A DNA stretch of 64,000 bases from Pseudomonas sp. MM213 (GTDB lineage: Bacteria > Pseudomonadota > Gammaproteobacteria > Pseudomonadales > Pseudomonadaceae): contig NZ_CP081943.1 in assembly GCF_020423045.1 (NCBI RefSeq), positions 5,022,001-5,086,000 of the forward strand, in the 5' to 3' direction. The notes below the pieces were generated by a model. It ran no database searches. It was not told the DNA's origin and was given only the letters and a program-made list of their open reading frames with translations. The translations under genes and the position numbers were made by a program. Shown here piece by piece: positions 1-64,000 of the stretch (the stretch's first letter is position 1; the number at the start of each line of letters is the position of its first letter).

Positions 1-209
1 GGTTGCAGTGGCTGGATGGCGAACATCGGTTTTTCAGTTCGGCGGGCACGGTGTTGGTGTTCAGTGTCGGCGAGGCGCTGGAATTGCAGGTCGGTAACAA
101 CACCCAGCAATTGGGTCGCCATGACTGCCTGCAACTCGACGGTAATAACGGCCTGCTGGAAGTCTCCAGTAAAGGCCCATGCTGTGTGGTCGAGCTGACT
201 GCACGCTGA
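1..209 (+). CDS. hutD: HutD family protein, C-terminal end (partial)
   Basis: Only the last ~69 codons are present; the frame is open through the left edge and stops at 207-209. The fragment has the short beta-strand-rich, cupin-like look of HutD tails, including a segment reading LVFSVGEALELQVG. Position supports the call: in fluorescent pseudomonads hutCD lies immediately upstream of hutU. HutD is reported to act as a governor that limits the upper level of hut expression; its biochemical role is not settled. Identification rests mainly on position, since the N-terminal half is outside the window. Confidence 0.72.
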   Translation, partial: LQWLDGEHRFFSSAGTVLVFSVGEALELQVGNNTQQLGRHDCLQLDGNNGLLEVSSKGPCCVVELTAR

Positions 210-220
210 TCCAAAATCCT

Positions 221-288
221 TTCGCGGGCAAGCCTCGCTCCTACAGTGGACCGCAGATCCCCTGTAGGAGCGAGGCTTGCCCGCGAAG
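221..288. repeat. REPIN (inverted REP pair)
   Basis: Two REP arms with core GAGCGAGGCTTGCCCGCGAA face each other across about 17 bases. Both arms are the same class, which folds as GCG(A)GGC-TT-GCCCGC with a bulged A. It sits just past the hutD stop and may also act as a weak 3' end stem for hutCD. Confidence 0.9.
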
Positions 289-327
289 CTTTTCGCTACT
301 TGAACGCGTTTCCCATCGCGCACCAAC

Positions 328-375
328 TTGTTACCGAACGCCCCAGCGTGGCGCAAAACCACGCTCAAGTAACAA
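328..375 (+). promoter_or_regulatory. Candidate enhancer (CbrB/NtrC-type UAS) for hutU
   Basis: Seven-base arms TTGTTAC (328-334) and GTAACAA (369-375) flank a second inverted repeat, AGCGTGG (345-351) and CCACGCT (359-365). The element lies about 125-170 bases upstream of the -12 box at 500, a normal distance for a sigma54 activator. TGTTAC/GTAACA halves resemble those I recall for CbrB sites, but the 34-base spacer is longer than usual. The rest of the 210-653 gap holds only the REPIN, the promoter and the operator listed separately. Confidence 0.4.
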
Positions 376-485
376 CAGTCCTCCCCTCCGCAAAATCCTC
401 CCGAAAAATTTCATCTTCTCCAAAACCCTTGATCCAGGGGGCTTCCAGCCTTCCAAAAACTTTTCTTGAACACCCATCAAACAAG

Positions 486-502
486 TTGGCCGCTTGATTG
501 CA
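486..502 (+). promoter_or_regulatory. sigma54 (-24/-12) promoter of the hutU operon
   Basis: The sequence TTGGC...TTGCA gives GG-N10-GC with exact -24/-12 spacing (GG at 488-489, GC at 500-501). The predicted start of transcription is near 513, leaving a leader of about 140 bases before the hutU GTG. The hutU operon of P. fluorescens SBW25 is known to need sigma54 with CbrAB and NtrBC, which agrees with this element. Confidence 0.7.
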
Positions 503-508
503 TATGCT

Positions 509-518
509 TGTATGTACA
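509..518. promoter_or_regulatory. HutC operator
   Basis: TGTATGTACA matches the published HutC consensus TGTA-N2-TACA and is extended to 6-base arms, CTTGTA/TACAAG (507-520). It covers the predicted transcription start of the sigma54 promoter at 486-502, so bound HutC would block open-complex formation; urocanate is the known inducer that releases HutC. Confidence 0.75.
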
Positions 519-653
519 AGTAAAGACGTATGCGTATGAGTCGATCGAGACTCTCCGCAGCGTCCACTGATTCGCTTGTGTCGCGTTGACGCGCACAGGC
601 TGGCTTACCCACCGCCAGGGTTGGTTTGAATTGATCGCTGAGGAGTCTTTTTC

Positions 654-2342
654 GTGACTGACAATACCCAGAAACCTACTAAGTTTCGTGACGTTGAAAT
701 CCGTGCCGCCCGCGGTAATAAGCTGACCGCCAAGAGCTGGCTGACCGAAGCGCCGCTGCGCATGCTGATGAACAACCTCGACCCGGAAGTCGCCGAGAAC
801 CCTAAAGAGCTGGTGGTTTACGGTGGTATCGGTCGTGCGGCGCGTAACTGGGAATGCTACGACAAAATTGTCGAAAGCCTGACCAACCTGAACGAAGACG
901 AGACCCTGCTGGTGCAATCCGGCAAGCCGGTCGGCGTGTTCAAGACCCACAGCAACGCTCCACGCGTACTGATTGCCAACTCCAACCTGGTGCCACACTG
1001 GGCGAGCTGGGAACACTTCAACGAACTCGACGCCAAAGGCCTGGCCATGTACGGCCAGATGACCGCCGGCAGCTGGATCTACATCGGTAGCCAGGGCATC
1101 GTTCAAGGCACCTACGAAACCTTCGTCGAAGCCGGTCGCCAACACTACAACGATGACCTCAAAGGTCGTTGGGTCCTGACCGCAGGCCTGGGCGGCATGG
1201 GCGGCGCTCAACCTCTGGCTGCAACCCTGGCCGGCGCTTGCTCGCTGAACATCGAATGCCAACAGGTCAGCATCGACTTCCGTTTGAACAGCCGCTACGT
1301 CGACGAGCAAGCCAAAGACCTCGACGACGCTCTGGCCCGCATCGAGAAATACACCAAGGAAGGCAAAGCGATTTCCATCGCCCTGCTGGGTAACGCTGCT
1401 GAAATCCTGCCGGAACTGGTCCGCCGCGGTGTGCGTCCGGACATGGTCACCGACCAGACCAGCGCCCACGACCCGCTCAACGGTTACCTGCCGGCCGGCT
1501 GGACCTGGGAAGAGTACCGCGCTCGTGCCAAGACCGAGCCTGCTGCCGTGGTGAAAGCCGCCAAGCAATCGATGGCCGTGCACGTTAAAGCGATGCTGGA
1601 TTTCCAGAAAATGGGCATCCCGACTTTCGACTACGGCAACAACATCCGTCAGATGGCCCAGGAAGAAGGCGTGGAAAACGCATTCGACTTCCCAGGCTTC
1701 GTACCAGCTTACATCCGTCCGCTGTTCTGCCGTGGTATCGGCCCGTTCCGTTGGGCTGCACTGTCGGGCAACGCCGAAGACATCTACAAAACCGACGCCA
1801 AGGTCAAAGAACTGATCCCGGACGACGCCCACCTGCACAACTGGCTGGACATGGCGCGCGAGCGCATCAGCTTCCAGGGTCTGCCGGCGCGTATCTGCTG
1901 GGTTGGCCTGGGCCTGCGCGCCAAGCTTGGCCTGGCGTTCAACGAAATGGTACGCAGCGGTGAATTGTCCGCGCCAATCGTGATCGGCCGCGACCACCTG
2001 GACTCCGGTTCGGTGTCGAGCCCGAACCGCGAAACCGAATCGATGCAAGACGGTTCCGATGCCGTGTCCGACTGGCCACTGCTCAACGCCCTGCTCAACA
2101 CCGCGAGCGGCGCGACCTGGGTTTCCCTGCATCACGGCGGCGGCGTCGGCATGGGCTTCTCCCAGCATTCCGGCATGGTGATTGTCTGCGACGGTACTGA
2201 CGAAGCGGCCGAGCGTATTGCCCGCGTTCTGCACAACGACCCGGCCACAGGCGTTATGCGTCACGCCGATGCGGGTTACCAGATCGCGATCGACTGCGCC
2301 AAGGAACAAGGGCTGAACCTGCCGATGATTACCGGTAAATAA
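654..2342 (+). CDS. hutU: Urocanate hydratase
   Basis: Cytosolic NAD+-dependent enzyme of 562 residues that converts urocanate to 4-imidazolone-5-propionate, step two of histidine breakdown. Family landmarks include the N-terminal [13 protein letters not shown] segment, the glycine-rich [16 protein letters not shown]-binding loop (about residues 178-190), and [15 protein letters not shown] near residues 494-508. The length is normal. The start is a GTG at 654 preceded by GAGGAG at 640-645. It is the first gene of the hutU-hutG unit, driven by the sigma54 promoter and HutC operator upstream. Confidence 0.97.
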
Positions 2343-2367
2343 AACAGCCTTAGGCACTACGCAAAAC

Positions 2368-2461
2368 CTGTAGGAGCGAGGCTTGCCCGCGAAGGCGTCT
2401 TTACTGACCCACCGCGGTTCGCGGGCAAGTCGGATCGCCGCACCGCTCGCTCCTACAGGGG
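2368..2461. repeat. Chimeric REPIN between hutU and the NCS1 permease gene
   Basis: The left arm is the common GAGCGAGGCTTGCCCGCGAA class. The right arm carries a long-loop variant in which about 15 extra bases (CGGATCGCCGCACCG) separate the two halves. The same long-loop type occurs in both arms of the REPIN at 49846-49970. Confidence 0.85.
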
Positions 2462-2476
2462 GATATACCAACCCGG

Positions 2477-2484
2477 AAGAACAA
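2477..2484 (+). promoter_or_regulatory. Candidate Crc/Hfq binding motif (AANAANAA)
   Basis: AAGAACAA matches the A-rich catabolite activity motif bound by Hfq with Crc. It ends 17 bases before the ATG at 2502, overlapping the translation initiation region, so it could place urocanate uptake under carbon catabolite repression. A short motif; chance matches are possible. Confidence 0.35.
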
Positions 2485-2501
2485 TCCACAGAGGTTGAAT
2501 C

Positions 2502-3971
2502 ATGGCTGTTAACAACGATCGTGCAGGCAGCAAACCGTTGATCGAGAAACGTTCGATCGACTACATCCCGGAAGCGGAAAGACACGGTCGTCTGTTCAGC
2601 CAGTTCACGCTGTGGATGGGTGCCAACCTGCAAATCACCGCGATTGTCACCGGGGCCCTGGCCGTGGTGCTGGGCGGTGACGTGTTCTGGTCGTTGATCG
2701 GTCTGTTGATCGGTCAACTGCTCGGCGGCGGGGTGATGGCGCTGCACGCTGCGCAAGGGCCCAAGCTTGGCCTGCCGCAGATGATCTCCAGCCGTGTGCA
2801 GTTTGGCGTTTATGGCGCGGCGATCCCGATCGTGCTGGTGTGCCTGATGTACCTGGGCTTCACCGCAACGGGTACCGTGCTGTCCGGCCAGGCGCTGGGC
2901 CAGTTGTTTGGCGTCAGTGACACCGTCGGTATCCTCATCTTCGCCAGTGTCATCGTGCTGGTCACGGTGCTGGGGTATCGGGTGATCCACTGGATTGGCC
3001 GTATTGCCAGCGTCATTGGTGTGATTGCCTTCGTTTACCTGTTCAGCCGTTTGATGAGCCAGACTGACGTTGGCGCACTCCTGCAAATCCGCCACTTCAG
3101 CTGGAGCAGCTTCCTGCTGGCGGTGTCGCTCGCGGCGTCCTGGCAGATCGCCTTTGGTCCTTACGTGGCTGACTATTCACGCTACTTGCCGAGCAAGACT
3201 TCCTCGGTGAAAACCTTTTTCGCCGCGGGTGCAGGTTCGGTCATTGGCGCGCAGGTGGCGATGATCCTCGGCGTGTTTGCCGCCGCTTCGGCCAATGGGC
3301 AATTCGCCGGTCACGAAGTGGCCTACATCGTGGGTCTGGGTGGTACCGGTGCCACCGCTGCGCTGCTGTACTTCAGCATCGCGTTCGGCAAGGTCACCAT
3401 CTCCACGCTGAACTCCTACGGCAGCTTCATGTGCATCGCGACCATCATCAGCGGTTTCCGTGGTGACCTGAAAGTAACGCGCTTGCAGCGTCTGCTGTTT
3501 GTGCTGGTCATCGTGGGTGCGGCGACCCTGATGGCGTTGCTCGGCCAGCACTCGTTCCTCGGTGCGTTCAAGTCCTTCATCCTGTTCTTGCTGGCGTTCT
3601 TTACCCCATGGAGCGCGATCAACCTGGTGGACTACTACTGCATCACCCGCGAGCGCTATGACGTGCCGGCGCTGTCCGATCCGAACGGTCGTTACGGTCG
3701 TTGGAACGTTCTGGGTATCAGCGTCTATGTTTTCGGTGTGCTGGTGCAGCTGCCGTTCATCTCCAGCAAGTTCTATACAGGTCCGCTGGTGGCCGCTCTG
3801 GGTGATGTGGATATCTCCTGGATCATCGGCCTGGTGGTTCCCGCCGCCCTGTATTACGTGTGTGCAAAAAAATGGCACGGCACAGTGCCCGATCAACTGA
3901 TCCTGCCGGTCGAGCGGGACGTTATTACCGAACAAAAGCTGAATGTCGGTCGCGCTGCGGCGCAGGCCTGA
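2502..3971 (+). CDS. hutTu: NCS1 family permease, probable urocanate transporter (HutTu type)
   Basis: Inner-membrane protein of 489 residues with about twelve hydrophobic segments. It begins with the NCS1 (cytosine/purine/allantoin permease) signature region EKRSIDYIPEAERHG followed by LFSQFTLWMGANLQ. Its place directly after hutU matches the SBW25 gene reported as the urocanate transporter hutTu, so urocanate is the likely substrate; this is inference from position and family. The start is ATG 2502 with AGAGG upstream. Confidence 0.82.
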   Translation: MAVNNDRAGSKPLIEKRSIDYIPEAERHGRLFSQFTLWMGANLQITAIVTGALAVVLGGDVFWSLIGLLIGQLLGGGVMALHAAQGPKLGLPQMISSRVQFGVYGAAIPIVLVCLMYLGFTATGTVLSGQALGQLFGVSDTVGILIFASVIVLVTVLGYRVIHWIGRIASVIGVIAFVYLFSRLMSQTDVGALLQIRHFSWSSFLLAVSLAASWQIAFGPYVADYSRYLPSKTSSVKTFFAAGAGSVIGAQVAMILGVFAAASANGQFAGHEVAYIVGLGGTGATAALLYFSIAFGKVTISTLNSYGSFMCIATIISGFRGDLKVTRLQRLLFVLVIVGAATLMALLGQHSFLGAFKSFILFLLAFFTPWSAINLVDYYCITRERYDVPALSDPNGRYGRWNVLGISVYVFGVLVQLPFISSKFYTGPLVAALGDVDISWIIGLVVPAALYYVCAKKWHGTVPDQLILPVERDVITEQKLNVGRAAAQA

Positions 3972-4040
3972 TTGGACGTGGACAGGGCTGGATGCCTCTT
4001 GACTGCCGTAAGCCAATTCATGATTAGGAGCGTCACAACA

Positions 4041-5009
4041 ATGAAATCGAACAAGACCCTGCTGACCACATTGCTTTCCATGGGCCTGCTGGCCAGCGCC
4101 GGCGCCACTCAGGCAGCCGGTTGGTGCGAATCGGGCAAACCGGTGAAATTCGCCGGCCTGAACTGGGAAAGCGCCATGCTCCTGACCGACGTGCTGCAAG
4201 TCGTGCTGGAGAAAGGCTACGACTGCAAGACCGACAGCCTGCCGGGCAACTCCATCACCATGGAAAACGCCCTGAGCAGCAACGACATTCAAGTGTTTGC
4301 CGAAGAATGGGTCGGCCGCAGCGAAGTCTGGAACAAGGCCGAGAAGGCCGGCAAAGTCGTCGGTGTCGGTGCGCCAGTCGTGGGCGCAGTCGAAGGCTGG
4401 TACGTGCCGCGCTACGTGATCGAAGGCGACGCCAAGCGCAAACTGGAAGCCAAGGCGCCGGACCTGAAAAACATTGCTGACCTGGGCAAGTATGCCGCCG
4501 TGTTCAAGGACGCCGAAGAGCCCGCCAAGGGCCGCTTCTACAACTGCCCGGCGGGCTGGACCTGTGAGCTGGACAACAGCGAAATGCTGAAAAGCTACGG
4601 CCTGGAAAGCAGCTACACCAACTTCCGTCCGGGCACCGGCCCGGCACTGGATGCCGCAGTGCTGTCGAGCTACAAGCGTGGCGAGCCGATCCTGTTCTAC
4701 TACTGGTCGCCAACGCCGCTGATGGGCCAGGTTGACCTGGTGAAACTCGAAGAGAAGCCGGGCGTGGACAAGCGCGTGACCATCAAGGTCGGCCTGTCCA
4801 AGACCTTCCATGAGCAAGCCCCGGAACTGGTGGCCGTGCTGGAAAAGGTCAACCTGCCGATCGACCTGCTGAACCAGAACCTCGGGCGTATGGCCAAAGA
4901 GCGGATCGAGTCGCCAAAACTGGCCAAGATCTTCTTGAAGGAACATCCTGAAGTCTGGCACGCATGGGTGAGCGAAGACGCAGCCAAAAAGATCGACGCG
5001 GCCTTGTAG
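4041..5009 (+). CDS. hutX: Hut ABC transporter, periplasmic substrate-binding protein
   Basis: OpuAC-type binding protein of 322 residues with a clear signal peptide (MKSNKTLLTTLLSMGLLASAGATQA, cleaved near residue 25). Aromatic motifs GLNWESA and FYYWSPTPLMG line the ligand site in this family. It feeds the HutWV membrane complex. In Sinorhizobium meliloti HutXWV takes up histidine, and its place here suggests histidine or a related compound. ATG 4041 is chosen over upstream starts because TAGGAG (4024-4029) precedes it and the signal peptide then starts correctly. Confidence 0.88.
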   Translation: MKSNKTLLTTLLSMGLLASAGATQAAGWCESGKPVKFAGLNWESAMLLTDVLQVVLEKGYDCKTDSLPGNSITMENALSSNDIQVFAEEWVGRSEVWNKAEKAGKVVGVGAPVVGAVEGWYVPRYVIEGDAKRKLEAKAPDLKNIADLGKYAAVFKDAEEPAKGRFYNCPAGWTCELDNSEMLKSYGLESSYTNFRPGTGPALDAAVLSSYKRGEPILFYYWSPTPLMGQVDLVKLEEKPGVDKRVTIKVGLSKTFHEQAPELVAVLEKVNLPIDLLNQNLGRMAKERIESPKLAKIFLKEHPEVWHAWVSEDAAKKIDAAL

Positions 5010-5019
5010 GTTGAGCTTC

Positions 5020-5045
5020 TCCGACTGCCGTCAGCGGCAGTCGGA
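5020..5045 (+). promoter_or_regulatory. Intercistronic stem-loop between hutX and hutW
   Basis: Perfect 10-base arms TCCGACTGCC and GGCAGTCGGA enclose a 6-base loop. There is no U-run, so it is not a complete intrinsic terminator. At a binding-protein/permease junction such hairpins commonly protect the upstream message from 3' exonucleases and give more binding protein than permease. Confidence 0.75.
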
Positions 5046-5079
5046 TGCTTGATCGCAACCCCTTGATTGAGAGTCTCTT

Positions 5080-5931
5080 ATGTTTCCCGAAAGCTTTACC
5101 TTTTCCATCGCCGACTGGGTCAACGGTTGGGTCGATTCGCTGGTCACCAACTACGGCGATGTGTTCCGCAGCATCTCCGACACCCTGTTGTGGGCCATCG
5201 TCAATCTTGAAGGGCTGCTGCGTGCGGCGCCCTGGTGGCTGATGCTGGCGATCGTGGCGGGCGTTGCCTGGCACGCGACCCGCAAGGTCGTGACCACCTC
5301 CGTGATCGTCGGTTTGCTGTTCCTGGTGGGCGCGGTCGGCCTCTGGGACAAGCTGATGCAGACCCTCGCGCTGATGATGGTCGCGACGGTCATTTCGGTG
5401 CTGATCGGCATTCCGCTGGGCATTCTCTCGGCACGCAGCAATCGCCTGCGTTCGGTGCTGATGCCGTTGCTGGACATCATGCAGACCATGCCGAGCTTCG
5501 TGTACCTGATCCCGGTGCTGATGCTGTTTGGCCTGGGCAAGGTCCCGGCGATTTTCGCCACCGTGATCTACGCCGCGCCGCCGCTGATCCGCCTGACTGA
5601 TCTGGGCATCCGCCAGGTCGACGGTGAAGTGATGGAAGCGATCAACGCCTTCGGTGCCAACCGCTGGCAGCAACTGTTTGGCGTGCAATTGCCGCTGGCC
5701 CTGCCGAGCATCATGGCCGGGATCAACCAGACCACCATGATGGCCCTGTCGATGGTGGTGATTGCCTCGATGATCGGTGCCCGTGGCCTGGGTGAAGATG
5801 TGTTGGTGGGGATTCAGACCCTCAACGTCGGACGCGGCCTTGAAGCCGGTCTGGCGATCGTGATTCTGGCAGTGGTGATCGACCGCATTACACAGGCGTA
5901 CGGTCGTGCACGGCATGAGGTGAGCAAATGA
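5080..5931 (+). CDS. hutW: Hut ABC transporter, permease
   Basis: Permease of 283 residues related to ProW/OpuAB. Several hydrophobic segments follow an amphipathic N-terminus. The EAA-type cytoplasmic loop lies around EVMEAINAFGANRWQQLFGVQLPLALPSIMAGI (described by its ends only: EVMEAINAFG to LPSIMAGI). It would pair with HutV as the membrane channel. Its ATGA stop/start overlap with hutV (5928-5931) indicates translational coupling. Confidence 0.9.
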   Translation: MFPESFTFSIADWVNGWVDSLVTNYGDVFRSISDTLLWAIVNLEGLLRAAPWWLMLAIVAGVAWHATRKVVTTSVIVGLLFLVGAVGLWDKLMQTLALMMVATVISVLIGIPLGILSARSNRLRSVLMPLLDIMQTMPSFVYLIPVLMLFGLGKVPAIFATVIYAAPPLIRLTDLGIRQVDGEVMEAINAFGANRWQQLFGVQLPLALPSIMAGINQTTMMALSMVVIASMIGARGLGEDVLVGIQTLNVGRGLEAGLAIVILAVVIDRITQAYGRARHEVSK

Positions 5932-6758
5932 GCAACGCAGCCATCAGCAAGATCGAAGTCAAAAACGTCTTCAAGATTTTCGGTAACCGTTCCAAGGAAG
6001 CGCTGGGCATGATCGGCCAGGGCAAGACCAAGGATCAGGTGCTGGCCGAAACCGGCTGCGTGGTCGGTGTGAACGACCTGTCGTTGAGCATCGGCAGCGG
6101 CGAGATCTTCGTGATCATGGGCCTGTCCGGTTCCGGTAAATCGACCCTGGTGCGCCACTTCAACCGCCTGATCGACCCGACCAGCGGCGCGATCCTGGTG
6201 GATGGCGTGGACATCCTGCAGTACGACATGGAAGCCCTGCGCGAATTTCGTCGTCGCAAGATCAGCATGGTGTTCCAGAGCTTCGGCCTGTTGCCGCACA
6301 AGACCGTGGTGGACAACGTCGCCTACGGCCTGAAAGTGCGCGGCGAGAGCAAGCAGATGTGCACCGAACGCGCGCTGCACTGGATCAACACCGTGGGCCT
6401 CAAGGGCTACGAAAACAAATACCCGCATCAGCTCTCGGGCGGCATGCGTCAGCGTGTGGGCCTGGCACGTGCGTTGGCGGCGGACACCGACATCATCCTG
6501 ATGGACGAAGCCTTCAGTGCGCTCGATCCGCTGATTCGCGCCGAGATGCAGGACCAGTTGCTGGAGCTGCAAAAGACCCTGCACAAGACCATCGTCTTCA
6601 TCACCCACGACCTCGACGAGGCCGTGCGCATCGGCAACCGCATCGCGATCCTCAAGGATGGCCGCCTGATTCAGGTCGGCACCCCGCGAGAGATCCTGCA
6701 TTCGCCGGCGGATGAGTATGTCGACCGGTTCGTACAGCGGCGGGCGGCGGTGGTTTAA
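5928..6758 (+). CDS. hutV: Hut ABC transporter, ATP-binding protein
   Basis: ATPase of 276 residues. Walker A is GLSGSGKST, the ABC signature LSGGMRQRV, Walker B DIILMDEAFSALDP, and the switch histidine lies in FITHDLDEA. It resembles ProV/OpuAA but ends without the C-terminal CBS domains of osmoregulatory members, which fits a catabolic rather than osmotic role. Start overlaps the hutW stop by four bases. Confidence 0.92.
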   Translation: MSNAAISKIEVKNVFKIFGNRSKEALGMIGQGKTKDQVLAETGCVVGVNDLSLSIGSGEIFVIMGLSGSGKSTLVRHFNRLIDPTSGAILVDGVDILQYDMEALREFRRRKISMVFQSFGLLPHKTVVDNVAYGLKVRGESKQMCTERALHWINTVGLKGYENKYPHQLSGGMRQRVGLARALAADTDIILMDEAFSALDPLIRAEMQDQLLELQKTLHKTIVFITHDLDEAVRIGNRIAILKDGRLIQVGTPREILHSPADEYVDRFVQRRAAVV

Positions 6759-6784
6759 AGGTTTGCGGCGTTTGTGCCGGCCCC

Positions 6785-6836
6785 ATCGCGAGCAGGCTCG
6801 CTCCCACACCTGTAGGAGCGAGGCTTGCCCGCGAAG
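6785..6836. repeat. REP pair of mixed classes between hutV and hutH1
   Basis: A GCGAGC-class arm (inverted) abuts a GAGCGAGGCTTGCCCGCGAA arm with almost no spacer. The two arms belong to different REP classes, unlike most pairs in the window. Confidence 0.8.
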
Positions 6837-6885
6837 GCGGCGGTAGAGCTGCATCAATATTCAGGATGTACGGTTGAGGTTAATG

Positions 6886-8409
6886 ATGTCCCAGGCTGAA
6901 AAAATCGTTATCGCCGATGCCCCGTTGCGTTGGCAGGATGTGGTCGCGGTAGCCCGTCACGGCGCACAACTCGAGCTGTCGGCCCAGACCTGGGCACGCA
7001 TCGACAATGCCCAGGCGATCGTCCAGCGCATCGTCGCCAGCGGCGAACGCGCCTATGGCGTCAACACCGGCCTGGGCGCGCTTTGCAACGTATCGCTCAA
7101 AGACGAACAGCTCAGCCAACTGTCGCGCAACACCTTGCTCAGCCATGCCTGTGGCGTCGGCGCACCACTGGCCGACGAGCAGACCCGCGCGATCATGTGC
7201 GCAGCGATCCGCAACTACTCCCAGGGCAAATCCGGCATTCATCGGCAAGTGGTCGAAGCCTTACTGGCGCTGCTCAATCGGGGCATCACCCCGCAAGTGC
7301 CGTCCCAGGGTTCGGTCGGTTACCTGACCCACATGGCACACATCGGCATCGCACTGCTGGGTGTCGGCAATGTCAGCTATCGCGGGCAGATTGTTTCCGC
7401 TCAACAGGCGCTGGCTGAAGAAGGCCTGCAACCGGTTCAACTCGGTGCCAAGGACGGTTTGTGCCTGGTCAACGGCACGCCGTGCATGAGTGGCCTCAGC
7501 TGCCTGGCGATTGCCGATGCGACGCGCCTGCTGCAGTGGGCCGACGTAATCAGTGCCATGAGCTTCGAAGCCCAGCGCGGTCAGATCGCGGCGTTCGACG
7601 CCGAGATCATCGCACTCAAACCGCATCCGGGCATGCAACAGGTCGGGATCAACCTGCGGGCGCTGCTTGATGGCAGCGAAGTGATTGCCAGCAGCAAAGG
7701 CATTCGTACGCAGGATGCGCTGAGCATCCGGTCGATCCCGCAAGTCCATGGCGCCGCTCGCGATCAGCTCGATCACGCGATCAAGCAAGTCGAAACAGAA
7801 CTCAACGGCTGCACGGACAACCCGTTGCTGCTGGGCACGCCGGATGACTTCCGCGTCATGTCCCAAGCCAACCCACATGGCCAGTCGGTCGCGTTGGCGG
7901 CGGATTTGCTGGCGATTGCCATGGCCGAAATCGGCTCCATCGCCGAACGACGTCTGGACCGTTTGATCAACCCGCACGTCAGCGGTTTGCCGGCGTTCCT
8001 GGTGGCCAATCCGGGGGTGAACTCCGGGATGATGATCGTGCAATACGTCGCCGCTTCGCTGTGTGCGGAAAACCGCCAGTTGGCGCAACCGGCGGTGCTC
8101 GACAACTACGTCACTTCCGGCTTGCAGGAAGACCACCTGAGCATGGGCACCAACGCCGCGCTGAAGCTGCATCGCGCGCTGGAAAACTGCACGCAGATCC
8201 TCGCCATCGAGTACCTGCTGGCGGCCCAGGCTTTTGAGTTCCTCAAAGAGCAACGCTTCGGCGCCGGCACCGATGCGGCGTGGCGTCTGCTGCGAGAGCG
8301 TGTTCCGGCCTACGACCAGGATCGCTGGCTGGCACCGGACATCGCCGCCGCTGCCGGCGTATTGAAAGACTCGAATTTGCTGCACAAGGCTTTACCGAAT
8401 CTGAACTGA
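6886..8409 (+). CDS. hutH1: HutH paralogue lacking the MIO tripeptide (probably inactive as a histidase)
   Basis: Intact 507-residue member of the aromatic amino acid lyase family. It keeps [26 protein letters not shown] and LQEDHLSMG. Where histidases read [15 protein letters not shown], this protein reads [12 protein letters not shown] (residues 142-153): the Ala-Ser-Gly that cyclises into the MIO prosthetic group is absent by a net three-residue deletion. The active-site Tyr and Phe of HutH2 (in YSLRCQPQ and GGNFHAE) are also replaced ([15 protein letters not shown]). MIO-dependent deamination therefore cannot occur. SBW25 is also reported to carry one nonfunctional hutH. The long intact frame argues for a retained, different role. 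ATG 6886 is chosen for its spacing from GAGG at 6876-6879. Confidence 0.9.
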
Positions 8410-8510
8410 TTTCCACACAACACCAACGTGCCAAGGCGCGGCTCCCAAAAAGCGAGTCGCGACGGACAACGGATATCTCCGGAGCGTCTGGTGAGTCTTC
8501 TTCGTTTATG

Positions 8511-8518
8511 AAGAATAA
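8511..8518 (+). promoter_or_regulatory. Candidate Crc/Hfq binding motif upstream of hutH2
   Basis: AAGAATAA fits AANAANAA and lies 22 bases before the hutH2 ATG, just upstream of the AGGAG ribosome binding site at 8529-8533. This suggests translational catabolite repression of the active histidase. The rest of the 8410-8540 gap shows no gene. Confidence 0.35.
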
Positions 8519-8540
8519 AAACTCTCAAAAGGAGCACAAA

Positions 8541-10073
8541 ATGACTGCACTAAACCTGATCCCCGGCCAACTGAGCCTTGCCCAACTGCGTGATGTCTAT
8601 CAGCAACCGGTCAAAATCACCCTCGATAACAGCGCTGCTGCCCAGATCGAAGCCAGCGTTGCCTGCGTGGAACAGATCCTCGCCGAGAACCGCACCGCTT
8701 ACGGCATCAACACCGGTTTCGGCCTGCTGGCCTCGACCCGCATCGCCAGCGAAGACCTGGAAAACCTGCAGCGCTCGCTGGTGCTGTCCCACGCTGCCGG
8801 CGTCGGCGAGCCGATCAGCGACGCGTTGGTGCGTCTGGTCATGGTGCTCAAGGTCAACAGCCTGAGCCGTGGTTTCTCCGGTATTCGTCGCGTGGTCATC
8901 GACGCGCTGATCGCCCTGATCAACGCCGAGGTTTACCCGCACATTCCATTGAAAGGTTCGGTCGGTGCCTCCGGCGACCTGGCGCCATTGGCCCACATGT
9001 CGCTGGTGCTGCTGGGTGAAGGCAAGGCTCGTTACAAAGGCGAGTGGATGGAAGCGACCGAAGCGCTGAAAGTCGCCGGTCTGACCCCGCTGACCCTGGC
9101 CGCGAAAGAAGGCCTGGCGCTGCTCAACGGTACTCAGGTGTCCACCGCTTACGCGCTGCGTGGTCTGTTTGAAGGTGAAGATCTGTTCGCGGGCGCCCTG
9201 GCTCTGGGCGGCCTGACCGTCGAAGCGGTGCTGGGTTCGCGCTCGCCGTTCGACGCCCGCATCCACGCCGCCCGTGGCCAGAAAGGCCAGATCGACGCCG
9301 CTGCCGCTTACCGCGACTTGCTGGGCGAGCGCAGTGAAGTGTCCGATTCGCACGAGAACTGCGAAAAGGTCCAGGACCCGTACTCCCTGCGCTGCCAGCC
9401 GCAAGTCATGGGCGCCTGCCTGACCCAGTTCCGTCAGGCTGCCGAAGTATTGGCCGTCGAAGCCAACGCCGTTTCGGATAACCCACTGGTGTTCGCAGCT
9501 GAAGGTGACGTGATCTCTGGCGGTAACTTCCACGCCGAACCTGTCGCGATGGCCGCCGACAACATGGCCCTGGCCATCGCTGAAATCGGCTCGCTGAGCG
9601 AACGCCGCATCTCGCTGATGATGGACAAGCACATGTCGCAACTGCCGCCGTTCCTGGTGGCCAATGGCGGCGTGAACTCCGGTTTCATGATCGCCCAGGT
9701 GACCGCTGCGGCACTCGCCAGCGAGAACAAGGCGTTGTCCCATCCGCATTCGGTGGACAGCCTGCCGACCTCCGCCAACCAGGAAGACCACGTGTCGATG
9801 GCTCCGGCTGCCGGCAAGCGTCTGTGGGAAATGGCCGAGAACACCCGTGGCATCCTCGCGGTGGAATGGCTGGCCGCCGCTCAAGGCCTGGACCTGCGCG
9901 ACGGTCTGAAGACCTCGCCGAAACTGGAAAAGGCTCGGGCGATTCTGCGTAAAGAAGTGCCGTTCTATGAGAAGGACCGTTTCTTTGCGCCGGACATCAA
10001 TGCGGCCAGCGAGTTGTTGGCGACGCGTTGCCTGAATGAACTGGTATCGGCGAAGTTGCTGCCTAGTCTGTGA
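8541..10073 (+). CDS. hutH2: Histidine ammonia-lyase (active copy)
   Basis: Cytosolic homotetrameric lyase of 510 residues that removes ammonia from histidine to give urocanate, step one of the pathway. It has the intact MIO motif [14 protein letters not shown] with Ala-Ser-Gly at residues 143-145, plus [35 protein letters not shown] and NQEDHVSM, which carry the known catalytic Tyr, His, Asn, Gln, Arg, Phe and Glu. The frame is open far upstream, but ATG 8541 with AGGAG eight bases before it and the family N-terminus is clearly the start. The 131-base gap to hutH1 has no permease gene. Confidence 0.97.
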
Positions 10074-10080
10074 TGGCCTC

Positions 10081-10131
10081 TTCGCGGGCAAGCCTCGCTC
10101 CTACCTTGTAGGAGCGAGGCTTGCCCGCGAA
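10081..10131. repeat. Compact REPIN between hutH2 and hutI
   Basis: Near-perfect palindrome of two GAGCGAGGCTTGCCCGCGAA arms joined by only three bases (CTT). This is the shortest pair in the window and would fold as one continuous hairpin. Confidence 0.9.
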
Positions 10132-10160
10132 CCGATTTTGAACATTGTGGAGATTACGGG

Positions 10161-11366
10161 ATGAAAACTCTCTGGCAACACTGCCACGTCGCAACCATGG
10201 CGCAAGGCGTCTACTCGATCATCGAGGACGCGGCCATCGTGACGTCCGGTGCGCACATTGAGTGGATCGGCCCACGTGCTGAACTGCCGGCGGGTGAATA
10301 CCCGGCCGTCAACGATTTGAACGGGGCCTGGGTTACGCCGGGCCTGATCGACTGCCACACCCACACGGTGTTTGGCGGTAACCGCAGCGGTGAATTCGAA
10401 CAGCGTCTGCAAGGCGTCAGCTATGCGGAAATCGCCGCGGCCGGCGGCGGCATCGCCAGCACCGTGCGCGCCACGCGCGCGGCCAGTGAAGACGAGTTGT
10501 TCGCCAGCGCCGCCAAGCGGTTGAAGAGTTTGATGCGCGATGGCGTGACCAGCATCGAAATCAAATCCGGCTACGGTCTCGACCTGGCCAACGAACGCAA
10601 GATGCTGCGCGTGGCCCGCCGTCTCGGGGCCGAACTGCCGATCAGTGTGCGCAGCACCTGCCTGGCGGCCCACGCCTTGCCGCCGGAATACAAGGATCGC
10701 GCCGACGACTACATCGATCACATCTGCGCCGAGATGCTCCCGGCCCTGGCCGCCGAAGGGCTGGTGGATGCGGTGGACGCGTTTTGCGAATACCTGGCGT
10801 TTTCGCCGGCACAGGTCGAGCGCGTGTTCGTCACAGCGCAAAAACTGGGCTTGCCGGTGAAGCTGCATGCCGAGCAACTGTCGTCGTTGCACGGTTCGAG
10901 CCTGGCGGCGCGTTATCACGCTCTGTCCGCCGATCACCTGGAATTCATGACCGAAGAAGACGCCATCGCCATGGCCGCGTCCGGCACGGTCGCCGTGTTG
11001 TTGCCCGGCGCGTTCTACTTCCTGCGTGAAACCCAATTGCCGCCAATGGATGCGTTGCGCAAACACGGGGTGAAAATCGCCATCGCCAGCGACCTTAACC
11101 CCGGCACTTCGCCGGCGCTGTCGCTGCGCTTGATGCTGAACATGGCTTGCACCTGTTTCCGCATGACCCCGGAAGAAGCCCTGGCCGGTGCGACGATCCA
11201 TGCCGCCACCGCGCTGGGCATGGCCGAGACGCACGGCTCGCTGGAAGTCGGCAAGGTTGCGGATTTCGTTGCCTGGCAAATCGATCGTCCCGCCGACCTG
11301 TCGTACTGGCTGGGCGGTGACCTGGAAAAACGCGTCGTGCGTCACGGCGTCGAAACAAGCGTTTAG
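10161..11366 (+). CDS. hutI: Imidazolonepropionase
   Basis: Metal-dependent amidohydrolase of 401 residues that opens 4-imidazolone-5-propionate to N-formimino-L-glutamate, step three. The metal-binding HxH is in [10 protein letters not shown] (about residues 70-75). Further ligands are in KLHAEQLS (His) and [10 protein letters not shown] (Asp). KSGYGLD is a family signature. Length is normal. ATG 10161 has GGAG upstream. The hutG ribosome binding site overlaps its stop codon. Confidence 0.96.
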
Positions 11367-11376
11367 GAGAGCAGTT

Positions 11377-12180
11377 GTGGATAAGGTTCTGAACTTCAAA
11401 CAAGGCCGCGTGCCGCTGCTGATCAGCATGCCCCACGCCGGCGTGCGCCTGACCCCGGCGGTTGAAGCCGGGTTGATCCCCGACGCGAAAAGCTTGCCGG
11501 ACACTGACTGGCACATCCCGAAACTCTACGAATTCGCTGCCGAGCTGGGCGCCAGCACCCTGGCTGCCGAGTACTCGCGCTTCGTCATCGACCTGAACCG
11601 ACCGTCTGACGACAAACCGTTGTACGTCGGCGCCACCACCGGTCTGTACCCGGCGACGCTGTTCGATGGCATTCCGTTGTTTCGTGAAGGCATGGAACCG
11701 TCGGCGGCTGAGCGTGCGACGTATCTGGAGCAGGTCTGGACGCCGTATCACAGCACGTTGCAGAACGAGCTGGCTCGTATGAAAGCCGAATTCGGCTATG
11801 CATTGCTGTTTGATGCGCACTCGATCCGCTCGATCATCCCGCACCTGTTCGACGGAAAGCTGCCGGACTTCAACCTCGGCACGTTCAACGGCGCCAGTTG
11901 CGATCCACAGTTGGCGACTCAACTGGAAGCGATCTGCGCCAGGCACACCGATTACAGCCATGTGCTGAACGGGCGCTTCAAGGGCGGCCACATCACCCGG
12001 CACTACGGCAATCCGGCGCAAAACATCCACGCCGTGCAACTGGAGTTGGGCCAGTGCACGTACATGGAAGAGTTCGAGCCGTTCCGTTATCGCCCGGACC
12101 TGGCAGAGCCGACGCAAGTGGTGCTCAAGGAGTTGCTGCAAGGGCTGCTGACCTGGGGCCAAAAGCACTACAGCCCCTGA
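11377..12180 (+). CDS. hutG: N-formylglutamate deformylase
   Basis: Enzyme of 267 residues of the N-formylglutamate amidohydrolase family. It hydrolyses formylglutamate to glutamate and formate, the last step of the five-step route in which HutF (outside this window) makes formylglutamate. Visible landmarks are ISMPHAGVR, SRFVIDLNR and FDAHSIRS. The start is taken as GTG 11377, with AGGAG at 11365-11369 overlapping the hutI stop; the frame is open much further upstream inside hutI. Confidence 0.93.
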   Translation: MDKVLNFKQGRVPLLISMPHAGVRLTPAVEAGLIPDAKSLPDTDWHIPKLYEFAAELGASTLAAEYSRFVIDLNRPSDDKPLYVGATTGLYPATLFDGIPLFREGMEPSAAERATYLEQVWTPYHSTLQNELARMKAEFGYALLFDAHSIRSIIPHLFDGKLPDFNLGTFNGASCDPQLATQLEAICARHTDYSHVLNGRFKGGHITRHYGNPAQNIHAVQLELGQCTYMEEFEPFRYRPDLAEPTQVVLKELLQGLLTWGQKHYSP

Positions 12181-12196
12181 AGCCTGGCGCAAAACC

Positions 12197-12297
12197 CTGT
12201 AGGAGCGAGCTTGCTCGCGATGGACGTTAACGATAACGCGTGCTGCCTGAATAAACGCGTTGCCCATAGGTTTTTCGCGAGCAAGCTCGCTCCTACA
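12197..12297. repeat. REPIN after hutG
   Basis: Two arms of the perfect-stem class GCGAGC-TT-GCTCGC face each other across about 50 bases. It marks the 3' end of the hut operon; no stem with a U-run is present. Downstream, 12298-12456 contains no gene that I can support. Confidence 0.88.
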
Positions 12298-12456
12298 CGG
12301 GGTGGTGTTCATTCGAAAGTGCTGCCTCACAGTCGCCACTGTGCAAATCTCGGTCGCTACAGTTCGCTTTTGGTCTCTCACTGCTGCGTAATGTTCTGGA
12401 CACGGTGCATCAAGACACCGGACCCATAATAATTCTGCCGCACGAGATCATTCCCA

Positions 12457-13404
12457 ATGAAAAGACTGTTGACCTGCTGTCTCTCAATCCTCTGCGGTAC
12501 CGCTCTTCTGAGCACCCCTGTTCTGGCCAGTGACGATGCTTCCTGCAAAGCCGTGCGCATGGGCGTGGTCAACTGGACCGACGTCATCGCCACCAGCGGC
12601 ATGGCCGACGTGCTGCTCAACGGCCTTGGCTACGAAAGCAAGCAAACCAGCGCCGTGCAGCAAATCATCTTCGCTGGCATCCGCGACAAGCGCCTGGACA
12701 TCTTCCTCGGTTACTGGAAACCGGCGATGGACAAAAACATCGCGCCGTTCCTGGCCGCCAATCAAGTGAAGGTCCTGGAAAAACCGAGCCTGGCCGACGC
12801 CCAGGCAACCCTCGCCGTGCCGGAATACGTGGCCGAGGCCGGGCTGAAAACCTTCGCCGATATCGCCAGGTTCAAGGACCAGCTCGGCGGCAAAATCTAC
12901 GGCATCGAGCCGGGCAGTGGCGCCAACACCACGATCAAAACCATGATCGAGTCCAATCAGTTCGGCTTGAAGGATTTCAAACTGATCGAGTCCGGTGAGG
13001 CCGGCATGCTTGCCGCCGTGCAACGGGCGGTGAATCGCAAGGAGTTCGTGGTGTTCGTCGGCTGGACTCCGCACCCGATGAACATCAACATGAAAATCGC
13101 CTACCTGACCGGCAGCGAAGACGTTTACGGGCCAAACGAAGGCGCGGCGACGGTCTCCACCGTGACGTCCCCGGACTACGCCGAGCGTTGCCCGAACGTG
13201 AACCGCTTGCTGGAGAACCTGACCTTCACCGCCGCCCAGGAAAGCCAGCTGATGGTGCCGATCATGGAGCGCAAGACGCCGCAGGACGTGGCCAGGCAGT
13301 GGCTGCGTGATCATCCGCAAGACCTGCAGCGCTGGTTGGCCGGTGTCAGCAGTTTTGATGGCAAGGATGGTGTTGCCACCGTTCAGGCCAGCCTGAAAAA
13401 CTGA
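12457..13404 (+). CDS. Orphan quaternary-amine ABC transporter binding protein (BetX/CbcX/CaiX-like)
   Basis: Periplasmic binding protein of 315 residues with a signal peptide ending ...TPVLA (residue ~24). It has the spaced aromatic residues of choline/betaine-binding proteins: GVVNWTDV, FLGYWKPAMD, KIYGIEPGSGAN and VGWTPHPMN, corresponding to the Trp/Tyr box of ChoX. No permease or ATPase gene is adjacent. Pseudomonads are known to have such orphan proteins (BetX, CaiX) that dock to the shared CbcWV core, so choline, betaine or carnitine binding is likely; which one cannot be told. Ribosome binding site before ATG 12457 is weak. Confidence 0.78.
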   Translation: MKRLLTCCLSILCGTALLSTPVLASDDASCKAVRMGVVNWTDVIATSGMADVLLNGLGYESKQTSAVQQIIFAGIRDKRLDIFLGYWKPAMDKNIAPFLAANQVKVLEKPSLADAQATLAVPEYVAEAGLKTFADIARFKDQLGGKIYGIEPGSGANTTIKTMIESNQFGLKDFKLIESGEAGMLAAVQRAVNRKEFVVFVGWTPHPMNINMKIAYLTGSEDVYGPNEGAATVSTVTSPDYAERCPNVNRLLENLTFTAAQESQLMVPIMERKTPQDVARQWLRDHPQDLQRWLAGVSSFDGKDGVATVQASLKN

Positions 13405-13420
13405 CCGTAACGCAAAACCC

Positions 13421-13510
13421 CTGTAGGAGTGAGCCTGCTCGCGATGGTCTGTCAGCTACATTGATGTCGCCTGACACTCCATCGCCGGCAAGCCGGTCTC
13501 GCTCCTACAG
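13421..13510. repeat. Divergent REPIN
   Basis: Left arm is a GTGAGC...GCTCGC type. The right arm is a different variant with ACCGGCTTGCCGGCG. Short inner arms GTCAG/CTGAC lie in the spacer. Confidence 0.75.
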
Positions 13511-13548
13511 GGGTTATCCACTGTCCACAAAACCGCGGCGGCAGGTCC

Positions 13549-14479
13549 ATGGAAACTTATCCCCTTTCTGACCAAATGACGGCATTCGTCGAGAAAACCG
13601 TCAGCTTCAACGCCACCGACACCAGCCTCGCCGGACTGCGCCAGGCCTACAGCGAGATGTGCCGGGCGTTCACCCCTGCCGCGTCCCGCCGGGCTGTATG
13701 TCGTGGATTTTGAATTGGCCGGCGTACCGATTCGGTCCTATCAGCCAACAGCTTTGCCATCGACCGACGGTAGCCCGTGCATTGTGTATCTGCACGGCGG
13801 CGGTTGGGTGGTGGGGGATCTGGATTCCCACGACTTCATCTGCGCCGAGCTGGCGTCGACGCTCGGCGTGTTGGTGATCGCGGTCGATTATCGTCTGGCG
13901 CCGGAGCATCCGTTTCCAGCGGCGTTCGATGACTGCCTGAAAGTCTGGCGAGCGCTGCGCACCGGGCCGTTTCAGCTGGACCCCGCACGTACGCTGGTGG
14001 CCGGCGACAGCGCCGGTGGCAATCTCGCCGCCGCGCTGTGCCTGGCACTGCGCGATGCGGGTGAACCACTGCCGGCGGCGCAAGTGCTGATCTATCCCGG
14101 CCTCGGTGGCGATCACCGTTTGCCTTCACGCAGTGAATGCAGCGACGCTCCTCTGCTCAGCAGCAGTGACGTGGATTGTTATCACGCCTTGTATTTGCGC
14201 GGCACTCAAACGCCTGGCACCTATGCCATGCCGTTGCTCGCCGGGGATTTGCGCGGATTGCCGCCGGCAATGATCGCGGTGGCGCAATTCGACCCGCTAC
14301 GCGATGACGGCGTGCTGTACGCCGAGCGCCTGAACGCTGCGGGCGTGGCCGCGACGCTTTATTACGGGGAAGGGCTGGTTCATGGCTGTTTGCGGGCGCG
14401 GGGTCAGGTCGCGGAGGTCGATGCGCTCTACGAAACGCTGCTCGGCTATTTGGCAAAAAAACGGGTGGCAAAACTCTGA
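13549..14479 (+). pseudogene. Alpha/beta hydrolase (HSL/acetyl esterase family) broken by a +1 frameshift
   Basis: From ATG 13549 the frame reads METYPLSDQM... to FTP, then goes out of frame and stops at TGA 13729-13731. Skipping one G at 13678 restores FTPPRPAGLYVVDFELAG and joins the long frame to the stop at 14479, giving about 309 residues. The restored part has the HSL motifs YLHGGGWVVGD (oxyanion hole), AGDSAGGNLA (nucleophile Ser), an Asp in AQFDPLRDDG and a His in LVHGCLR. A downstream ATG at 13703 leaves 258 residues but lacks the cap region. It is either a real mutation or a one-base sequencing error. Substrate unknown. Confidence 0.82.
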
Positions 14480-14583
14480 CTCTGCATGGACATGCTCATT
14501 GACGTAAATCGGGTTTATGATGCCCAACGGCAGAATAATAGAAGTCCCCCCAGGGATGACCTCGACCCCTTACGGAGCGCGCA

Positions 14584-15555
14584 ATGCAGACTTTGTACCC
14601 GCAGATCAAACCCCACGCCCGGCACGATCTGGCTGTCGATGAAACCCACACCCTGTATGTAGACGAAAGCGGTTCACCGGAAGGTTTGCCGGTGGTGTTC
14701 ATCCACGGCGGCCCCGGTGCCGGGTGTGATGCACAGAGTCGCTGCTTTTTTGATCCGAACCTGTATCGCATTGTCACCTTCGACCAGCGCGGTTGTGGTC
14801 GATCCACGCCCCACGCCAGCCTGGAAAACAACACCACCTGGGATCTGGTCGCCGACCTTGAGCGGATTCGCCAGCATCTGGGCATCGATAAATGGGTGCT
14901 GTTCGGTGGCTCGTGGGGTTCGACCCTGGCGCTGGCCTACGCGCAAACCCATCCGGAGCGTGTGCACGGTCTGATCCTGCGCGGGATTTTTCTCTGCCGT
15001 CCGCAGGAAATCGAGTGGTTCTATCAGGCGGGCGCCAGTCGTCTGTTCCCTGATTACTGGCAAGACTACATTGCGCCGATCCCGCTGGATGAGCGCGAAG
15101 ACTTGCTCGGCGCTTTCCACAAGCGCCTGACCGGCAACGATCAGATCGCCCAGATGCATGCGGCCAAAGCCTGGTCCACCTGGGAAGGGCGGACCGCGAC
15201 CTTGCGTCCGAACCCGCTGGTGGTCGATCGTTTCTCCGAGCCGCAACGCGCGTTGTCCATCGCGCGCATCGAATGTCACTACTTCACCAACAATGCGTTC
15301 CTTGAGCCGAATCAGTTGATCCGCGACATGGGCAAGATCGCCCATCTGCCGGGCGTGATCGTTCACGGTCGCTACGACGTGATTTGCCCGCTGGATAACG
15401 CCTGGGAACTGCATCAGAACTGGCCGAACAGTGAACTGCAAGTCATCCGTGATGCCGGGCATGCCGCCTCCGAACCCGGCATTACCGATGCCTTGGTGCG
15501 CGCCGCCGATCAGATGGCCCGGCGCCTGCTCGACCTGTCCCCAGCAGAAGCATGA
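14584..15555 (+). CDS. pip: Prolyl iminopeptidase
   Basis: Alpha/beta-fold serine peptidase (family S33) of 323 residues that removes N-terminal proline from peptides. It shows HGGPGAG (oxyanion region), [12 protein letters not shown] with the nucleophile Ser, GRYDVICP with the acid and [10 protein letters not shown] with the His. ATG 14584 has a GGAG upstream. The four-base overlap with dtd (15552-15555) indicates one operon, as in other pseudomonads. Confidence 0.94.
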
Positions 15556-15989
15556 AGGGCCTGTTGCAGCGCGTGCGTGGCGCGCGCGTCGAGGTAGCGG
15601 GGGAGGTGGTCGGTGCCGTCGATCAGGGTTTGCTGGTACTGGTGGCGGTCGAGCCCGAGGACACTCGGGCCAGCGCCGACAAACTTCTGCATAAGCTGCT
15701 TAACTATCGTGTGTTCAGTGACGCCGAGGGCAAGATGAATCTGTCCCTGGCGGATGTCGGGGGCGGGTTGCTGCTGGTCTCTCAGTTCACCCTGGCCGCC
15801 GACACCAAAAACGGGTTGCGCCCGAGTTTTTCAACCGCTGCCCCTCCGGCGCTGGGCGAGGAGCTTTTCGACTATCTATTAGAGAAAGCGAAACAGGTGC
15901 ATGGCACAGTGGCATCAGGTAGATTCGGCGCGGATATGCAGGTGCACCTGGTCAATGATGGCCCGGTAACCTTCCTGTTACAGACCTGA
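15552..15989 (+). CDS. dtd: D-aminoacyl-tRNA deacylase
   Basis: Proofreading enzyme of 145 residues that hydrolyses D-aminoacyl-tRNA (such as D-Tyr-tRNA) and also clears Gly-tRNA(Ala). Signature motifs [17 protein letters not shown] and NDGPVTF (with the Gly-cisPro-type loop) are present. Normal length. Coupled to pip by ATGA overlap and followed at once by a terminator. Confidence 0.96.
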
Positions 15990-16022
15990 AAGCGCTTGAA
16001 ACAAGTTTTTAAGCGCTTTTTC
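15989..16022 (+). terminator. Terminator of pip-dtd
   Basis: Arms AAAGCGCTT (15989-15997, overlapping the dtd stop) and AAGCGCTTT (16011-16019) with a 13-base loop, followed by Ts. Confidence 0.75.
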
Positions 16023-16196
16023 ACTGAAAACAGGGGTTTTTCGCGAGAAATACTTTGTTGCGCCTGATGCGTTGTAACGCGGCCTACTAGATAATCGCGC
16101 GCTACGGGGATCAGCGTTCGTTGGTCCGTTTTGACTTAGGTAGAGACTTGTCCTGGGCCTGTTGGGGAATCATTTAGCCCCATAGGAGTCGGAACA

Positions 16197-16268
16197 ATGC
16201 TCGCCAACTTGGCAAGAGTGGTTTGTAGGGACGGGTTTTTCATCCCGTTTACCTCACAGGCCCTTTAA
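16197..16268 (+). CDS. Candidate 23-residue leader peptide upstream of opgG
   Basis: ATG 16197 is preceded by TAGGAG at 16183-16188 with eight-base spacing, a better ribosome binding site than that of opgG itself. The peptide begins MLANLARVVC and ends PFTSQAL, stopping 42 bases before the opgG start. ACGGG/CCCG-type complementary arms near 16231-16247 lie inside it. It may be a leader peptide controlling opgGH; it has no recognisable domain. The rest of the 15990-16310 gap holds the dtd terminator and presumably the promoter. Confidence 0.4.
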   Translation: MLANLARVVCRDGFFIPFTSQAL

Positions 16269-16310
16269 CTGGCCGTTGGTTTTTTGATCTGTTTTCGGCG
16301 AGGGTTGCTC

Positions 16311-18128
16311 GTGATTGTTAGTCCCTGTAATGCACCAAGATTGTCAGCCAAACGGCTACGAAGCGCACTGGTAGCGGGCTCTGCACTGCTCTGCCTGTTC
16401 GGCGCCGGCCAGCTTTGGGCATTCAATCTGGATGATGTATCGGTCAAGGCAAAAGAGCTGGCCGGGCAGAAATTCGAAGCCCCGCGCAGTAACCTGCCGA
16501 ACGAATTCCGTGAGATGAAATTCGCGGACTATCAGAAAATTCGTTTCCTGACCGAAAAAGCCGAATGGGCCGATCAGAAAACCCCGTTCAAGCTTTCGTT
16601 CTATCACCAGGGTATGCATTTCGATACGCCGGTGAAAATCAACGAAATCACGGCCAACACCGTCGAAGAGATCAAATACGACCCGTCTCGTTTCGATTTC
16701 GGCGACCTGAAATTCGATCCTAAAGCCACCGAACAACTGGGTTATGCCGGTTTCCGTGTGCTGTACCCGATCAACAAGGCCGACAAGCAAGACGAAATCA
16801 TGACCATGCTCGGCGCGAGTTACTTCCGCGTTGTCGGCAAGGGTCACACGTATGGCTTGTCCGCTCGCGGCCTGGCAATCGATACCGCGTTGCCGTCCGG
16901 CGAAGAATTCCCGCGTTTCCGTGAGTTCTGGATTCAACAGCCGAAGCCGGGCGACAAGCACCTGGTGATCTTCGCGCTGCTGGATTCGCCACGCGCCACC
17001 GGTGCCTATCGCCTGACCCTGCGTCCGGGCAGCGACACCATTGTCGACGTCAAGGCGCAGATGTTCCTGCGTGACAAGGTCACCAAGCTTGGCGTTGCGC
17101 CGCTGACCAGCATGTTCCTGTTCGGCGCCAACCAGCCGTCGAAAGTGCTGAACTACCGCCGCGAACTGCACGATTCCAGCGGCCTGTCGATCCATGCCGG
17201 CAACGGCGAGTGGATCTGGCGTCCGCTGAACAACCCGAAACACCTGGCGGTGAGCAACTTCTCGATCGAGAACCCGCGCGGTTTCGGCTTGCTGCAACGT
17301 GGCCGTGACTTCAGCCACTACGAAGACCTCGACGACCGCTACGACAAGCGCCCAAGTGCCTGGATCGAGCCAAAAGGCGATTGGGGCAAGGGTTCTGTCG
17401 ACCTGGTCGAAATTCCGACTGCCGATGAAACCAACGACAACATCGTTGCCTTCTGGAGCCCGGAAAAACTGCCTGAGCCAGGTCAGCCGCTGGAATTCGG
17501 CTACCGCCTGCACTGGACCATGGACGAAGCGGCGATTCACGCACCGGACAGCGCCTGGGTCAAACAGACCTTGCGCTCCACCGGCGACGTCAAGCAGTCC
17601 AACCTGATTCGTCAGCCGGACGGCAGCGTTGCCTATCTGGTGGATTTCGAAGGCCCGTCCCTGGCAGCGTTGCCGGCCGATTCAGACGTTCGCAGCCAGG
17701 TCAGCGTGGGTGATAATGCCGAGCTGGTCGAGAACAGCGTGCGCTACAACCCTGAAACCAAGGGCTGGCGCCTGACCCTGCGCATGAAGATCAAGGATCC
17801 GGGCAAGTCCACCGAGATGCGTGCCGCACTGGTGCAGAACATCGTGCCTGCCGATCTGGCCAAGACTTCGATCCCATCGTCCACCTCTTCCGTTGCCAAG
17901 GCCGACAAAGTGGCCGCCAAGCAAGCGGAGAAAGCGGACAAGGACGCGAAGGCCGCCGAGGCCAAGCAGGCCGAAGCCAAGCCAGTTGCAGATGCCAAGG
18001 ACAAGGCGAACAACAAAGACGCCAAGCAGCCTGTCGCTGCCGACGCGGCCCCAGCCACACCGGAATCGGCACCGACTGAAGAAGTCCTGACCGAGACCTG
18101 GAGCTATCAGTTGCCTGCCGATGAGTAA
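16311..18128 (+). CDS. opgG: Glucan biosynthesis protein G
   Basis: Periplasmic protein of 605 residues needed for osmoregulated periplasmic glucan backbone synthesis, probably for beta-1,6 branching. GTG 16311 gives [18 protein letters not shown] then a hydrophobic core and cleavage near LWA-FNLDD. MdoG-family motifs ([45 protein letters not shown]) follow. A low-complexity Ala/Lys tail (about residues 523-590) is unusual compared with E. coli MdoG. It overlaps opgH by eight bases. Confidence 0.93.
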
Positions 18129-20691
18129 TTCTCAAGTTCAGCCAGAAACTCTTGCCGAGTATCTGGCGCATCTGCCGATGACCGACGAGCAGCGCGCGGA
18201 ACTCGCGGGCTGCAAGTCGTTCAGCGAACTTCACGAGCGTCTGTCGTCCTCGACGTTCGATGCACCGGTCGAGGCGGCTCAAGCCTCGGTCGGCCGTCGT
18301 TTGACCCTGAGCACCGCTGAAGAGCTGGAAGAAGCGGAAATGCTGGTGCTCGACGCCAGCGGTCGTGTTTGCCTCAAGGCAACCCCGCCGATCCGCCGGA
18401 CCAAAGTCGTGCCGGAGCCGTGGCGCACCAACATTCTGGTGCGTGGCTGGCGGCGTCTGACCGGTCGCACCAACCCGCCGGCTCCGCCGAAAGACGAGAA
18501 CGTGCTGCCGGCGGCCCGCTGGCGTACCGTGGGTTCGATCCGCCGTTACATCCTGCTGGTACTGATGCTCGGTCAAACCATCGTTGCCGGCTGGTACATG
18601 AAAGGCATCATGCCGTACCAGGGCTGGTCGTTCGTCGACCTCAACGAAGTCCTGCATCAGCCGCTCCTGCAAACCGTCACGCAAGTGCTGCCGTATGCGC
18701 TGCAGACCACCATCCTGATCATGTTCGGGATTCTGTTCTGCTGGGTCTCGGCCGGTTTCTGGACCGCACTGATGGGCTTCCTCGAGTTGCTCACCGGTCA
18801 CGATAAATACCGTATCTCCGGTAAAAGTGCCGGCAACGAGCCGATCCCCAAAGACGCGCGCACCGCACTGGTGATGCCGATCTGCAACGAAGACGTGCCA
18901 CGGGTATTTGCCGGTCTGCGCGCGACGTTCGAGTCGGTCGCTGCCACAGGTGACCTGGACCGTTTCGACTTCTTCGTCCTCAGCGACAGTAACGATGCCG
19001 ACATCTGCGTCGCCGAACAGCAGGCCTGGCTGGACGTCTGCCGCGAAGCCAAGGGTTTCGGCAAGATCTTCTATCGCCGCCGTCGCCGTCGCGTAAAACG
19101 CAAAAGCGGCAACCTCGACGACTTCTGCCGTCGCTGGGGCGGTGACTACAAGTACATGGTCGTGCTCGACGCTGACTCCGTGATGAGCGGCGAATGCCTG
19201 ACCAGTCTGGTGCGCCTGATGGAAGCCACGCCGGACGCCGGGATCATCCAGACCGCGCCGCGTGCGTCGGGCATGGACACTCTTTATGCACGCATGCAGC
19301 AGTTTGCGACCCGCGTGTACGGTCCGCTGTTCACCGCCGGTCTGCACTTCTGGCAGTTGGGCGAATCGCACTACTGGGGCCACAACGCGATTATCCGCAT
19401 GAAGCCGTTCATCGAGCACTGCGCCCTGGCGCCGTTGCCCGGTAAAGGCGCGTTCGCCGGCGCGATTCTGTCCCACGACTTCGTTGAAGCCGCGCTGATG
19501 CGCCGTGCCGGTTGGGGCGTGTGGATTGCCTACGACTTGCCGGGCAGCTACGAAGAATTGCCGCCGAACCTGCTGGACGAACTCAAGCGTGACCGTCGCT
19601 GGTGCCACGGTAACCTGATGAACTTCCGCCTGTTCCTGGTCAAGGGCATGCACCCGGTTCACCGTGCGGTGTTCCTCACCGGCGTGATGTCTTACCTGTC
19701 GGCGCCGTTGTGGTTCTTCTTCCTCGTGCTGTCGACGGCGCTGCTGGCGGTCAACACGCTGATGGAGCCGCAGTACTTCCTCGAACCGCGTCAGCTCTAC
19801 CCGCTGTGGCCACAATGGCACCCGGACAAGGCGATCGCGCTGTTCTCGACCACCATCGTGCTGCTGTTCCTGCCGAAGCTGTTGAGCATCATCCTGATCT
19901 GGGCCAAGGGCGCGAAAGAGTTCGGTGGCAAGTTCAAGGTGACCCTGTCGATGCTGCTGGAGATGTTGTTCTCCATGTTGCTGGCGCCGGTGCGGATGAT
20001 TTTCCACACCCGTTTCGTACTCGCCGCGTTCCTCGGCTGGGCCGCGACCTGGAACTCGCCGCAACGTGACGACGACTCCACGCCATGGAGCGAAGCGGTC
20101 AAGCGCCACGGTCCGCAAACGCTGCTGGGCTTCTTCTGGGCCCTGTTGGTGATCTGGCTGAACCCGAGCTTCCTCTGGTGGCTGGTGCCGATCGTCGGTT
20201 CGTTGATGCTGTCGATCCCGGTTTCCGTGATCTCCAGCCGTGTCGGCCTGGGCCTGAAGTCCCGTGACGAGAGCCTGTTCCTGATCCCTGAGGAATACAA
20301 TCCGCCACAGGCGTTGCTGGCGACTGACCAGTACACCCATGAAAACCGTTGGCATGCGCTGAAAGACGGCTTCATCCGGTCGGTGGTTGATCCACAGCAG
20401 AACGCCTTGGCGTGCTCGCTGGCGACATCGCGCCACGGTCAGGCCGAGCCAATCGAGTGGCTGCGGATCGAGCGAGTTCGCCATGCATTGAAAGTCGGGC
20501 CTGACGGTCTGAACAACAATGAGCGTGTGCAACTGCTGAGCGACCCGGTCGCACTGGCTCGTTTGCATGAGCAGGTCTGGAGCGAAGGTCATCCCGAGTG
20601 GCTGGAAGCCTGGCGCAAATCGGTGAAATCCGATCCCCATGCGCCGTTGCTGCCGCTCAAGCCGCTGAGTGCGCAACCGCAGTTGGCATAA
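18121..20691 (+). CDS. opgH: Glucan glucosyltransferase H
   Basis: Inner-membrane GT2 glucosyltransferase of 856 residues that builds the beta-1,2-glucan backbone from UDP-glucose and moves it to the periplasm. Two membrane segments near residues 140-230 precede the catalytic domain, which has [17 protein letters not shown] (DxD-like) and the product-binding RDRRW motif. More membrane segments follow. ATG 18121 lies inside the opgG 3' end, so the pair is translationally coupled. Confidence 0.95.
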
Positions 20692-20696
20692 CAAAG

Positions 20697-20725
20697 AGAA
20701 CCCCGCGAAAGCGGGGTTTTTTTTG
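20697..20725 (+). terminator. Terminator of opgGH
   Basis: CCCCGC-gaaa-GCGGGG stem (20701-20716) with an eight-T tail: a strong intrinsic terminator with a GNRA tetraloop. Confidence 0.93.
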
Positions 20726-20874
20726 CCTCATCGTTCCCAAACACTTGTGCAAACGAGCGAGTACGTTAGCATCCGTCCCCGAATTGGTGCGCCCGGATAA
20801 TTTTTGTCCGTATCGATGCGTTTCCTGAGGGGAGCCGCCGTTTGCGCGCCTCATAACGCACTGGTTTTGGGGAC

Positions 20875-21678
20875 ATGAAGATGAAGAAGTATCTCTCGAT
20901 GCTGCTGGTCGGCGTCACGGCATTGGTTGCAGTCAGCGCGGCGCAGGCCGGTGCCATCGATGACGCGGTCAAGCGCGGCACGCTGAAAGTCGGCATGGAC
21001 CCGACCTACATGCCTTTCGAAATGACCAACAAGCGCGGCGAGATCATCGGCTTCGAAGTCGACATCCTCAAAGCCATGACCAAGGCCATGGGCGTCAAGC
21101 TGGAGCTGGTGTCCACCGGCTACGACGGCATTATCCCGGCCCTGCTCACCGACAAGTTCGACATGATCGGCAGCGGCATGACCCTGACCCAGGAACGCAA
21201 CCTGCGCCTGAACTTCAGCGAACCGTTCATCGTGGTCGGCCAGACGCTGCTGATTCGCAAAGAGCTGGAAGGCACCATCAAGTCCTACAAAGACCTGAAC
21301 ACCGCCGACTACCGCATCACCTCCAAGCTCGGCACCACCGGCGAGATGGTCGCCAAGAAGCTGATCTCCAAAGCCAAGTACCACGGCTACGACAACGAGC
21401 AGGAAGCAGTGCTCGACGTGGTCAACGGCAAGGCTGACGCCTTCATCTACGACGCGCCGTACAACGTCGTGGCGGTGAACAAGGTCGGCAACGGCAAACT
21501 GGTGTTCCTCGACAAGCCGTTCACCTACGAGCCGCTGGCCTTTGGTCTGAAGAAGGGTGACTACGACAGCATCAACTTCATCAACAACTTCCTGCACCAG
21601 ATCCACGAAGACGGCACCTACGATCGCATCCATGACAAGTGGTTCAAAGACACCGCTTGGCTCAAGGATATGGAATAA
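20875..21678 (+). CDS. Polar amino acid ABC transporter, periplasmic binding protein
   Basis: Family 3 binding protein of 267 residues with a signal peptide ending AAQA (about residue 24). Motifs include GTLKVGMDPTYMPFEM, IGFEVDILKAM and GSGMTLTQERNLRLNFSEP. The Arg of TQERN and the Asp of DAFIYDAP are the usual alpha-amino/carboxyl contacts. Synteny suggests the orthologue of PAO1 PA5076. The exact amino acid is unknown. It is the first gene of a three-gene operon. Confidence 0.88.
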   Translation: MKMKKYLSMLLVGVTALVAVSAAQAGAIDDAVKRGTLKVGMDPTYMPFEMTNKRGEIIGFEVDILKAMTKAMGVKLELVSTGYDGIIPALLTDKFDMIGSGMTLTQERNLRLNFSEPFIVVGQTLLIRKELEGTIKSYKDLNTADYRITSKLGTTGEMVAKKLISKAKYHGYDNEQEAVLDVVNGKADAFIYDAPYNVVAVNKVGNGKLVFLDKPFTYEPLAFGLKKGDYDSINFINNFLHQIHEDGTYDRIHDKWFKDTAWLKDME

Positions 21679-21708
21679 GGCCCGGTCAGATAGACCGCGT
21701 CGCTCCCA

Positions 21709-21770
21709 TTCGCGGGCAAGCCTCGCTCCTACAGGATATGACTTTGTAGGAGCGAGGCTTGCCCGCGAAG
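21709..21770. repeat. REPIN between binding-protein and permease genes
   Basis: Two GAGCGAGGCTTGCCCGCGAA-class arms about 12 bases apart, inside the ABC operon. In this position it may play the same message-stabilising role as the hutX-hutW stem-loop. Confidence 0.9.
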
Positions 21771-21806
21771 GCGGCCTCCCTGGCGACATAGAATCCGGAA
21801 CCCGCA

Positions 21807-22766
21807 ATGAAACAGAAAAAAGCCCAATGGCCCTGGCACGTGTTGACCGTGCTGGTGCTGATCGGCCTGGCTGGCGCGTTGTATTACGCCACCTCGCTGA
21901 TGTCCTACGAATGGCGCTGGAACCGCGTCCCGCAGTACTTTGCCTACCACGCCGAAGAGTCCCAGCGCGCCGCCGACATCTCCACCGTCAGCGAACTGGT
22001 GCGCAAAGGCGACAAGGCTGAAGTCACGTTGCGCAACGACGCGGGTGACGAGCAGCGCGTGACCGTCGACGACAACAGCCTGCAAGTCGCCCAAGGCGAT
22101 GATGTGGCCGAAGGCGACGTGATCGGCGTGACTCGCCATTGGGCCGCCGGACCGCTGATGTGGGGGCTCTGGACCACTCTGTGGTTGTCCGTGGTGTCTG
22201 GTGTGCTCGGCCTGCTGATCGGCCTCGCCACGGGCTTGTGCCGTCTCTCGAACAATCCGACCCTGCGCGACCTCTCGACGATTTACGTCGAACTGGTGCG
22301 CGGTACGCCGCTGCTGGTGCAGATTTTCATTTTCTACTTCTTCATCGGCACCGTGATGAACCTGTCCCGGGAGTTCGCCGGGATCGCTGCGCTGTCGCTG
22401 TTCACCGGCGCCTACGTGGCGGAAATCATCCGCTCCGGCGTGCAATCCATCGCCCGTGGCCAGAACGAAGCTGCGCGTTCCCTGGGCTTGAGCGCGGGTC
22501 AGTCGATGCGCCACGTGGTGCTGCCGCAAGCGTTCAAGCGCGTGCTGCCGCCGCTCGCCGGGCAGTTCATCAGCCTGGTCAAAGACACCTCGCTGGTGTC
22601 GGTGATTGCGATTACCGAGCTGTTGAAAAGCGGTCGCGAAGTTATCACTACTTCGTTTTCGCCATTCGAAATCCTGTTCTGCGTGGCTGGCCTGTACTTG
22701 TTGATCAACCTGCCGCTGTCGAAAATCGCCAGCCGGCTTGAGCGGAGGCTCGCGCAAAGTGATTGA
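21807..22766 (+). CDS. Polar amino acid ABC transporter, permease with N-terminal insertion
   Basis: HisM/GlnP-type permease of 319 residues, longer than the usual 220-250. A first membrane segment (about residues 10-32) is followed by a ~75-residue hydrophilic stretch predicted to be periplasmic ([16 protein letters not shown] through [11 protein letters not shown]). The standard permease core follows, with [17 protein letters not shown] and the EAA loop [23 protein letters not shown]. Its 3' end overlaps the ATPase gene. Confidence 0.9.
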
Positions 22767-23493
22767 AGTCCGCGATCTGGTAAAAGTCTTCGACACCCGT
22801 GGCCACGTGGTGCGCGCGGTGGACAACGTCTCCACCCAAGTGGCGAAGGGCGAAGTATTGGTGGTGATCGGTCCGTCCGGCTCCGGCAAATCGACCTTCC
22901 TGCGCTGCCTCAATGGCCTGGAAGAGTTCGATTCGGGCTCGGTGAGTATCGACGGCCTGCAACTGGCCGATCCGAAAACCGACGTGAATGCCTACCGCCG
23001 CGAAGTCGGCATGGTGTTCCAGCATTTCAACCTGTTCCCGCACATGACCGTGCTGGAAAACCTCTGCCTCGCCCAGAAAGTCGTGCGCAAACGCGGCAAG
23101 AAGGAGCGTGAAGCCAAGGCCTTGGCATTGCTGGAAAAGGTTGGCATTGCGCAGAAGGCCAACGAGTTTCCGTCACGCCTGTCCGGCGGTCAGCAGCAGC
23201 GCGTGGCGATTGCACGGGCGCTGGCCATGGAGCCCAAGGTCATGCTGTTTGATGAGCCGACTTCGGCGCTCGATCCGGAAATGGTCGGTGAAGTGCTGGA
23301 TGTGATGAAAACCCTGGCCGTGGAAGGCATGACCATGGTCTGCGTAACCCACGAAATGGGCTTTGCGCGGGAAGTGGCGGATCGGGTGCTGTTTTTCGAT
23401 CACGGCAAATTGCTGGAAGACGCCTCGCCAGCCGAGTTCTTCGATGCGCCGAAGGATCCGCGGGCGCAGGCCTTCCTTCGTCAGGTCCTTTAA
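22759..23493 (+). CDS. Polar amino acid ABC transporter, ATP-binding protein
   Basis: ATPase of 244 residues of the GlnQ/HisP group. Walker A is GPSGSGKST, signature LSGGQQQRV, Walker [16 protein letters not shown], with switch [11 protein letters not shown] 22759 is chosen because GGAGG lies at 22744-22748 and the product then begins [11 protein letters not shown] as expected. It overlaps the permease stop by eight bases. Confidence 0.92.
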
Positions 23494-23497
23494 AAGC

Positions 23498-23515
23498 AGC
23501 GGCCTTGGGGCCGCT
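23498..23515 (+). terminator. Possible 3' stem-loop of the amino acid ABC operon
   Basis: AGCGGCC-TTGG-GGCCGCT directly after the stop codon; there is no T-run, so any termination is weak or Rho-assisted. Confidence 0.4.
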
Positions 23516-23517
23516 AA

Positions 23518-23594
23518 TCGCTAGCAGGCTAGCTCCCACAGTGGATTTGTGGTGTTCACACCAAACCCTGTGGGAGCCAGCCTGCTGGCGATTG
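23518..23594. repeat. REPIN with different arm classes (GCTAGC and GCCAGC)
   Basis: Left arm has the GCTAGC-CT-GCTAGC stem and right arm GCCAGC-CT-GCTGGC. It lies between convergent genes. Confidence 0.85.
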
Positions 23595-23635
23595 CATCAC
23601 CTCGGTCCATAGTGAACCGAGGCAAATGAATCACC

Positions 23636-25552
23636 TCAAACCTTGAACCGCCCCACCAGCATCTGCAAATGCGTCCCCAGCCGCGCCAGCTCAACGCTGG
23701 ACGCCGCGGTTTCTTCACTGGCTGCCGAGGTCTGCTCGGACACATCGCGCACGTTCAGCACGCTGCGATTGATCTCTTCCGCCACCGCGCTTTGCTGTTC
23801 GGCAGCGGCGGCAATCTGCTGGTTCATCGACTGAATCGCCGACACGGTGCGGGTGATGCTTTCCAGCGAGCCACCGGCGCGGCGGGTCAGTTCGACGCTG
23901 CTGTCGGTCAGGGTGCGGCTGTTGTCCATGATGGTCGCGACTTGCTGGGTGCCGCTCTGCAGGCCGACGATCAGCTCTTCGATTTCTTCGGTGGACTTCT
24001 GGGTACGCTGCGCCAGGCTGCGGACTTCGTCGGCGACCACCGCAAAACCACGTCCGGCTTCACCGGCGCGAGCGGCTTCAATGGCCGCGTTGAGCGCCAG
24101 CAGGTTGGTTTGCTGAGCCACGGATTTGATCACGTCGAGCACACTGCCGATCTTGTCGCTTTCGCGTTTGAGATGCCCCATGGCGTCGGTGGAGTTGCCG
24201 ACTTCCTTGGCCAGGCGTTCGATTTGAGCGATCGCTTCGCCTACCACCTTGTCGCCTTCGCGGGCCTGCTGATCGGCGGCGAGCGCGGCTTCGGAGGCTT
24301 CTTCGGCGTTACGTGCGACTTCCTGCACCGTGGCGGTCATTTCGTTCATCGCGGTCGCCACCTGGTCGGTCTCGACCTTCTGGCTGTTGACGCCGGCGCT
24401 GGTCTGCTCGGTGACTGCGGACAGTTCTTCAGCAGCACTGGCGATTTGCGTGACGCCATCGCTGATGCCGCCGATCAATTCACGCAGGCCCAGGGTCATG
24501 CTTTGCATCGCCCGCTGGAGCTGACCGAGTTCGTCCTGACGCTCGGACACGAGGTTCTGGGTCAGGTCGCCGGCGGCGATGCGCTCGGCCACTTTCAGTG
24601 TCTGGCCCAGCGGAACGACGATCTGCCGGGTGATGGCCCATGCCGCGAACAGGCCGAAGACCAACGCCAGGGCGGTGGCCAGTAACAGCATGTTCTTGGC
24701 GTGCGCGGCGTCAGTGTCACGGATGACGGTTTGCGAGGCGGTGAGCTTTTTGCTGACGTCTAACAGGATGTTGCCCTGATCGGCCATGCGTTTCAGCGCG
24801 GCGGCGCTGGCGACCTGGGAGTCACGGAACTGGCTGACGGCGGCGCGGTAGGCTTTGAGTGAATCGCTGGCCTGTTGCAGGTTGGCGATGTGCTGTTCCG
24901 GCAATCTGGACGGCAGGCTTTCGAGGTTTTTCAGCGCATTGTCGATGGCGTCCAGCGCCGGTTGTTCGGCTTCGGTCTTGCCGCTGTAGGTATAGCCGCG
25001 CACCTGGAAGCGAGCTTGCTGGATCAGTTTGCTCAGGTCGATAACGCTGTTGAAATCGGCGACGCTGTCGCCTTGCAGCAAGGATTTCTCGACTTCACCC
25101 ACGCGCGCCACGGCGTTATCGGCCGTGGCGCCGAGTTTGCTGCGAGCATCTTCGCGGTTGGCGCCGGCCTGGGTCATGGCGGCGAAGGCTTGTTTGTACT
25201 CGCTGACTGCGGCCAGTTGCTGATCGACCATGGCTGCGTCGGCAGGTTGCTCGATCAGTGTGCGGGCGGTTTTCAAACCGGTGTCGAGTTGGCCGAGCAG
25301 GTCGTTGACGGCGCCCGGGCCTTGTTCGCCACGACGCATTTCGTAGTCCAGACGGGCCAGGCGCAGGTCTTTGGTCAGTTCATTGAGGCTGGCAATAAAC
25401 CCAAGCTTGTCGCCGCGATTCACCACGTCACTCAGGCCGGTCCAGCCCGTGACGGTGATCAACAATGTCAGCAGCAGCACCAGACCGAAGCCGACACCCA
25501 GTTTGCGATTGACGCTGACGTTCCCCAGTTTCTCGGCTAGCCATCGGTACAT
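23636..25552 (-). CDS. Methyl-accepting chemotaxis protein with a helical ligand-binding domain (McpK-like)
   Basis: Receptor of 638 residues. One membrane helix near residues 14-36 is followed by ~240 residues of all-helical periplasmic domain of the HBM type, a second membrane helix ([21 protein letters not shown]), HAMP, and the signalling domain with the conserved tip [15 protein letters not shown]. No C-terminal CheR-tethering pentapeptide is seen. Synteny with opgH, the ABC operon and rsmE points to PAO1 PA5072 (McpK, reported for alpha-ketoglutarate), but ligand identity is inference. The start is set at the [11 protein letters not shown]et, with GGGAG upstream. Confidence 0.88.
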
Positions 25553-25632
25553 GCTGCAACTCCCACGGACCACAAGTTGGTTTTATGGGAACTGTATCGG
25601 CAGGCGGTCAGGATTCTGTAGGAGCGTAATGG

Positions 25633-26340
25633 CTAGAAGAGGCGGGCGAGCAGCGCGGTGACGGCGGTCTCGACGCGCAGGATGCGCTCGCCGAGCTGCA
25701 CCGGTTGCAGGCCGGACTTGGCCAGCAGGTCGATTTCGTAGGGGATCCAGCCGCCTTCCGGGCCGATGGCCAACGTGACAGGCTCGTCGAGGCCGCGGGG
25801 GCAGGGCGGGTAGTTGCCCGGATGGCCGACCAGGCCGAGGGTGCCTTCGGCAATCGCTGGCAGTCGGTCTTCGACAAACGGCTTGAAGCGCTTCTCGATG
25901 ACAATTTCAGGCAGCACGCTGTCCCGAGCCTGTTCGAGGCCGAGGATCAGTTGCTCGCGAATCGCTTCCGGCTCCAGGAACGGGGTCTGCCAGAAGCTTT
26001 TCTCGACGCGATAGCTGTTCACCAGCACGATCCGTGGCACACCCATGGCCGCCACGGTCTGAAACACCCGACGCAGCATTTTGGGACGTGGCAGGGCCAG
26101 CACCAGGGTCAGCGGCAGCTTGGCCGGTGGCGGTTGGTCGAGGGTGACGCGCAGTTCGGCTTCATCGGCGTCCAGGCGCAGCACTTCGGCCGAACCCATC
26201 AGGCCGCCGATACGCCCGACGCGCATGCTGTCACCCACTTCACAGCGGTGGACTTCCTGCATGTGCGTCAACCGCCGATCACGCAGGATCACCCGGTCGG
26301 CCGCAATGAAATCGGCCTCTTCGAGGAGCAGCAGGTTCAC
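25633..26340 (-). CDS. rsmE: 16S rRNA (uracil-1498-N3)-methyltransferase
   Basis: SPOUT-class methyltransferase of 235 residues that modifies U1498 in the small subunit. It has the N-terminal PUA-like part ([18 protein letters not shown]), [23 protein letters not shown], and the SAM-binding knot [14 protein letters not shown] near residues 193-206. It overlaps the tatC 3' end by four bases and is probably transcribed from the tat/ubi side. Confidence 0.94.
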
Positions 26341-27131
26341 GCTTGGGTCGCTGGCGGCTGGTCGTTGTGATCGTCAACCGGTTGGTCGTCCGGATGGTCG
26401 CCGCGCTTGCTGATCAGGCCGCCGAACAGGATGCCGATTTCAAACAGCAGCCACATCGGTACGGCCAGCAGCGTCTGCGAGAAGATGTCCGGCGGCGTCA
26501 GGATCATGCCGACCACGAAGCAGCCGATGATCACGTACGGGCGGATTTTCTTCAGGTATTTGACGTCGACCACGCCGATCCACACCAGCAGCACCACGGC
26601 CACCGGAATTTCGAACGCCACGCCGAAGGCGAAGAACAGCGTCATGACGAAATCGAGGTAGCTGCTGATGTCGGTCATCATCTCCACGCCGGCCGGGGTG
26701 GCGGCGGCGAAGAATTTGAAGATCAGCGGGAATACCAGGTAATAGGCGAATGCCATGCCGGCGTAGAACAGCATGATGCTCGATACCAGCAACGGCACCG
26801 CGATGCGTTTTTCATGCTTGTACAGGCCCGGCGCAATGAAACCCCAGATCTGATGCAGGATCACCGGGATCGCCAGGAACAGCGACACCATCATGGTCAG
26901 CTTCAGTGGCGTCAGGAACGGCGACGACACGTCGGTGGCGATCATCGTCGCGCCCACTGGCAGATACTGGCGCAGCGGCGTGGAGACGAAGGTGTAGATC
27001 TGCTGGGTGAACGCAAACAACCCGGCGAAGATGATGAAGATCGCCGCTACGCAGCGCAGCAGACGGGTGCGCAACTCGGTGAGGTGCGAAACCAGCGGCA
27101 TGTGCTGGTCGTTTTCTGGGAGATCGCTCAT
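26337..27131 (-). CDS. tatC: Sec-independent protein translocase TatC
   Basis: Polytopic membrane protein of 264 residues that with TatB recognises twin-arginine signal peptides. The N-terminus has [16 protein letters not shown] with the conserved LxELRxR motif, followed by six hydrophobic segments; [11 protein letters not shown] carries the conserved F-E of the second periplasmic/cytoplasmic loop region. Start overlaps the tatB stop by four bases. Confidence 0.96.
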
Positions 27132-27589
27132 GAGGCTCGCGGCGGCAAAGTGGTGTCGTGAGGAGCCGGCGTTGTCGGCGCGGCGGCAGGAGCAACGGGT
27201 TCTACGTGCGCCACGACCGGCGCCGCTTCAACCGCTTCCACCGCTTTCACGGTTTCCGTCGGCGCAGCAGCAGGCGCGGATTCTGTCGTCGATGCATGGA
27301 TCGTCTGCTCCGCCACCGGCTGAACCGGAGTGGCTTCCTGCTGGGTCGGCGTGAAAATCTTCCGCGCCTCCTGTTCCAGCGACAGAATGTGCTCGTTGTG
27401 CAGTTGCCGACGAATCTCGTCGGCACCGATTTCACGCTCAACTTCCTGTTTGATCGCATTGAAGCTGCGCTTCAGGCGACCGACCCACAGGCCGGCGGTG
27501 CGCGCAGCACCCGGCAGACGCTCGGGGCCCAGCACCAGCAGGGCCACGAGGCCGACGAGCAGCAGTTCAGAGAAGCTGATACCAAACAT
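27128..27589 (-). CDS. tatB: Twin-arginine translocase subunit TatB
   Basis: 153 residues: a single N-terminal helix ([26 protein letters not shown]) with the conserved Glu and Gly-Pro hinge, an amphipathic helix, then a low-complexity Ala/Pro/Val/Thr tail from about residue 85. It forms the receptor complex with TatC. Confidence 0.95.
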
Positions 27590-27599
27590 TAGTCAGTGC

Positions 27600-27872
27600 T
27601 CACACGTCTTTGCGGATCGGCTCTTCGACTTTTTGCGCCTGCACGTCGATGGTGTGCGGCTGGTTCACGGACTGGGTGGTCTGTGGCTGAACAGGCGGAA
27701 CCGGTTGGGCCGCTGCCGGGTCGGCCGGTTTTTCGTCGTCGTTCATGGCTTTCTTGAAGCCCTTGATCGATTCGCCGACGTCAGTGCCGAGGTTTTTCAG
27801 TTTCTTGGTGCCGAACACCAGCACGACAACAACCAGGATGACGATCCAGTGTTTCCAGTCAAAAATGCCCAT
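27600..27872 (-). CDS. tatA: Twin-arginine translocase subunit TatA
   Basis: 90 residues. The hydrophobic N-terminal helix ([21 protein letters not shown]), hinge [10 protein letters not shown] and amphipathic helix [13 protein letters not shown] are typical of the pore-forming subunit. The frame is open 30 codons upstream, but the MGIFDWKHW start is the family N-terminus and the upstream part overlaps hisE. tatA is 10 bases from tatB. Confidence 0.96.
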
Positions 27873-27897
27873 GTTGCTGCTCCTCTCTAATAGTTGT

Positions 27898-28230
27898 TCA
27901 GGCGGACGGGCGCGAGGCTTTCTCTGCGTGTCCGGACAGACCGAAACGACGGTCCAGTTCATCGAGTACAGCTTGTGGATGCTGCCCCAGTTGGGCGAGC
28001 ATGACCATGCTGTGGAACCACAAATCGGCGGTCTCGTAGATCACATCGCTGCAGTCGCCGCTGATGGCGGCATCCTTGGCGGCAATGATGGTTTCGACCG
28101 ACTCTTCGCCGACTTTTTCCAGAATCTTGTTCAAGCCCTTGTGGTACAGGCTGGCGACGTACGAGCTGTCGGCGGCGGCGCCTTTGCGCGCTTCCAGTAC
28201 CTCGGCCAGTCGGGTCAGAGTGTCACTCAT
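27898..28230 (-). CDS. hisE: Phosphoribosyl-ATP pyrophosphatase
   Basis: 110-residue enzyme, second step of histidine synthesis (PR-ATP to PR-AMP + PPi). Typical segments are [19 protein letters not shown] and [10 protein letters not shown] with the acidic metal-binding residues. In E. coli it is fused to HisI; here the two are separate genes overlapping by eight bases. Confidence 0.95.
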
Positions 28231-28624
28231 GTGTGTGTCCTGCGGAATAGATGGCGTGCGGGTCTTTGAGAACCGGGTCGACGGTTTTCCAGTCGCCGTT
28301 CTCGAAGACGCGATAGAAGCAGCTCTGCCGACCGGTATGGCAGGCGATGTCGCCGATCTGCTCGACCATCAGGATGATCACGTCGGCGTCACAGTCCAGG
28401 CGCATCTCATGCAAGGTCTGCACGTGGCCGGACTCTTCGCCCTTGCGCCACAACTTGCCACGGGAACGTGACCAGTAGATGGCGCGGTTTTCGGCAGCGG
28501 TCAGTTCCAGCGCTTCGCGGTTCATCCAGGCCATCATCAGGACGCGCCCGGTCTTGTGATCCTGGGCGATTGCCGGCACCAGGCCGTCGGCGTCCCACTT
28601 GATCTCGTCCAGCCAGTTTTTCAT
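28223..28624 (-). CDS. hisI: Phosphoribosyl-AMP cyclohydrolase
   Basis: 133-residue zinc and magnesium enzyme, third step of histidine synthesis. Signatures: [32 protein letters not shown] and [11 protein letters not shown] with the zinc-binding Cys residues. The start is the Met of [11 protein letters not shown]; the frame is open 15 codons further but without family similarity. Having histidine synthesis genes in the ubi-tat string is a Pseudomonas trait. Confidence 0.95.
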
Positions 28625-28704
28625 CTTCGACTCCGACAGCGGGCTCCGCACTACATGAGCAGAGTCCAACGTTCAAACAGTGTGCCAGTGGATCACACAA
28701 CTGG

Positions 28705-30309
28705 CTATCGGCGAACGACCAGATACAAGCCGACGGCCATCATGATTCCTGCCGGCCAGTAGGCCAGTTCGTTCAACGGCCCGCCCATGGCCAGTATTGC
28801 GCCGCCGGCCAGGTGCGCGGTGCCGAGCAGGCGCAGGAACCAGTCGTCCCGGCGTCGATGCCACGATGGCGGCGGGTCGTAAGCGTGGGGCTGCGACATG
28901 CGTTCGAGCAGGTCGCGCGCCATGTTGGCCAGGTGCGGCAGTTGTTCGAACTGGTTCTGCACGTTGCCGAGCAAGGCTTTGGGGCTGACGCGCTCGCGCA
29001 TCCAGCGTTCGAGGAACGGCTGGGCGGTGTTCCACAGATCGAGGTCCGGGTACAGCTGACGGCCCAGGCCTTCGATGTTCAACAGGGTTTTTTGCAGCAA
29101 AACGAGTTGTGGCTGCACTTCCATGTTGAAGCGTCGAGCGGTCTGGAACAGGCGCATCAGCACCTGACCGAAGGAAATATCTTTTAACGGTTTTTCGAAG
29201 ATAGGCTCGCAAACGGTACGGATCGCCGCTTCGAATTCGTTGAGTTTGGTTTCCGCCGGTACCCAGCCCGAGTCGATGTGCAGTTGCGCCACACGCCGGT
29301 AATCGCGTTTGAAGAACGCGAACAGGTTGCGCGCCAGGTAATCCTGGTCTTCGGGGGTCAGGCTGCCGACGATGCCGCAGTCGATCGCAATGTACTGCGG
29401 GCTCCACGGGTTGACGGTGCTGACGAAGATGTTGCCCGGGTGCATGTCGGCGTGGAAGAAACTGTCGCGGAACACCTGGGTGAAAAAGATCTCGACGCCG
29501 CGCTCGGCGAGCATTTTCATGTCGGTGCGCTGGTCGGCCAGGGTCGCGAGGTCGGTGACCTGAATGCCGTAGATGCGCTCCATTACCAGCACTTTCGGCC
29601 GGCACCAGTCCCAATAGACTTGTGGCACGTACAGCAGCGGCGAACCGTCGAAATTACGCTTCAACTGGCTGGCGTTGGCCGCCTCGCGCAACAGGTCGAG
29701 TTCGTCGTAGATGGTTTTTTCGTAGTCGCTGACCACGTCCACCGGGTGCAGCAGACGCGCGTCGGCGGAGAGTTTTTCCGCTGAGCGGGCGAGGATGAAC
29801 AGCCACGCCAGGTCTTGCGCGATGATTGGTTTCAGGCCGGGGCGGATGACTTTGACGACGACCTCTTCACCGGTTTTCAACTGCGCGGCGTGCACCTGCG
29901 CCACCGAAGCCGAGGCCAGCGGTTCGACGTCGAAACGGCTGAACACTTCACTGATCTTTTTGCCGAGCTGTTCTTCGATCAGCTTGACCGACACTTGCGA
30001 ATCGAACGGCGGCACGCGGTCCTGCAGCTTCATCAGCTCATCGGCGATGTCTTCCGGCAGCAGGTCGCGGCGGGTGGACAGGATCTGCCCAAACTTGATG
30101 AAGATCGGCCCCAGGTCCTGCAGCGCCAGGCGCAATCGCGCGCCACGGCTCAGGTCCAGCGGCTTTCGCGGGAACCAGCGCCACGGCAAGGCGTAGCGCA
30201 GCGCCAGCAGAAACCACGGCAGCGGCAGGGCGAACAGCAGGTCATCGAGGCGGTAGCGAATCACAACGCGCTGGATGCGCAACAAACGGCGGACGGCAAG
30301 CAGCTTCAT
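28705..30309 (-). CDS. ubiB: Ubiquinone biosynthesis ATPase/kinase-like protein UbiB
   Basis: 534-residue ABC1/ADCK family protein needed for the ubiquinone complex. It has the KxGQ motif region ([19 protein letters not shown]), an atypical P-loop [29 protein letters not shown] and IDCGIVG catalytic segments. Two membrane helices lie at the C-terminus (from about [18 protein letters not shown]). Start overlaps the ubiJ stop by four bases. Confidence 0.95.
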
Positions 30310-30929
30310 GCGTTATCGCTTGGGTCGAGGGATCGGGAAAGGCGCTCGAAACGCGCCTCGAGACGTTCCAGATCGAGTTTGATCTGGTCCAGTTCACTGA
30401 ATCGGGCTTCGGCTTCGCGCTGACCGACGAGGGTGCGCGATTCTTCGGCCAGGTATTCGCCCAGGTTCTGACCCAGGCTGGCAAATCCTTGCTGATACCA
30501 GCGTGCGCGACTGCGCAGGTGACCGCCGACCAGTTGCGTGGCCACAGGTCCCAGCCAGCGCGAAAGTTCGTATTCCCAGTCCAGTTCCAGGTCCTGGAGG
30601 ATCGCGGCCAGTTCCAGCAGCACGCCGCTGTCGCCGTCGAGTTCGACTTCAGGGGCATGCAAAACGGAGGTCTTGTCCTTGCTCATCGCCAGTTTCAACA
30701 GGCTGGAAGCCGGTGCACGCAAGGTGCAGTCGGCACCGGTTTCCCAGTGGGTCGCCAACATCAAGCCTTCGTCGCTGGGCAGGATGAACAGTTGCAGTGC
30801 CGGGCTGCGGCAATCGACGGCAATCACCCGGCCGCTCAAATGCGCCAGCCGCGGCAGCGCCGTGCTGTCGAGACGCAGCACCCGGTTCAGGCCGAGTTCA
30901 ACGCTGGCGAGCAGACCGGCCAGCAACAT
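30306..30929 (-). CDS. ubiJ: Ubiquinone biosynthesis accessory factor UbiJ
   Basis: 207-residue protein with an N-terminal SCP2 sterol-carrier-like domain (about residues 20-115, [19 protein letters not shown]) and a C-terminal coiled coil ([26 protein letters not shown]). It organises the Ubi enzyme complex with UbiK and binds isoprenoid lipid. Coupled to ubiE by a TGATG stop/start overlap and to ubiB by ATGA. Confidence 0.92.
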
Positions 30930-31699
30930 CAGGGTTTGATGCCACGGTGCAGGGCCACGATGCCTGCGGTCATGTTGTGGTAGGTCACGCGGTCGAAACC
31001 GGCCTCGACCATCATCGACTTCAGGGTTTCCTGGTTCGGGTGCATGCGGATCGATTCGGCCAGGTAGCGATAGCTTTCCGAGTCGTTGGTGATCAGCTTG
31101 CCCATCAGCGGCATGAAGGCGAACGAGTAGGCGTCGTAGGCTTTGGACATCAGCGCGTTGGTCGGCTTGGAGAACTCCAGCACCAGCAAACGGCCGCCCG
31201 GCTTGAGTACGCGCAGCATCGAGCGCAGTGCGTCTTCTTTATGCGTCACGTTGCGCAGGCCGAATGCGATGGTCACGCAGTCGAAATGGTTGTCCGGGAA
31301 CGGCAGCTTTTCAGCGTCGGCCTGAACGAACTCGACGTTGCCGGCCACACCCAGGTCCAGCAGACGGTCACGACCGACCTTGAGCATGGATTCGTTGATG
31401 TCGGCCAACACCACCTGGCCGGTCGGGCCAACGAGGTGCGAGAATTTTTTGGTCAGGTCGCCGGTGCCGCCGGCAATGTCCAGCACGCGGTTGCCGGTGC
31501 GAACGCCCGACAGCTCGATCGCAAATCGCTTCCACAAACGGTGCATGCCGCCCGACAGGAGGTCGTTCATCAAGTCGTACTTGGCGGCTACCGAGTGGAA
31601 AACCTCAGCGACTTTTTCCGCTTTTTGGCTTTCCGGAACGTTTTTGAAACCGAAGTGCGTGGTGGGTTCGGCATCGCTGCCTTTGCGCTGATCAGTCAT
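30929..31699 (-). CDS. ubiE: Ubiquinone/menaquinone C-methyltransferase UbiE
   Basis: SAM-dependent C-methyltransferase of 256 residues acting on the demethylated quinol. SAM motif I is [17 protein letters not shown] and the family signatures are [24 protein letters not shown] and [13 protein letters not shown]. The start is the Met of MTDQRKGSD; upstream in-frame sequence lacks similarity. It leads the long minus-strand run ubiEJB-hisIE-tatABC-rsmE and faces the gene at 31855. Confidence 0.96.
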
Positions 31700-31854
31700 A
31701 TCGCTGTCACCAGAAGAGAATGCGGGACATTCTAATCCCGGTGGCCTGCTTTGTCTTGGCAAGGCTGAAGGTAAGATGTAGAACCGCCGGGACGTTTTGC
31801 CGCAGGCGCGGTCAAGATGCTTCAGGAAAGTATTCATAAAGCAGGAGTCATTCG

Positions 31855-32130
31855 ATGGCCCGTATTAGTGTTGAACGTGCCCACGGCCTGGGCAAGGAAG
31901 CGGCCCGCGAGAAGGCCGACCAGTTGGCGCAGAAACTGTCCGATCAATATGGCCTGGAGCCGCAGTGGTCCGGCGACACCCTGAACCTCAAGCGTTCCGG
32001 GGTGAAAGGCGCGGTGCATGTTGCTGAGGATTCGATTCGCGTTGATGTGGAATTGGGCCTGATGATGTCGGCCATGAGCGGCATGATCAAATCGGAAATC
32101 GAAAAGGCCCTCGATAAAGCCCTGGTCTGA
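31855..32130 (+). CDS. Polyhydroxyalkanoic acid system family protein
   Basis: 91-residue protein of the PHA-granule-region family (orthologue of PAO1 PA5062 by position). It begins [28 protein letters not shown] and has a beta-rich middle ([23 protein letters not shown]). Its molecular role is not known; co-location with phaIF suggests a function in granule biology. ATG 11 bases after GGAG. Confidence 0.82.
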
Positions 32131-32150
32131 TTTCCGAGTCGAACCACATC

Positions 32151-32244
32151 CCCTGTGGGAGCCAGCCTGCTGGCGATGGCGGTGTATCAGTCAACATTGA
32201 TGTTGATGGATAAATCGCTATCGCCAGCAGGCTGGCTCCCACAT
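32151..32244. repeat. REPIN, GCCAGC class
   Basis: Both arms have the perfect stem GCCAGC-CT-GCTGGC followed by GAT; spacer about 45 bases. Confidence 0.9.
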
Positions 32245-32374
32245 TTGTTTTAAGGCGCGCCCGAGGTTTTATGTCAGTTGTTAGGGTGCCGTTTCTAATT
32301 TTTCTCCCTACTTTGTGCATGAGCCCGACACTTTCGCGGGCAGTTCCTCAAACCTTCTGCGCGTGAGGTGCACC

Positions 32375-32797
32375 ATGGCCAAAGTTATTTTGAAGAAAAA
32401 AATCGACGCTTCGACAACCGCTCTGAGCGACGTCAAATCCTATGCCCGCAAGATCTGGCTGGCAGGCCTGGGTGCCTACGCCAAGGTCGGCCAAGAGGGC
32501 AGCGATTACTTTCAAGAGTTGATCAAGGCTGGTCAAACTGTTGAAAAGAAAGGCAAAAAGGTAGTTGCCGAGAAACTTGAAGCAGCTAACGCCGAGATTG
32601 ATGAAGCCAAGAGCGAAGTAAGCACTTTCAAAGGCAAGGTCGAAGTTCAACTCGACAAGGTCGAGAAGGCTTTTGACTCGCGTGTCGCAAGTACCTTGAA
32701 TCGTATTGGCATTCCGTCTAAACATGACGTTGAGGCACTCTCTGCTAAGCTCGATGAGCTGACGGCATTGCTCGAACGCGTCGCGCGTAAATCTTAA
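32375..32797 (+). CDS. phaI: Phasin PhaI
   Basis: 140-residue PHA granule-associated phasin. The hallmark YARKIWLAGLGAYAKVG motif is at residues ~21-37, followed by long amphipathic helices. It coats mcl-PHA inclusions. Its N-terminal part is a clear paralogue of PhaF next door (YSRKIWLAGLGVYSKI). Start ATG 32375 has a GAGG upstream; ten bases separate it from phaF. Confidence 0.94.
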   Translation: MAKVILKKKIDASTTALSDVKSYARKIWLAGLGAYAKVGQEGSDYFQELIKAGQTVEKKGKKVVAEKLEAANAEIDEAKSEVSTFKGKVEVQLDKVEKAFDSRVASTLNRIGIPSKHDVEALSAKLDELTALLERVARKS

Positions 32798-32807
32798 GGA
32801 GAACGGG

Positions 32808-33668
32808 ATGGCTGGTAAAAAGAACACCGAAAAAGAAGGCAGCTCGTGGATCGGGAAAGTCGAAGACTACTCCCGCAAAATCTGGCTTGCTGGTTTAGGC
32901 GTGTACTCGAAGATCGACACTGACGGCAGCAAGCTCTTCGATACATTGGTCAAAGACGGCGAGAAAGCCGAGAAGCTAACCAAGAGCGCTGTCGGCAAGA
33001 AAGTCGATGCCGCCAAGGACTCCGCTACCTCTGCCAAATCGCGCATCACTGGCGTGAAAGATCGTGCGCTGGGCAAGTGGGATGAGCTGGAAGGAGCTTT
33101 CGACAAGCGCCTGAACAGCGCCATTTCGCGCTTGGGTGTCCCGAGCCGCAACGAAGTGAAAGCGCTGCACAGCAAGGTCGATACCCTGACCAAGCAAATC
33201 GAAAAACTCACCGGTGCCAAGGTTGCGCCTGTTGCGGCGAAAACCGCAGCAGCCAAACCAGCGGCTAAAACCGCTGCCAAGCCTCTGGCAAAAGCTGCCG
33301 CTAAACCGGCTGCAAAACCCGCTGCAAAACCCGCCGCGAAAGCAGCGGCCAAGCCGGCTGCCAAAACGGCCGCAGCAAAACCTGCCGCAGCCAAGCCAGC
33401 AGCGAAACCGGTTGCCGCCAAAGCCGCCGCTAAACCGGCTGCTAAACCTGCAGCAGCCAAGCCTGCGGCAAAACCTGCCGCCGCGAAAAAACCAGCAGTG
33501 AAAAAACCGGCAGCGCCGAAAGCGGCTGCTCCAAAACCAGCAGTGGCTGCCGCCAAACCGGCAACCCCGGCGCCTACAGTGAGCAGCTCCAACTCTGCCA
33601 CCGCGCCGACCCCTGCTGTAACCCCGACTGCCGCGCCGGCTCCATCGACGCCAACCAGTCAGTCCTGA
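32808..33668 (+). CDS. phaF: Phasin PhaF with histone H1-like tail
   Basis: 286 residues. N-terminal phasin domain (residues 1-~140) with the YSRKIWLAGLGVY motif and a leucine-zipper-like segment before residue 140. It is followed by a long Ala/Lys/Pro tail of AAKPAAKPA-type repeats (about residues 145-250) that binds DNA non-specifically. In P. putida PhaF anchors granules to the nucleoid and helps partition them at division. Tail codons are repetitive, so length may vary between strains. Confidence 0.95.
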   Translation: MAGKKNTEKEGSSWIGKVEDYSRKIWLAGLGVYSKIDTDGSKLFDTLVKDGEKAEKLTKSAVGKKVDAAKDSATSAKSRITGVKDRALGKWDELEGAFDKRLNSAISRLGVPSRNEVKALHSKVDTLTKQIEKLTGAKVAPVAAKTAAAKPAAKTAAKPLAKAAAKPAAKPAAKPAAKAAAKPAAKTAAAKPAAAKPAAKPVAAKAAAKPAAKPAAAKPAAKPAAAKKPAVKKPAAPKAAAPKPAVAAAKPATPAPTVSSSNSATAPTPAVTPTAAPAPSTPTSQS

Positions 33669-33680
33669 TTTCAGGGCTCA

Positions 33681-33716
33681 AAAAAACGCCCGGCCTGCAA
33701 AGGTCGGGCGTTTTTT
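33681..33716. terminator. Terminator of phaIF
   Basis: Stem CGCCCGGCCT-gcaa-AGGTCGGGCG with A-run before and T-run after; could work on both strands, between convergent phaF and phaD. Confidence 0.9.
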
Positions 33717-33748
33717 GTTTGTGCACGATCCTGCAAACACCACCGCCC

Positions 33749-33841
33749 TTGTAGGAGCTAGCCTGCTAGCGATAGCGGTTCATCAGTCAACAACAATGTC
33801 GCCGGATAAATCGCTATCGCTAGCAGGCTAGCTCCCACAGG
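33749..33841. repeat. REPIN, GCTAGC class
   Basis: Both arms carry GCTAGC-CT-GCTAGC; flanking ATAGCG/CGCTAT extends the pairing. Lies between phaF and phaD. Confidence 0.9.
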
Positions 33842-33860
33842 GTACCGTGGTATTCAGGGG

Positions 33861-34481
33861 TTATCCGTGTTCTTCGAGGTATTGGAGTGCCAGTTGCTCC
33901 GTCGCCACCTTGATTGGCGGCAGCAGATGCGGCGCCACCAGCATCATGATCTGATACACCACCAGCCTCACCTCACCTTCGCGATCCAGAATCCGCTGGT
34001 AATCCAGCGAAAACAGCAGCGTCATGGTGATCTGTTCCACCAACTGCCCCAACGCCTGCGTGTCGCTGACCAAGTGCCCTTGAGCCTTCAATCGCGCCAG
34101 CAATGAAGCCAGTGTGCGCTTCAGCGCATTGAGCAGGTTGCGAATCCCCTTGGCCAGTTTCGGCAGGCGCCCGGCGAGGTTCGACAGGTCCTGAAAGAGA
34201 AACCGATAGTGCGACAGGCGCTCGACGATCAGGTGCAGGAACAGCCAGTAATCTTCCGGTGCCAATTCCACATCGGACGGCGGATCAAGCAGCGGCGCAA
34301 GCTCCGCCTGGAAGCGCTCGAACAGCCCGAGAATCAGCGGTTCCTTGCCGTGAAAGTGGTAGTAGAGGTTGCCCGGGCTGATGCCCATTTCATTGGCAAC
34401 TTCCATGGTGGAGACGTTCGGTTCGCCCTTCTGATTGAACAACTGCAGGGCACATTCGAGGATCCGGTCGCGGGTTTTCAT
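33861..34481 (-). CDS. phaD: TetR-family regulator PhaD
   Basis: 206 residues with an N-terminal TetR helix-turn-helix (RDRILECALQLFNQKG...VANEMGISPGNLYYHFHGKE). In P. putida PhaD activates phaC1 and phaI promoters, probably sensing a fatty acid-derived CoA ester. It is last in the phaC1-phaZ-phaC2-phaD series, separated from phaC2 by a REPIN. Confidence 0.92.
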   Translation of the reverse strand: MKTRDRILECALQLFNQKGEPNVSTMEVANEMGISPGNLYYHFHGKEPLILGLFERFQAELAPLLDPPSDVELAPEDYWLFLHLIVERLSHYRFLFQDLSNLAGRLPKLAKGIRNLLNALKRTLASLLARLKAQGHLVSDTQALGQLVEQITMTLLFSLDYQRILDREGEVRLVVYQIMMLVAPHLLPPIKVATEQLALQYLEEHG

Positions 34482-34519
34482 CCAGTCTTCTTAATGTTCA
34501 AGTCCTGCCGCGCTTATAC

Positions 34520-34604
34520 CTTGTAGGAGCCGGCTTGCTGGCGATCGCATCGCCGCGGTGGGTCGTGAACCGCGGTGATGCGATCGCCAGCAAGCCGGCT
34601 CCTA
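34520..34604. repeat. REPIN with long continuous arms (GCCGGC class)
   Basis: Arms GTAGGAGCCGGCTTGCTGGC and its complement continue into GATCGCATCGCCGCGGT, giving roughly 38 bases of nearly perfect complementarity around an 8-base loop. Confidence 0.9.
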
Positions 34605-34630
34605 CGGAGGCGGCAGTGGTGTGTTGGGTG

Positions 34631-36313
34631 TCAGCGCACGCGCACGTAAGTACCGGGTGCTGCCTCCATGGGTGGATAGTTCTGGTTGCCGAGGGCCATG
34701 TGGGTTTCCTTTTGCGTGCCCGAACGTTCCTGAATCCAGCTCAGCCACTGCGTCCACCAGCTGCCATCGACTTGCTTGGCGTCGTAATACCAGGCCCGCG
34801 GATCGCTGCTCAGTTTGGTGCTCTCGATGAAGTTGGCTTTCGGGTTGGACGGCGGGTTGAGGATGCTCTGTACATGACCGCTGTTGGACAGCACGAAGCG
34901 CCGCTCGCCACCCAGCAGCAGCGTCGAGCGATACACCGCATCCCACGGCGTGATGTGGTCGTTGATGCCGGCCACGCTGAAGCTGTCGACGGTGACTTTC
35001 TGCAAGTCGATCGGCGTGCCGCACACTTCCAGGCCCCCCGGATGACTCAGCGGGTTGTGCTTGAAGAAGTCCAGCAGGTCGCCGTGAAAGGCGGCCGGCA
35101 GGCGTGTGTTGTCGTTGTTCCAGTAGAGGATGTCGAACGCCGGCGGCTCCTTGCCCAACAGGTAGTTGTTGACGAAGTAGCTCCAGATCAAATCGTTGGG
35201 ACGCATCCAGGCGAAGACCTTGGCCATGTCGCGACCGTCCAGCACGCCCTTCTGATAGGACCGACGCTTGGCCGCTTCCAGGGTCTGTTCGTCGGCGAAC
35301 AGGGTCGCGGGGCTCTCCATCTGGCTGTCGAGCAGGCTCACCAGATAGGTTGCGCTGGATACACGGCGCAGTTGCCGCTTCGCCTGCAAATGACCTTGCA
35401 ACGCGGCAATGGTCAGCCCGCCGGCGCAGGCGCCCATCAGGTTGACTTCCCGGGCGCCGGTGATCGCCCGGCATACATTCATCGCTTCTTCGACGGCTTC
35501 GACGTAGGTCGAAAGACCCCATTCGCGATGGCGCACATCGGGGTTGCGCCAGCTGATCATGAAGGTTTGCAGGCCGTTTTTCAGGGCGAACTGGACGAAG
35601 CTGTTGTTCGGGCTCAGGTCGAAAATGTAGTACTTGTTGATCTGTGGCGGCACCACCAGCAGCGGTTTGGAATACTGCTTTTCGCTCATCGGCTTGTACT
35701 GGATCAGTTCCAGCAGCTCATTGCGAAACACCACGGCGCCGGTGGTGGTCGCGACCGTCTTGCCGACCTCGAAGGCCTGCTTGGTCACTTGCCTGGGCAG
35801 GCCGTCGTTGTGCAGGAAATCATCGACCAGGTGACTGATGCCACGCACCAGGCTGTTGCCGCCGGAGTTGAAGATTTCCTTGACCGCCAGCGGATTGAGC
35901 AGGGTGTTGGACGGTGACACCGCATCATTGAGCAAAGCGAACGCGAAGTGGGCGCGGGCGCGATCATCCGGGTCCATGTTGCTCTCGTCGATCCAGCTTT
36001 TGACCTGTTTCTGCCAGCTCAGGTAGGCCTGCAAACTGCGGCGATAAAACGGGTTGAGGCTCCATGCGGGGTCGGCAAAGCGATTGTCGTTGGGGTTGGT
36101 CGGGTGCAGGGTTTCGCCCAGCAACACACGCCCCAGTTGACCGCCCAGCTTCAACGCATGGCGGGCGCTGTGCACGGGGTTGCGCAAACCATGGGCGGCA
36201 ACGCTGCGCAGGGTCGAAAACAGATCCCGACCACGCAGGCCGGTAATCGCACTCTGTGCGTTGATGAACGCTGCGGGAGTCGGTAAAGATTCCCTCGCTG
36301 GCTTGTCGCGCAT
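34631..36313 (-). CDS. phaC2: Class II PHA synthase 2
   Basis: 560-residue polymerase of medium-chain-length 3-hydroxyacyl-CoA into PHA. The lipase-like box is GACAGG with the catalytic Cys (about residue 296), the Asp is in AGINDHITPWD and the His in SNSGHVQSILNPP. Domain order and length match class II synthases. It shares most of its sequence with PhaC1 (37426-39105). Downstream of phaZ by 114 bases. Confidence 0.95.
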   Translation of the reverse strand: MRDKPARESLPTPAAFINAQSAITGLRGRDLFSTLRSVAAHGLRNPVHSARHALKLGGQLGRVLLGETLHPTNPNDNRFADPAWSLNPFYRRSLQAYLSWQKQVKSWIDESNMDPDDRARAHFAFALLNDAVSPSNTLLNPLAVKEIFNSGGNSLVRGISHLVDDFLHNDGLPRQVTKQAFEVGKTVATTTGAVVFRNELLELIQYKPMSEKQYSKPLLVVPPQINKYYIFDLSPNNSFVQFALKNGLQTFMISWRNPDVRHREWGLSTYVEAVEEAMNVCRAITGAREVNLMGACAGGLTIAALQGHLQAKRQLRRVSSATYLVSLLDSQMESPATLFADEQTLEAAKRRSYQKGVLDGRDMAKVFAWMRPNDLIWSYFVNNYLLGKEPPAFDILYWNNDNTRLPAAFHGDLLDFFKHNPLSHPGGLEVCGTPIDLQKVTVDSFSVAGINDHITPWDAVYRSTLLLGGERRFVLSNSGHVQSILNPPSNPKANFIESTKLSSDPRAWYYDAKQVDGSWWTQWLSWIQERSGTQKETHMALGNQNYPPMEAAPGTYVRVR

Positions 36314-36427
36314 GACTCAACACTCCTTCGTCTTCAGGCCAAATACAAACACACCGAACCAGAACACCATAGACGCTGTAACGGGTTGTTGCGCGGCGCG
36401 GCGTCCTGCCGACCGACGATAAGTCGG

Positions 36428-37282
36428 TTAGCCGCCCGATGGAGCCGGATGCGGATGCATCACGGCGCGCTGCCGTTCTTCCTCGAGAAACTTCATGATG
36501 ATCGGCGCCACGGCCTCGGCGCGAGTGATCAGGAACAGGTGCCCGTCATCGATGATGTGCAACTGGGCATTGGGAATCCGCCAGGCCAGCAAGCGCATGT
36601 TGATCAACGGGATCAGCGGGTCATCGTCGCCGGCCAGCACCAGCGTCGGCTGGTGGATCTTGTGCAGCCAGTGAATGCTGGTCCAGCCGAGCCCGGCGAA
36701 CAGCTGCCAGTAGTAACCGAGCTTGCCCGCCGAGCGCACCTTCGCCGCATGGCTGGCCGCCAGTGTCGGATCGCGACGGAACGAGCCGCCGTAGATCATC
36801 GGCGCAATGCGGATCACGTGCGATGGCTGGATGTAGCGCCGTGGGCTGGCCATCATCCACAGCACTTTCGGTTTGCCCGGCACCATCACCGCACCCGCCG
36901 CCGTCGCCGCCAGCACCAGTTTCTTGCAGCGCTCGGGGTAGTCGTAAGCAAACTGCTGGGCGAGGGCGCCACCCCACGACACACCGATCACGTTCACTTG
37001 CCCGTAATCGAGATAGTCGAGCATCCGCGCCGTGAGTTTGGCCAGGCCCGGAAAACGATACGGCCGGTTCGGCGTCGACGAACCGCCGACACCGGGCACG
37101 TCGAAAGCGATGACTTCGAGGTCCGGGTCCAATGCGGCGACAAACGGAAACACCAGCTCCAGGTTGGCGCCGATGCCGTTGAATATCAGCAAGGGCGTCA
37201 AGTGAGGCTTGCCGGGGCGTACTGCCGTGCGGAGGGTCTGGCCATCCAGGTCGACGGTACGAAAAATGAACGGTTGCGGCAT
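36428..37282 (-). CDS. phaZ: Intracellular PHA depolymerase
   Basis: 284-residue alpha/beta hydrolase that mobilises stored mcl-PHA. Lipase box GVSWGGAL (Ser about residue 102), Asp in LAGDDDPLIP and His in IDDGHLFLIT form the triad. It lies between the two synthase genes as in all mcl-PHA loci. Its own REPIN-containing gap separates it from phaC1. Confidence 0.95.
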   Translation of the reverse strand: MPQPFIFRTVDLDGQTLRTAVRPGKPHLTPLLIFNGIGANLELVFPFVAALDPDLEVIAFDVPGVGGSSTPNRPYRFPGLAKLTARMLDYLDYGQVNVIGVSWGGALAQQFAYDYPERCKKLVLAATAAGAVMVPGKPKVLWMMASPRRYIQPSHVIRIAPMIYGGSFRRDPTLAASHAAKVRSAGKLGYYWQLFAGLGWTSIHWLHKIHQPTLVLAGDDDPLIPLINMRLLAWRIPNAQLHIIDDGHLFLITRAEAVAPIIMKFLEEERQRAVMHPHPAPSGG

Positions 37283-37316
37283 GCTTCAAGCCCTGTGGGT
37301 TAATTATCCCGGTCCC

Positions 37317-37411
37317 CTGTAGGAGCGAAGCTTGCTCGCGAAGGCGTCAGATCAGTCGAAATCTACGTTGAATGAATGACCGCTTTCGCGAGCAAGCTTC
37401 GCTCCTACGGG
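37317..37411. repeat. REPIN between phaC1 and phaZ (GCG(A)AGC class)
   Basis: Both arms read GAGCGAAGCTTGCTCGCGAA, a bulged-A stem in which the G-C pair of the common class is an A-T pair. It may attenuate or stabilise the message between phaC1 and phaZ. Confidence 0.9.
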
Positions 37412-37425
37412 GGCGGGTGTGTCAG

Positions 37426-39105
37426 TTACCGCTCATGTACGTAAGTGCCCGGTGCTGCTTCACCTTCCGGATAAGCCTTGTTGCCCAGTTTTGTCGGGGC
37501 TTTTTTCAATTCGCCCGAACGCTCGGCCTGCCAGGCTTGCCAGTGCAGCCACCAGGAATCGGTGTGCTTGGTGGAGTTTTCCTGCCACTCCTCAGCCTTC
37601 AACGGCATCTCGGCGCTCGTCATGTAGCGCGATTTCGGGTTGCCCGGCGGGTTCAGAATGCTCTGGATATGCCCGCTGCTGGACAGCACGAATTCGACCT
37701 TGCCGCCGAACAGTTGCGCCGACTTGTAGCAGGACTTCCACGGCGTGATGTGGTCGTTGGTGCCGGCCAGGGAAAAGATGTCGGCCGTGACCTGCTTCAG
37801 GTCGATTGGCGTGCCGCACACTTCCAGTGCATCCGGTCGGATCAGCGGATTGTTTTTGAACATCTCGATCAGGTCGCCGTGGAACGCGGCGGGCAACCGG
37901 GTGGTGTCATTGTTCCAGAACAGAATGTCGAACACCGGCGGCTCGTTGCCGAGCAGGTAGTTGTTGACCCAGTAGTTCCAGATCAGATCGTTGGGGCGCA
38001 TCCAGGCGAACACTTTCGCCATGTCGCGGCCTTCGAGTACGCCGGCCTGATAGGAATGGCGCTTGGCGGCTTCGAGGGTCTGTTCGTCGACGAACAGTGC
38101 GACGTCGCTGTCCAGGGTGGTGTCGAGCACGCTGACCAGCAGCGTCAGGGCGTTGACTTTTTTCTCGCCGATTGCGGCGTAGTGGCCCAGCAACGCGGTG
38201 CAGGTGATGCCGCCGGAGCAGGCGCCGAGCATGTTCACGTCTTTGCTGCCGGTGATCGCGGTGACCACATCAACCGCTTCCTTGAGCGCTTCGATGTAGG
38301 TCGACAGGCCCCATTCGCGTTGCTCCTTGGTCGGGTTGCGCCAGCTGACGATGAAGGTCTGCACGTGATTGCGCAGGCAGAAACGCGCCAGGCTTTTGTC
38401 CGGGCTCAGGTCGAAAACGTAGAACTTGTTGATCTGTGGCGGCACCACCAGCAATGGACGCTCATGCACCTGCTCGGTGGTCGGCCGGTACTGGATCAGC
38501 TCCAGCACGTCGTTACGGAAAACCACCGCACCTTCGGTCACGCCCAGGCTCTTGCCGACTTCGAATGCGCCCATGTTGACCTGGCTCGGCATGCCGCCGT
38601 TGTGCACCAGATCCTTGGCCAGGTGCGAGAGGCCGTCGAGCAGGCTCTTGCCACCGGTTTCGAAGAAGCGTTTGACCGCTGCCGGGTTGGCCGCCGTGTT
38701 GGTCGGGGCCATGGCTTCGGTCATGAGGTTGATCACGAAATGCCCGCGTGCCACATCCTTGGGCCCGAGGTTACTGTCGTCGATCCAGTCGTGGAGTTCC
38801 TTGCGCCACGCCAGGTAGGTTTGCAAATAACGTTTGTAGAGCGGGTTCTGGCTCCAGGCCGGATCGGCAAAGCGACGGTCATCGCTGGTCGGTAGCAGTT
38901 CGGATTTGCCGAACAGCACGTTCTTCAGTTCAAGACCGAAATGAGCGACATGCTTCGCACTGTGAATCGGTTGTTTAATGGCCTGCCTGAGCACCATTCG
39001 AGCAGAAGCCAGTAGATCCTTTCCACGCAGCCCAACGACAGGATTAAGCCCCAAGGTGTTTTCCGAGGCTTGATTCTTCAAGTCATCGTTATTCTTGTTA
39101 CTCAT
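37426..39105 (-). CDS. phaC1: Class II PHA synthase 1
   Basis: 559-residue PHA polymerase. Lipase-like box GACSGG with catalytic Cys, Asp in AGTNDHITPW and His in SSSGHIQSILNPP. First gene of phaC1ZC2D. Codons 3-6 (AAC AAG AAT AAC) contain an AANAANAA run, the kind of site where Crc/Hfq blocks phaC1 translation in P. putida. A sigma54-like promoter lies about 115 bases upstream. Confidence 0.96.
   Translation of the reverse strand: MSNKNNDDLKNQASENTLGLNPVVGLRGKDLLASARMVLRQAIKQPIHSAKHVAHFGLELKNVLFGKSELLPTSDDRRFADPAWSQNPLYKRYLQTYLAWRKELHDWIDDSNLGPKDVARGHFVINLMTEAMAPTNTAANPAAVKRFFETGGKSLLDGLSHLAKDLVHNGGMPSQVNMGAFEVGKSLGVTEGAVVFRNDVLELIQYRPTTEQVHERPLLVVPPQINKFYVFDLSPDKSLARFCLRNHVQTFIVSWRNPTKEQREWGLSTYIEALKEAVDVVTAITGSKDVNMLGACSGGITCTALLGHYAAIGEKKVNALTLLVSVLDTTLDSDVALFVDEQTLEAAKRHSYQAGVLEGRDMAKVFAWMRPNDLIWNYWVNNYLLGNEPPVFDILFWNNDTTRLPAAFHGDLIEMFKNNPLIRPDALEVCGTPIDLKQVTADIFSLAGTNDHITPWKSCYKSAQLFGGKVEFVLSSSGHIQSILNPPGNPKSRYMTSAEMPLKAEEWQENSTKHTDSWWLHWQAWQAERSGELKKAPTKLGNKAYPEGEAAPGTYVHER
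39088..39099 (-). promoter_or_regulatory. Crc/Hfq site at the phaC1 start
   Basis: On the minus strand AACAAGAATAAC gives three overlapping AAN units within codons 3-6 of phaC1. Crc repression of phaC1 translation is established in P. putida. Confidence 0.6.
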
Positions 39106-39131
39106 CTACGACGCTCCATTGTCCTGAGACG

Positions 39132-39177
39132 AGTACCTGAGTCCAGCCGTGTAGTCACACAGCCAATGCCAGGTACT
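39132..39177. promoter_or_regulatory. Inverted repeat in the phaC1 leader
   Basis: Perfect 8-base arms AGTACCTG (39132-39139) and CAGGTACT (39170-39177), 30 bases apart, lie between the putative promoter and the phaC1 start. Could be an operator (PhaD is one candidate) or a leader RNA hairpin. Confidence 0.4.
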
Positions 39178-39230
39178 ACTGCTCGGGTGACCGATAATTC
39201 TGCATCGCTGCTTTTTAGTTCAGAGAGCAC

Positions 39231-39247
39231 TGCAGGTAACTTGCCAG
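39231..39247 (-). promoter_or_regulatory. sigma54-like promoter of phaC1
   Basis: Minus strand CTGGCAAG...CTGCA gives GG-N10-GC with most consensus positions conserved. Predicted start near 39220. GGTAAC (39235-39240) and GTTACC (39256-39261) form an inverted repeat straddling the -24 box. sigma54 dependence of mcl-PHA synthesis is documented in P. aeruginosa. The 39106-39363 gap contains no gene. Confidence 0.5.
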
Positions 39248-39363
39248 CTCCATTGGTTACCCGAGTTTAATTTTTTTCGCAAGCAGGCTAATGACTGACC
39301 TCGCGGCCAAGCATTCAAACAGATGAAATTAGAAAATGCCTTCTAATGCGCAAGAGGCGCGGG

Positions 39364-39741
39364 TTAGAGCATCAGCTTGACGACAGATTCGTTAGGGTCG
39401 CGGGTCTTTCCGGCGGCTTTCAGCTCGGCAAGATAATCGTTCCAGAGATCCTCTTGGCGCACGCCCAGCTGGTACAGATATTCCCAGGTGAACAGGCCGC
39501 TGTCGTGGCCGTCGTCGAAGGTCAATTTCAGTGCGTACTGACCGGCCGGTTCTACCTTGGTCAGGCCTACGCCGATCTTGCCAAATTGCAGGATAGGTTT
39601 GCCGTGGCCCTGGACCTCGGCGGAAGGAGAGTGCACGCGCAGGAACTCGGCGGGCAGGTGATGTTCCTCGCCGGACGCGTATTTCAGCGACAGGGTTTTC
39701 GAGGCTTTGTGCAGTTTGATGTCGGTGGGGAGTTGGGTCAT
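39364..39741 (-). CDS. DUF971 / gamma-butyrobetaine hydroxylase-like N-terminal domain protein
   Basis: 125-residue protein made only of the DUF971 domain, with PTDIKLHKASKTLSLKYASGEEHHLPAEFLRVHSPSAE at the start and FDDGHDSGLFTWEYLYQLG near residues 75-93. The domain is found alone and in Fe-S cluster contexts; its role here is unknown. It is conserved next to hslU in pseudomonads (PAO1 PA5055). A REPIN separates it from hslU. Confidence 0.85.
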   Translation of the reverse strand: MTQLPTDIKLHKASKTLSLKYASGEEHHLPAEFLRVHSPSAEVQGHGKPILQFGKIGVGLTKVEPAGQYALKLTFDDGHDSGLFTWEYLYQLGVRQEDLWNDYLAELKAAGKTRDPNESVVKLML

Positions 39742-39767
39742 GGCCGGAGTTCCGTTATGGATGGAAC

Positions 39768-39856
39768 CCTGTAGGAGCGAAGCTTGCTCGCGAAGGTGTG
39801 TCAGTCGACATCAATTCAGCTGACACACCTTCGCGAGCAAGCTTCGCTCCTACAAG
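39768..39856. repeat. REPIN with extended arms after hslU
   Basis: GAGCGAAGCTTGCTCGCGAA arms continue into GGTGTGTCAG / CTGACACACC, so pairing spans about 35 bases per arm. It sits seven bases after the hslU stop (on the minus strand) and may end that transcript. Confidence 0.92.
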
Positions 39857-39862
39857 TATGGC

Positions 39863-41200
39863 TTACAGGATATAACGGGACAGGTCTTCGTTCTGCGCCA
39901 ATTCGCCGAGGTGGTTGTTGACGTAGTCGGCGTCGATCAGGATCACCTTGTCATCGTGAGCGCTGGCCAGGTCGCCGGCGCTGAACGACACCTCTTCGAG
40001 CAGGCGCTCAAGCAGCGTGTGCAGGCGACGGGCACCGATGTTCTCGGTTTTCTCGTTGACCTGCCAGGCGATCTCGGCGATGCGCTTGATGCCATCCGGC
40101 TGGAACTCGATGGCCAGGCCTTCGGTTTTCAGCAGTGCGCAATATTGCTCGGTGAGCGAGGCGTGCGGTTCGCTGAGGATGCGTTCGAAATCTTCCGGCG
40201 TCAGCGCCTTCAGCTCGACACGAATCGGCAGACGGCCTTGCAGCTCCGGCACCAGATCGCTCGGCTTGCTCAAGTGGAACGCACCAGAAGCGATGAACAG
40301 GATGTGGTCGGTCTTGACCATGCCCAGTTTGGTGTTGACGGTGCAGCCTTCGATCAGCGGCAGCAAGTCGCGTTGCACGCCTTCACGGGACACATCGACG
40401 CCACCGGAGTTACCGCGCTTGGCCACCTTGTCGATTTCGTCGATGAACACGATGCCGTGCTGCTCGACCGCTTCCAGCGCCTTGGCCTTCAACTCTTCAT
40501 CGTTGACCAGGCGGCTGGCTTCTTCGTCGCGGACCAGTTTCAGCGCTTCCTTGACCTTGAGCTTGCGGCTCTTGCGTTTGCCCTTGCCCATGTTGGCGAA
40601 CAGGCTCTGCAACTGATTGGTCATTTCTTCCATGCCCGGTGGCGCGGAGATATCGACGCCGGACACTTCGGCGACTTCGATTTCGATCTCCTTGTCATCC
40701 AGCTGGCCTTCGCGCAGGCGCTTGCGGAACAGCTGGCGGGTGTTGGAGTCGGCCGATGGGGCGTCATCGTTGTTGAAGCCCATGCGCGCCGGTGGCAGCA
40801 GGGCGTCGAGGATGCGCTCTTCCGCGGCGTCTTCGGCGCGGTGGCGAACCTTGGTCATTTCCTGTTCGCGCAGCAGCTTGATGGCAGCATCGGCCAGGTC
40901 GCGAATGATCGACTCGACATCGCGGCCGACGTAGCCGACTTCGGTGAACTTGGTCGCTTCGACTTTGATGAACGGTGCGTTGGCCAGTTTGGCCAGGCGA
41001 CGGGCGATCTCGGTTTTGCCGACGCCGGTCGGGCCGATCATCAGGATGTTCTTCGGCGTTACTTCAACGCGCAGCTCTTCCGGCAGTTGCATCCGGCGCC
41101 AGCGGTTACGCAGCGCGATGGCGACGGCGCGTTTGGCATCGTCCTGGCCGATGATATGGCGGTTGAGTTCGTGGACGATTTCACGGGGAGTCATGGACAT
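39863..41200 (-). CDS. hslU: ATP-dependent protease ATPase subunit HslU
   Basis: AAA+ unfoldase of 445 residues that feeds proteins to HslV. Walker A is [13 protein letters not shown], the pore loop is GYVGRD, Walker [11 protein letters not shown], sensor [16 protein letters not shown], and the C-terminal docking tail ends LSRYIL. Start at the Met of [12 protein letters not shown], the family N-terminus, although the ribosome binding site (AAGG) is distant. Confidence 0.95.
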
Positions 41201-41254
41201 AATATTTTGACGGACCTTAAACAAGATGAGTCGTGGCGTGGGGCCGAAACAGAC

Positions 41255-41794
41255 TTACTCGTCGCCTTTGGCGCAGTCCTGCTCCTCAATGGTCTGGGTG
41301 TGGTTGGTGAATACACAAATGTCGCCGGCAATGCCGAGGGCGGTTTCGACGATTTCCCGGGCTGACAGGTCGGTTTTCTTCAGCAGCGCACTGGCGGCGG
41401 CCTGGGCGTAGGCGCCGCCGGAACCCATGGCGATCAGGCCTTGTTCAGGCTCAACAACGTCGCCGTTGCCGGTGATGATCAAGGACGCGTCTTTGTTGGC
41501 GACCGCGAGCATGGCTTCGAGGCGGCTGAGGGTGCGGTCGGTGCGCCATTCTTTGGCGAGTTCGACGGCGGCGCGAACCAGATGGCCCTGGTGTTTCTCC
41601 AGTTGACCTTCGAAGCGTTCGAAAAGGGTAAAGGCGTCAGCCGTGGCGCCAGCAAAACCGGCGAGGACTTCGCCGTGGTAGAGGCGACGAACTTTCTTCG
41701 CGTTGCCTTTCATTACGGTATTGCCGAGAGAAACCTGGCCGTCGCCGCCCATGACGACTTTGCCGTGGCGGCGAACTGAAACGATGGTGGTCAA
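41255..41794 (-). CDS. hslV: ATP-dependent protease catalytic subunit HslV
   Basis: 179-residue proteasome-like peptidase. The N-terminal Thr after Met (MTTIVSVRR) is the nucleophile; [22 protein letters not shown] and [17 protein letters not shown] are diagnostic. First gene of hslVU, 54 bases before hslU, behind a heat-shock promoter. Confidence 0.97.
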
Positions 41795-41839
41795 GGGAGA
41801 GTCTCCACGCAGCGGGGCGAAAATGCCTTATGCCAACTC

Positions 41840-41867
41840 ATATGGGGGTGGTGGAGCGTTTTTCAAC
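41840..41867 (-). promoter_or_regulatory. sigma32 heat-shock promoter of hslVU
   Basis: On the minus strand GTTGAAA (41861-41867) and CCCCATAT (41840-41847) are spaced by 13 bases, closely matching CTTGAAA-N13-CCCCATNT. This fits hslVU as heat-shock genes. Confidence 0.8.
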
Positions 41868-41933
41868 TGCGGGGCGGGAGAGGGGACGAGCGGTGTTGCG
41901 CGGGGGAAGGTGTGTTGTCTGATCTGACGCCTT

Positions 41934-42056
41934 CGCGGGCAAGCCTCGCTCCTACAGGTAATGCACCGTTCACAAATACGGCGAACGGTGCATTTTACGG
42001 CGTTCGCAATATCGCAAACGCCCCGTTACCTGTAGGAGCGAGGCTTGCCCGCGAAG
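41934..42056. repeat. REPIN with nested hairpins
   Basis: Common-class arms extend to GTAACG/CGTTACCTG-type pairing and enclose inner inverted repeats ATGCACCGTTC/GAACGGTGCAT and GGCGTTCGC/GCAAACGCC. It fills most of the gap upstream of hslV. Confidence 0.9.
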
Positions 42057-42083
42057 AACGATAGCGCGGTGCTGCTGACGGAA

Positions 42084-42782
42084 TCAGCGGTTCTGGCGTT
42101 GTTGTAACAACAGGTTGCTGAACCCGGCACCGGACAGTTGTTTCTGCGCGGTGGTCAGCTGTTCGCGGTTGCTGAACGGCCCGACCAGCACCCGATACCA
42201 GGTCTCGTCCTTCACCGTGCCGGACTCAACCGATACCGCCTGGCCGAGCAGGATGATCTGCGCGCGCACCTTGTCTGCATCAGCCTCCTTGCGGAACGAA
42301 CCGGCCTGCAGGAAGAACTTGGTCACCGGTGCCGCCTTGGCCACGGGTGGCGGTGGCGGCGGGGTGATGCCAGCCAGTGCCGCCTGAGCCCGCGCTGTGT
42401 CGATCTTCGCCGCTTCCGCCGGGGTTACCGGCGTGGTCGGTACAGCCGGCGTCGGCGGTGTTTTCTCCGGCACGGCATCCGGCGGCACGATGACTTCCGA
42501 TTCCGGCAGCAAGGTGTAGAAGTCGTACTTCGGCTTCACCGGTTGCGTCGGGCTCGGCGGGGTCTTGTTGGCCTCGGCGACCTTGGTGGCTTTCTGCTGC
42601 TCGATCTTCTCGCGCTTGACGCTGTCGCTGCCCTTGCCCGGTTCCAGCTTCATCAGGAATACAATGAACGCGCCGACCGTCAGGCCGATGGCCATCCACA
42701 ACCAACCCGGGATCGGTTGCTTTGCAGGAGCTTGGTAACGGCTGGCGCCACGCTTGGGTGCAGGTTTTTTCTTGGCAGCCAA
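42084..42782 (-). CDS. ftsN: SPOR-domain membrane protein, probable FtsN
   Basis: 232 residues: short basic cytoplasmic N-terminus (AAKKKPAPKRGASRYQ), one membrane helix (about 27-45, WLWMAIGLTVGAFIVFLM), a Pro/Ala-rich periplasmic linker, and a C-terminal SPOR domain (about 152-228) that binds denuded glycan at the septum. In E. coli ftsN lies next to hslVU, and this gene has that position between argS and hslV, so it is probably the divisome activator FtsN. The only plausible start is TTG at 42782, one base after the argS stop; no ATG occurs before residue 29. Confidence 0.82.
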   Translation of the reverse strand: MAAKKKPAPKRGASRYQAPAKQPIPGWLWMAIGLTVGAFIVFLMKLEPGKGSDSVKREKIEQQKATKVAEANKTPPSPTQPVKPKYDFYTLLPESEVIVPPDAVPEKTPPTPAVPTTPVTPAEAAKIDTARAQAALAGITPPPPPPVAKAAPVTKFFLQAGSFRKEADADKVRAQIILLGQAVSVESGTVKDETWYRVLVGPFSNREQLTTAQKQLSGAGFSNLLLQQRQNR

Positions 42783-42783
42783 C

Positions 42784-44520
42784 TTACATACGCTCCAGAG
42801 TTTCCAGACCCAAGAGTTCCAGGCCTTGCTTGAGAGTGCGACCGGTCAGCGCGGCAAGACGCAAGCGGCTTTGCATTTGCGCCGGGGTTTCAGCACTGAG
42901 GATCGGGCAGTTCTCGTAGAAGCTGGAGAACAGGCCGGCAACGTCGTACAGGTAGGTGCAGAGGATGTGCGGCGTGCCTTTCTCGGACACGTTGTTCAGG
43001 ATTTCGCCGAATTGCGCGAGTTTGGCTGCCAGCTCATGTTCATGCGCGGCTTCCAGGACGATCTGGCCTTCGACTTCGCTGAAGTCCTTGCCGAGCTTGC
43101 GGAACACGCCGGCCACACGGGTGTACGCGTACAGCAGGTACGGCGCGGTGTTGCCTTCGAAGTTCAGCATCAGGTCGAAGTTGAAGCTGTAGTCGCTGGT
43201 GCGGTGCTTGGACAGGTCGGCGTATTTCACTGCGCCGATGCCCACGACCTTGGCGATGTTGCGCAGCTCGTCTTCGGCCAGCTCCGGGTTTTTCTCTTTG
43301 ACCAGGTTGTAGGCGCGCTCCTGGGCTTCGGTCAGCAGGTCGATCAGCTTCACGGTGCCGCCATCGCGGGTCTTGAACGGACGGCCGTCGGCGCCGTTCA
43401 TGGTGCCGAAACCCATGTGTTCCATTTCCATCGGGTGCGTCACGAAGCCGGCCTTGCGGGCGACGGCGAACACTTGCTGGAAGTGCAGGGCCTGGCGCTG
43501 GTCGACAAAGTACAGCGCGCGATCAGCCTTCAGCTTGCCACTGCGATAACGTACCGCCGCCAGGTCGGTGGTGGCGTAGAGGTAGCCGCCATCCGCCTTG
43601 ACGATGATCACTGGCAGCGGGTCGCCGTCAGCGTTCTTGAATTCGTCGAGGAACACGCACTGCGCGCCGTTGCTCTCGACCAGCATGCCAGCGGCCTTGA
43701 GGTCGTTGACCACATTGATCAGGTCGTCGTTGTAAGCGCTTTCGCCCATCACGTCGGCCATGGTCAGTTTGACGTTCAGCAGCTCGTAGATTTTCTGGCA
43801 GTGCGACAGCGAGATGTCCTTGAACTTGGTCCACAGTGCCAGGCAATCCGGGTCGCCGGCTTGCAGCTTGACCACCAGGCCACGGGCGCGGTCGGCGAAC
43901 TCTTCGGATTCGTCAAAACGGCCCTTGGCGGCGCGGTAGAAGTTTTCCAGGTCCGACAGCTCGTCGCTGGTGATCGGGTTTTCCTGCAAGTAAGCCATCA
44001 GCATGCCGAACTGGGTGCCCCAGTCGCCCACGTGGTTCTGACGGATCACTTCGTCGCCGAGGAACTCCAGAACGCGAGCCACGCCGTCGCCGATGATGGT
44101 CGAACGCAAGTGGCCGACGTGCATCTCTTTGGCGAGGTTCGGTGCCGACAGATCGACCACGGTGCGTTGCGCCGGGCCAGCCTTGCGCACGCCGATGTGC
44201 TCGTCGGCCAGTGCGGCGTCGAGGCGGGTGGCCAGGGCGTCGGTGTTCTGGAAGAAATTCAGGAAGCCAGGACCGGCGATTTCGGTCTTGGTGACGTTTT
44301 CGTCAGCCGGCAGCGCGGCGATGATCTTCTCGGCCAGATCGCGCGGTTTCATGCCGGCCGGCTTGGCCAGCATCATGGCGATGTTGCTGGCGAAGTCGCC
44401 GTTCTTCTTGTCACGGGAGTTTTCCACCTGGATCGCCGGCGTCAGGCCTTCAGGCAACACACCTTCGTTGACGAGTTGGGTGATGGCTTGTTGGATCAAC
44501 TGGCGAATGGTGTCTTTCAT
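42784..44520 (-). CDS. argS: Arginyl-tRNA synthetase
   Basis: Class I synthetase of 578 residues. The HIGH-type motif is in [14 protein letters not shown] (about 127-140); the N-terminal Add1 domain precedes it and the DALR anticodon domain closes the protein ([22 protein letters not shown], read as ends only: [10 protein letters not shown] and LETLERM). Start at the Met of [11 protein letters not shown]; seven further codons are open but unconserved. It shares its transcript with ftsN. Confidence 0.96.
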
Positions 44521-44654
44521 GGTCTTCTCTTTCGACCGCAAGCGCGGCGGCGCTTCGATGCGCTGGTGGAAAAACTGGGCATTATCCGTTGCGAAGGCGG
44601 GCTTGCCAACTATAGCGGGCAGGTTGTGGATATGTGGTGACTATTAGGGCCTCT

Positions 44655-44743
44655 TTCGCGGGCAAGCCTCGCTCCTACAGGGGCGAGTCGTTTGCCAATA
44701 TTGTGAACGACACAAACCCGTAGGAGCGAGGCTTGCCCGCGAA
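44655..44743. repeat. REPIN between argS and priA
   Basis: Both arms GAGCGAGGCTTGCCCGCGAA class, spacer about 40 bases with inner GTCGTTTG/GAACGAC-like pairing. Confidence 0.88.
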
Positions 44744-44756
44744 GGCAATATTGAAA

Positions 44757-46976
44757 TCAATACAAATCGACCGGGTCGACATCCAAAGACCAGCGCACCG
44801 CCCGCCCGCTAGGCATCTGCTCCAGCACCAGCAACCAACTGGCCAGCAACCGGTGCAGCGGCGCCCGGGCCGTTGCCTGCAACAATAACTGCGCGCGATA
44901 ACGCCCGGCCCGACGTTCCATCGGTGCAGGCACCGGCCCGAGCAATTCGATCCCGGTCAGATTCTGTTCGGCCAGCAAACGCTCGGCCTCGCTGCACGCC
45001 TCGTCGAGAAACCCTTCAGCCTGCCCCGGTTTGTGCGCTTCGGCCCGCAGCAGCGCCAAATGCGCAAACGGCGGCAAACCGGCGGAGCGTCGTTCGCTCA
45101 GCGCCTGTTCGGCGAACGCGAAGTAGCCTTGTTCAGTCAGTTGCACCAGCAGCGGATGGTCCGCCAGATGGGTCTGGATGATCACTTTGCCCGGCTCTTC
45201 AGCCCGGCCTGCGCGACCGGCGACCTGCACGATCAGTTGCGCCATGCGCTCACTGGCGCGGAAGTCGCCGGAGAACAAACCACCATCGGCATCGAGAATC
45301 GACACCAGCGTCACCCGTGGAAAGTGATGCCCTTTGGCAAGCATTTGCGTGCCCACCAGAATGCACGGGTGACCCTTCTGAATGGTCGCGAACAACTGAT
45401 TCATCGCGTCCTTGCGCGACGTGCTGTCGCGGTCGACCCGCAGCACCGGCACATCCGGGAACAGAATGGCCAGGCGTTCCTCGGCACGCTCGGTGCCGGC
45501 GCCCACCGGCCGCAAATCCACTTTGCCGCACTTCGGGCAGTGCCGGGGCACGCGTTCGACGTAGCCGCAATGGTGGCAGCGCAATTCGCCGGAGCGTTGG
45601 TGCACGGTCATTCGCGCATCGCAGCGCTGGCATTCGGACATCCAGCCGCAGTCGTGGCACAGCAGCGTCGGGGCGAAACCTCGACGGTTGAGGAACACCA
45701 ATACTTGCTGGCCGGCCGCGAGTGTCTGGCCGATGGCTTGGTGCATCGGCCCGGAAATGCCGCTGTCGAGCGGGCGACTTTTCACATCCAGGCGCAGGAA
45801 GCGCGGTTGCTTGGCGCCGCCAGCACGCTCATTGAGGCGTAGGAGGCCGTAGCGCCCGGTGTAGGCGTTGTGCAGGCTTTCCAGCGAAGGCGTGGCGGAA
45901 CCGAGCACGATCGGGATGTTTTCCTGCCGTGCGCGCACCAATGCCAGGTCGCGGGCGTGATAGCGCAGGCCTTCCTGCTGTTTATAAGAGCCGTCGTGCT
46001 CTTCGTCGATGATGATCAGGCCGGGGTTTTTCATCGGCGTGAACAGCGCCGAACGGGTGCCGATAATAATGTCGGCGTCGCCGTCGCGCGCGGCGAGCCA
46101 GGCTTCGAGGCGTTCGCGATCGTTGACCGCCGAGTGGATCAGCGCGATGCGTGCATTGAACCGTTGTTCGAAGCGCGCCAGGGTCTGCGGGCCGAGGTTG
46201 ATCTCCGGGATCAACACCAGTGCTTGCTTGCCGGCTTCAAGGGTTTCGCGGATCAGCTGCAAATAGACTTCGGTCTTGCCACTGCCAGTGACCCCGGCCA
46301 GCAGGAACGCGTGATAACTGTCGAACCCGGCGCGAATCGCTTCATAGGCGGCGCGTTGTTCAGGGTTGAGCGGCAATTCCGGTTGCGCCAGCCAGTGCTC
46401 GTGGCGGGCGCCGGGGGCGTGCTTGCGGATCTCCACTTGCACCAGATCCTTGGCCAGCAGCAGATCCAGGCTGTCCTTGCTCAGCATCAGCTTGCTCAGC
46501 AACTGATGGGCGACGCCATGAGGATGCTGCGCCAGGGTTGCCAACGCCTCACGCTGACGCGGGGCCCGGGCGATGCGCGGGTCATCGAGGCTGGCGCCAG
46601 GCGCGGCGGACCAGAAACGTTCCTGGCGCGCTTCGGCCAGTTCGCCCTGACGCAACAACACCGGCAGTGCCCAGCTCAAGGTGTCGCCGAGGCTGTGCTG
46701 ATAATACTGAGAGGTCCACAGGCACAGCTTGAACAGCGCTGGCGGCAAGGGCGGCGTGGCGTCGAGCAGGGCCAGGGCCGGTTTGAGCTTTTCTGCAGGC
46801 ACTTCGCTGGTGTCGGTGACCTCTACCAGAATCCCGATCATCTCCCGCCGGCCGAAAGGTACGCGCAGGCGCATGCCCGGTTGCAACTGGGCGCGCAGGA
46901 CTCCGGCCGGGGCACGGTAATCGAACAGGCGGCGCAGGGGCGAAGGCAGGGCGAGGCGCAAAATGGCGTCGGGCAC
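44757..46976 (-). CDS. priA: Primosomal protein N' (replication restart helicase)
   Basis: 739-residue 3'-5' helicase that reloads the replisome at collapsed forks. N-terminal 3'BD domain (ILRLALPSPLRRLFDY), Walker A AGVTGSGKTEVY, DEEH box IIIDEEHDGSYKQ, the zinc-binding region with eight Cys (CHDCGWMSECQRCDAR ... CHHCGYVERVPRHCPKCG), and motifs V/VI (DFRASERMAQLIVQVAGRAGR). Lies divergent from rpmE. Confidence 0.96.
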   Translation of the reverse strand: MPDAILRLALPSPLRRLFDYRAPAGVLRAQLQPGMRLRVPFGRREMIGILVEVTDTSEVPAEKLKPALALLDATPPLPPALFKLCLWTSQYYQHSLGDTLSWALPVLLRQGELAEARQERFWSAAPGASLDDPRIARAPRQREALATLAQHPHGVAHQLLSKLMLSKDSLDLLLAKDLVQVEIRKHAPGARHEHWLAQPELPLNPEQRAAYEAIRAGFDSYHAFLLAGVTGSGKTEVYLQLIRETLEAGKQALVLIPEINLGPQTLARFEQRFNARIALIHSAVNDRERLEAWLAARDGDADIIIGTRSALFTPMKNPGLIIIDEEHDGSYKQQEGLRYHARDLALVRARQENIPIVLGSATPSLESLHNAYTGRYGLLRLNERAGGAKQPRFLRLDVKSRPLDSGISGPMHQAIGQTLAAGQQVLVFLNRRGFAPTLLCHDCGWMSECQRCDARMTVHQRSGELRCHHCGYVERVPRHCPKCGKVDLRPVGAGTERAEERLAILFPDVPVLRVDRDSTSRKDAMNQLFATIQKGHPCILVGTQMLAKGHHFPRVTLVSILDADGGLFSGDFRASERMAQLIVQVAGRAGRAEEPGKVIIQTHLADHPLLVQLTEQGYFAFAEQALSERRSAGLPPFAHLALLRAEAHKPGQAEGFLDEACSEAERLLAEQNLTGIELLGPVPAPMERRAGRYRAQLLLQATARAPLHRLLASWLLVLEQMPSGRAVRWSLDVDPVDLY

Positions 46977-47022
46977 GCGGGGGGATCTCGATCAACAAAC
47001 AATAGGGGGCGTGACATATAAC

Positions 47023-47115
47023 CTGTGGGAGTGAGCCTGCTCGCGATAGCAATCTTGCAGTCAACATTGTGGCGACTGGCAGACCGCTATCGCGAGCAGG
47101 CTCACTCCTACAGGG
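47023..47115. repeat. REPIN between priA and rpmE
   Basis: Arms GTGAGCCTGCTCGCGATAGC, a wobble variant of the GCGAGC class, identical in both arms; spacer about 40 bases. Confidence 0.9.
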
Positions 47116-47165
47116 GATCGCGTATTGGGTCGGGAGCCTAGCAGACGGTCGGTCTCAGCGACAGC

Positions 47166-47193
47166 TTGCGTGATTGAGATTGTCTGGTAGAAT
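47166..47193 (+). promoter_or_regulatory. sigma70 promoter of rpmE
   Basis: TTGCGT (47166-47171), 16 bases, TAGAAT (47188-47193). Leader about 60 bases to the rpmE ATG. Good -10, moderate -35. Confidence 0.55.
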
Positions 47194-47262
47194 CCGCGGC
47201 CTAATTACGTGCGGTATTCAACAATAGTGTTGGGTGGCGGCACGCAGCCTGAGGAAGACACC

Positions 47263-47481
47263 ATGAAAGCTGATATCCATCCAGAATACCCAGCCATCGC
47301 TGTTACCTGCAGCTGTGGCAACAAGTTCGAAACCCGTTCGACCTTCGGCAAAGCCCTGGCGATCGACGTTTGCAACGAATGCCACCCGTTCTACACCGGT
47401 AAGCAAAAGACTCTGGACACTGGCGGCCGCGTTCAGCGCTTCGCAGACCGTTTCGGTGCTTTCGGCGCGAAAAAGGCCTAA
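47263..47481 (+). CDS. rpmE: 50S ribosomal protein L31
   Basis: 72 residues, zinc-binding type: the four Cys (CSC near residues 16-18 and CNEC near 37-40) are present. Signature HPFYTGKQK follows. Start at the Met of MKADIHPEY with GAGGA upstream; 18 upstream open codons lack similarity. The zinc-containing form implies that a Cys-less L31 paralogue for zinc starvation may exist elsewhere. Confidence 0.97.
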
Positions 47482-47492
47482 GGCCAATCATT

Positions 47493-48305
47493 TTGGAAGG
47501 TCGTTCCGGCTTCTCCAGACTGATAAAAAAGGCGTCCCTTGCGGGCGCCTTTTTTGTGTCCGCGATTTGGCTTTCGGGCGCCCAGGCCTTCTGCCCGGTG
47601 CCGAGCGGGCTGACGTCGGTCGCGGTGCAACGGGTGGTGGATGGCGACACGCTGCGCCTGAGCGATGGCCGAAGCGTGCGCATGATCGGCTTGAATACGC
47701 CCGAGCTGGGTAAACAGGGCCGCTCCGACGAGCCGTTTGCCGTGGCGGCGCGCAAGCGCCTGGAAGCATTGGTGGCTGCCAGCGGCGGGCGGGTCGGTGT
47801 GCTGCCGGGTAAAGAGAGCAAGGATCACTACGGTCGTACCCTTGCGCATCTTTATGGCGCCGAGGGTGCCAACCTCGAAGCGCAGATGCTCGCAGAAGGG
47901 CTCGGTTTCCAGGTGGCGGTCGCGCCGAATGTCGATCTGGTGGCCTGTCAGCAAGCAGCGGAACGCAGTGCGCGGCAAGCCGGGCTCGGTGTGTGGCGCC
48001 AGTCGCCTGTACTGAAAGCGGAGCAGATCAACACGTCCGGCTTCGCGGTGGTCAGTGGGCGTGTGAGCAAGGTTCAACGCAATCGCGGCGGTGTTTGGAT
48101 CGAGTTGCAGGATTCTCTTGTACTGCGTGTTGCGCCCAATTTGCTGGGGCAATTTGATGGTGCGGCGCTGGAGCGCCTGAAAGGCAAGCAGGTCGAGGCC
48201 CGTGGCTGGGTCGTGGACCGTTCGCGCCGTGGCGGATTGCAAGCGGGGCAAGCGCGCTGGCTTCTTCCATTGACCGATCCGGCGATGTTGCAAGCGGCGC
48301 CTTGA
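47493..48305 (+). CDS. Secreted thermonuclease-family (SNase-like) nuclease
   Basis: Up to 270 residues from a TTG at 47493. A signal peptide (LIKKASLAGAFFVSAIWLSGAQA) is followed by an SNase-like domain: VVDGDTLRL, RMIGLNTPELGKQGRSDE and DHYGRTLAHLYG carry the Asp/Arg/Glu/Arg catalytic set. A ~90-residue C-terminal part (from INTSGFAVVSGRVSKVQ) looks like an OB-type fold. It starts 11 bases after rpmE, and the rpmE terminator hairpin falls inside the signal-peptide codons. Orthologue of PAO1 PA5048 by position. Substrate (DNA or RNA) not defined. Confidence 0.82.
   Translation: MEGRSGFSRLIKKASLAGAFFVSAIWLSGAQAFCPVPSGLTSVAVQRVVDGDTLRLSDGRSVRMIGLNTPELGKQGRSDEPFAVAARKRLEALVAASGGRVGVLPGKESKDHYGRTLAHLYGAEGANLEAQMLAEGLGFQVAVAPNVDLVACQQAAERSARQAGLGVWRQSPVLKAEQINTSGFAVVSGRVSKVQRNRGGVWIELQDSLVLRVAPNLLGQFDGAALERLKGKQVEARGWVVDRSRRGGLQAGQARWLLPLTDPAMLQAAP
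47525..47555 (+). terminator. Terminator hairpin after rpmE, inside the nuclease reading frame
   Basis: A6-GGCGTCC-cttgc-GGGCGCC-T6: seven-pair GC stem (one G-T) extended by A-T pairs and ending in a T-run. It would stop most rpmE transcripts and let a minority read on into the nuclease gene. Confidence 0.75.
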
Positions 48306-48407
48306 TAAAAAAATTGTAGACATTTTTATTGTCGATTGTGAACAGTCTATCCCTTGTGTTCCGTGGCTCTTGGCCCAAAGTCGTAGGGCGGGGCGCTTGA
48401 CAGGGGT

Positions 48408-48460
48408 GACTGGTCAGTCTTGTGGGGACTTTGCGAGGCGCGTATCCTCGCTGACCAGTC
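48408..48460 (+). promoter_or_regulatory. Nested inverted repeat upstream of malic enzyme
   Basis: Outer perfect 10-base arms GACTGGTCAG (48408-48417) and CTGACCAGTC (48451-48460) enclose an inner stem GCGAGG (48433-48438)/CCTCGC (48446-48451). A TTGTGG-N17-TATCCT promoter-like pair lies within (48420-48448). It ends 28 bases before the ATG, so it could be an operator or a leader RNA structure. Confidence 0.5.
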
Positions 48461-48488
48461 TGTCCAACAGTAAAAGCGGAATGCCCCC

Positions 48489-49757
48489 ATGTCTGATCTG
48501 AAAACTGCCGCTCTCGAATATCACGCCCATCCTCGTCCAGGTAAGCTGAGTGTCGAGCTCACCAAGGCCACCGCTACCGCCCGCGACCTGTCGCTGGCCT
48601 ACAGCCCCGGCGTAGCCGAACCAGTACGCGAAATCGCCCGCGATCCTGAACTGGCCTACAAATACACCGGTAAAGGCAACCTGGTTGCAGTCATTTCCGA
48701 TGGCACCGCGATTCTGGGCCTGGGTAACCTCGGCCCATTGGCTTCCAAGCCAGTGATGGAAGGTAAAGGCGTGCTGTTCAAGCGCTTCGCCGGCATCGAC
48801 GTTTTCGACATCGAAGTCGACTCCGAAAGCCCGCAAGCCTTCATCGACACCGTCAAGCGCATCTCCATCACCTTCGGTGGCATCAACCTGGAAGACATCA
48901 AGGCACCTGAGTGCTTTGAGATCGAGCGCGCTCTGATCGAGCAGTGCGACATCCCGGTATTCCACGATGACCAGCACGGCACCGCAATCGTGACTGCCGC
49001 CGGCATGATCAACGCCCTGGAAATCGCTGGCAAAACCCTCGCCGACGCCAAGATCGTCTGCCTGGGTGCCGGTGCGGCCGCCATCTCCTGCATGAAATTG
49101 CTGGTGAGCATGGGCGCCAACATCGAAAACATCTACATGGTTGACCGTACCGGCGTGATCCACTCCGGCCGTGACGACCTGAACCAGTACAAGGCTGTCT
49201 TCGCTCACGCGACCGACAAGCGCACCCTGGCTGACGCCCTGCAAGGCGCAGACGTGTTCGTTGGCCTGTCCGGTCCGAACCTGCTGAGCGCTGAAGGCCT
49301 GCTGTCCATGGCGGCCAACCCGATCGTGTTCGCGTGCTCGAACCCGGATCCGGAAATCTCCCCGGAACTGGCACACGCCACCCGTAACGACGTGATCATG
49401 GCGACCGGCCGTTCGGACTACCCGAACCAGGTCAACAACGTACTGGGCTTCCCGTTCATCTTCCGTGGTGCCCTGGACGTTCGCGCCAAGCGCATCAACG
49501 AAGAAATGAAAGTGGCAGCAGCCAACGCCCTGCGTGAACTGGCCAAACTGCCGGTTCCTCAGGAAGTGTGCGACGCCTACGGCGGCATCAAGCTGGAATT
49601 CGGTCGTGAGTACATCATTCCGAAGCCAATGGACAAGCGTCTGATCACCCTGATCTCCGATGCCGTGGCCAAGGCTGCAATCGAGACCGGCGTGGCAACC
49701 CTGCCGTATCCGAAGAACTACCCGCTGAAAAGCGTGGATGATGTGTTCAACGGCTAA
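48489..49757 (+). CDS. maeB: NADP-dependent malic enzyme (short form)
   Basis: 422-residue oxidative decarboxylase converting malate to pyruvate, CO2 and NAD(P)H. It has YSPGVAEP, GLGNLGPLASKPVMEGK, the metal-binding HDDQHGTA, the Rossmann motif VCLGAGAAAISC and ACSNPDPEISP. It lacks the phosphotransacetylase-like C-terminal domain of E. coli MaeB. Coenzyme choice cannot be read with certainty. Followed by a strong terminator. Confidence 0.9.
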   Translation: MSDLKTAALEYHAHPRPGKLSVELTKATATARDLSLAYSPGVAEPVREIARDPELAYKYTGKGNLVAVISDGTAILGLGNLGPLASKPVMEGKGVLFKRFAGIDVFDIEVDSESPQAFIDTVKRISITFGGINLEDIKAPECFEIERALIEQCDIPVFHDDQHGTAIVTAAGMINALEIAGKTLADAKIVCLGAGAAAISCMKLLVSMGANIENIYMVDRTGVIHSGRDDLNQYKAVFAHATDKRTLADALQGADVFVGLSGPNLLSAEGLLSMAANPIVFACSNPDPEISPELAHATRNDVIMATGRSDYPNQVNNVLGFPFIFRGALDVRAKRINEEMKVAAANALRELAKLPVPQEVCDAYGGIKLEFGREYIIPKPMDKRLITLISDAVAKAAIETGVATLPYPKNYPLKSVDDVFNG

Positions 49758-49778
49758 GCCGTTGTAACGCTTCAACCG

Positions 49779-49810
49779 AAGCCCCGGCTCTTGTGAGCCG
49801 GGGTTTTTTA
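49779..49810 (+). terminator. Terminator of malic enzyme gene
   Basis: CCCCGGCTC-ttgt-GAGCCGGGG with six Ts: a perfect nine-pair stem. Confidence 0.93.
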
Positions 49811-49845
49811 TTGTCTGTGGTTTGTGTGTTGTCTGTGCGGGCCTC

Positions 49846-49970
49846 TTCGCGGGCAAGTCGGATCGCCGCACCGCTCGCTCCTACGGGTTTTGTGCCGGTC
49901 GCGAATACTGCGTACAACACAAAACCTGTAGGAGCGAGCGGTGCGGCGATCCGACTTGCCCGCGAAGAGG
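49846..49970. repeat. REPIN with long-loop arms
   Basis: Both arms are the rare type in which GAGCGAG and CTTGCCCGCG are separated by CGGTGCGGCGATCCGA; arms are near-perfect complements over about 46 bases, and the spacer contains TTTTGTG/CACAAAA pairing. Lies between convergent maeB and ponA. Confidence 0.9.
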
Positions 49971-50002
49971 CCGGGTAATACAACCCATAAATCGCAGGCA
50001 AT

Positions 50003-50038
50003 AAAAAGCCCCGCACTTCTCTCGAAGGCGGGGCTTTT
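50003..50038 (-). terminator. Terminator of ponA
   Basis: AAAAGCCCCGC/GCGGGGCTTTT outer arms and a CTTC-tctc-GAAG inner stem; on the minus strand it ends with a T-run right after the ponA stop. Confidence 0.9.
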
Positions 50039-50053
50039 CGGGTGGTGCTGCGA

Positions 50054-52492
50054 TCAGAACAAATCGATCGGTGCCGCTTCATCCGCTGGCAGCGGGCTGC
50101 CCGGCGCATTGCCGTTGCCCAGCTCATTCACCGACGGTGGCGTATCTTCGGCCTTGAACAGCTCGAAGTACGCTCCAGGCGTGCCTGGGGTGGCTGCCCG
50201 GCCGCTGACCGGGTCAACCCGCAGGCTGAGGATGCCTTCCGGCTCCGGTTGCGTGTGCGGCGGCTTGTCTTTGAGCGCGGCGCCCATGTAGTTCATCCAG
50301 ATCGGCAGGGCGACGGTGCCGCCGAACTCGCGTTTGCCCAGGCTTTCCGGCTGGTCGAAACCGGTCCAGACGGTGGTCACGTAATCGGCGTTATAGCCCG
50401 AGAACCAGGCATCCTTCGATTCGTTGGTCGTACCGGTTTTGCCTGCAATGTCGGGGCGCCCCAAGGCCAGTGCGCGACGGCCGGTGCCGAGTTTGATCAC
50501 GTCCTCGAGCATGCTGTTGAGGATGTAAGTGGTGCGACCATCGACAATGCGTTCGGCCACGGCCGGCGCCTGAGGTGTTGGCAGACCTGGAGCTTCGCCC
50601 GGCGTCGCGTTGACCGTAAAGGCCTCGGCGGTCGGCGCGGCGATGCCGTCGGTGGCCACATCGCCTTTCGGCACGCTTGGCGGATTGGCGACGAACAACG
50701 TGTCGCCATTGCGGCTTTCGATCTTGTCGATGATGTACGGGGTGATCTTGAAGCCGCCGTTGGCGAACGTGCTCCAGCCGGTGGCGATTTCCATTGGCGT
50801 CAGGGTCGCGGTGCCCAGGGCCAGCGACAGGTTGCGCGGCAGGTCCTGCTTGTTGAAGCCGAACTTGCTGATGTAGTCGATGGTGCGATCGACGCCCAGC
50901 GCCTGCACCAGGCGGATCGACACCAGGTTGCGCGACTTGTACAGCCCTTCACGCAGACGGATCGGGCCGAGGAAAGTGTTGGTGTCGTTCTTCGGACGCC
51001 AGACCTTGTCCAGGTATTCGTCGACGAACACGATCGGTGCGTCGTTCACCAGGCTGGCGGCGGTGTAGCCGTTATCCAGCGCGGCGCTGTACACGAACGG
51101 TTTGAAGCTTGAGCCCGGCTGACGCTTGGCCTGCAGGGCACGGTTGTAGTTGCTCTGTTCGAAGGCGAAACCGCCGACCAGCGAGCGAATCGCGCCGTTC
51201 TGTGGATCAAGGGAAACCAATGCGCCCTGAGCTTGCGGGATCTGGCTGAATTTCAGCGAATTGTCCGGCTGACGCTGCACGCGAATCAGATCACCGACCT
51301 GAGCCACATCCGTGGGCTGCTTCGGATTGGCGCCCATGCTGTTGGTGTTCAGGAACGGCCGCGCCCATTTCATGCTGTCCCAGCCGATGTGTTCGTCGCC
51401 GGTACGGGTCAGCACTTGCAGGCCGTTCTTCTCGACCTGCGTGACGATGGCCGGCTCAAGGCCGCTGATGGTGCGCTGCTTGGTCAGCTCCGAGATCCAG
51501 GCCTCGCGGGTCTTGCCCGGCAGGCGCGACTCGGGACCGCGATAGCCGTGACGCTGATCGTAGGTCATCAGGCCTTCGTGGACGGCCGTGTTGGCCATTT
51601 CCTGCAGGTTGCTCGGCACGGTGGTCGTGACGCGGAAACCCTCGGTGTAGGCATCGCTGCCGTAGCGGCCGACCATTTCGGCGCGGGCCATTTCAGCAAT
51701 GTACGGCGCGTTCACTTCCGGGGTCGGCACGTGATAGCTGGCGTTCAGCGGCTCGTTGATCGCGGCGGTGTAATCGCTTTCGGTGATCTTGCCGAGCTTG
51801 TACATGCGGCCAAGGATCCAGTCGCGACGTTCCTTGCTGCGAGCCGGGTTGGCCAGCGGGTTGAAGCGCGACGGGGCTTTCGGCAGGCCGGCGATCATCG
51901 CCATCTGCGCCAGGCTGACGTCACGAATCGACTTGCCGTAGTAAACCTGCGCCGCGGCCTCGATGCCGTAGGCGCGGTTGCCCAGGTAGATCTTGTTGAC
52001 GTACAGCTCGAGGATCTCGTCCTTGGTCAGCTGCCGTTCGATCTGCAGGGCCAGGAGGATTTCAGTGGTCTTGCGCGAGAAGCTGCGCTCGCTGGTCAGG
52101 AAGAAGTTCTTCGCCACCTGCATGGTGATGGTGCTGCCGCCGGACTGGATGTGTCCGCTTTTTACCAATTGGGTAGCGGCACGCATCAGGCTGCTGGGAT
52201 CGACGCCGTAGTGGTTGGCGAAATTGTCGTCTTCAGCACTTAGTAACGCATTAATGAAATTGGGGGGAATGTCGGCGAAACGGATCGGTGTACGGCGCAT
52301 TTCGCCAAACTCTGCGATCAACTTGTTGTCGCTGCTGTAGACGCGCAATGGAATCTGCAACTGGATGCTTCGCAGTGCCTCCACAGAAGGCAATCCCGGA
52401 CTAAGGTAAAGAAACGCGCCACTCAGACCAAGGAGCAGTCCGCAGAAAACGGCGACGATGGACCAACCGAAGAATTTCAGCAGACGAATCAA
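50054..52492 (-). CDS. ponA: Penicillin-binding protein 1A
   Basis: 812-residue bifunctional peptidoglycan synthase. N-terminal membrane anchor (about 8-30), GT51 glycosyltransferase with ALLSAEDDNFANHYGVD, GGSTITMQVAKNFFL and the RKTTEILLALQIE segment, an OB-like insert, then the transpeptidase with SxxK (RQPGSSFKPFVY), SRN (KSRNLVSIR) and KTG (AGKTGTTNESKDAWF). Usual place divergent from pilM. Confidence 0.96.
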   Translation of the reverse strand: MIRLLKFFGWSIVAVFCGLLLGLSGAFLYLSPGLPSVEALRSIQLQIPLRVYSSDNKLIAEFGEMRRTPIRFADIPPNFINALLSAEDDNFANHYGVDPSSLMRAATQLVKSGHIQSGGSTITMQVAKNFFLTSERSFSRKTTEILLALQIERQLTKDEILELYVNKIYLGNRAYGIEAAAQVYYGKSIRDVSLAQMAMIAGLPKAPSRFNPLANPARSKERRDWILGRMYKLGKITESDYTAAINEPLNASYHVPTPEVNAPYIAEMARAEMVGRYGSDAYTEGFRVTTTVPSNLQEMANTAVHEGLMTYDQRHGYRGPESRLPGKTREAWISELTKQRTISGLEPAIVTQVEKNGLQVLTRTGDEHIGWDSMKWARPFLNTNSMGANPKQPTDVAQVGDLIRVQRQPDNSLKFSQIPQAQGALVSLDPQNGAIRSLVGGFAFEQSNYNRALQAKRQPGSSFKPFVYSAALDNGYTAASLVNDAPIVFVDEYLDKVWRPKNDTNTFLGPIRLREGLYKSRNLVSIRLVQALGVDRTIDYISKFGFNKQDLPRNLSLALGTATLTPMEIATGWSTFANGGFKITPYIIDKIESRNGDTLFVANPPSVPKGDVATDGIAAPTAEAFTVNATPGEAPGLPTPQAPAVAERIVDGRTTYILNSMLEDVIKLGTGRRALALGRPDIAGKTGTTNESKDAWFSGYNADYVTTVWTGFDQPESLGKREFGGTVALPIWMNYMGAALKDKPPHTQPEPEGILSLRVDPVSGRAATPGTPGAYFELFKAEDTPPSVNELGNGNAPGSPLPADEAAPIDLF

Positions 52493-52680
52493 GGCTTTGG
52501 GATATCCAGGGCAAAGAATGAATTAGGCAGCAGGGTTCAGATAAACAGGGAACGACCCGCGCTTGCAGTAAAAACCGGAAAAAAACGCTGGGCATTATAA
52601 GCATTTTTACGTCGAGAGCGTCATTTGCGCTGCTGTCAAGACGGGTGGTTTGAACGCAACGGACATTACAGAGTCCGTAA

Positions 52681-53771
<1,091 letters not shown>

Positions 53772-53772
<1 letters not shown>

Positions 53773-54338
53773 TGGCGCGGATCAACCTTTTACCTTGGCG
53801 CGAAGAGCTGCGGGACGCACGTCGCAAACGCTTTTTGCTGGCGCTGGTCGGCGTGCTGGTGGGCGCTGTGGCAGTGGTGCTGGTCGTGGATCGGGCCATC
53901 AACGGCGCCATCGACCGACAGGTCGCCCGAAACGATTACATCGGTAAACAGATTGCGGTGGTCGACGAGCGGATCAAACAGATCAGCGACCTCAAGGCGC
54001 GGCGTCAGCAACTGGTCGAACGCATGCGCATCATCCAGGACCTGCAGGGCAATCGTCCGATCAGCGGGCGGATCTTCGATCAGTTGGCGCGCACCCTGCC
54101 GGACGGGGTCTATTTCACCGAGGTGAAAATGGAAGGTAAAACCCTGTCCATCACCGGCGCGGCAGAATCCAATAACCGTGTTTCCGACTTGATGCGCAAT
54201 CTGGATGCATCGGACTGGTTCGATGCGCCCACCCTAACAGAGGTCAAGGCGACCACCGCAGGCCAACTGGATCAGGCCAACGTCTTTCAGTTGACCGTGC
54301 GCCAGACCCAGCCTGCTGCCGTGGAGGCCGTTCAATGA
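53772..54338 (+). CDS. pilN: Type IV pilus assembly protein PilN
   Basis: 188 residues: the conserved cytoplasmic ARINLLPWREELR peptide binds PilM, then one membrane helix (about 22-43), a coiled coil and a ferredoxin-like periplasmic domain. Forms the alignment complex with PilO and PilP. Confidence 0.95.
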
Positions 54339-54958
54339 GGCCGGCCGAATGGATCGAAGGGCTGCGCAAGATCGACATCAACGATCTGGACACCAACAAC
54401 ATGGGGTCCTGGCCGCCCGCCATCAAGGCGCTGGCGGGTCTTCTATTGATGATTCTGGTGTTGGCGCTGGGCTACAGCTTTTCCATCAGTGACCTTGAGA
54501 GCCAGCTTGAACTCAAGCGCGAGGAAGAGTCGACCCTCAAGGAGCAATTCGCCACCAAGGCCCACATGGCGGCGAATCTTGAGCTGTACACCCAGCAGAT
54601 GAAGGAAATGGAGAACTCCTTCGGCGTGCTCCTGCGGCAATTGCCCAGTGACACCGAAGTGCCCGGTCTGCTGGAGGACATCACCCGTACGGGCCTCGGA
54701 AGCGGGCTGGAGTTTGAAGAGATCAAACTGCTGCCAGAGGTGACCCAGCCTTTCTACATCGAACTGCCGATCCAGATCACCGTCACTGGTGCCTATCATG
54801 ACCTCGCCACGTTCGTCAGTGGCGTGGCGGGGCTGCCACGGATCGTCACCCTGCATGATTTCGACCTTGCCCCGGCCAACCCCGAAGGCGGCGCTAAATT
54901 GCGCATGAGCATCCTCGCCAAGACTTACCGCTACAACGACAAGGGGCTGCAAAAATGA
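54335..54958 (+). CDS. pilO: Type IV pilus assembly protein PilO
   Basis: 207 residues with a short cytoplasmic N-terminus, a membrane helix (ALAGLLLMILVLALGYSF), a coiled coil (LESQLELKREEESTLKEQF) and a periplasmic ferredoxin-like domain. Partner of PilN; overlaps pilN and pilP by four bases each. Confidence 0.95.
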   Translation: MRPAEWIEGLRKIDINDLDTNNMGSWPPAIKALAGLLLMILVLALGYSFSISDLESQLELKREEESTLKEQFATKAHMAANLELYTQQMKEMENSFGVLLRQLPSDTEVPGLLEDITRTGLGSGLEFEEIKLLPEVTQPFYIELPIQITVTGAYHDLATFVSGVAGLPRIVTLHDFDLAPANPEGGAKLRMSILAKTYRYNDKGLQK

Positions 54959-55482
54959 GCCCGGTTCGTATTTTTCCGATGATCGGGATGTTGGCCGCCC
55001 TGGCCGGTTGTGATGGCAGCAATGACTTCAGTGATCTCGACGCTTATATGAACGAAATGCGTCTGCGTGCGCCGGGCAGGATTGAACCAACGCCGACATT
55101 CCGGTCTTACCCAACGTTCACCTACAGCGCGGCTAACTTGCGAAGCCCGTTTTCCCGGCAGCTCAGAGTTGATCTGGCCGGCCAGAAGCATGGCGCGCGC
55201 AATGTCAAACCAGACCCCGGCCGGGTCAAGCAGTACCTCGAAGGTTTCAACATCGAGCAGTTTGAAATGGTCGGCACGATCTCCAATGCGGCGGGCTCCT
55301 TTGCGCTGTTGCGCGGGGCGGGCGGTGTGCATCGGCTGAAAGTCGGCGATTACCTGGGGCGCAACGATGGCCGGATCGTCGCCATCAGCGGCTCGCAAGT
55401 CGATGTGGTCGAAATCGTTCCTGACGGCGAAGGCGCCTGGCTGGAGCGGCCACGGACTATCCCTTTGAAAGAGCACTCATAG
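54955..55482 (+). CDS. pilP: Type IV pilus lipoprotein PilP
   Basis: 175-residue lipoprotein: lipobox LAALAGC places the lipidated Cys at residue 19. The unstructured linker and C-terminal beta domain (GTISNAAGSFALLRGAGGVHRLKVGDYLG, ends GTISNAAG and KVGDYLG) link the inner-membrane PilNO complex to the PilQ secretin. Confidence 0.95.
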   Translation: MSPVRIFPMIGMLAALAGCDGSNDFSDLDAYMNEMRLRAPGRIEPTPTFRSYPTFTYSAANLRSPFSRQLRVDLAGQKHGARNVKPDPGRVKQYLEGFNIEQFEMVGTISNAAGSFALLRGAGGVHRLKVGDYLGRNDGRIVAISGSQVDVVEIVPDGEGAWLERPRTIPLKEHS

Positions 55483-55495
55483 TGGAACTCGAATA

Positions 55496-57580
55496 ATGAA
55501 CAGGATTTTCGCAACCTTCGGTATTTCGCTATGGATAGCGTTGCTGTCGCCGATGGTACAAGCGGCCAACCTCAAGGCGCTGGATGTTGCCGCGCTGCCG
55601 GGAGACCGCGTCGAGTTGAAGTTGTCATTCGATGGCGCGCCGCCGGCGCCCCACGGTTACACGACGGAGCAGCCTGCGCGGATTGCGCTGGATCTGCCTG
55701 GCGTGGTCAGTCAGTTGGCGAGCAAGACCCGTGATCTTGGCGGCGGCAACGCCCGCAGCGCCACGGTGGTGGAAGCCAAGGACCGCACGCGGCTGATCAT
55801 CAACCTGACTCAATTGACCCCGTACACCGCACGGGTCGAAGGCAACAACCTGTTCGTTGTGGTCGGGCGGGGAGGCAGTAACGCTGCCGCGCCTGCCGCC
55901 AGGCCTTCGCGGGTCGCCACGGCAACTGCGGCGCCGGCCAAGGCTTATGCGCCGGCGAGCAAGGCCATTCGCGGCGTGGATTTCCAGCGTGGAACCCAAG
56001 GCGAAGGCAACGTGGTCATCGACCTGTCGGACCCTTCCATCGCCCCGGACATTCAGGAGCGCGATGGCAGGATTGTCCTTAATTTTGCCAGAACCCAATT
56101 ACCGGAACCTCTGCGAGTGCGCCTGGACGTCAAGGATTTCGCCACGCCGGTGCAGTTCGTCAACGCCAGCGCCACCGGTGACCGGGCGATCATCAGCATC
56201 GAGCCCAGCGGCGCCTTCGATTACTCGACCTACCAGACCGACAATAAGCTCACCGTCAGCATTCGCCCGATGACCGTCGATGACCTGCAAAAGCGCAACG
56301 CCGAACGTTTTGCGTACACCGGTGAAAAGCTCTCGCTGAACTTCCAGGACATTGACGTGCGCTCGGTGCTGCAACTGATCGCCGATTTCACCAACCTCAA
56401 TCTGGTGGCCAGCGACACGGTGCAGGGCGGCATCACCTTGCGTCTGCAAAACGTGCCATGGGATCAGGCGCTGGACCTGGTGCTGAAAACCAAGGGGCTG
56501 GACAAGCGCAAGATCGGCAACGTGTTGCTGGTGGCGCCGGCCGACGAGATTGCCGCGCGCGAACGTCAGGAGCTGGAGTCGCAGAAGCAGATTGCCGATC
56601 TGGCGCCATTGCGTCGTGAGCTGCTGCAGGTCAATTACGCCAAGGCGGCGGATATCGCCAAGCTGTTCACGTCGGTGACCAGTGCCGAGGCAAAAGTGGA
56701 TGAGCGGGGTTCGATCACTGTCGATGACCGGACCAACAACATCATTGCCTATCAGACCCAGGATCGCCTCGACGAGCTTCGCCGGATCGTCGCGCAACTG
56801 GACATCCCGGTGCGTCAGGTGATGATCGAGGCGCGAATCGTCGAAGCCAACGTCGACTATGACAAAAGCCTCGGCGTGCGCTGGGGTGGTTCGTTGCAGA
56901 ACAAGGGCAACTGGAACACGTCCGGGGTCAGCAACGGCGCCGATGCTTCGTCGACCATCGGCACGCCTGGCAGCACCAGTACCAACTCGCCGTTCGTCGA
57001 TATGGGCGCCGCCGCCAATACCTCGGGGCTCGGCATCGCCTTCATCACCGACAATGTGCTGCTGGATCTTGAACTGACCGCCATGGAGAAGACCGGCAAC
57101 GGCGAAATCGTCTCACAGCCCAAAGTGGTCACGTCCGACAAGGAAACCGCAAAAATCCTCAAGGGCACCGAGATCCCGTACCAGGAAGCCAGCTCCAGCG
57201 GCGCCACATCGGTGTCCTTCAAAGAGGCCTCGCTGTCGCTGGAAGTGACGCCGCAGATCACCCCGGACAACCGGATCATCATGGAGGTCAAGGTCACCAA
57301 GGACGAACCGGACTACCTGAACAAGGTCCAGGATGTACCGCCGATCAAGAAAAACGAGGTCAACGCCAAGGTCCTGGTCAATGACGGCGAGACCATCGTA
57401 ATCGGTGGCGTTTTCTCAAATACTCAGAGCAAGGTTGTAGATAAGGTGCCATTTCTCGGCGATGTGCCGTATCTTGGCCGCCTTTTCCGGCGTGACGTGG
57501 TTTCGGAGAAAAAATCCGAGCTGCTGGTATTTCTCACTCCGCGTATCATGAACAACCAGGCGATTGCTGTGAGTCATTGA
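55496..57580 (+). CDS. pilQ: Type IV pilus secretin PilQ
   Basis: 694-residue outer-membrane secretin through which pili exit. Signal peptide (cleavage near [10 protein letters not shown]), two AMIN peptidoglycan-binding domains (about 25-115 and 155-255), secretin N0/STN ([22 protein letters not shown]), N1 ([16 protein letters not shown]) and the secretin core ending [18 protein letters not shown]. Thirteen bases after pilP. Confidence 0.96.
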
Positions 57581-57584
57581 TTCT

Positions 57585-58103
57585 GTGCGAAATTTGATTC
57601 TTGTTGGACCGATGGGGGCTGGAAAAAGCACCATCGGCCGGTTGCTGGCCAAAGAGCTGCGCCTGCCATTCAAAGATTCCGATAAGGAAATTGAATTGCG
57701 CACGGGCGCCAATATCCCATGGATCTTCGATAAGGAAGGCGAACCGGGCTTTCGTGACCGCGAGCAGGCGATGATTGCCGAGCTGTGCGATTGCGACGGC
57801 GTGGTGCTGGCGACCGGTGGCGGTGCAGTCATGCGCGAAGCCAATCGTCGGGCGCTGCGTGCCGGTGGTCGGGTGGTTTATCTGCACGCTTCCGTGGAGC
57901 AGCAGGTCGGCCGCACTGCCCGCGACCGCAATCGGCCACTGTTGCGTACTGCCGACCCGGCCAAGACCCTTCGGGATCTGCTGGAGTTGCGCGACCCGCT
58001 TTATCGGGAAATCGCCGACCTGGTGGTTGAAACGGATGAGCGGCCGCCGCGTATGGTGGTGCTCGATATTCTCGAGCGCTTGCAGCAGCTGCCTCCCCGT
58101 TAA
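57585..58103 (+). CDS. aroK: Shikimate kinase
   Basis: 172-residue kinase of the aromatic pathway (shikimate to shikimate-3-phosphate). P-loop [12 protein letters not shown], shikimate-binding DSDKEIE and [14 protein letters not shown], lid [11 protein letters not shown]. The start is GTG 57585, four bases after the pilQ stop, giving MRNLILVG. Confidence 0.96.
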
Positions 58104-58137
58104 AGCGCAGCGCGAAATGCGCTATCCTCGGCGTCCT

Positions 58138-58161
58138 GCCACGACCGCTCAAGGTTGTGGC
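58138..58161 (+). promoter_or_regulatory. Stem-loop between aroK and aroB
   Basis: GCCACGACC-gctcaa-GGTTGTGGC: nine-pair stem (one G-T) without a T-run, in the 151-base gap. Possibly a processing or stabilising structure; no function known. Confidence 0.5.
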
Positions 58162-58254
58162 GGATGGCTACCGAACGGCGTCACACCATCAGATGCCCTG
58201 GATACTCGATAACTCAAGGCGGGATGCCTGATTTCATCTTCACTGTGGGGACAC

Positions 58255-59355
58255 ATGCAGACACTCAAGGTCGATCTAGGCGAGCGTAGCTACCCGATTC
58301 ATATTGGCGAAGGTTTGTTGGATCAGCCTGAGCTGCTGGCCCCGCATATTCGCGGACGGCAAGTGGCGATCATCTCCAACGAAACCGTTGCGCCGCTCTA
58401 TCTTGAACGTCTGACCCGCAGCCTTGCACAGTATTCGGTGATTTCCGTGGTGCTGCCCGACGGCGAAGCCTTCAAGACCTGGGAAACCCTGCAACTGATT
58501 TTCGACGGCTTGCTGACCGCACGACACGACCGTCGCACGACCGTGATCGCCCTCGGTGGCGGCGTGATTGGCGACATGGCCGGGTTTGCCGCCGCCTGTT
58601 ACCAGCGTGGCGTCGATTTCATCCAGGTTCCAACCACTCTGTTGTCGCAAGTCGATTCCTCGGTGGGCGGCAAGACCGGGATCAATCATCCGCTGGGCAA
58701 AAACATGGTCGGCGCGTTCTATCAGCCGAACGTGGTGCTGATCGATACCGCCTCCCTCAATACCCTGCCGGCCCGCGAGTTGTCCGCCGGGCTTGCTGAA
58801 GTCATCAAATACGGCTTGATCTGCGACGAGCCCTTCCTGACCTGGCTCGAAGAAAACGTCGATCGCCTGCGCGCTCTGGACCAGGTCGCCCTGACCTATG
58901 CCATCGAGCGCTCCTGCGCGGCGAAGGCGGCGGTGGTCGGCGCCGATGAAAAGGAAACCGGTGTTCGCGCCACGTTGAACCTGGGCCACACGTTCGGCCA
59001 CGCCATCGAAACCCACATGGGCTATGGTGTCTGGCTGCATGGTGAAGCGGTCGCTGCCGGTACGGTAATGGCGTTGGAAATGTCCACGCGTCTGGGCTGG
59101 ATCAGTGAGCAAGAGCGTGATCGCGGCATTCGCCTGTTCCAGCGTGCCGGCCTGCCGGTCATCCCGCCTGAAGAGATGACTGAAGCCGATTTTCTCGAAC
59201 ACATGGCAATTGACAAGAAAGTGATCGACGGTCGTTTGCGCCTGGTGCTGCTGCGCCACATGGGCGAAGCAGTGGTGACCGACGATTATCCGAAAGAGGT
59301 TCTACAGGCCACGCTGGGAGCGGATTACCGCGCCCTGGCTCAGCTTAAAGGTTAA
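58255..59355 (+). CDS. aroB: 3-dehydroquinate synthase
   Basis: 366-residue NAD+ and metal-dependent enzyme making the first ring of the shikimate pathway. Motifs: [49 protein letters not shown] and [11 protein letters not shown] with metal-binding His residues. Usual length; partner of aroK. Confidence 0.97.
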
Positions 59356-59365
59356 TAAGATCCCG

Positions 59366-60979
59366 ATGACTAGTTTGCACGCCGACGAGGCTTTCCTCGG
59401 CCATTACCAGTTGAGTCATGACCCTTTTGCTCCACGGGTGCCTGGCTTCAAATTCTTCCCGGCCCAGCGCAAACCTGTGCTGGGTCAGCTGCACCACCTG
59501 GCCCGTTACAGCCAGTTGCTGCTGGTGGTCACCGGCCCGCAAGGCAGTGGCAAGACCCTGTTGCGTCAGGCTCTGGTGGCCAGCACCAATAAACAGTCCG
59601 TTCAAAGCGTGGTGGTTTCCGCCCGTGGCGCCGGTGATGCGGCGGGCGTGCTGCGTCAGGTGGCTCAGGCGCTGAACGTTGCCGAGGCCGAGACCGGCGC
59701 GATTCTGGCTCAGGTCGTGCAGCTCGCGCTGACCGGTCAGGAAGTCTATTTGCTGGTGGACGACGCCGAGCAGCTCGACGAGTCCGCGCTCGAAGCCTTG
59801 ATGGAGCTGGCCGCCGGTGCGCCGGAAGGCCGTCCGCACGTGTTCCTGTTCGGCGAATCCTCGCTGATCGCTCAACTTGAGGCGCTGAGCCTTGAAGAAG
59901 AGCGCTTCCACGTCATCGAGCTGCAGCCTTACACCGAAGAAGAAACCCGCGAATATCTGGACCAGCGGCTCGAAGGTGCTGGGCGGGGTATCGAACTTTT
60001 CACCGCAGAACAGATCTCTGATATTCACGAAAGCTCCGACGGCTGGCCTGGCAACATCAACCAGGTTGCCCGCGATGCAATGATCGAAGCCATGATTGCC
60101 AGCCGCTCAGCGGTCAAGCGTCCAAGTATGGGGTTCAACATGCCGAAGAAACACGTATTGGCGATTTCCGCCGTCGTCGTGGTCGCGGTAGCCGCCGCCT
60201 GGTTGATGCCGGGTCGCAGCAAAGCACCGACCACCGGCGCACCTGCCAACGAACAGGCGCAACTGCCGCTCGGCCAGGGCACGCCACAACCTAACAGCGG
60301 CGGCGCACCTGCCGTGGAATTCGCCGGTAATTCGCAACCGATGCCATTGCCGTTGGTCGGCAACTCGCAGCCGGTCATGCGTGGCCCGCTGGCTGAAGCC
60401 GCCGGTGGCATCACCGAGGGCGACGATGGCGTGCCGGTAGAGGGTTCCAGCGCTACACCGCCGACCGTGACCACCATCGCGCCTCCTGCGGGCATCCAGG
60501 CCGGTCCTGCGCCGACGCCAGCCGCCAAGCCGACGCCAGCGCCTGCACCAGCGCCGACTCAGGTCGCGACGGCCAAGCCGGTTCCGACTACGCCTGCAGC
60601 GAAGCCGGCACCAGCGCCTGCGCCAGCCAAGCCTGCGGCCGTCGCAACCGCCAAGCCTGCCGAGAAACCTGCGGCTGCGGCCAAGGCTGCCGGCGGCACC
60701 TGGTACGCCGGTCAGGCTCCGGGTAACTACGTGGTGCAGATCCTCGGCACCAGCTCCGAGGCGACCGCGCAAAACTTCGTGAAAGAGCAGGGCGGCGAGT
60801 ACCGTTATTTCAAGAAAGTCCTCAACGGCAAGCCGCTTTACGTCATCACTTACGGTAACTTCGCCAACCGCGATGCAGCCGTTACCGCCATCAAGGCCTT
60901 GCCAGCGAAGGTTCAGGCTGGTAAACCTTGGCCTCGCACTGTCGCCAGCGTCCAACAGGAACTGGCAACAACTCGCTGA
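59366..60979 (+). CDS. damX: DamX-like AAA/SPOR cell-division protein
   Basis: 537 residues. An ExeA-type AAA ATPase region at the N-terminus (P-loop TGPQGSGKTLLRQAL about 53-67, Walker B VYLLVDDAEQLDE) is followed by a membrane helix (VLAISAVVVVAVAAAWLMPG, about 263-283), a Pro/Ala-rich periplasmic linker and a C-terminal SPOR domain (about 450-530, YVVQILGTSSEATAQNF). Localises to the septum in relatives. Start ATG 59366, 10 bases after aroB. Confidence 0.9.
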   Translation: MTSLHADEAFLGHYQLSHDPFAPRVPGFKFFPAQRKPVLGQLHHLARYSQLLLVVTGPQGSGKTLLRQALVASTNKQSVQSVVVSARGAGDAAGVLRQVAQALNVAEAETGAILAQVVQLALTGQEVYLLVDDAEQLDESALEALMELAAGAPEGRPHVFLFGESSLIAQLEALSLEEERFHVIELQPYTEEETREYLDQRLEGAGRGIELFTAEQISDIHESSDGWPGNINQVARDAMIEAMIASRSAVKRPSMGFNMPKKHVLAISAVVVVAVAAAWLMPGRSKAPTTGAPANEQAQLPLGQGTPQPNSGGAPAVEFAGNSQPMPLPLVGNSQPVMRGPLAEAAGGITEGDDGVPVEGSSATPPTVTTIAPPAGIQAGPAPTPAAKPTPAPAPAPTQVATAKPVPTTPAAKPAPAPAPAKPAAVATAKPAEKPAAAAKAAGGTWYAGQAPGNYVVQILGTSSEATAQNFVKEQGGEYRYFKKVLNGKPLYVITYGNFANRDAAVTAIKALPAKVQAGKPWPRTVASVQQELATTR

Positions 60980-60985
60980 AGATTC

Positions 60986-61006
60986 GGCGGCCTTACCCAG
61001 GCCGCC
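60986..61006 (+). terminator. Stem-loop after damX
   Basis: GGCGGCC-ttaccca-GGCCGCC immediately downstream of the stop codon; strong stem but no T-run. Confidence 0.5.
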
Positions 61007-61100
61007 TCTCCCGGCACCTCAAAATTTCTACAAGCGCATGCCGCCTCTACAGGCCGCGTGCCTTGTGGTGTCTGCGTCACAGTAGTCTTTGAGTCGTTGC

Positions 61101-61125
61101 AGTCAAAATTAAAAAAGTTTTGACT
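61101..61125. promoter_or_regulatory. AT-rich inverted repeat upstream of gltB
   Basis: Perfect 8-base arms AGTCAAAA and TTTTGACT around nine AT-rich bases, about 70-90 bases upstream of the gltB -35. Operator-like; binding protein unknown. Confidence 0.4.
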
Positions 61126-61143
61126 AGCACAGCAGATCGCTTT

Positions 61144-61164
61144 AAACCTTTCACAAATGCGACA
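61144..61164 (-). promoter_or_regulatory. ArgR-like site upstream of gltB
   Basis: Minus-strand sequence fits the P. aeruginosa ArgR consensus TGTCGC-N8-AA-N5, and a second TGTCGC lies 13 bases away (61172-61177 on the other strand). ArgR is known to repress gltBD in P. aeruginosa. The tandem 21-base arrangement is not complete. Confidence 0.4.
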
Positions 61165-61191
61165 TAGATTTGCGACATTTCGTCGTCAAAT

Positions 61192-61220
61192 TTGTGAGCC
61201 TCTGTGTCGGTGTGTACAAT
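61192..61220 (+). promoter_or_regulatory. sigma70 promoter of gltB
   Basis: TTGTGA (61192-61197), 17 bases, TACAAT (61215-61220). TCACAAAT/ATTTGTGA arms (61151-61158, 61190-61197) overlap the -35. Leader of about 100 bases includes a TGCCTC/GAGGCA hairpin at 61294-61310 near the ribosome binding site. Together these entries describe the 60980-61329 gap, which has no gene. Confidence 0.65.
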
Positions 61221-61329
61221 GACCTCCCTTTTGCCCCCGCAAAGCTGGCGTACGTTCGGCGCGGATGGTAAGTGGTTGAATTGAAAAGAAATTTGCCTCG
61301 ATAAGAGGCAGCCTGGTGAGAAAGTGTCT

Positions 61330-64000
61330 ATGAAAGCAGGTCTGTACCAACCAGATGAATTCAAGGATAACTGCGGTTTCGGCCTGATAGCCCATATGCA
61401 GGGCGAGCCCAGTCATACCCTTTTGCAAACGGCCATCGAGGCCCTGACCTGCATGACCCACCGCGGTGGGATCAACGCCGACGGCAAGACCGGTGACGGT
61501 TGCGGTCTGCTGATTCAAAAGCCGGACGTGTTCCTGCGAGCCATCGCCCAGGAAACCTTCGGCGTCGAACTGCCCAAGCAATATGCGGTGGGCATGGTCT
61601 TCTTCAACCAGGACCCGGTCAAAGCCGAAGCCGCTCGCGAGAACATGAACCGCGAGATCCTGGCCGAAGGCCTGACCCTGGTCGGCTGGCGCAAAGTGCC
61701 GATCGACACCAGCGTCCTCGGCCGCCTGGCCCTTGAGCGCCTGCCGCAGATCGAGCAGGTCTACATCGGCGGTGAAGGCCTGAGCGATCAGGACATGGCG
61801 ATCAAGCTGTTCAGCGCCCGTCGTCGCTCGTCCGTGGCCAACGCCGCCGACGTCGATCACTACATCTGCAGCTTTTCGCACAAGACCATCATCTACAAAG
61901 GCCTGATGATGCCGGCGGATTTGACCGCCTTCTATCCAGACCTCAGCGATCAGCGCCTGCAAACCTCGATTTGCGTGTTCCACCAGCGCTTTTCCACCAA
62001 CACCCTGCCGAAATGGCCGCTGGCCCAGCCATTCCGCTTCCTCGCCCACAACGGCGAGATCAACACCATCACCGGCAACCGCAACTGGGCCCAGGCCCGT
62101 CGCACCAAGTTCACCAACGATCTGATGGATCTGGAAGAACTCGGCCCGCTGGTGAACCGCGTCGGTTCCGACTCCTCCAGCATGGACAACATGCTCGAGC
62201 TGATGGTCACCGGTGGCATCGACCTGTTCCGTGGCGTGCGGATGATCATTCCGCCTGCGTGGCAGAACGTCGAAACCATGGACCCGGACCTGCGTGCGTT
62301 CTACGAATACAACTCGATGCACATGGAGCCGTGGGACGGCCCGGCCGGCGTGGTAATGACCGACGGTCGTTACGCGGTGTGCCTGCTCGACCGTAACGGT
62401 CTGCGTCCGGCGCGTTGGGTCACCACCAAGAATGGTTTCATCACCCTGGCGTCCGAAATCGGTGTCTGGAACTACCAGCCTGAAGACGTGATCGCCAAGG
62501 GCCGCGTTGGCCCGGGCCAGATCTTTGCCGTGGACACCGAGACCGGTCAGATCCTCGACACCGACGCGATCGACAACCGTCTGAAATCCCGTCATCCATA
62601 CAAGCAATGGCTGCGCAAGAATGCCCTGCGCATCCAGGCGACCATGGAAGACAACGACCACGGTTCGGCGTTCTACGATGTCGATCAGCTCAAGCAATAC
62701 ATGAAGATGTATCAGGTCACGTTCGAAGAGCGCGACCAGGTGCTGCGTCCGCTCGGTGAGCAAGGCTACGAAGCCGTTGGCTCCATGGGCGACGATACGC
62801 CGATGGCCGTGCTGTCCCAGCGCGTGCGCACACCGTACGACTATTTCCGCCAGCAGTTCGCGCAGGTGACCAACCCGCCGATCGACCCGCTGCGTGAAGC
62901 CATCGTCATGTCGCTGGAGATCTGCCTTGGTGCCGAGCGCAACATCTTCCAGGAGTCGCCGGAACACGCCTCGCGCGTAATCCTCAGCTCGCCGGTCATT
63001 TCCCCGGCCAAGTGGCGCTCGCTGATGAACCTCGATCGTCCGGGCTTCGAGCGCGCGATCATCGACCTCAACTACGACGAAAGCGTCGGCCTCGAAGCGG
63101 CTGTGCGCAACGTCGCCGATCAGGCTGAAGAAGCCGTTCGCGCCGGTCGCACCCAGATCGTCCTGAGCGACCGTCACATTGCACCGGGCAAGTTGCCGAT
63201 CCACGCTTCCCTGGCCACCGGCGCGGTACACCACCGCCTGACCGAAAAAGGCCTGCGTTGCGACTCCAACATCCTGGTGGAAACCGCCACCGCACGCGAC
63301 CCGCACCACTTTGCGGTGTTGATCGGCTTCGGCGCCTCGGCGGTCTATCCGTTCCTGGCTTATGAAGTGCTGGGCGACCTGATCCGTACCGGTGAAGTCC
63401 TGGGCGACCTCTATGAGGTGTTCAAGAACTACCGCAAAGGCATCACCAAAGGCCTGCTGAAAATCCTGTCGAAGATGGGTATCTCGACCATCGCCTCCTA
63501 CCGCGGCGCTCAATTGTTCGAAGCCATCGGCCTGTCCGAGGAAGTCTGCGACCTGAGCTTCCGTGGCGTGCCGAGCCGCATCAAGGGCGCACGTTTCGTC
63601 GACATCGAAGCCGAGCAGAAAGCCCTCGCCGCCGAAGCCTGGAGCCCGCGCAAGCCGATCCAGCAAGGCGGCCTGCTGAAGTTCGTCCACGGTGGCGAAT
63701 ATCACGCCTACAACCCGGACGTGGTCAACACCCTGCAAGCCGCTGTACAGCAGGGCGACTACAGCAAGTTCAAGGAATACACGTCGCTGGTGGACAACCG
63801 TCCGGTGTCGATGATCCGCGACCTGTTCAACGTCAAGACGCTGGCCACGCCGCTGGACATCAGCGAGATCGAACCGCTGGAATCGGTGCTCAAGCGCTTT
63901 GACTCCGCCGGCATTTCGCTTGGCGCACTGTCGCCGGAAGCTCACGAAGCCCTGGCCGAAGCCATGAACCGCCTCGGTGCGCGTTCCAACTCCGGCGAAG
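61330..64000 (+). CDS. gltB: Glutamate synthase (NADPH) large subunit, 5' part
   Basis: The first 890 codons are present and the frame runs off the right edge (full proteins are about 1,480 residues). [19 protein letters not shown] gives the short propeptide and the catalytic Cys15 of the class II glutamine amidotransferase domain (to about 430). [15 protein letters not shown] and [27 protein letters not shown] segments (ends [10 protein letters not shown] and HNGEINT) bind glutamine. The central domain follows and the FMN domain is beginning. It makes glutamate from 2-oxoglutarate and glutamine with GltD. Start ATG 61330. Confidence 0.97.

Follow-up and report, generated by a model that had tools for sequence, protein, structure and literature searches.

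A histidase-like protein without the MIO tripeptide in the Pseudomonas hut operon, a candidate lyase for a histidine betaine

The hut operon of Pseudomonas sp. MM213 encodes two proteins of the histidine ammonia-lyase (HAL, histidase) family, HutH1 and HutH2, and the first of them lacks the Ala-Ser-Gly tripeptide of the MIO cofactor. What would such a protein do, and what keeps it in the genome? We addressed these questions in a window of 64,000 nucleotides, by which we mean the whole stretch of DNA that was analysed, and compared HutH1 with its relatives, its gene neighbours and other lyases of the same fold.

The cofactor site of HutH1 and the residues around it

The hutH1 gene (6886..8409, + strand) is an open frame of 507 amino acids, with an ATG at 6886 and a stop codon ending at 8409. 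Its product matches the aromatic amino acid lyase superfamily profile PF00221 with 562.5 bits (residues 14-471, profile positions 1-466 of 466) and is 39% identical to HutH2 over 477 aligned columns (pairwise alignment, E 9e-108). HutH1 also scores above the cut-off of the hutH family TIGR01225 (547.9 vs 539.15), a probable reason for its automatic annotation as histidine ammonia-lyase even though the MIO residues are absent. Based on both profiles and the motif and active-site comparison, we annotate HutH1 as a HAL-fold lyase without MIO, proposed to be a histidine-betaine (hercynine) trimethylamine-lyase. HutH2 (8541..10073, + strand, 510 aa) is a canonical MIO histidase, with Ala-Ser-Gly present and a TIGR01225 score of 728.8 bits. 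The genome contains two further members of the family, one of which (L003) keeps Ala-Ser-Gly, while the other (L004) has another 10-residue reading.

The codon table and the HutH1/HutH2 alignment place the site of the lost tripeptide at 7309..7341 (+ strand). GSVG is encoded at 7309-7320 and is followed by Tyr-Leu-Thr-His-Met-Ala-His from 7321. The site contains 11 residues in HutH1 and 14 in HutH2, a net difference of exactly three. The residue numbers of HAL used below are those of the Pseudomonas putida enzyme. Tyr280, a catalytic residue of HAL, is replaced by Leu279 in HutH1 (codon 7720..7722, + strand), as the motif QDPYSLRCQ has become QDALSIRS, and Phe329 is replaced by Pro330 (codon 7873..7875, + strand), as GGNFHAE has become QANPHGQ; both assignments come from the alignment, with HutH1 numbers counted along its sequence. 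These results confirm the original prediction that the tripeptide was cleanly removed, that other catalytic positions were altered and that the 507-codon frame is intact.

To describe the site more broadly, we collected 81 HutH1-type proteins, consisting of the best 80 of 569 named loci and HutH1 of the window. The named loci were found with patterns from HutH1-type sequences and favour close relatives; the 81 proteins are at least 61% identical (500 pairs sampled), and 191 of the 507 positions are invariant. The MIO tripeptide is absent from all of them and Phe329 is replaced by Pro in 81/81, while Tyr280 is replaced by Leu in 78 and by Met in three. Eight HAL positions, Y53, H83, N195, Q277, R283, N313, M382 and E414, are kept in every protein. 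Four of the corresponding HutH1 codons (+ strand) are those of Tyr57 (HAL Tyr53, 7054..7056, invariant in A1 and A2), His87 (HAL His83, 7144..7146), Arg282 (HAL Arg283, 7729..7731) and Glu415 (HAL Glu414, 8128..8130). Across the wider clade, all rows examined share Leu at position 280. Conservation is looser elsewhere: other branches have Ala, Cys or Gly in place of Phe329, and the Klebsiella member has Gly for Asn195. A further variation, Leu for Thr at position 277-1, is seen in the branch of L066, L067 and L034-L036.

The kept and lost positions can be read against histidase mutants. According to the part of PMC11432326 that treats these residues, Y52, H82, N194 and E411 of Geobacillus histidase (equivalent to Y53, H83, N195 and E414) are essential, and the F329G mutant of P. 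putida HAL is inactive with MIO not formed (PMC11432326). PDB titles name the HAL mutants Y280F, F329A, F329G and D145A. By this comparison, HutH1 has lost the residues predicted to form or position MIO or to act together with it, while the putative ring- and carboxylate-binding residues and Tyr53 are kept. HutH1 lacks the Ala-Ser-Gly, the Tyr280 and the Phe329 by which a histidine ammonia-lyase (EC 4.3.1.3) is recognised. The predicted structure of HutH1 has a mean pLDDT of 91.4, but its weakest part (mean 65) is residues 141-150, the site itself. The model fits histidase with a TM score of 0.92 and ergothionase with 0.91.

Conservation, selection and descent

Of the 199 Pseudomonas genomes sampled, 137 have a HutH1 match (E 1e-130 or better), at 139 places. 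Two of the 139 matches have a stop inside, one TGA each (G099 and G122), in both cases among the three final codons of the matched stretch. The same site motif is found in all of the best 120 HutH1 homologues among 7999 scored candidates. Within the best 80 of the 569 named loci, the motif takes one form in 66, GSVGYLSHMAH in 13 and a third form in one. A protein from another Pseudomonas (L037) is 50% identical to HutH1, and its best 120 relatives, which include Rhizobium and Paraburkholderia proteins, all have GS[VL]GY at the site. The missing tripeptide is neither a matter of chance nor an assembly error.

Selection on HutH1 was assessed by dN/dS across Pseudomonas, a check proposed beforehand, and the values lie around 0.1 rather than near 1, with disruptions rare. 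Computed on HutH1 columns only, 1282 of the 2016 pairs among 64 sequences had dS of 0.1-1 and gave a median dN/dS of 0.113; the other 734 were dropped. Where both genes could be measured (1014 pairs), the medians were 0.090 (HutH1) and 0.052 (HutH2), and HutH1 had the higher value in 987 of these pairs. Values above 0.3 occur in 87 of the 1282 kept pairs, with a maximum of 0.66; these are strongly diverged sequences for which dS is probably saturated. HutH1 is therefore under purifying selection, which is clear but somewhat looser than that on HutH2. The three-residue loss is fixed in every clade member sampled, and a search among these members for an orthologue with the tripeptide found none. 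Both results favour the original prediction, which had named the opposite outcomes as refuting it.

A decaying copy of hutH would be expected to evolve faster than its intact paralogue, as HutH1 does relative to HutH2. However, the low median dN/dS, the confinement of both stops to the very end of the match, and the divergence of HutH1 into its own clade, with about 39-40% identity to HutH2, make decay an extremely improbable explanation. Recent decay in particular is refuted by the genus matches, the tree and dN/dS.

The tree was built from 37 hand-picked rows without the site columns. The 27 sampled proteins with the three-residue deletion form one clade (support 96/91), and ergothionase 6s7j forms a separate clade with two rhizobial relatives (100/99). 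The AU test does not reject a tree that unites the HutH1-type clade with the ergothionase group (p-AU 0.161). As the branches that come together at this point are long, MIO may have been lost either once or twice. The sequence of 6s7j was taken from its alignments with the two rhizobial proteins, L088 (6001-7524) and L086 (5992-7497), whose best PDB match it is (299 and 266 bits, respectively). Both have a site that is one residue shorter. The L086 gene is annotated as histidine ammonia-lyase; hutC precedes it, and the product of the gene after it is annotated as a glycine betaine binding protein.

Members of the HutH1 clade also occur on plasmid records from Erwinia (69% identity), Burkholderia (54.6%), Rhizobium (about 50%), Priestia (46.7%) and Klebsiella (42%), and the three-residue loss is present in each plasmid-record member examined. 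Annotated surroundings were viewed for four matches of the first plasmid list and nine of the second. Among Klebsiella plasmid records, 226 have some HutH1 match; the one examined (L083, 461-10334) has a hut cluster that encodes both an MIO-less lyase (GSVGYLIATAH) and an importer of the betaine type. L066, L067 and L034-L036 represent a more distant branch, in which L034-L036 are 58-60% identical to HutH1 of the window. The L037 protein mentioned above belongs to a second subfamily of MIO-less lyases and lies (4476-10504) amid an MR_MLE enzyme, a Rieske oxygenase, an Ldh_2 dehydrogenase and a Fer2 reductase. The reductase gives a DmmA-like match just below cut-off, and the cluster may represent another betaine pathway.

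The importer and the hut neighbourhood

The genes around hutH1 form a hut operon that includes an importer. On the + strand of the window, hutU (654..2342) would encode urocanase, the proposed next enzyme, and is named from the hut context and from hutU annotations of its relatives. It is followed by a gene for an NCS1-type permease at the hutTu position (2502..3971; TIGR00800 123.8 bits, below the cut-off of 353.1); the gene at this position is called urocanate transporter hutTu in PMC8871633. Three importer genes on the same strand come next. The hutX gene (4041..5009, with the ATG at 4041 as the chosen start) encodes a betaine-type (OpuAC/ProX) binding protein with an OpuAC score of 208.3 bits; in our comparisons the hutX query began at 4002 or 4044 instead. 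The hutW product (5080..5931) is an ABC permease nearest to the ChoW/ProW choline/betaine models (TIGR03416 294.7 bits, below the cut-off of 363), and that of hutV (5928..6758) is an ABC ATPase of the betaine/proline/choline family (TIGR01186 369.9 bits, above the cut-off of 326.6). With an OpuAC binding domain and a betaine-family ATPase, HutXWV has the features of a betaine-type ABC importer. The end of hutV is 127 bp from hutH1. Downstream of hutH2 on the + strand are hutI (10161..11366), for imidazolonepropionase, named from the hut context and annotated relatives, and the frame holding hutG (11188..12180), named from gene order; hutG labels in the locus comparisons, for which the reference began out of frame at 11360, were set aside. 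Beyond the hut genes, a choline-type binding protein is encoded at 12457-13404 (OpuAC; TIGR03414 440.8 bits, cut-off 379.05).

The best PDB sequence match of HutX is 7yle, a betaine/proline-type binding protein (91.5 bits), which we take to be the DMSP-binding protein DmpX. Five Trp residues common to HutX and 7yle are conserved in 61/61 HutX sequences. The AlphaFold model of HutX has a mean pLDDT of 53.7 and was set aside.

An ABC ATPase gene lies directly upstream of HutH1 in all 80 best named loci, with a gap of -19 to 181 bp (median 22). The upstream importer gene is hutV in 48 Pseudomonas loci, and in 32 Enterobacterales loci the importer is an SBP_bac_3-type system, as at L078, with no betaine-type OpuAC. 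Outside the 80, the arrangement is frequent without being general: an importer also adjoins the lyase gene at L079-L081, L089, L083 and L039. Betaine-type importer proteins adjoin the lyase on the Klebsiella plasmid L083 and, by annotation, the ergothionase relative L086. HutH1 lies between hutU and hutH2 at L034-L036 with no importer beside it; none lies beside it at L090, and an MFS transporter precedes it at L082. This constant importer upstream of HutH1 in the best loci points to a substrate.

The gene is also associated with urocanase. hutU is present in 32/32 enterobacterial genomes with HutH1. In a phylum-wide sample of 398 genomes, it was found in 16/16 genomes with the site motif vs 138/382 without (Fisher 1.5e-7, a guide only, as the rows are related by descent). 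At four loci (L101, L110, L118 and L123), a hutU about 74% identical to that of the window adjoins HutH1, and their genomes (G772, G781, G789 and G794) have two hutU matches each. Among the 16 genomes with the motif, just two, G000 and G221, have a second hutU match.

We presume that PA5093 of P. aeruginosa, a probable histidine/phenylalanine ammonia-lyase, is the counterpart of HutH1. The module is present in P. aeruginosa (PMC8871633), and PA5093 of strain PAO1 is called hutG in the part of PMC12772324 that names it. A role in the uptake of histidine has been ascribed to HutXWV (PMC8871633), which counts against an importer for betaines only.

A proposed activity and its rivals

An MIO-less enzyme of this fold gives a precedent. 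As described in the pertinent part of PMC13405746, ergothionase converts ergothioneine to thiourocanate and trimethylamine without MIO. HAL-fold lyases without MIO are thus already known. The ergothionase of Treponema denticola (6s7j/6s7q) resembles HutH1 in its fold, in the lack of Ala-Ser-Gly, in the change of Tyr280 to Leu (QDPLSFR) and in keeping Y53, H83, Q277, R283 and E414. It differs in that its site (SSIG-EG-DITTLSH) is one residue shorter, against three in HutH1, in keeping Phe329, and in having Ser at N195 and Gly at M382. Histidase (P. putida HAL 1b8f and HutH2), on the other side, has the fold, the imidazole, carboxylate and Tyr53 positions and the hut operon setting in common with HutH1, but possesses the MIO tripeptide, Tyr280 and Phe329, where HutH1 has none, Leu and Pro. 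HutH1 scores higher with histidases than with ergothionase (7tqr 362 bits vs 225 for 6s7j, the 14th sequence listed).

Taken together, we consider it quite probable that HutH1 works as some kind of MIO-independent lyase. Our best explanation, to which we give a probability of roughly 55%, is that HutH1 splits a histidine betaine brought in from outside, with hercynine (N-alpha-trimethylhistidine) as the likeliest substrate, into trimethylamine and urocanate. In the proposed mechanism, HutXWV, or an unrelated importer elsewhere, would bring in hercynine. HutH1 would hold the imidazole ring and the carboxylate as histidase holds those of histidine, and the trimethylammonium group would fill the room left by MIO and the side chains of Tyr280 and Phe329. 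A beta proton would be abstracted and trimethylamine would depart to leave urocanate, which HutU, HutI, HutF and HutG would carry on to glutamate. The reaction would not call for an electrophilic cofactor, as trimethylamine leaves readily by itself. Hercynine is the best match because of the dedicated importer, the entry before urocanase, the imidazole-and-carboxylate pocket and the lack of MIO for amine loss. The sequences themselves show the loss of the cofactor site and its two partner residues beside an otherwise conserved pocket, selection, a single clade, the importer upstream and the link to urocanase. From these we infer the catalysis, the betaine character of the substrate, its identity as hercynine and the direction in which the pathway runs.

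Several observations count against this explanation. The match of ergothionase to HutH1 is partial by sequence, and ergothionase is not the nearest relative. The importers of the enterobacterial and rhizobial members have SBP_bac_3 proteins and not betaine-type ones, and an importer is not beside every member (L034-L036, L090). Among the genes noted in these loci, none is for the use of trimethylamine. A betaine-type binding protein also does not name its ligand, as seen with EgtU of the ergothioneine ABC importer. EgtU, as we propose for HutX, is a binding protein of the betaine type that takes up a histidine betaine in an aromatic cage, and its affinity for hercynine is about 10,000-fold below that for ergothioneine (PMC9732360). 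EgtU thus strongly prefers ergothioneine, and HutX is a separate protein, likened to EgtU by description.

The original prediction took the long undamaged frame as a sign of selection for a non-catalytic role, with HutH1 as a sensor of histidine or urocanate or as a partner that tunes HutH2 activity in mixed tetramers. Selection, and the view that HutH1 is not a usual histidase, were borne out. The non-catalytic role itself now seems unlikely, given the kept pocket residues, the ergothionase precedent and the importer. It would agree with an absent cofactor beside kept ligand-binding residues and with the presence of canonical HutH in 137/137 genus genomes that have HutH1, vs 50/62 others, and in 32/32 enterobacterial genomes with HutH1, although in one of these (G790, L119) hutH is in two pieces. 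This co-occurrence does not separate the explanations. The accompanying HutH changes in type while HutH1 stays: in the enterobacterial genomes it is 76-79% identical to HutH2 in 8/32 and about 57-61% in 24/32, and in 10 of the 137 Pseudomonas genomes the best HutH reaches only E 1e-176 to 1e-195. Moreover, a partner or sensor needs neither an importer directly upstream nor the specific loss of MIO, Tyr280 and Phe329, which is partly common to ergothionase. A non-catalytic role is less supported because the residues for MIO and the free amino group were lost selectively, while those for the ring and the carboxylate, and Tyr53, were kept in 81 proteins. We note two individual genomes here. In G790, the HutH1 frame is whole although the canonical hutH is split in two matched pieces, and in G773 (L102), a HutH1-type match to the HutH2 query spans one TAG, possibly the gene's own stop.

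Two further alternatives retain catalysis with a different chemistry. HutH1 might be an ergothionase in function, acting on ergothioneine or its sulfonate and yielding thiourocanate or a derivative instead of urocanate. The fold, the missing MIO and the Leu at 280 would suit this, and the extra hutU of about 74% identity, in genomes with two hutU, could mean that a modified urocanate is processed. This explanation is nevertheless unlikely, since HutH1 falls in a clade different from that of 6s7j (although the joint clade is not rejected), keeps HAL Asn195 and Met382, which ergothionase does not, and lies in an ordinary hut operon in Pseudomonas, with two hutU in few of the motif genomes. Ergothionase is tied in the literature to ergothioneine and not to hut operons. 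Somewhat less likely again, HutH1 could eliminate another leaving group from a histidine-like substrate without MIO, for example from another N-methylated or N-oxidised histidine. solA, annotated as N-methyl-tryptophan oxidase, adjoins relatives at L081 and L089, the Rieske oxygenase and the weak DmmA-like reductase match are present at L037, and the pocket surroundings are QANPHG/NYVTSG in one subfamily vs QAHAVG/GGITSG in the other. As the pocket differs between the two subfamilies, their substrates probably differ. For the hut-linked subfamily, however, hercynine is the simplest substrate that would give urocanate and whose leaving group requires no activation.

Neither a description of HutH1 as MIO-less nor one of a hercynine lyase was found in the literature searched, which was mostly open-access. 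Our broader proposal, which we hold tentatively and at somewhat less than even odds, is that HutH1 founded a new activity, hercynine trimethylamine-lyase, by deletion of its cofactor. The loss of three residues and of the side chains of two partners would have made room for a quaternary ammonium group. Paired with swappable importers, HutH1 would then offer an additional way into the histidine pathway, found in Pseudomonas, Enterobacterales, Burkholderia, Rhizobium and Priestia. Hercynine is made by fungi and actinobacteria. If the proposal is true, a family called histidine ammonia-lyase, present in 137 of the 199 genus genomes sampled, would be a different enzyme, one that releases trimethylamine and puts hercynine to use. 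The apparent dispensability of hutH1 and hutXWV for growth on histidine would be accounted for as well. More generally, a lyase would have shed its built-in cofactor by dropping the electrophile and two partner residues, retaining the rest and taking a substrate with a ready leaving group. Two such losses, in HutH1 and ergothionase, with the same change of Tyr280 to Leu, would make this a testable rule of cofactor shedding.
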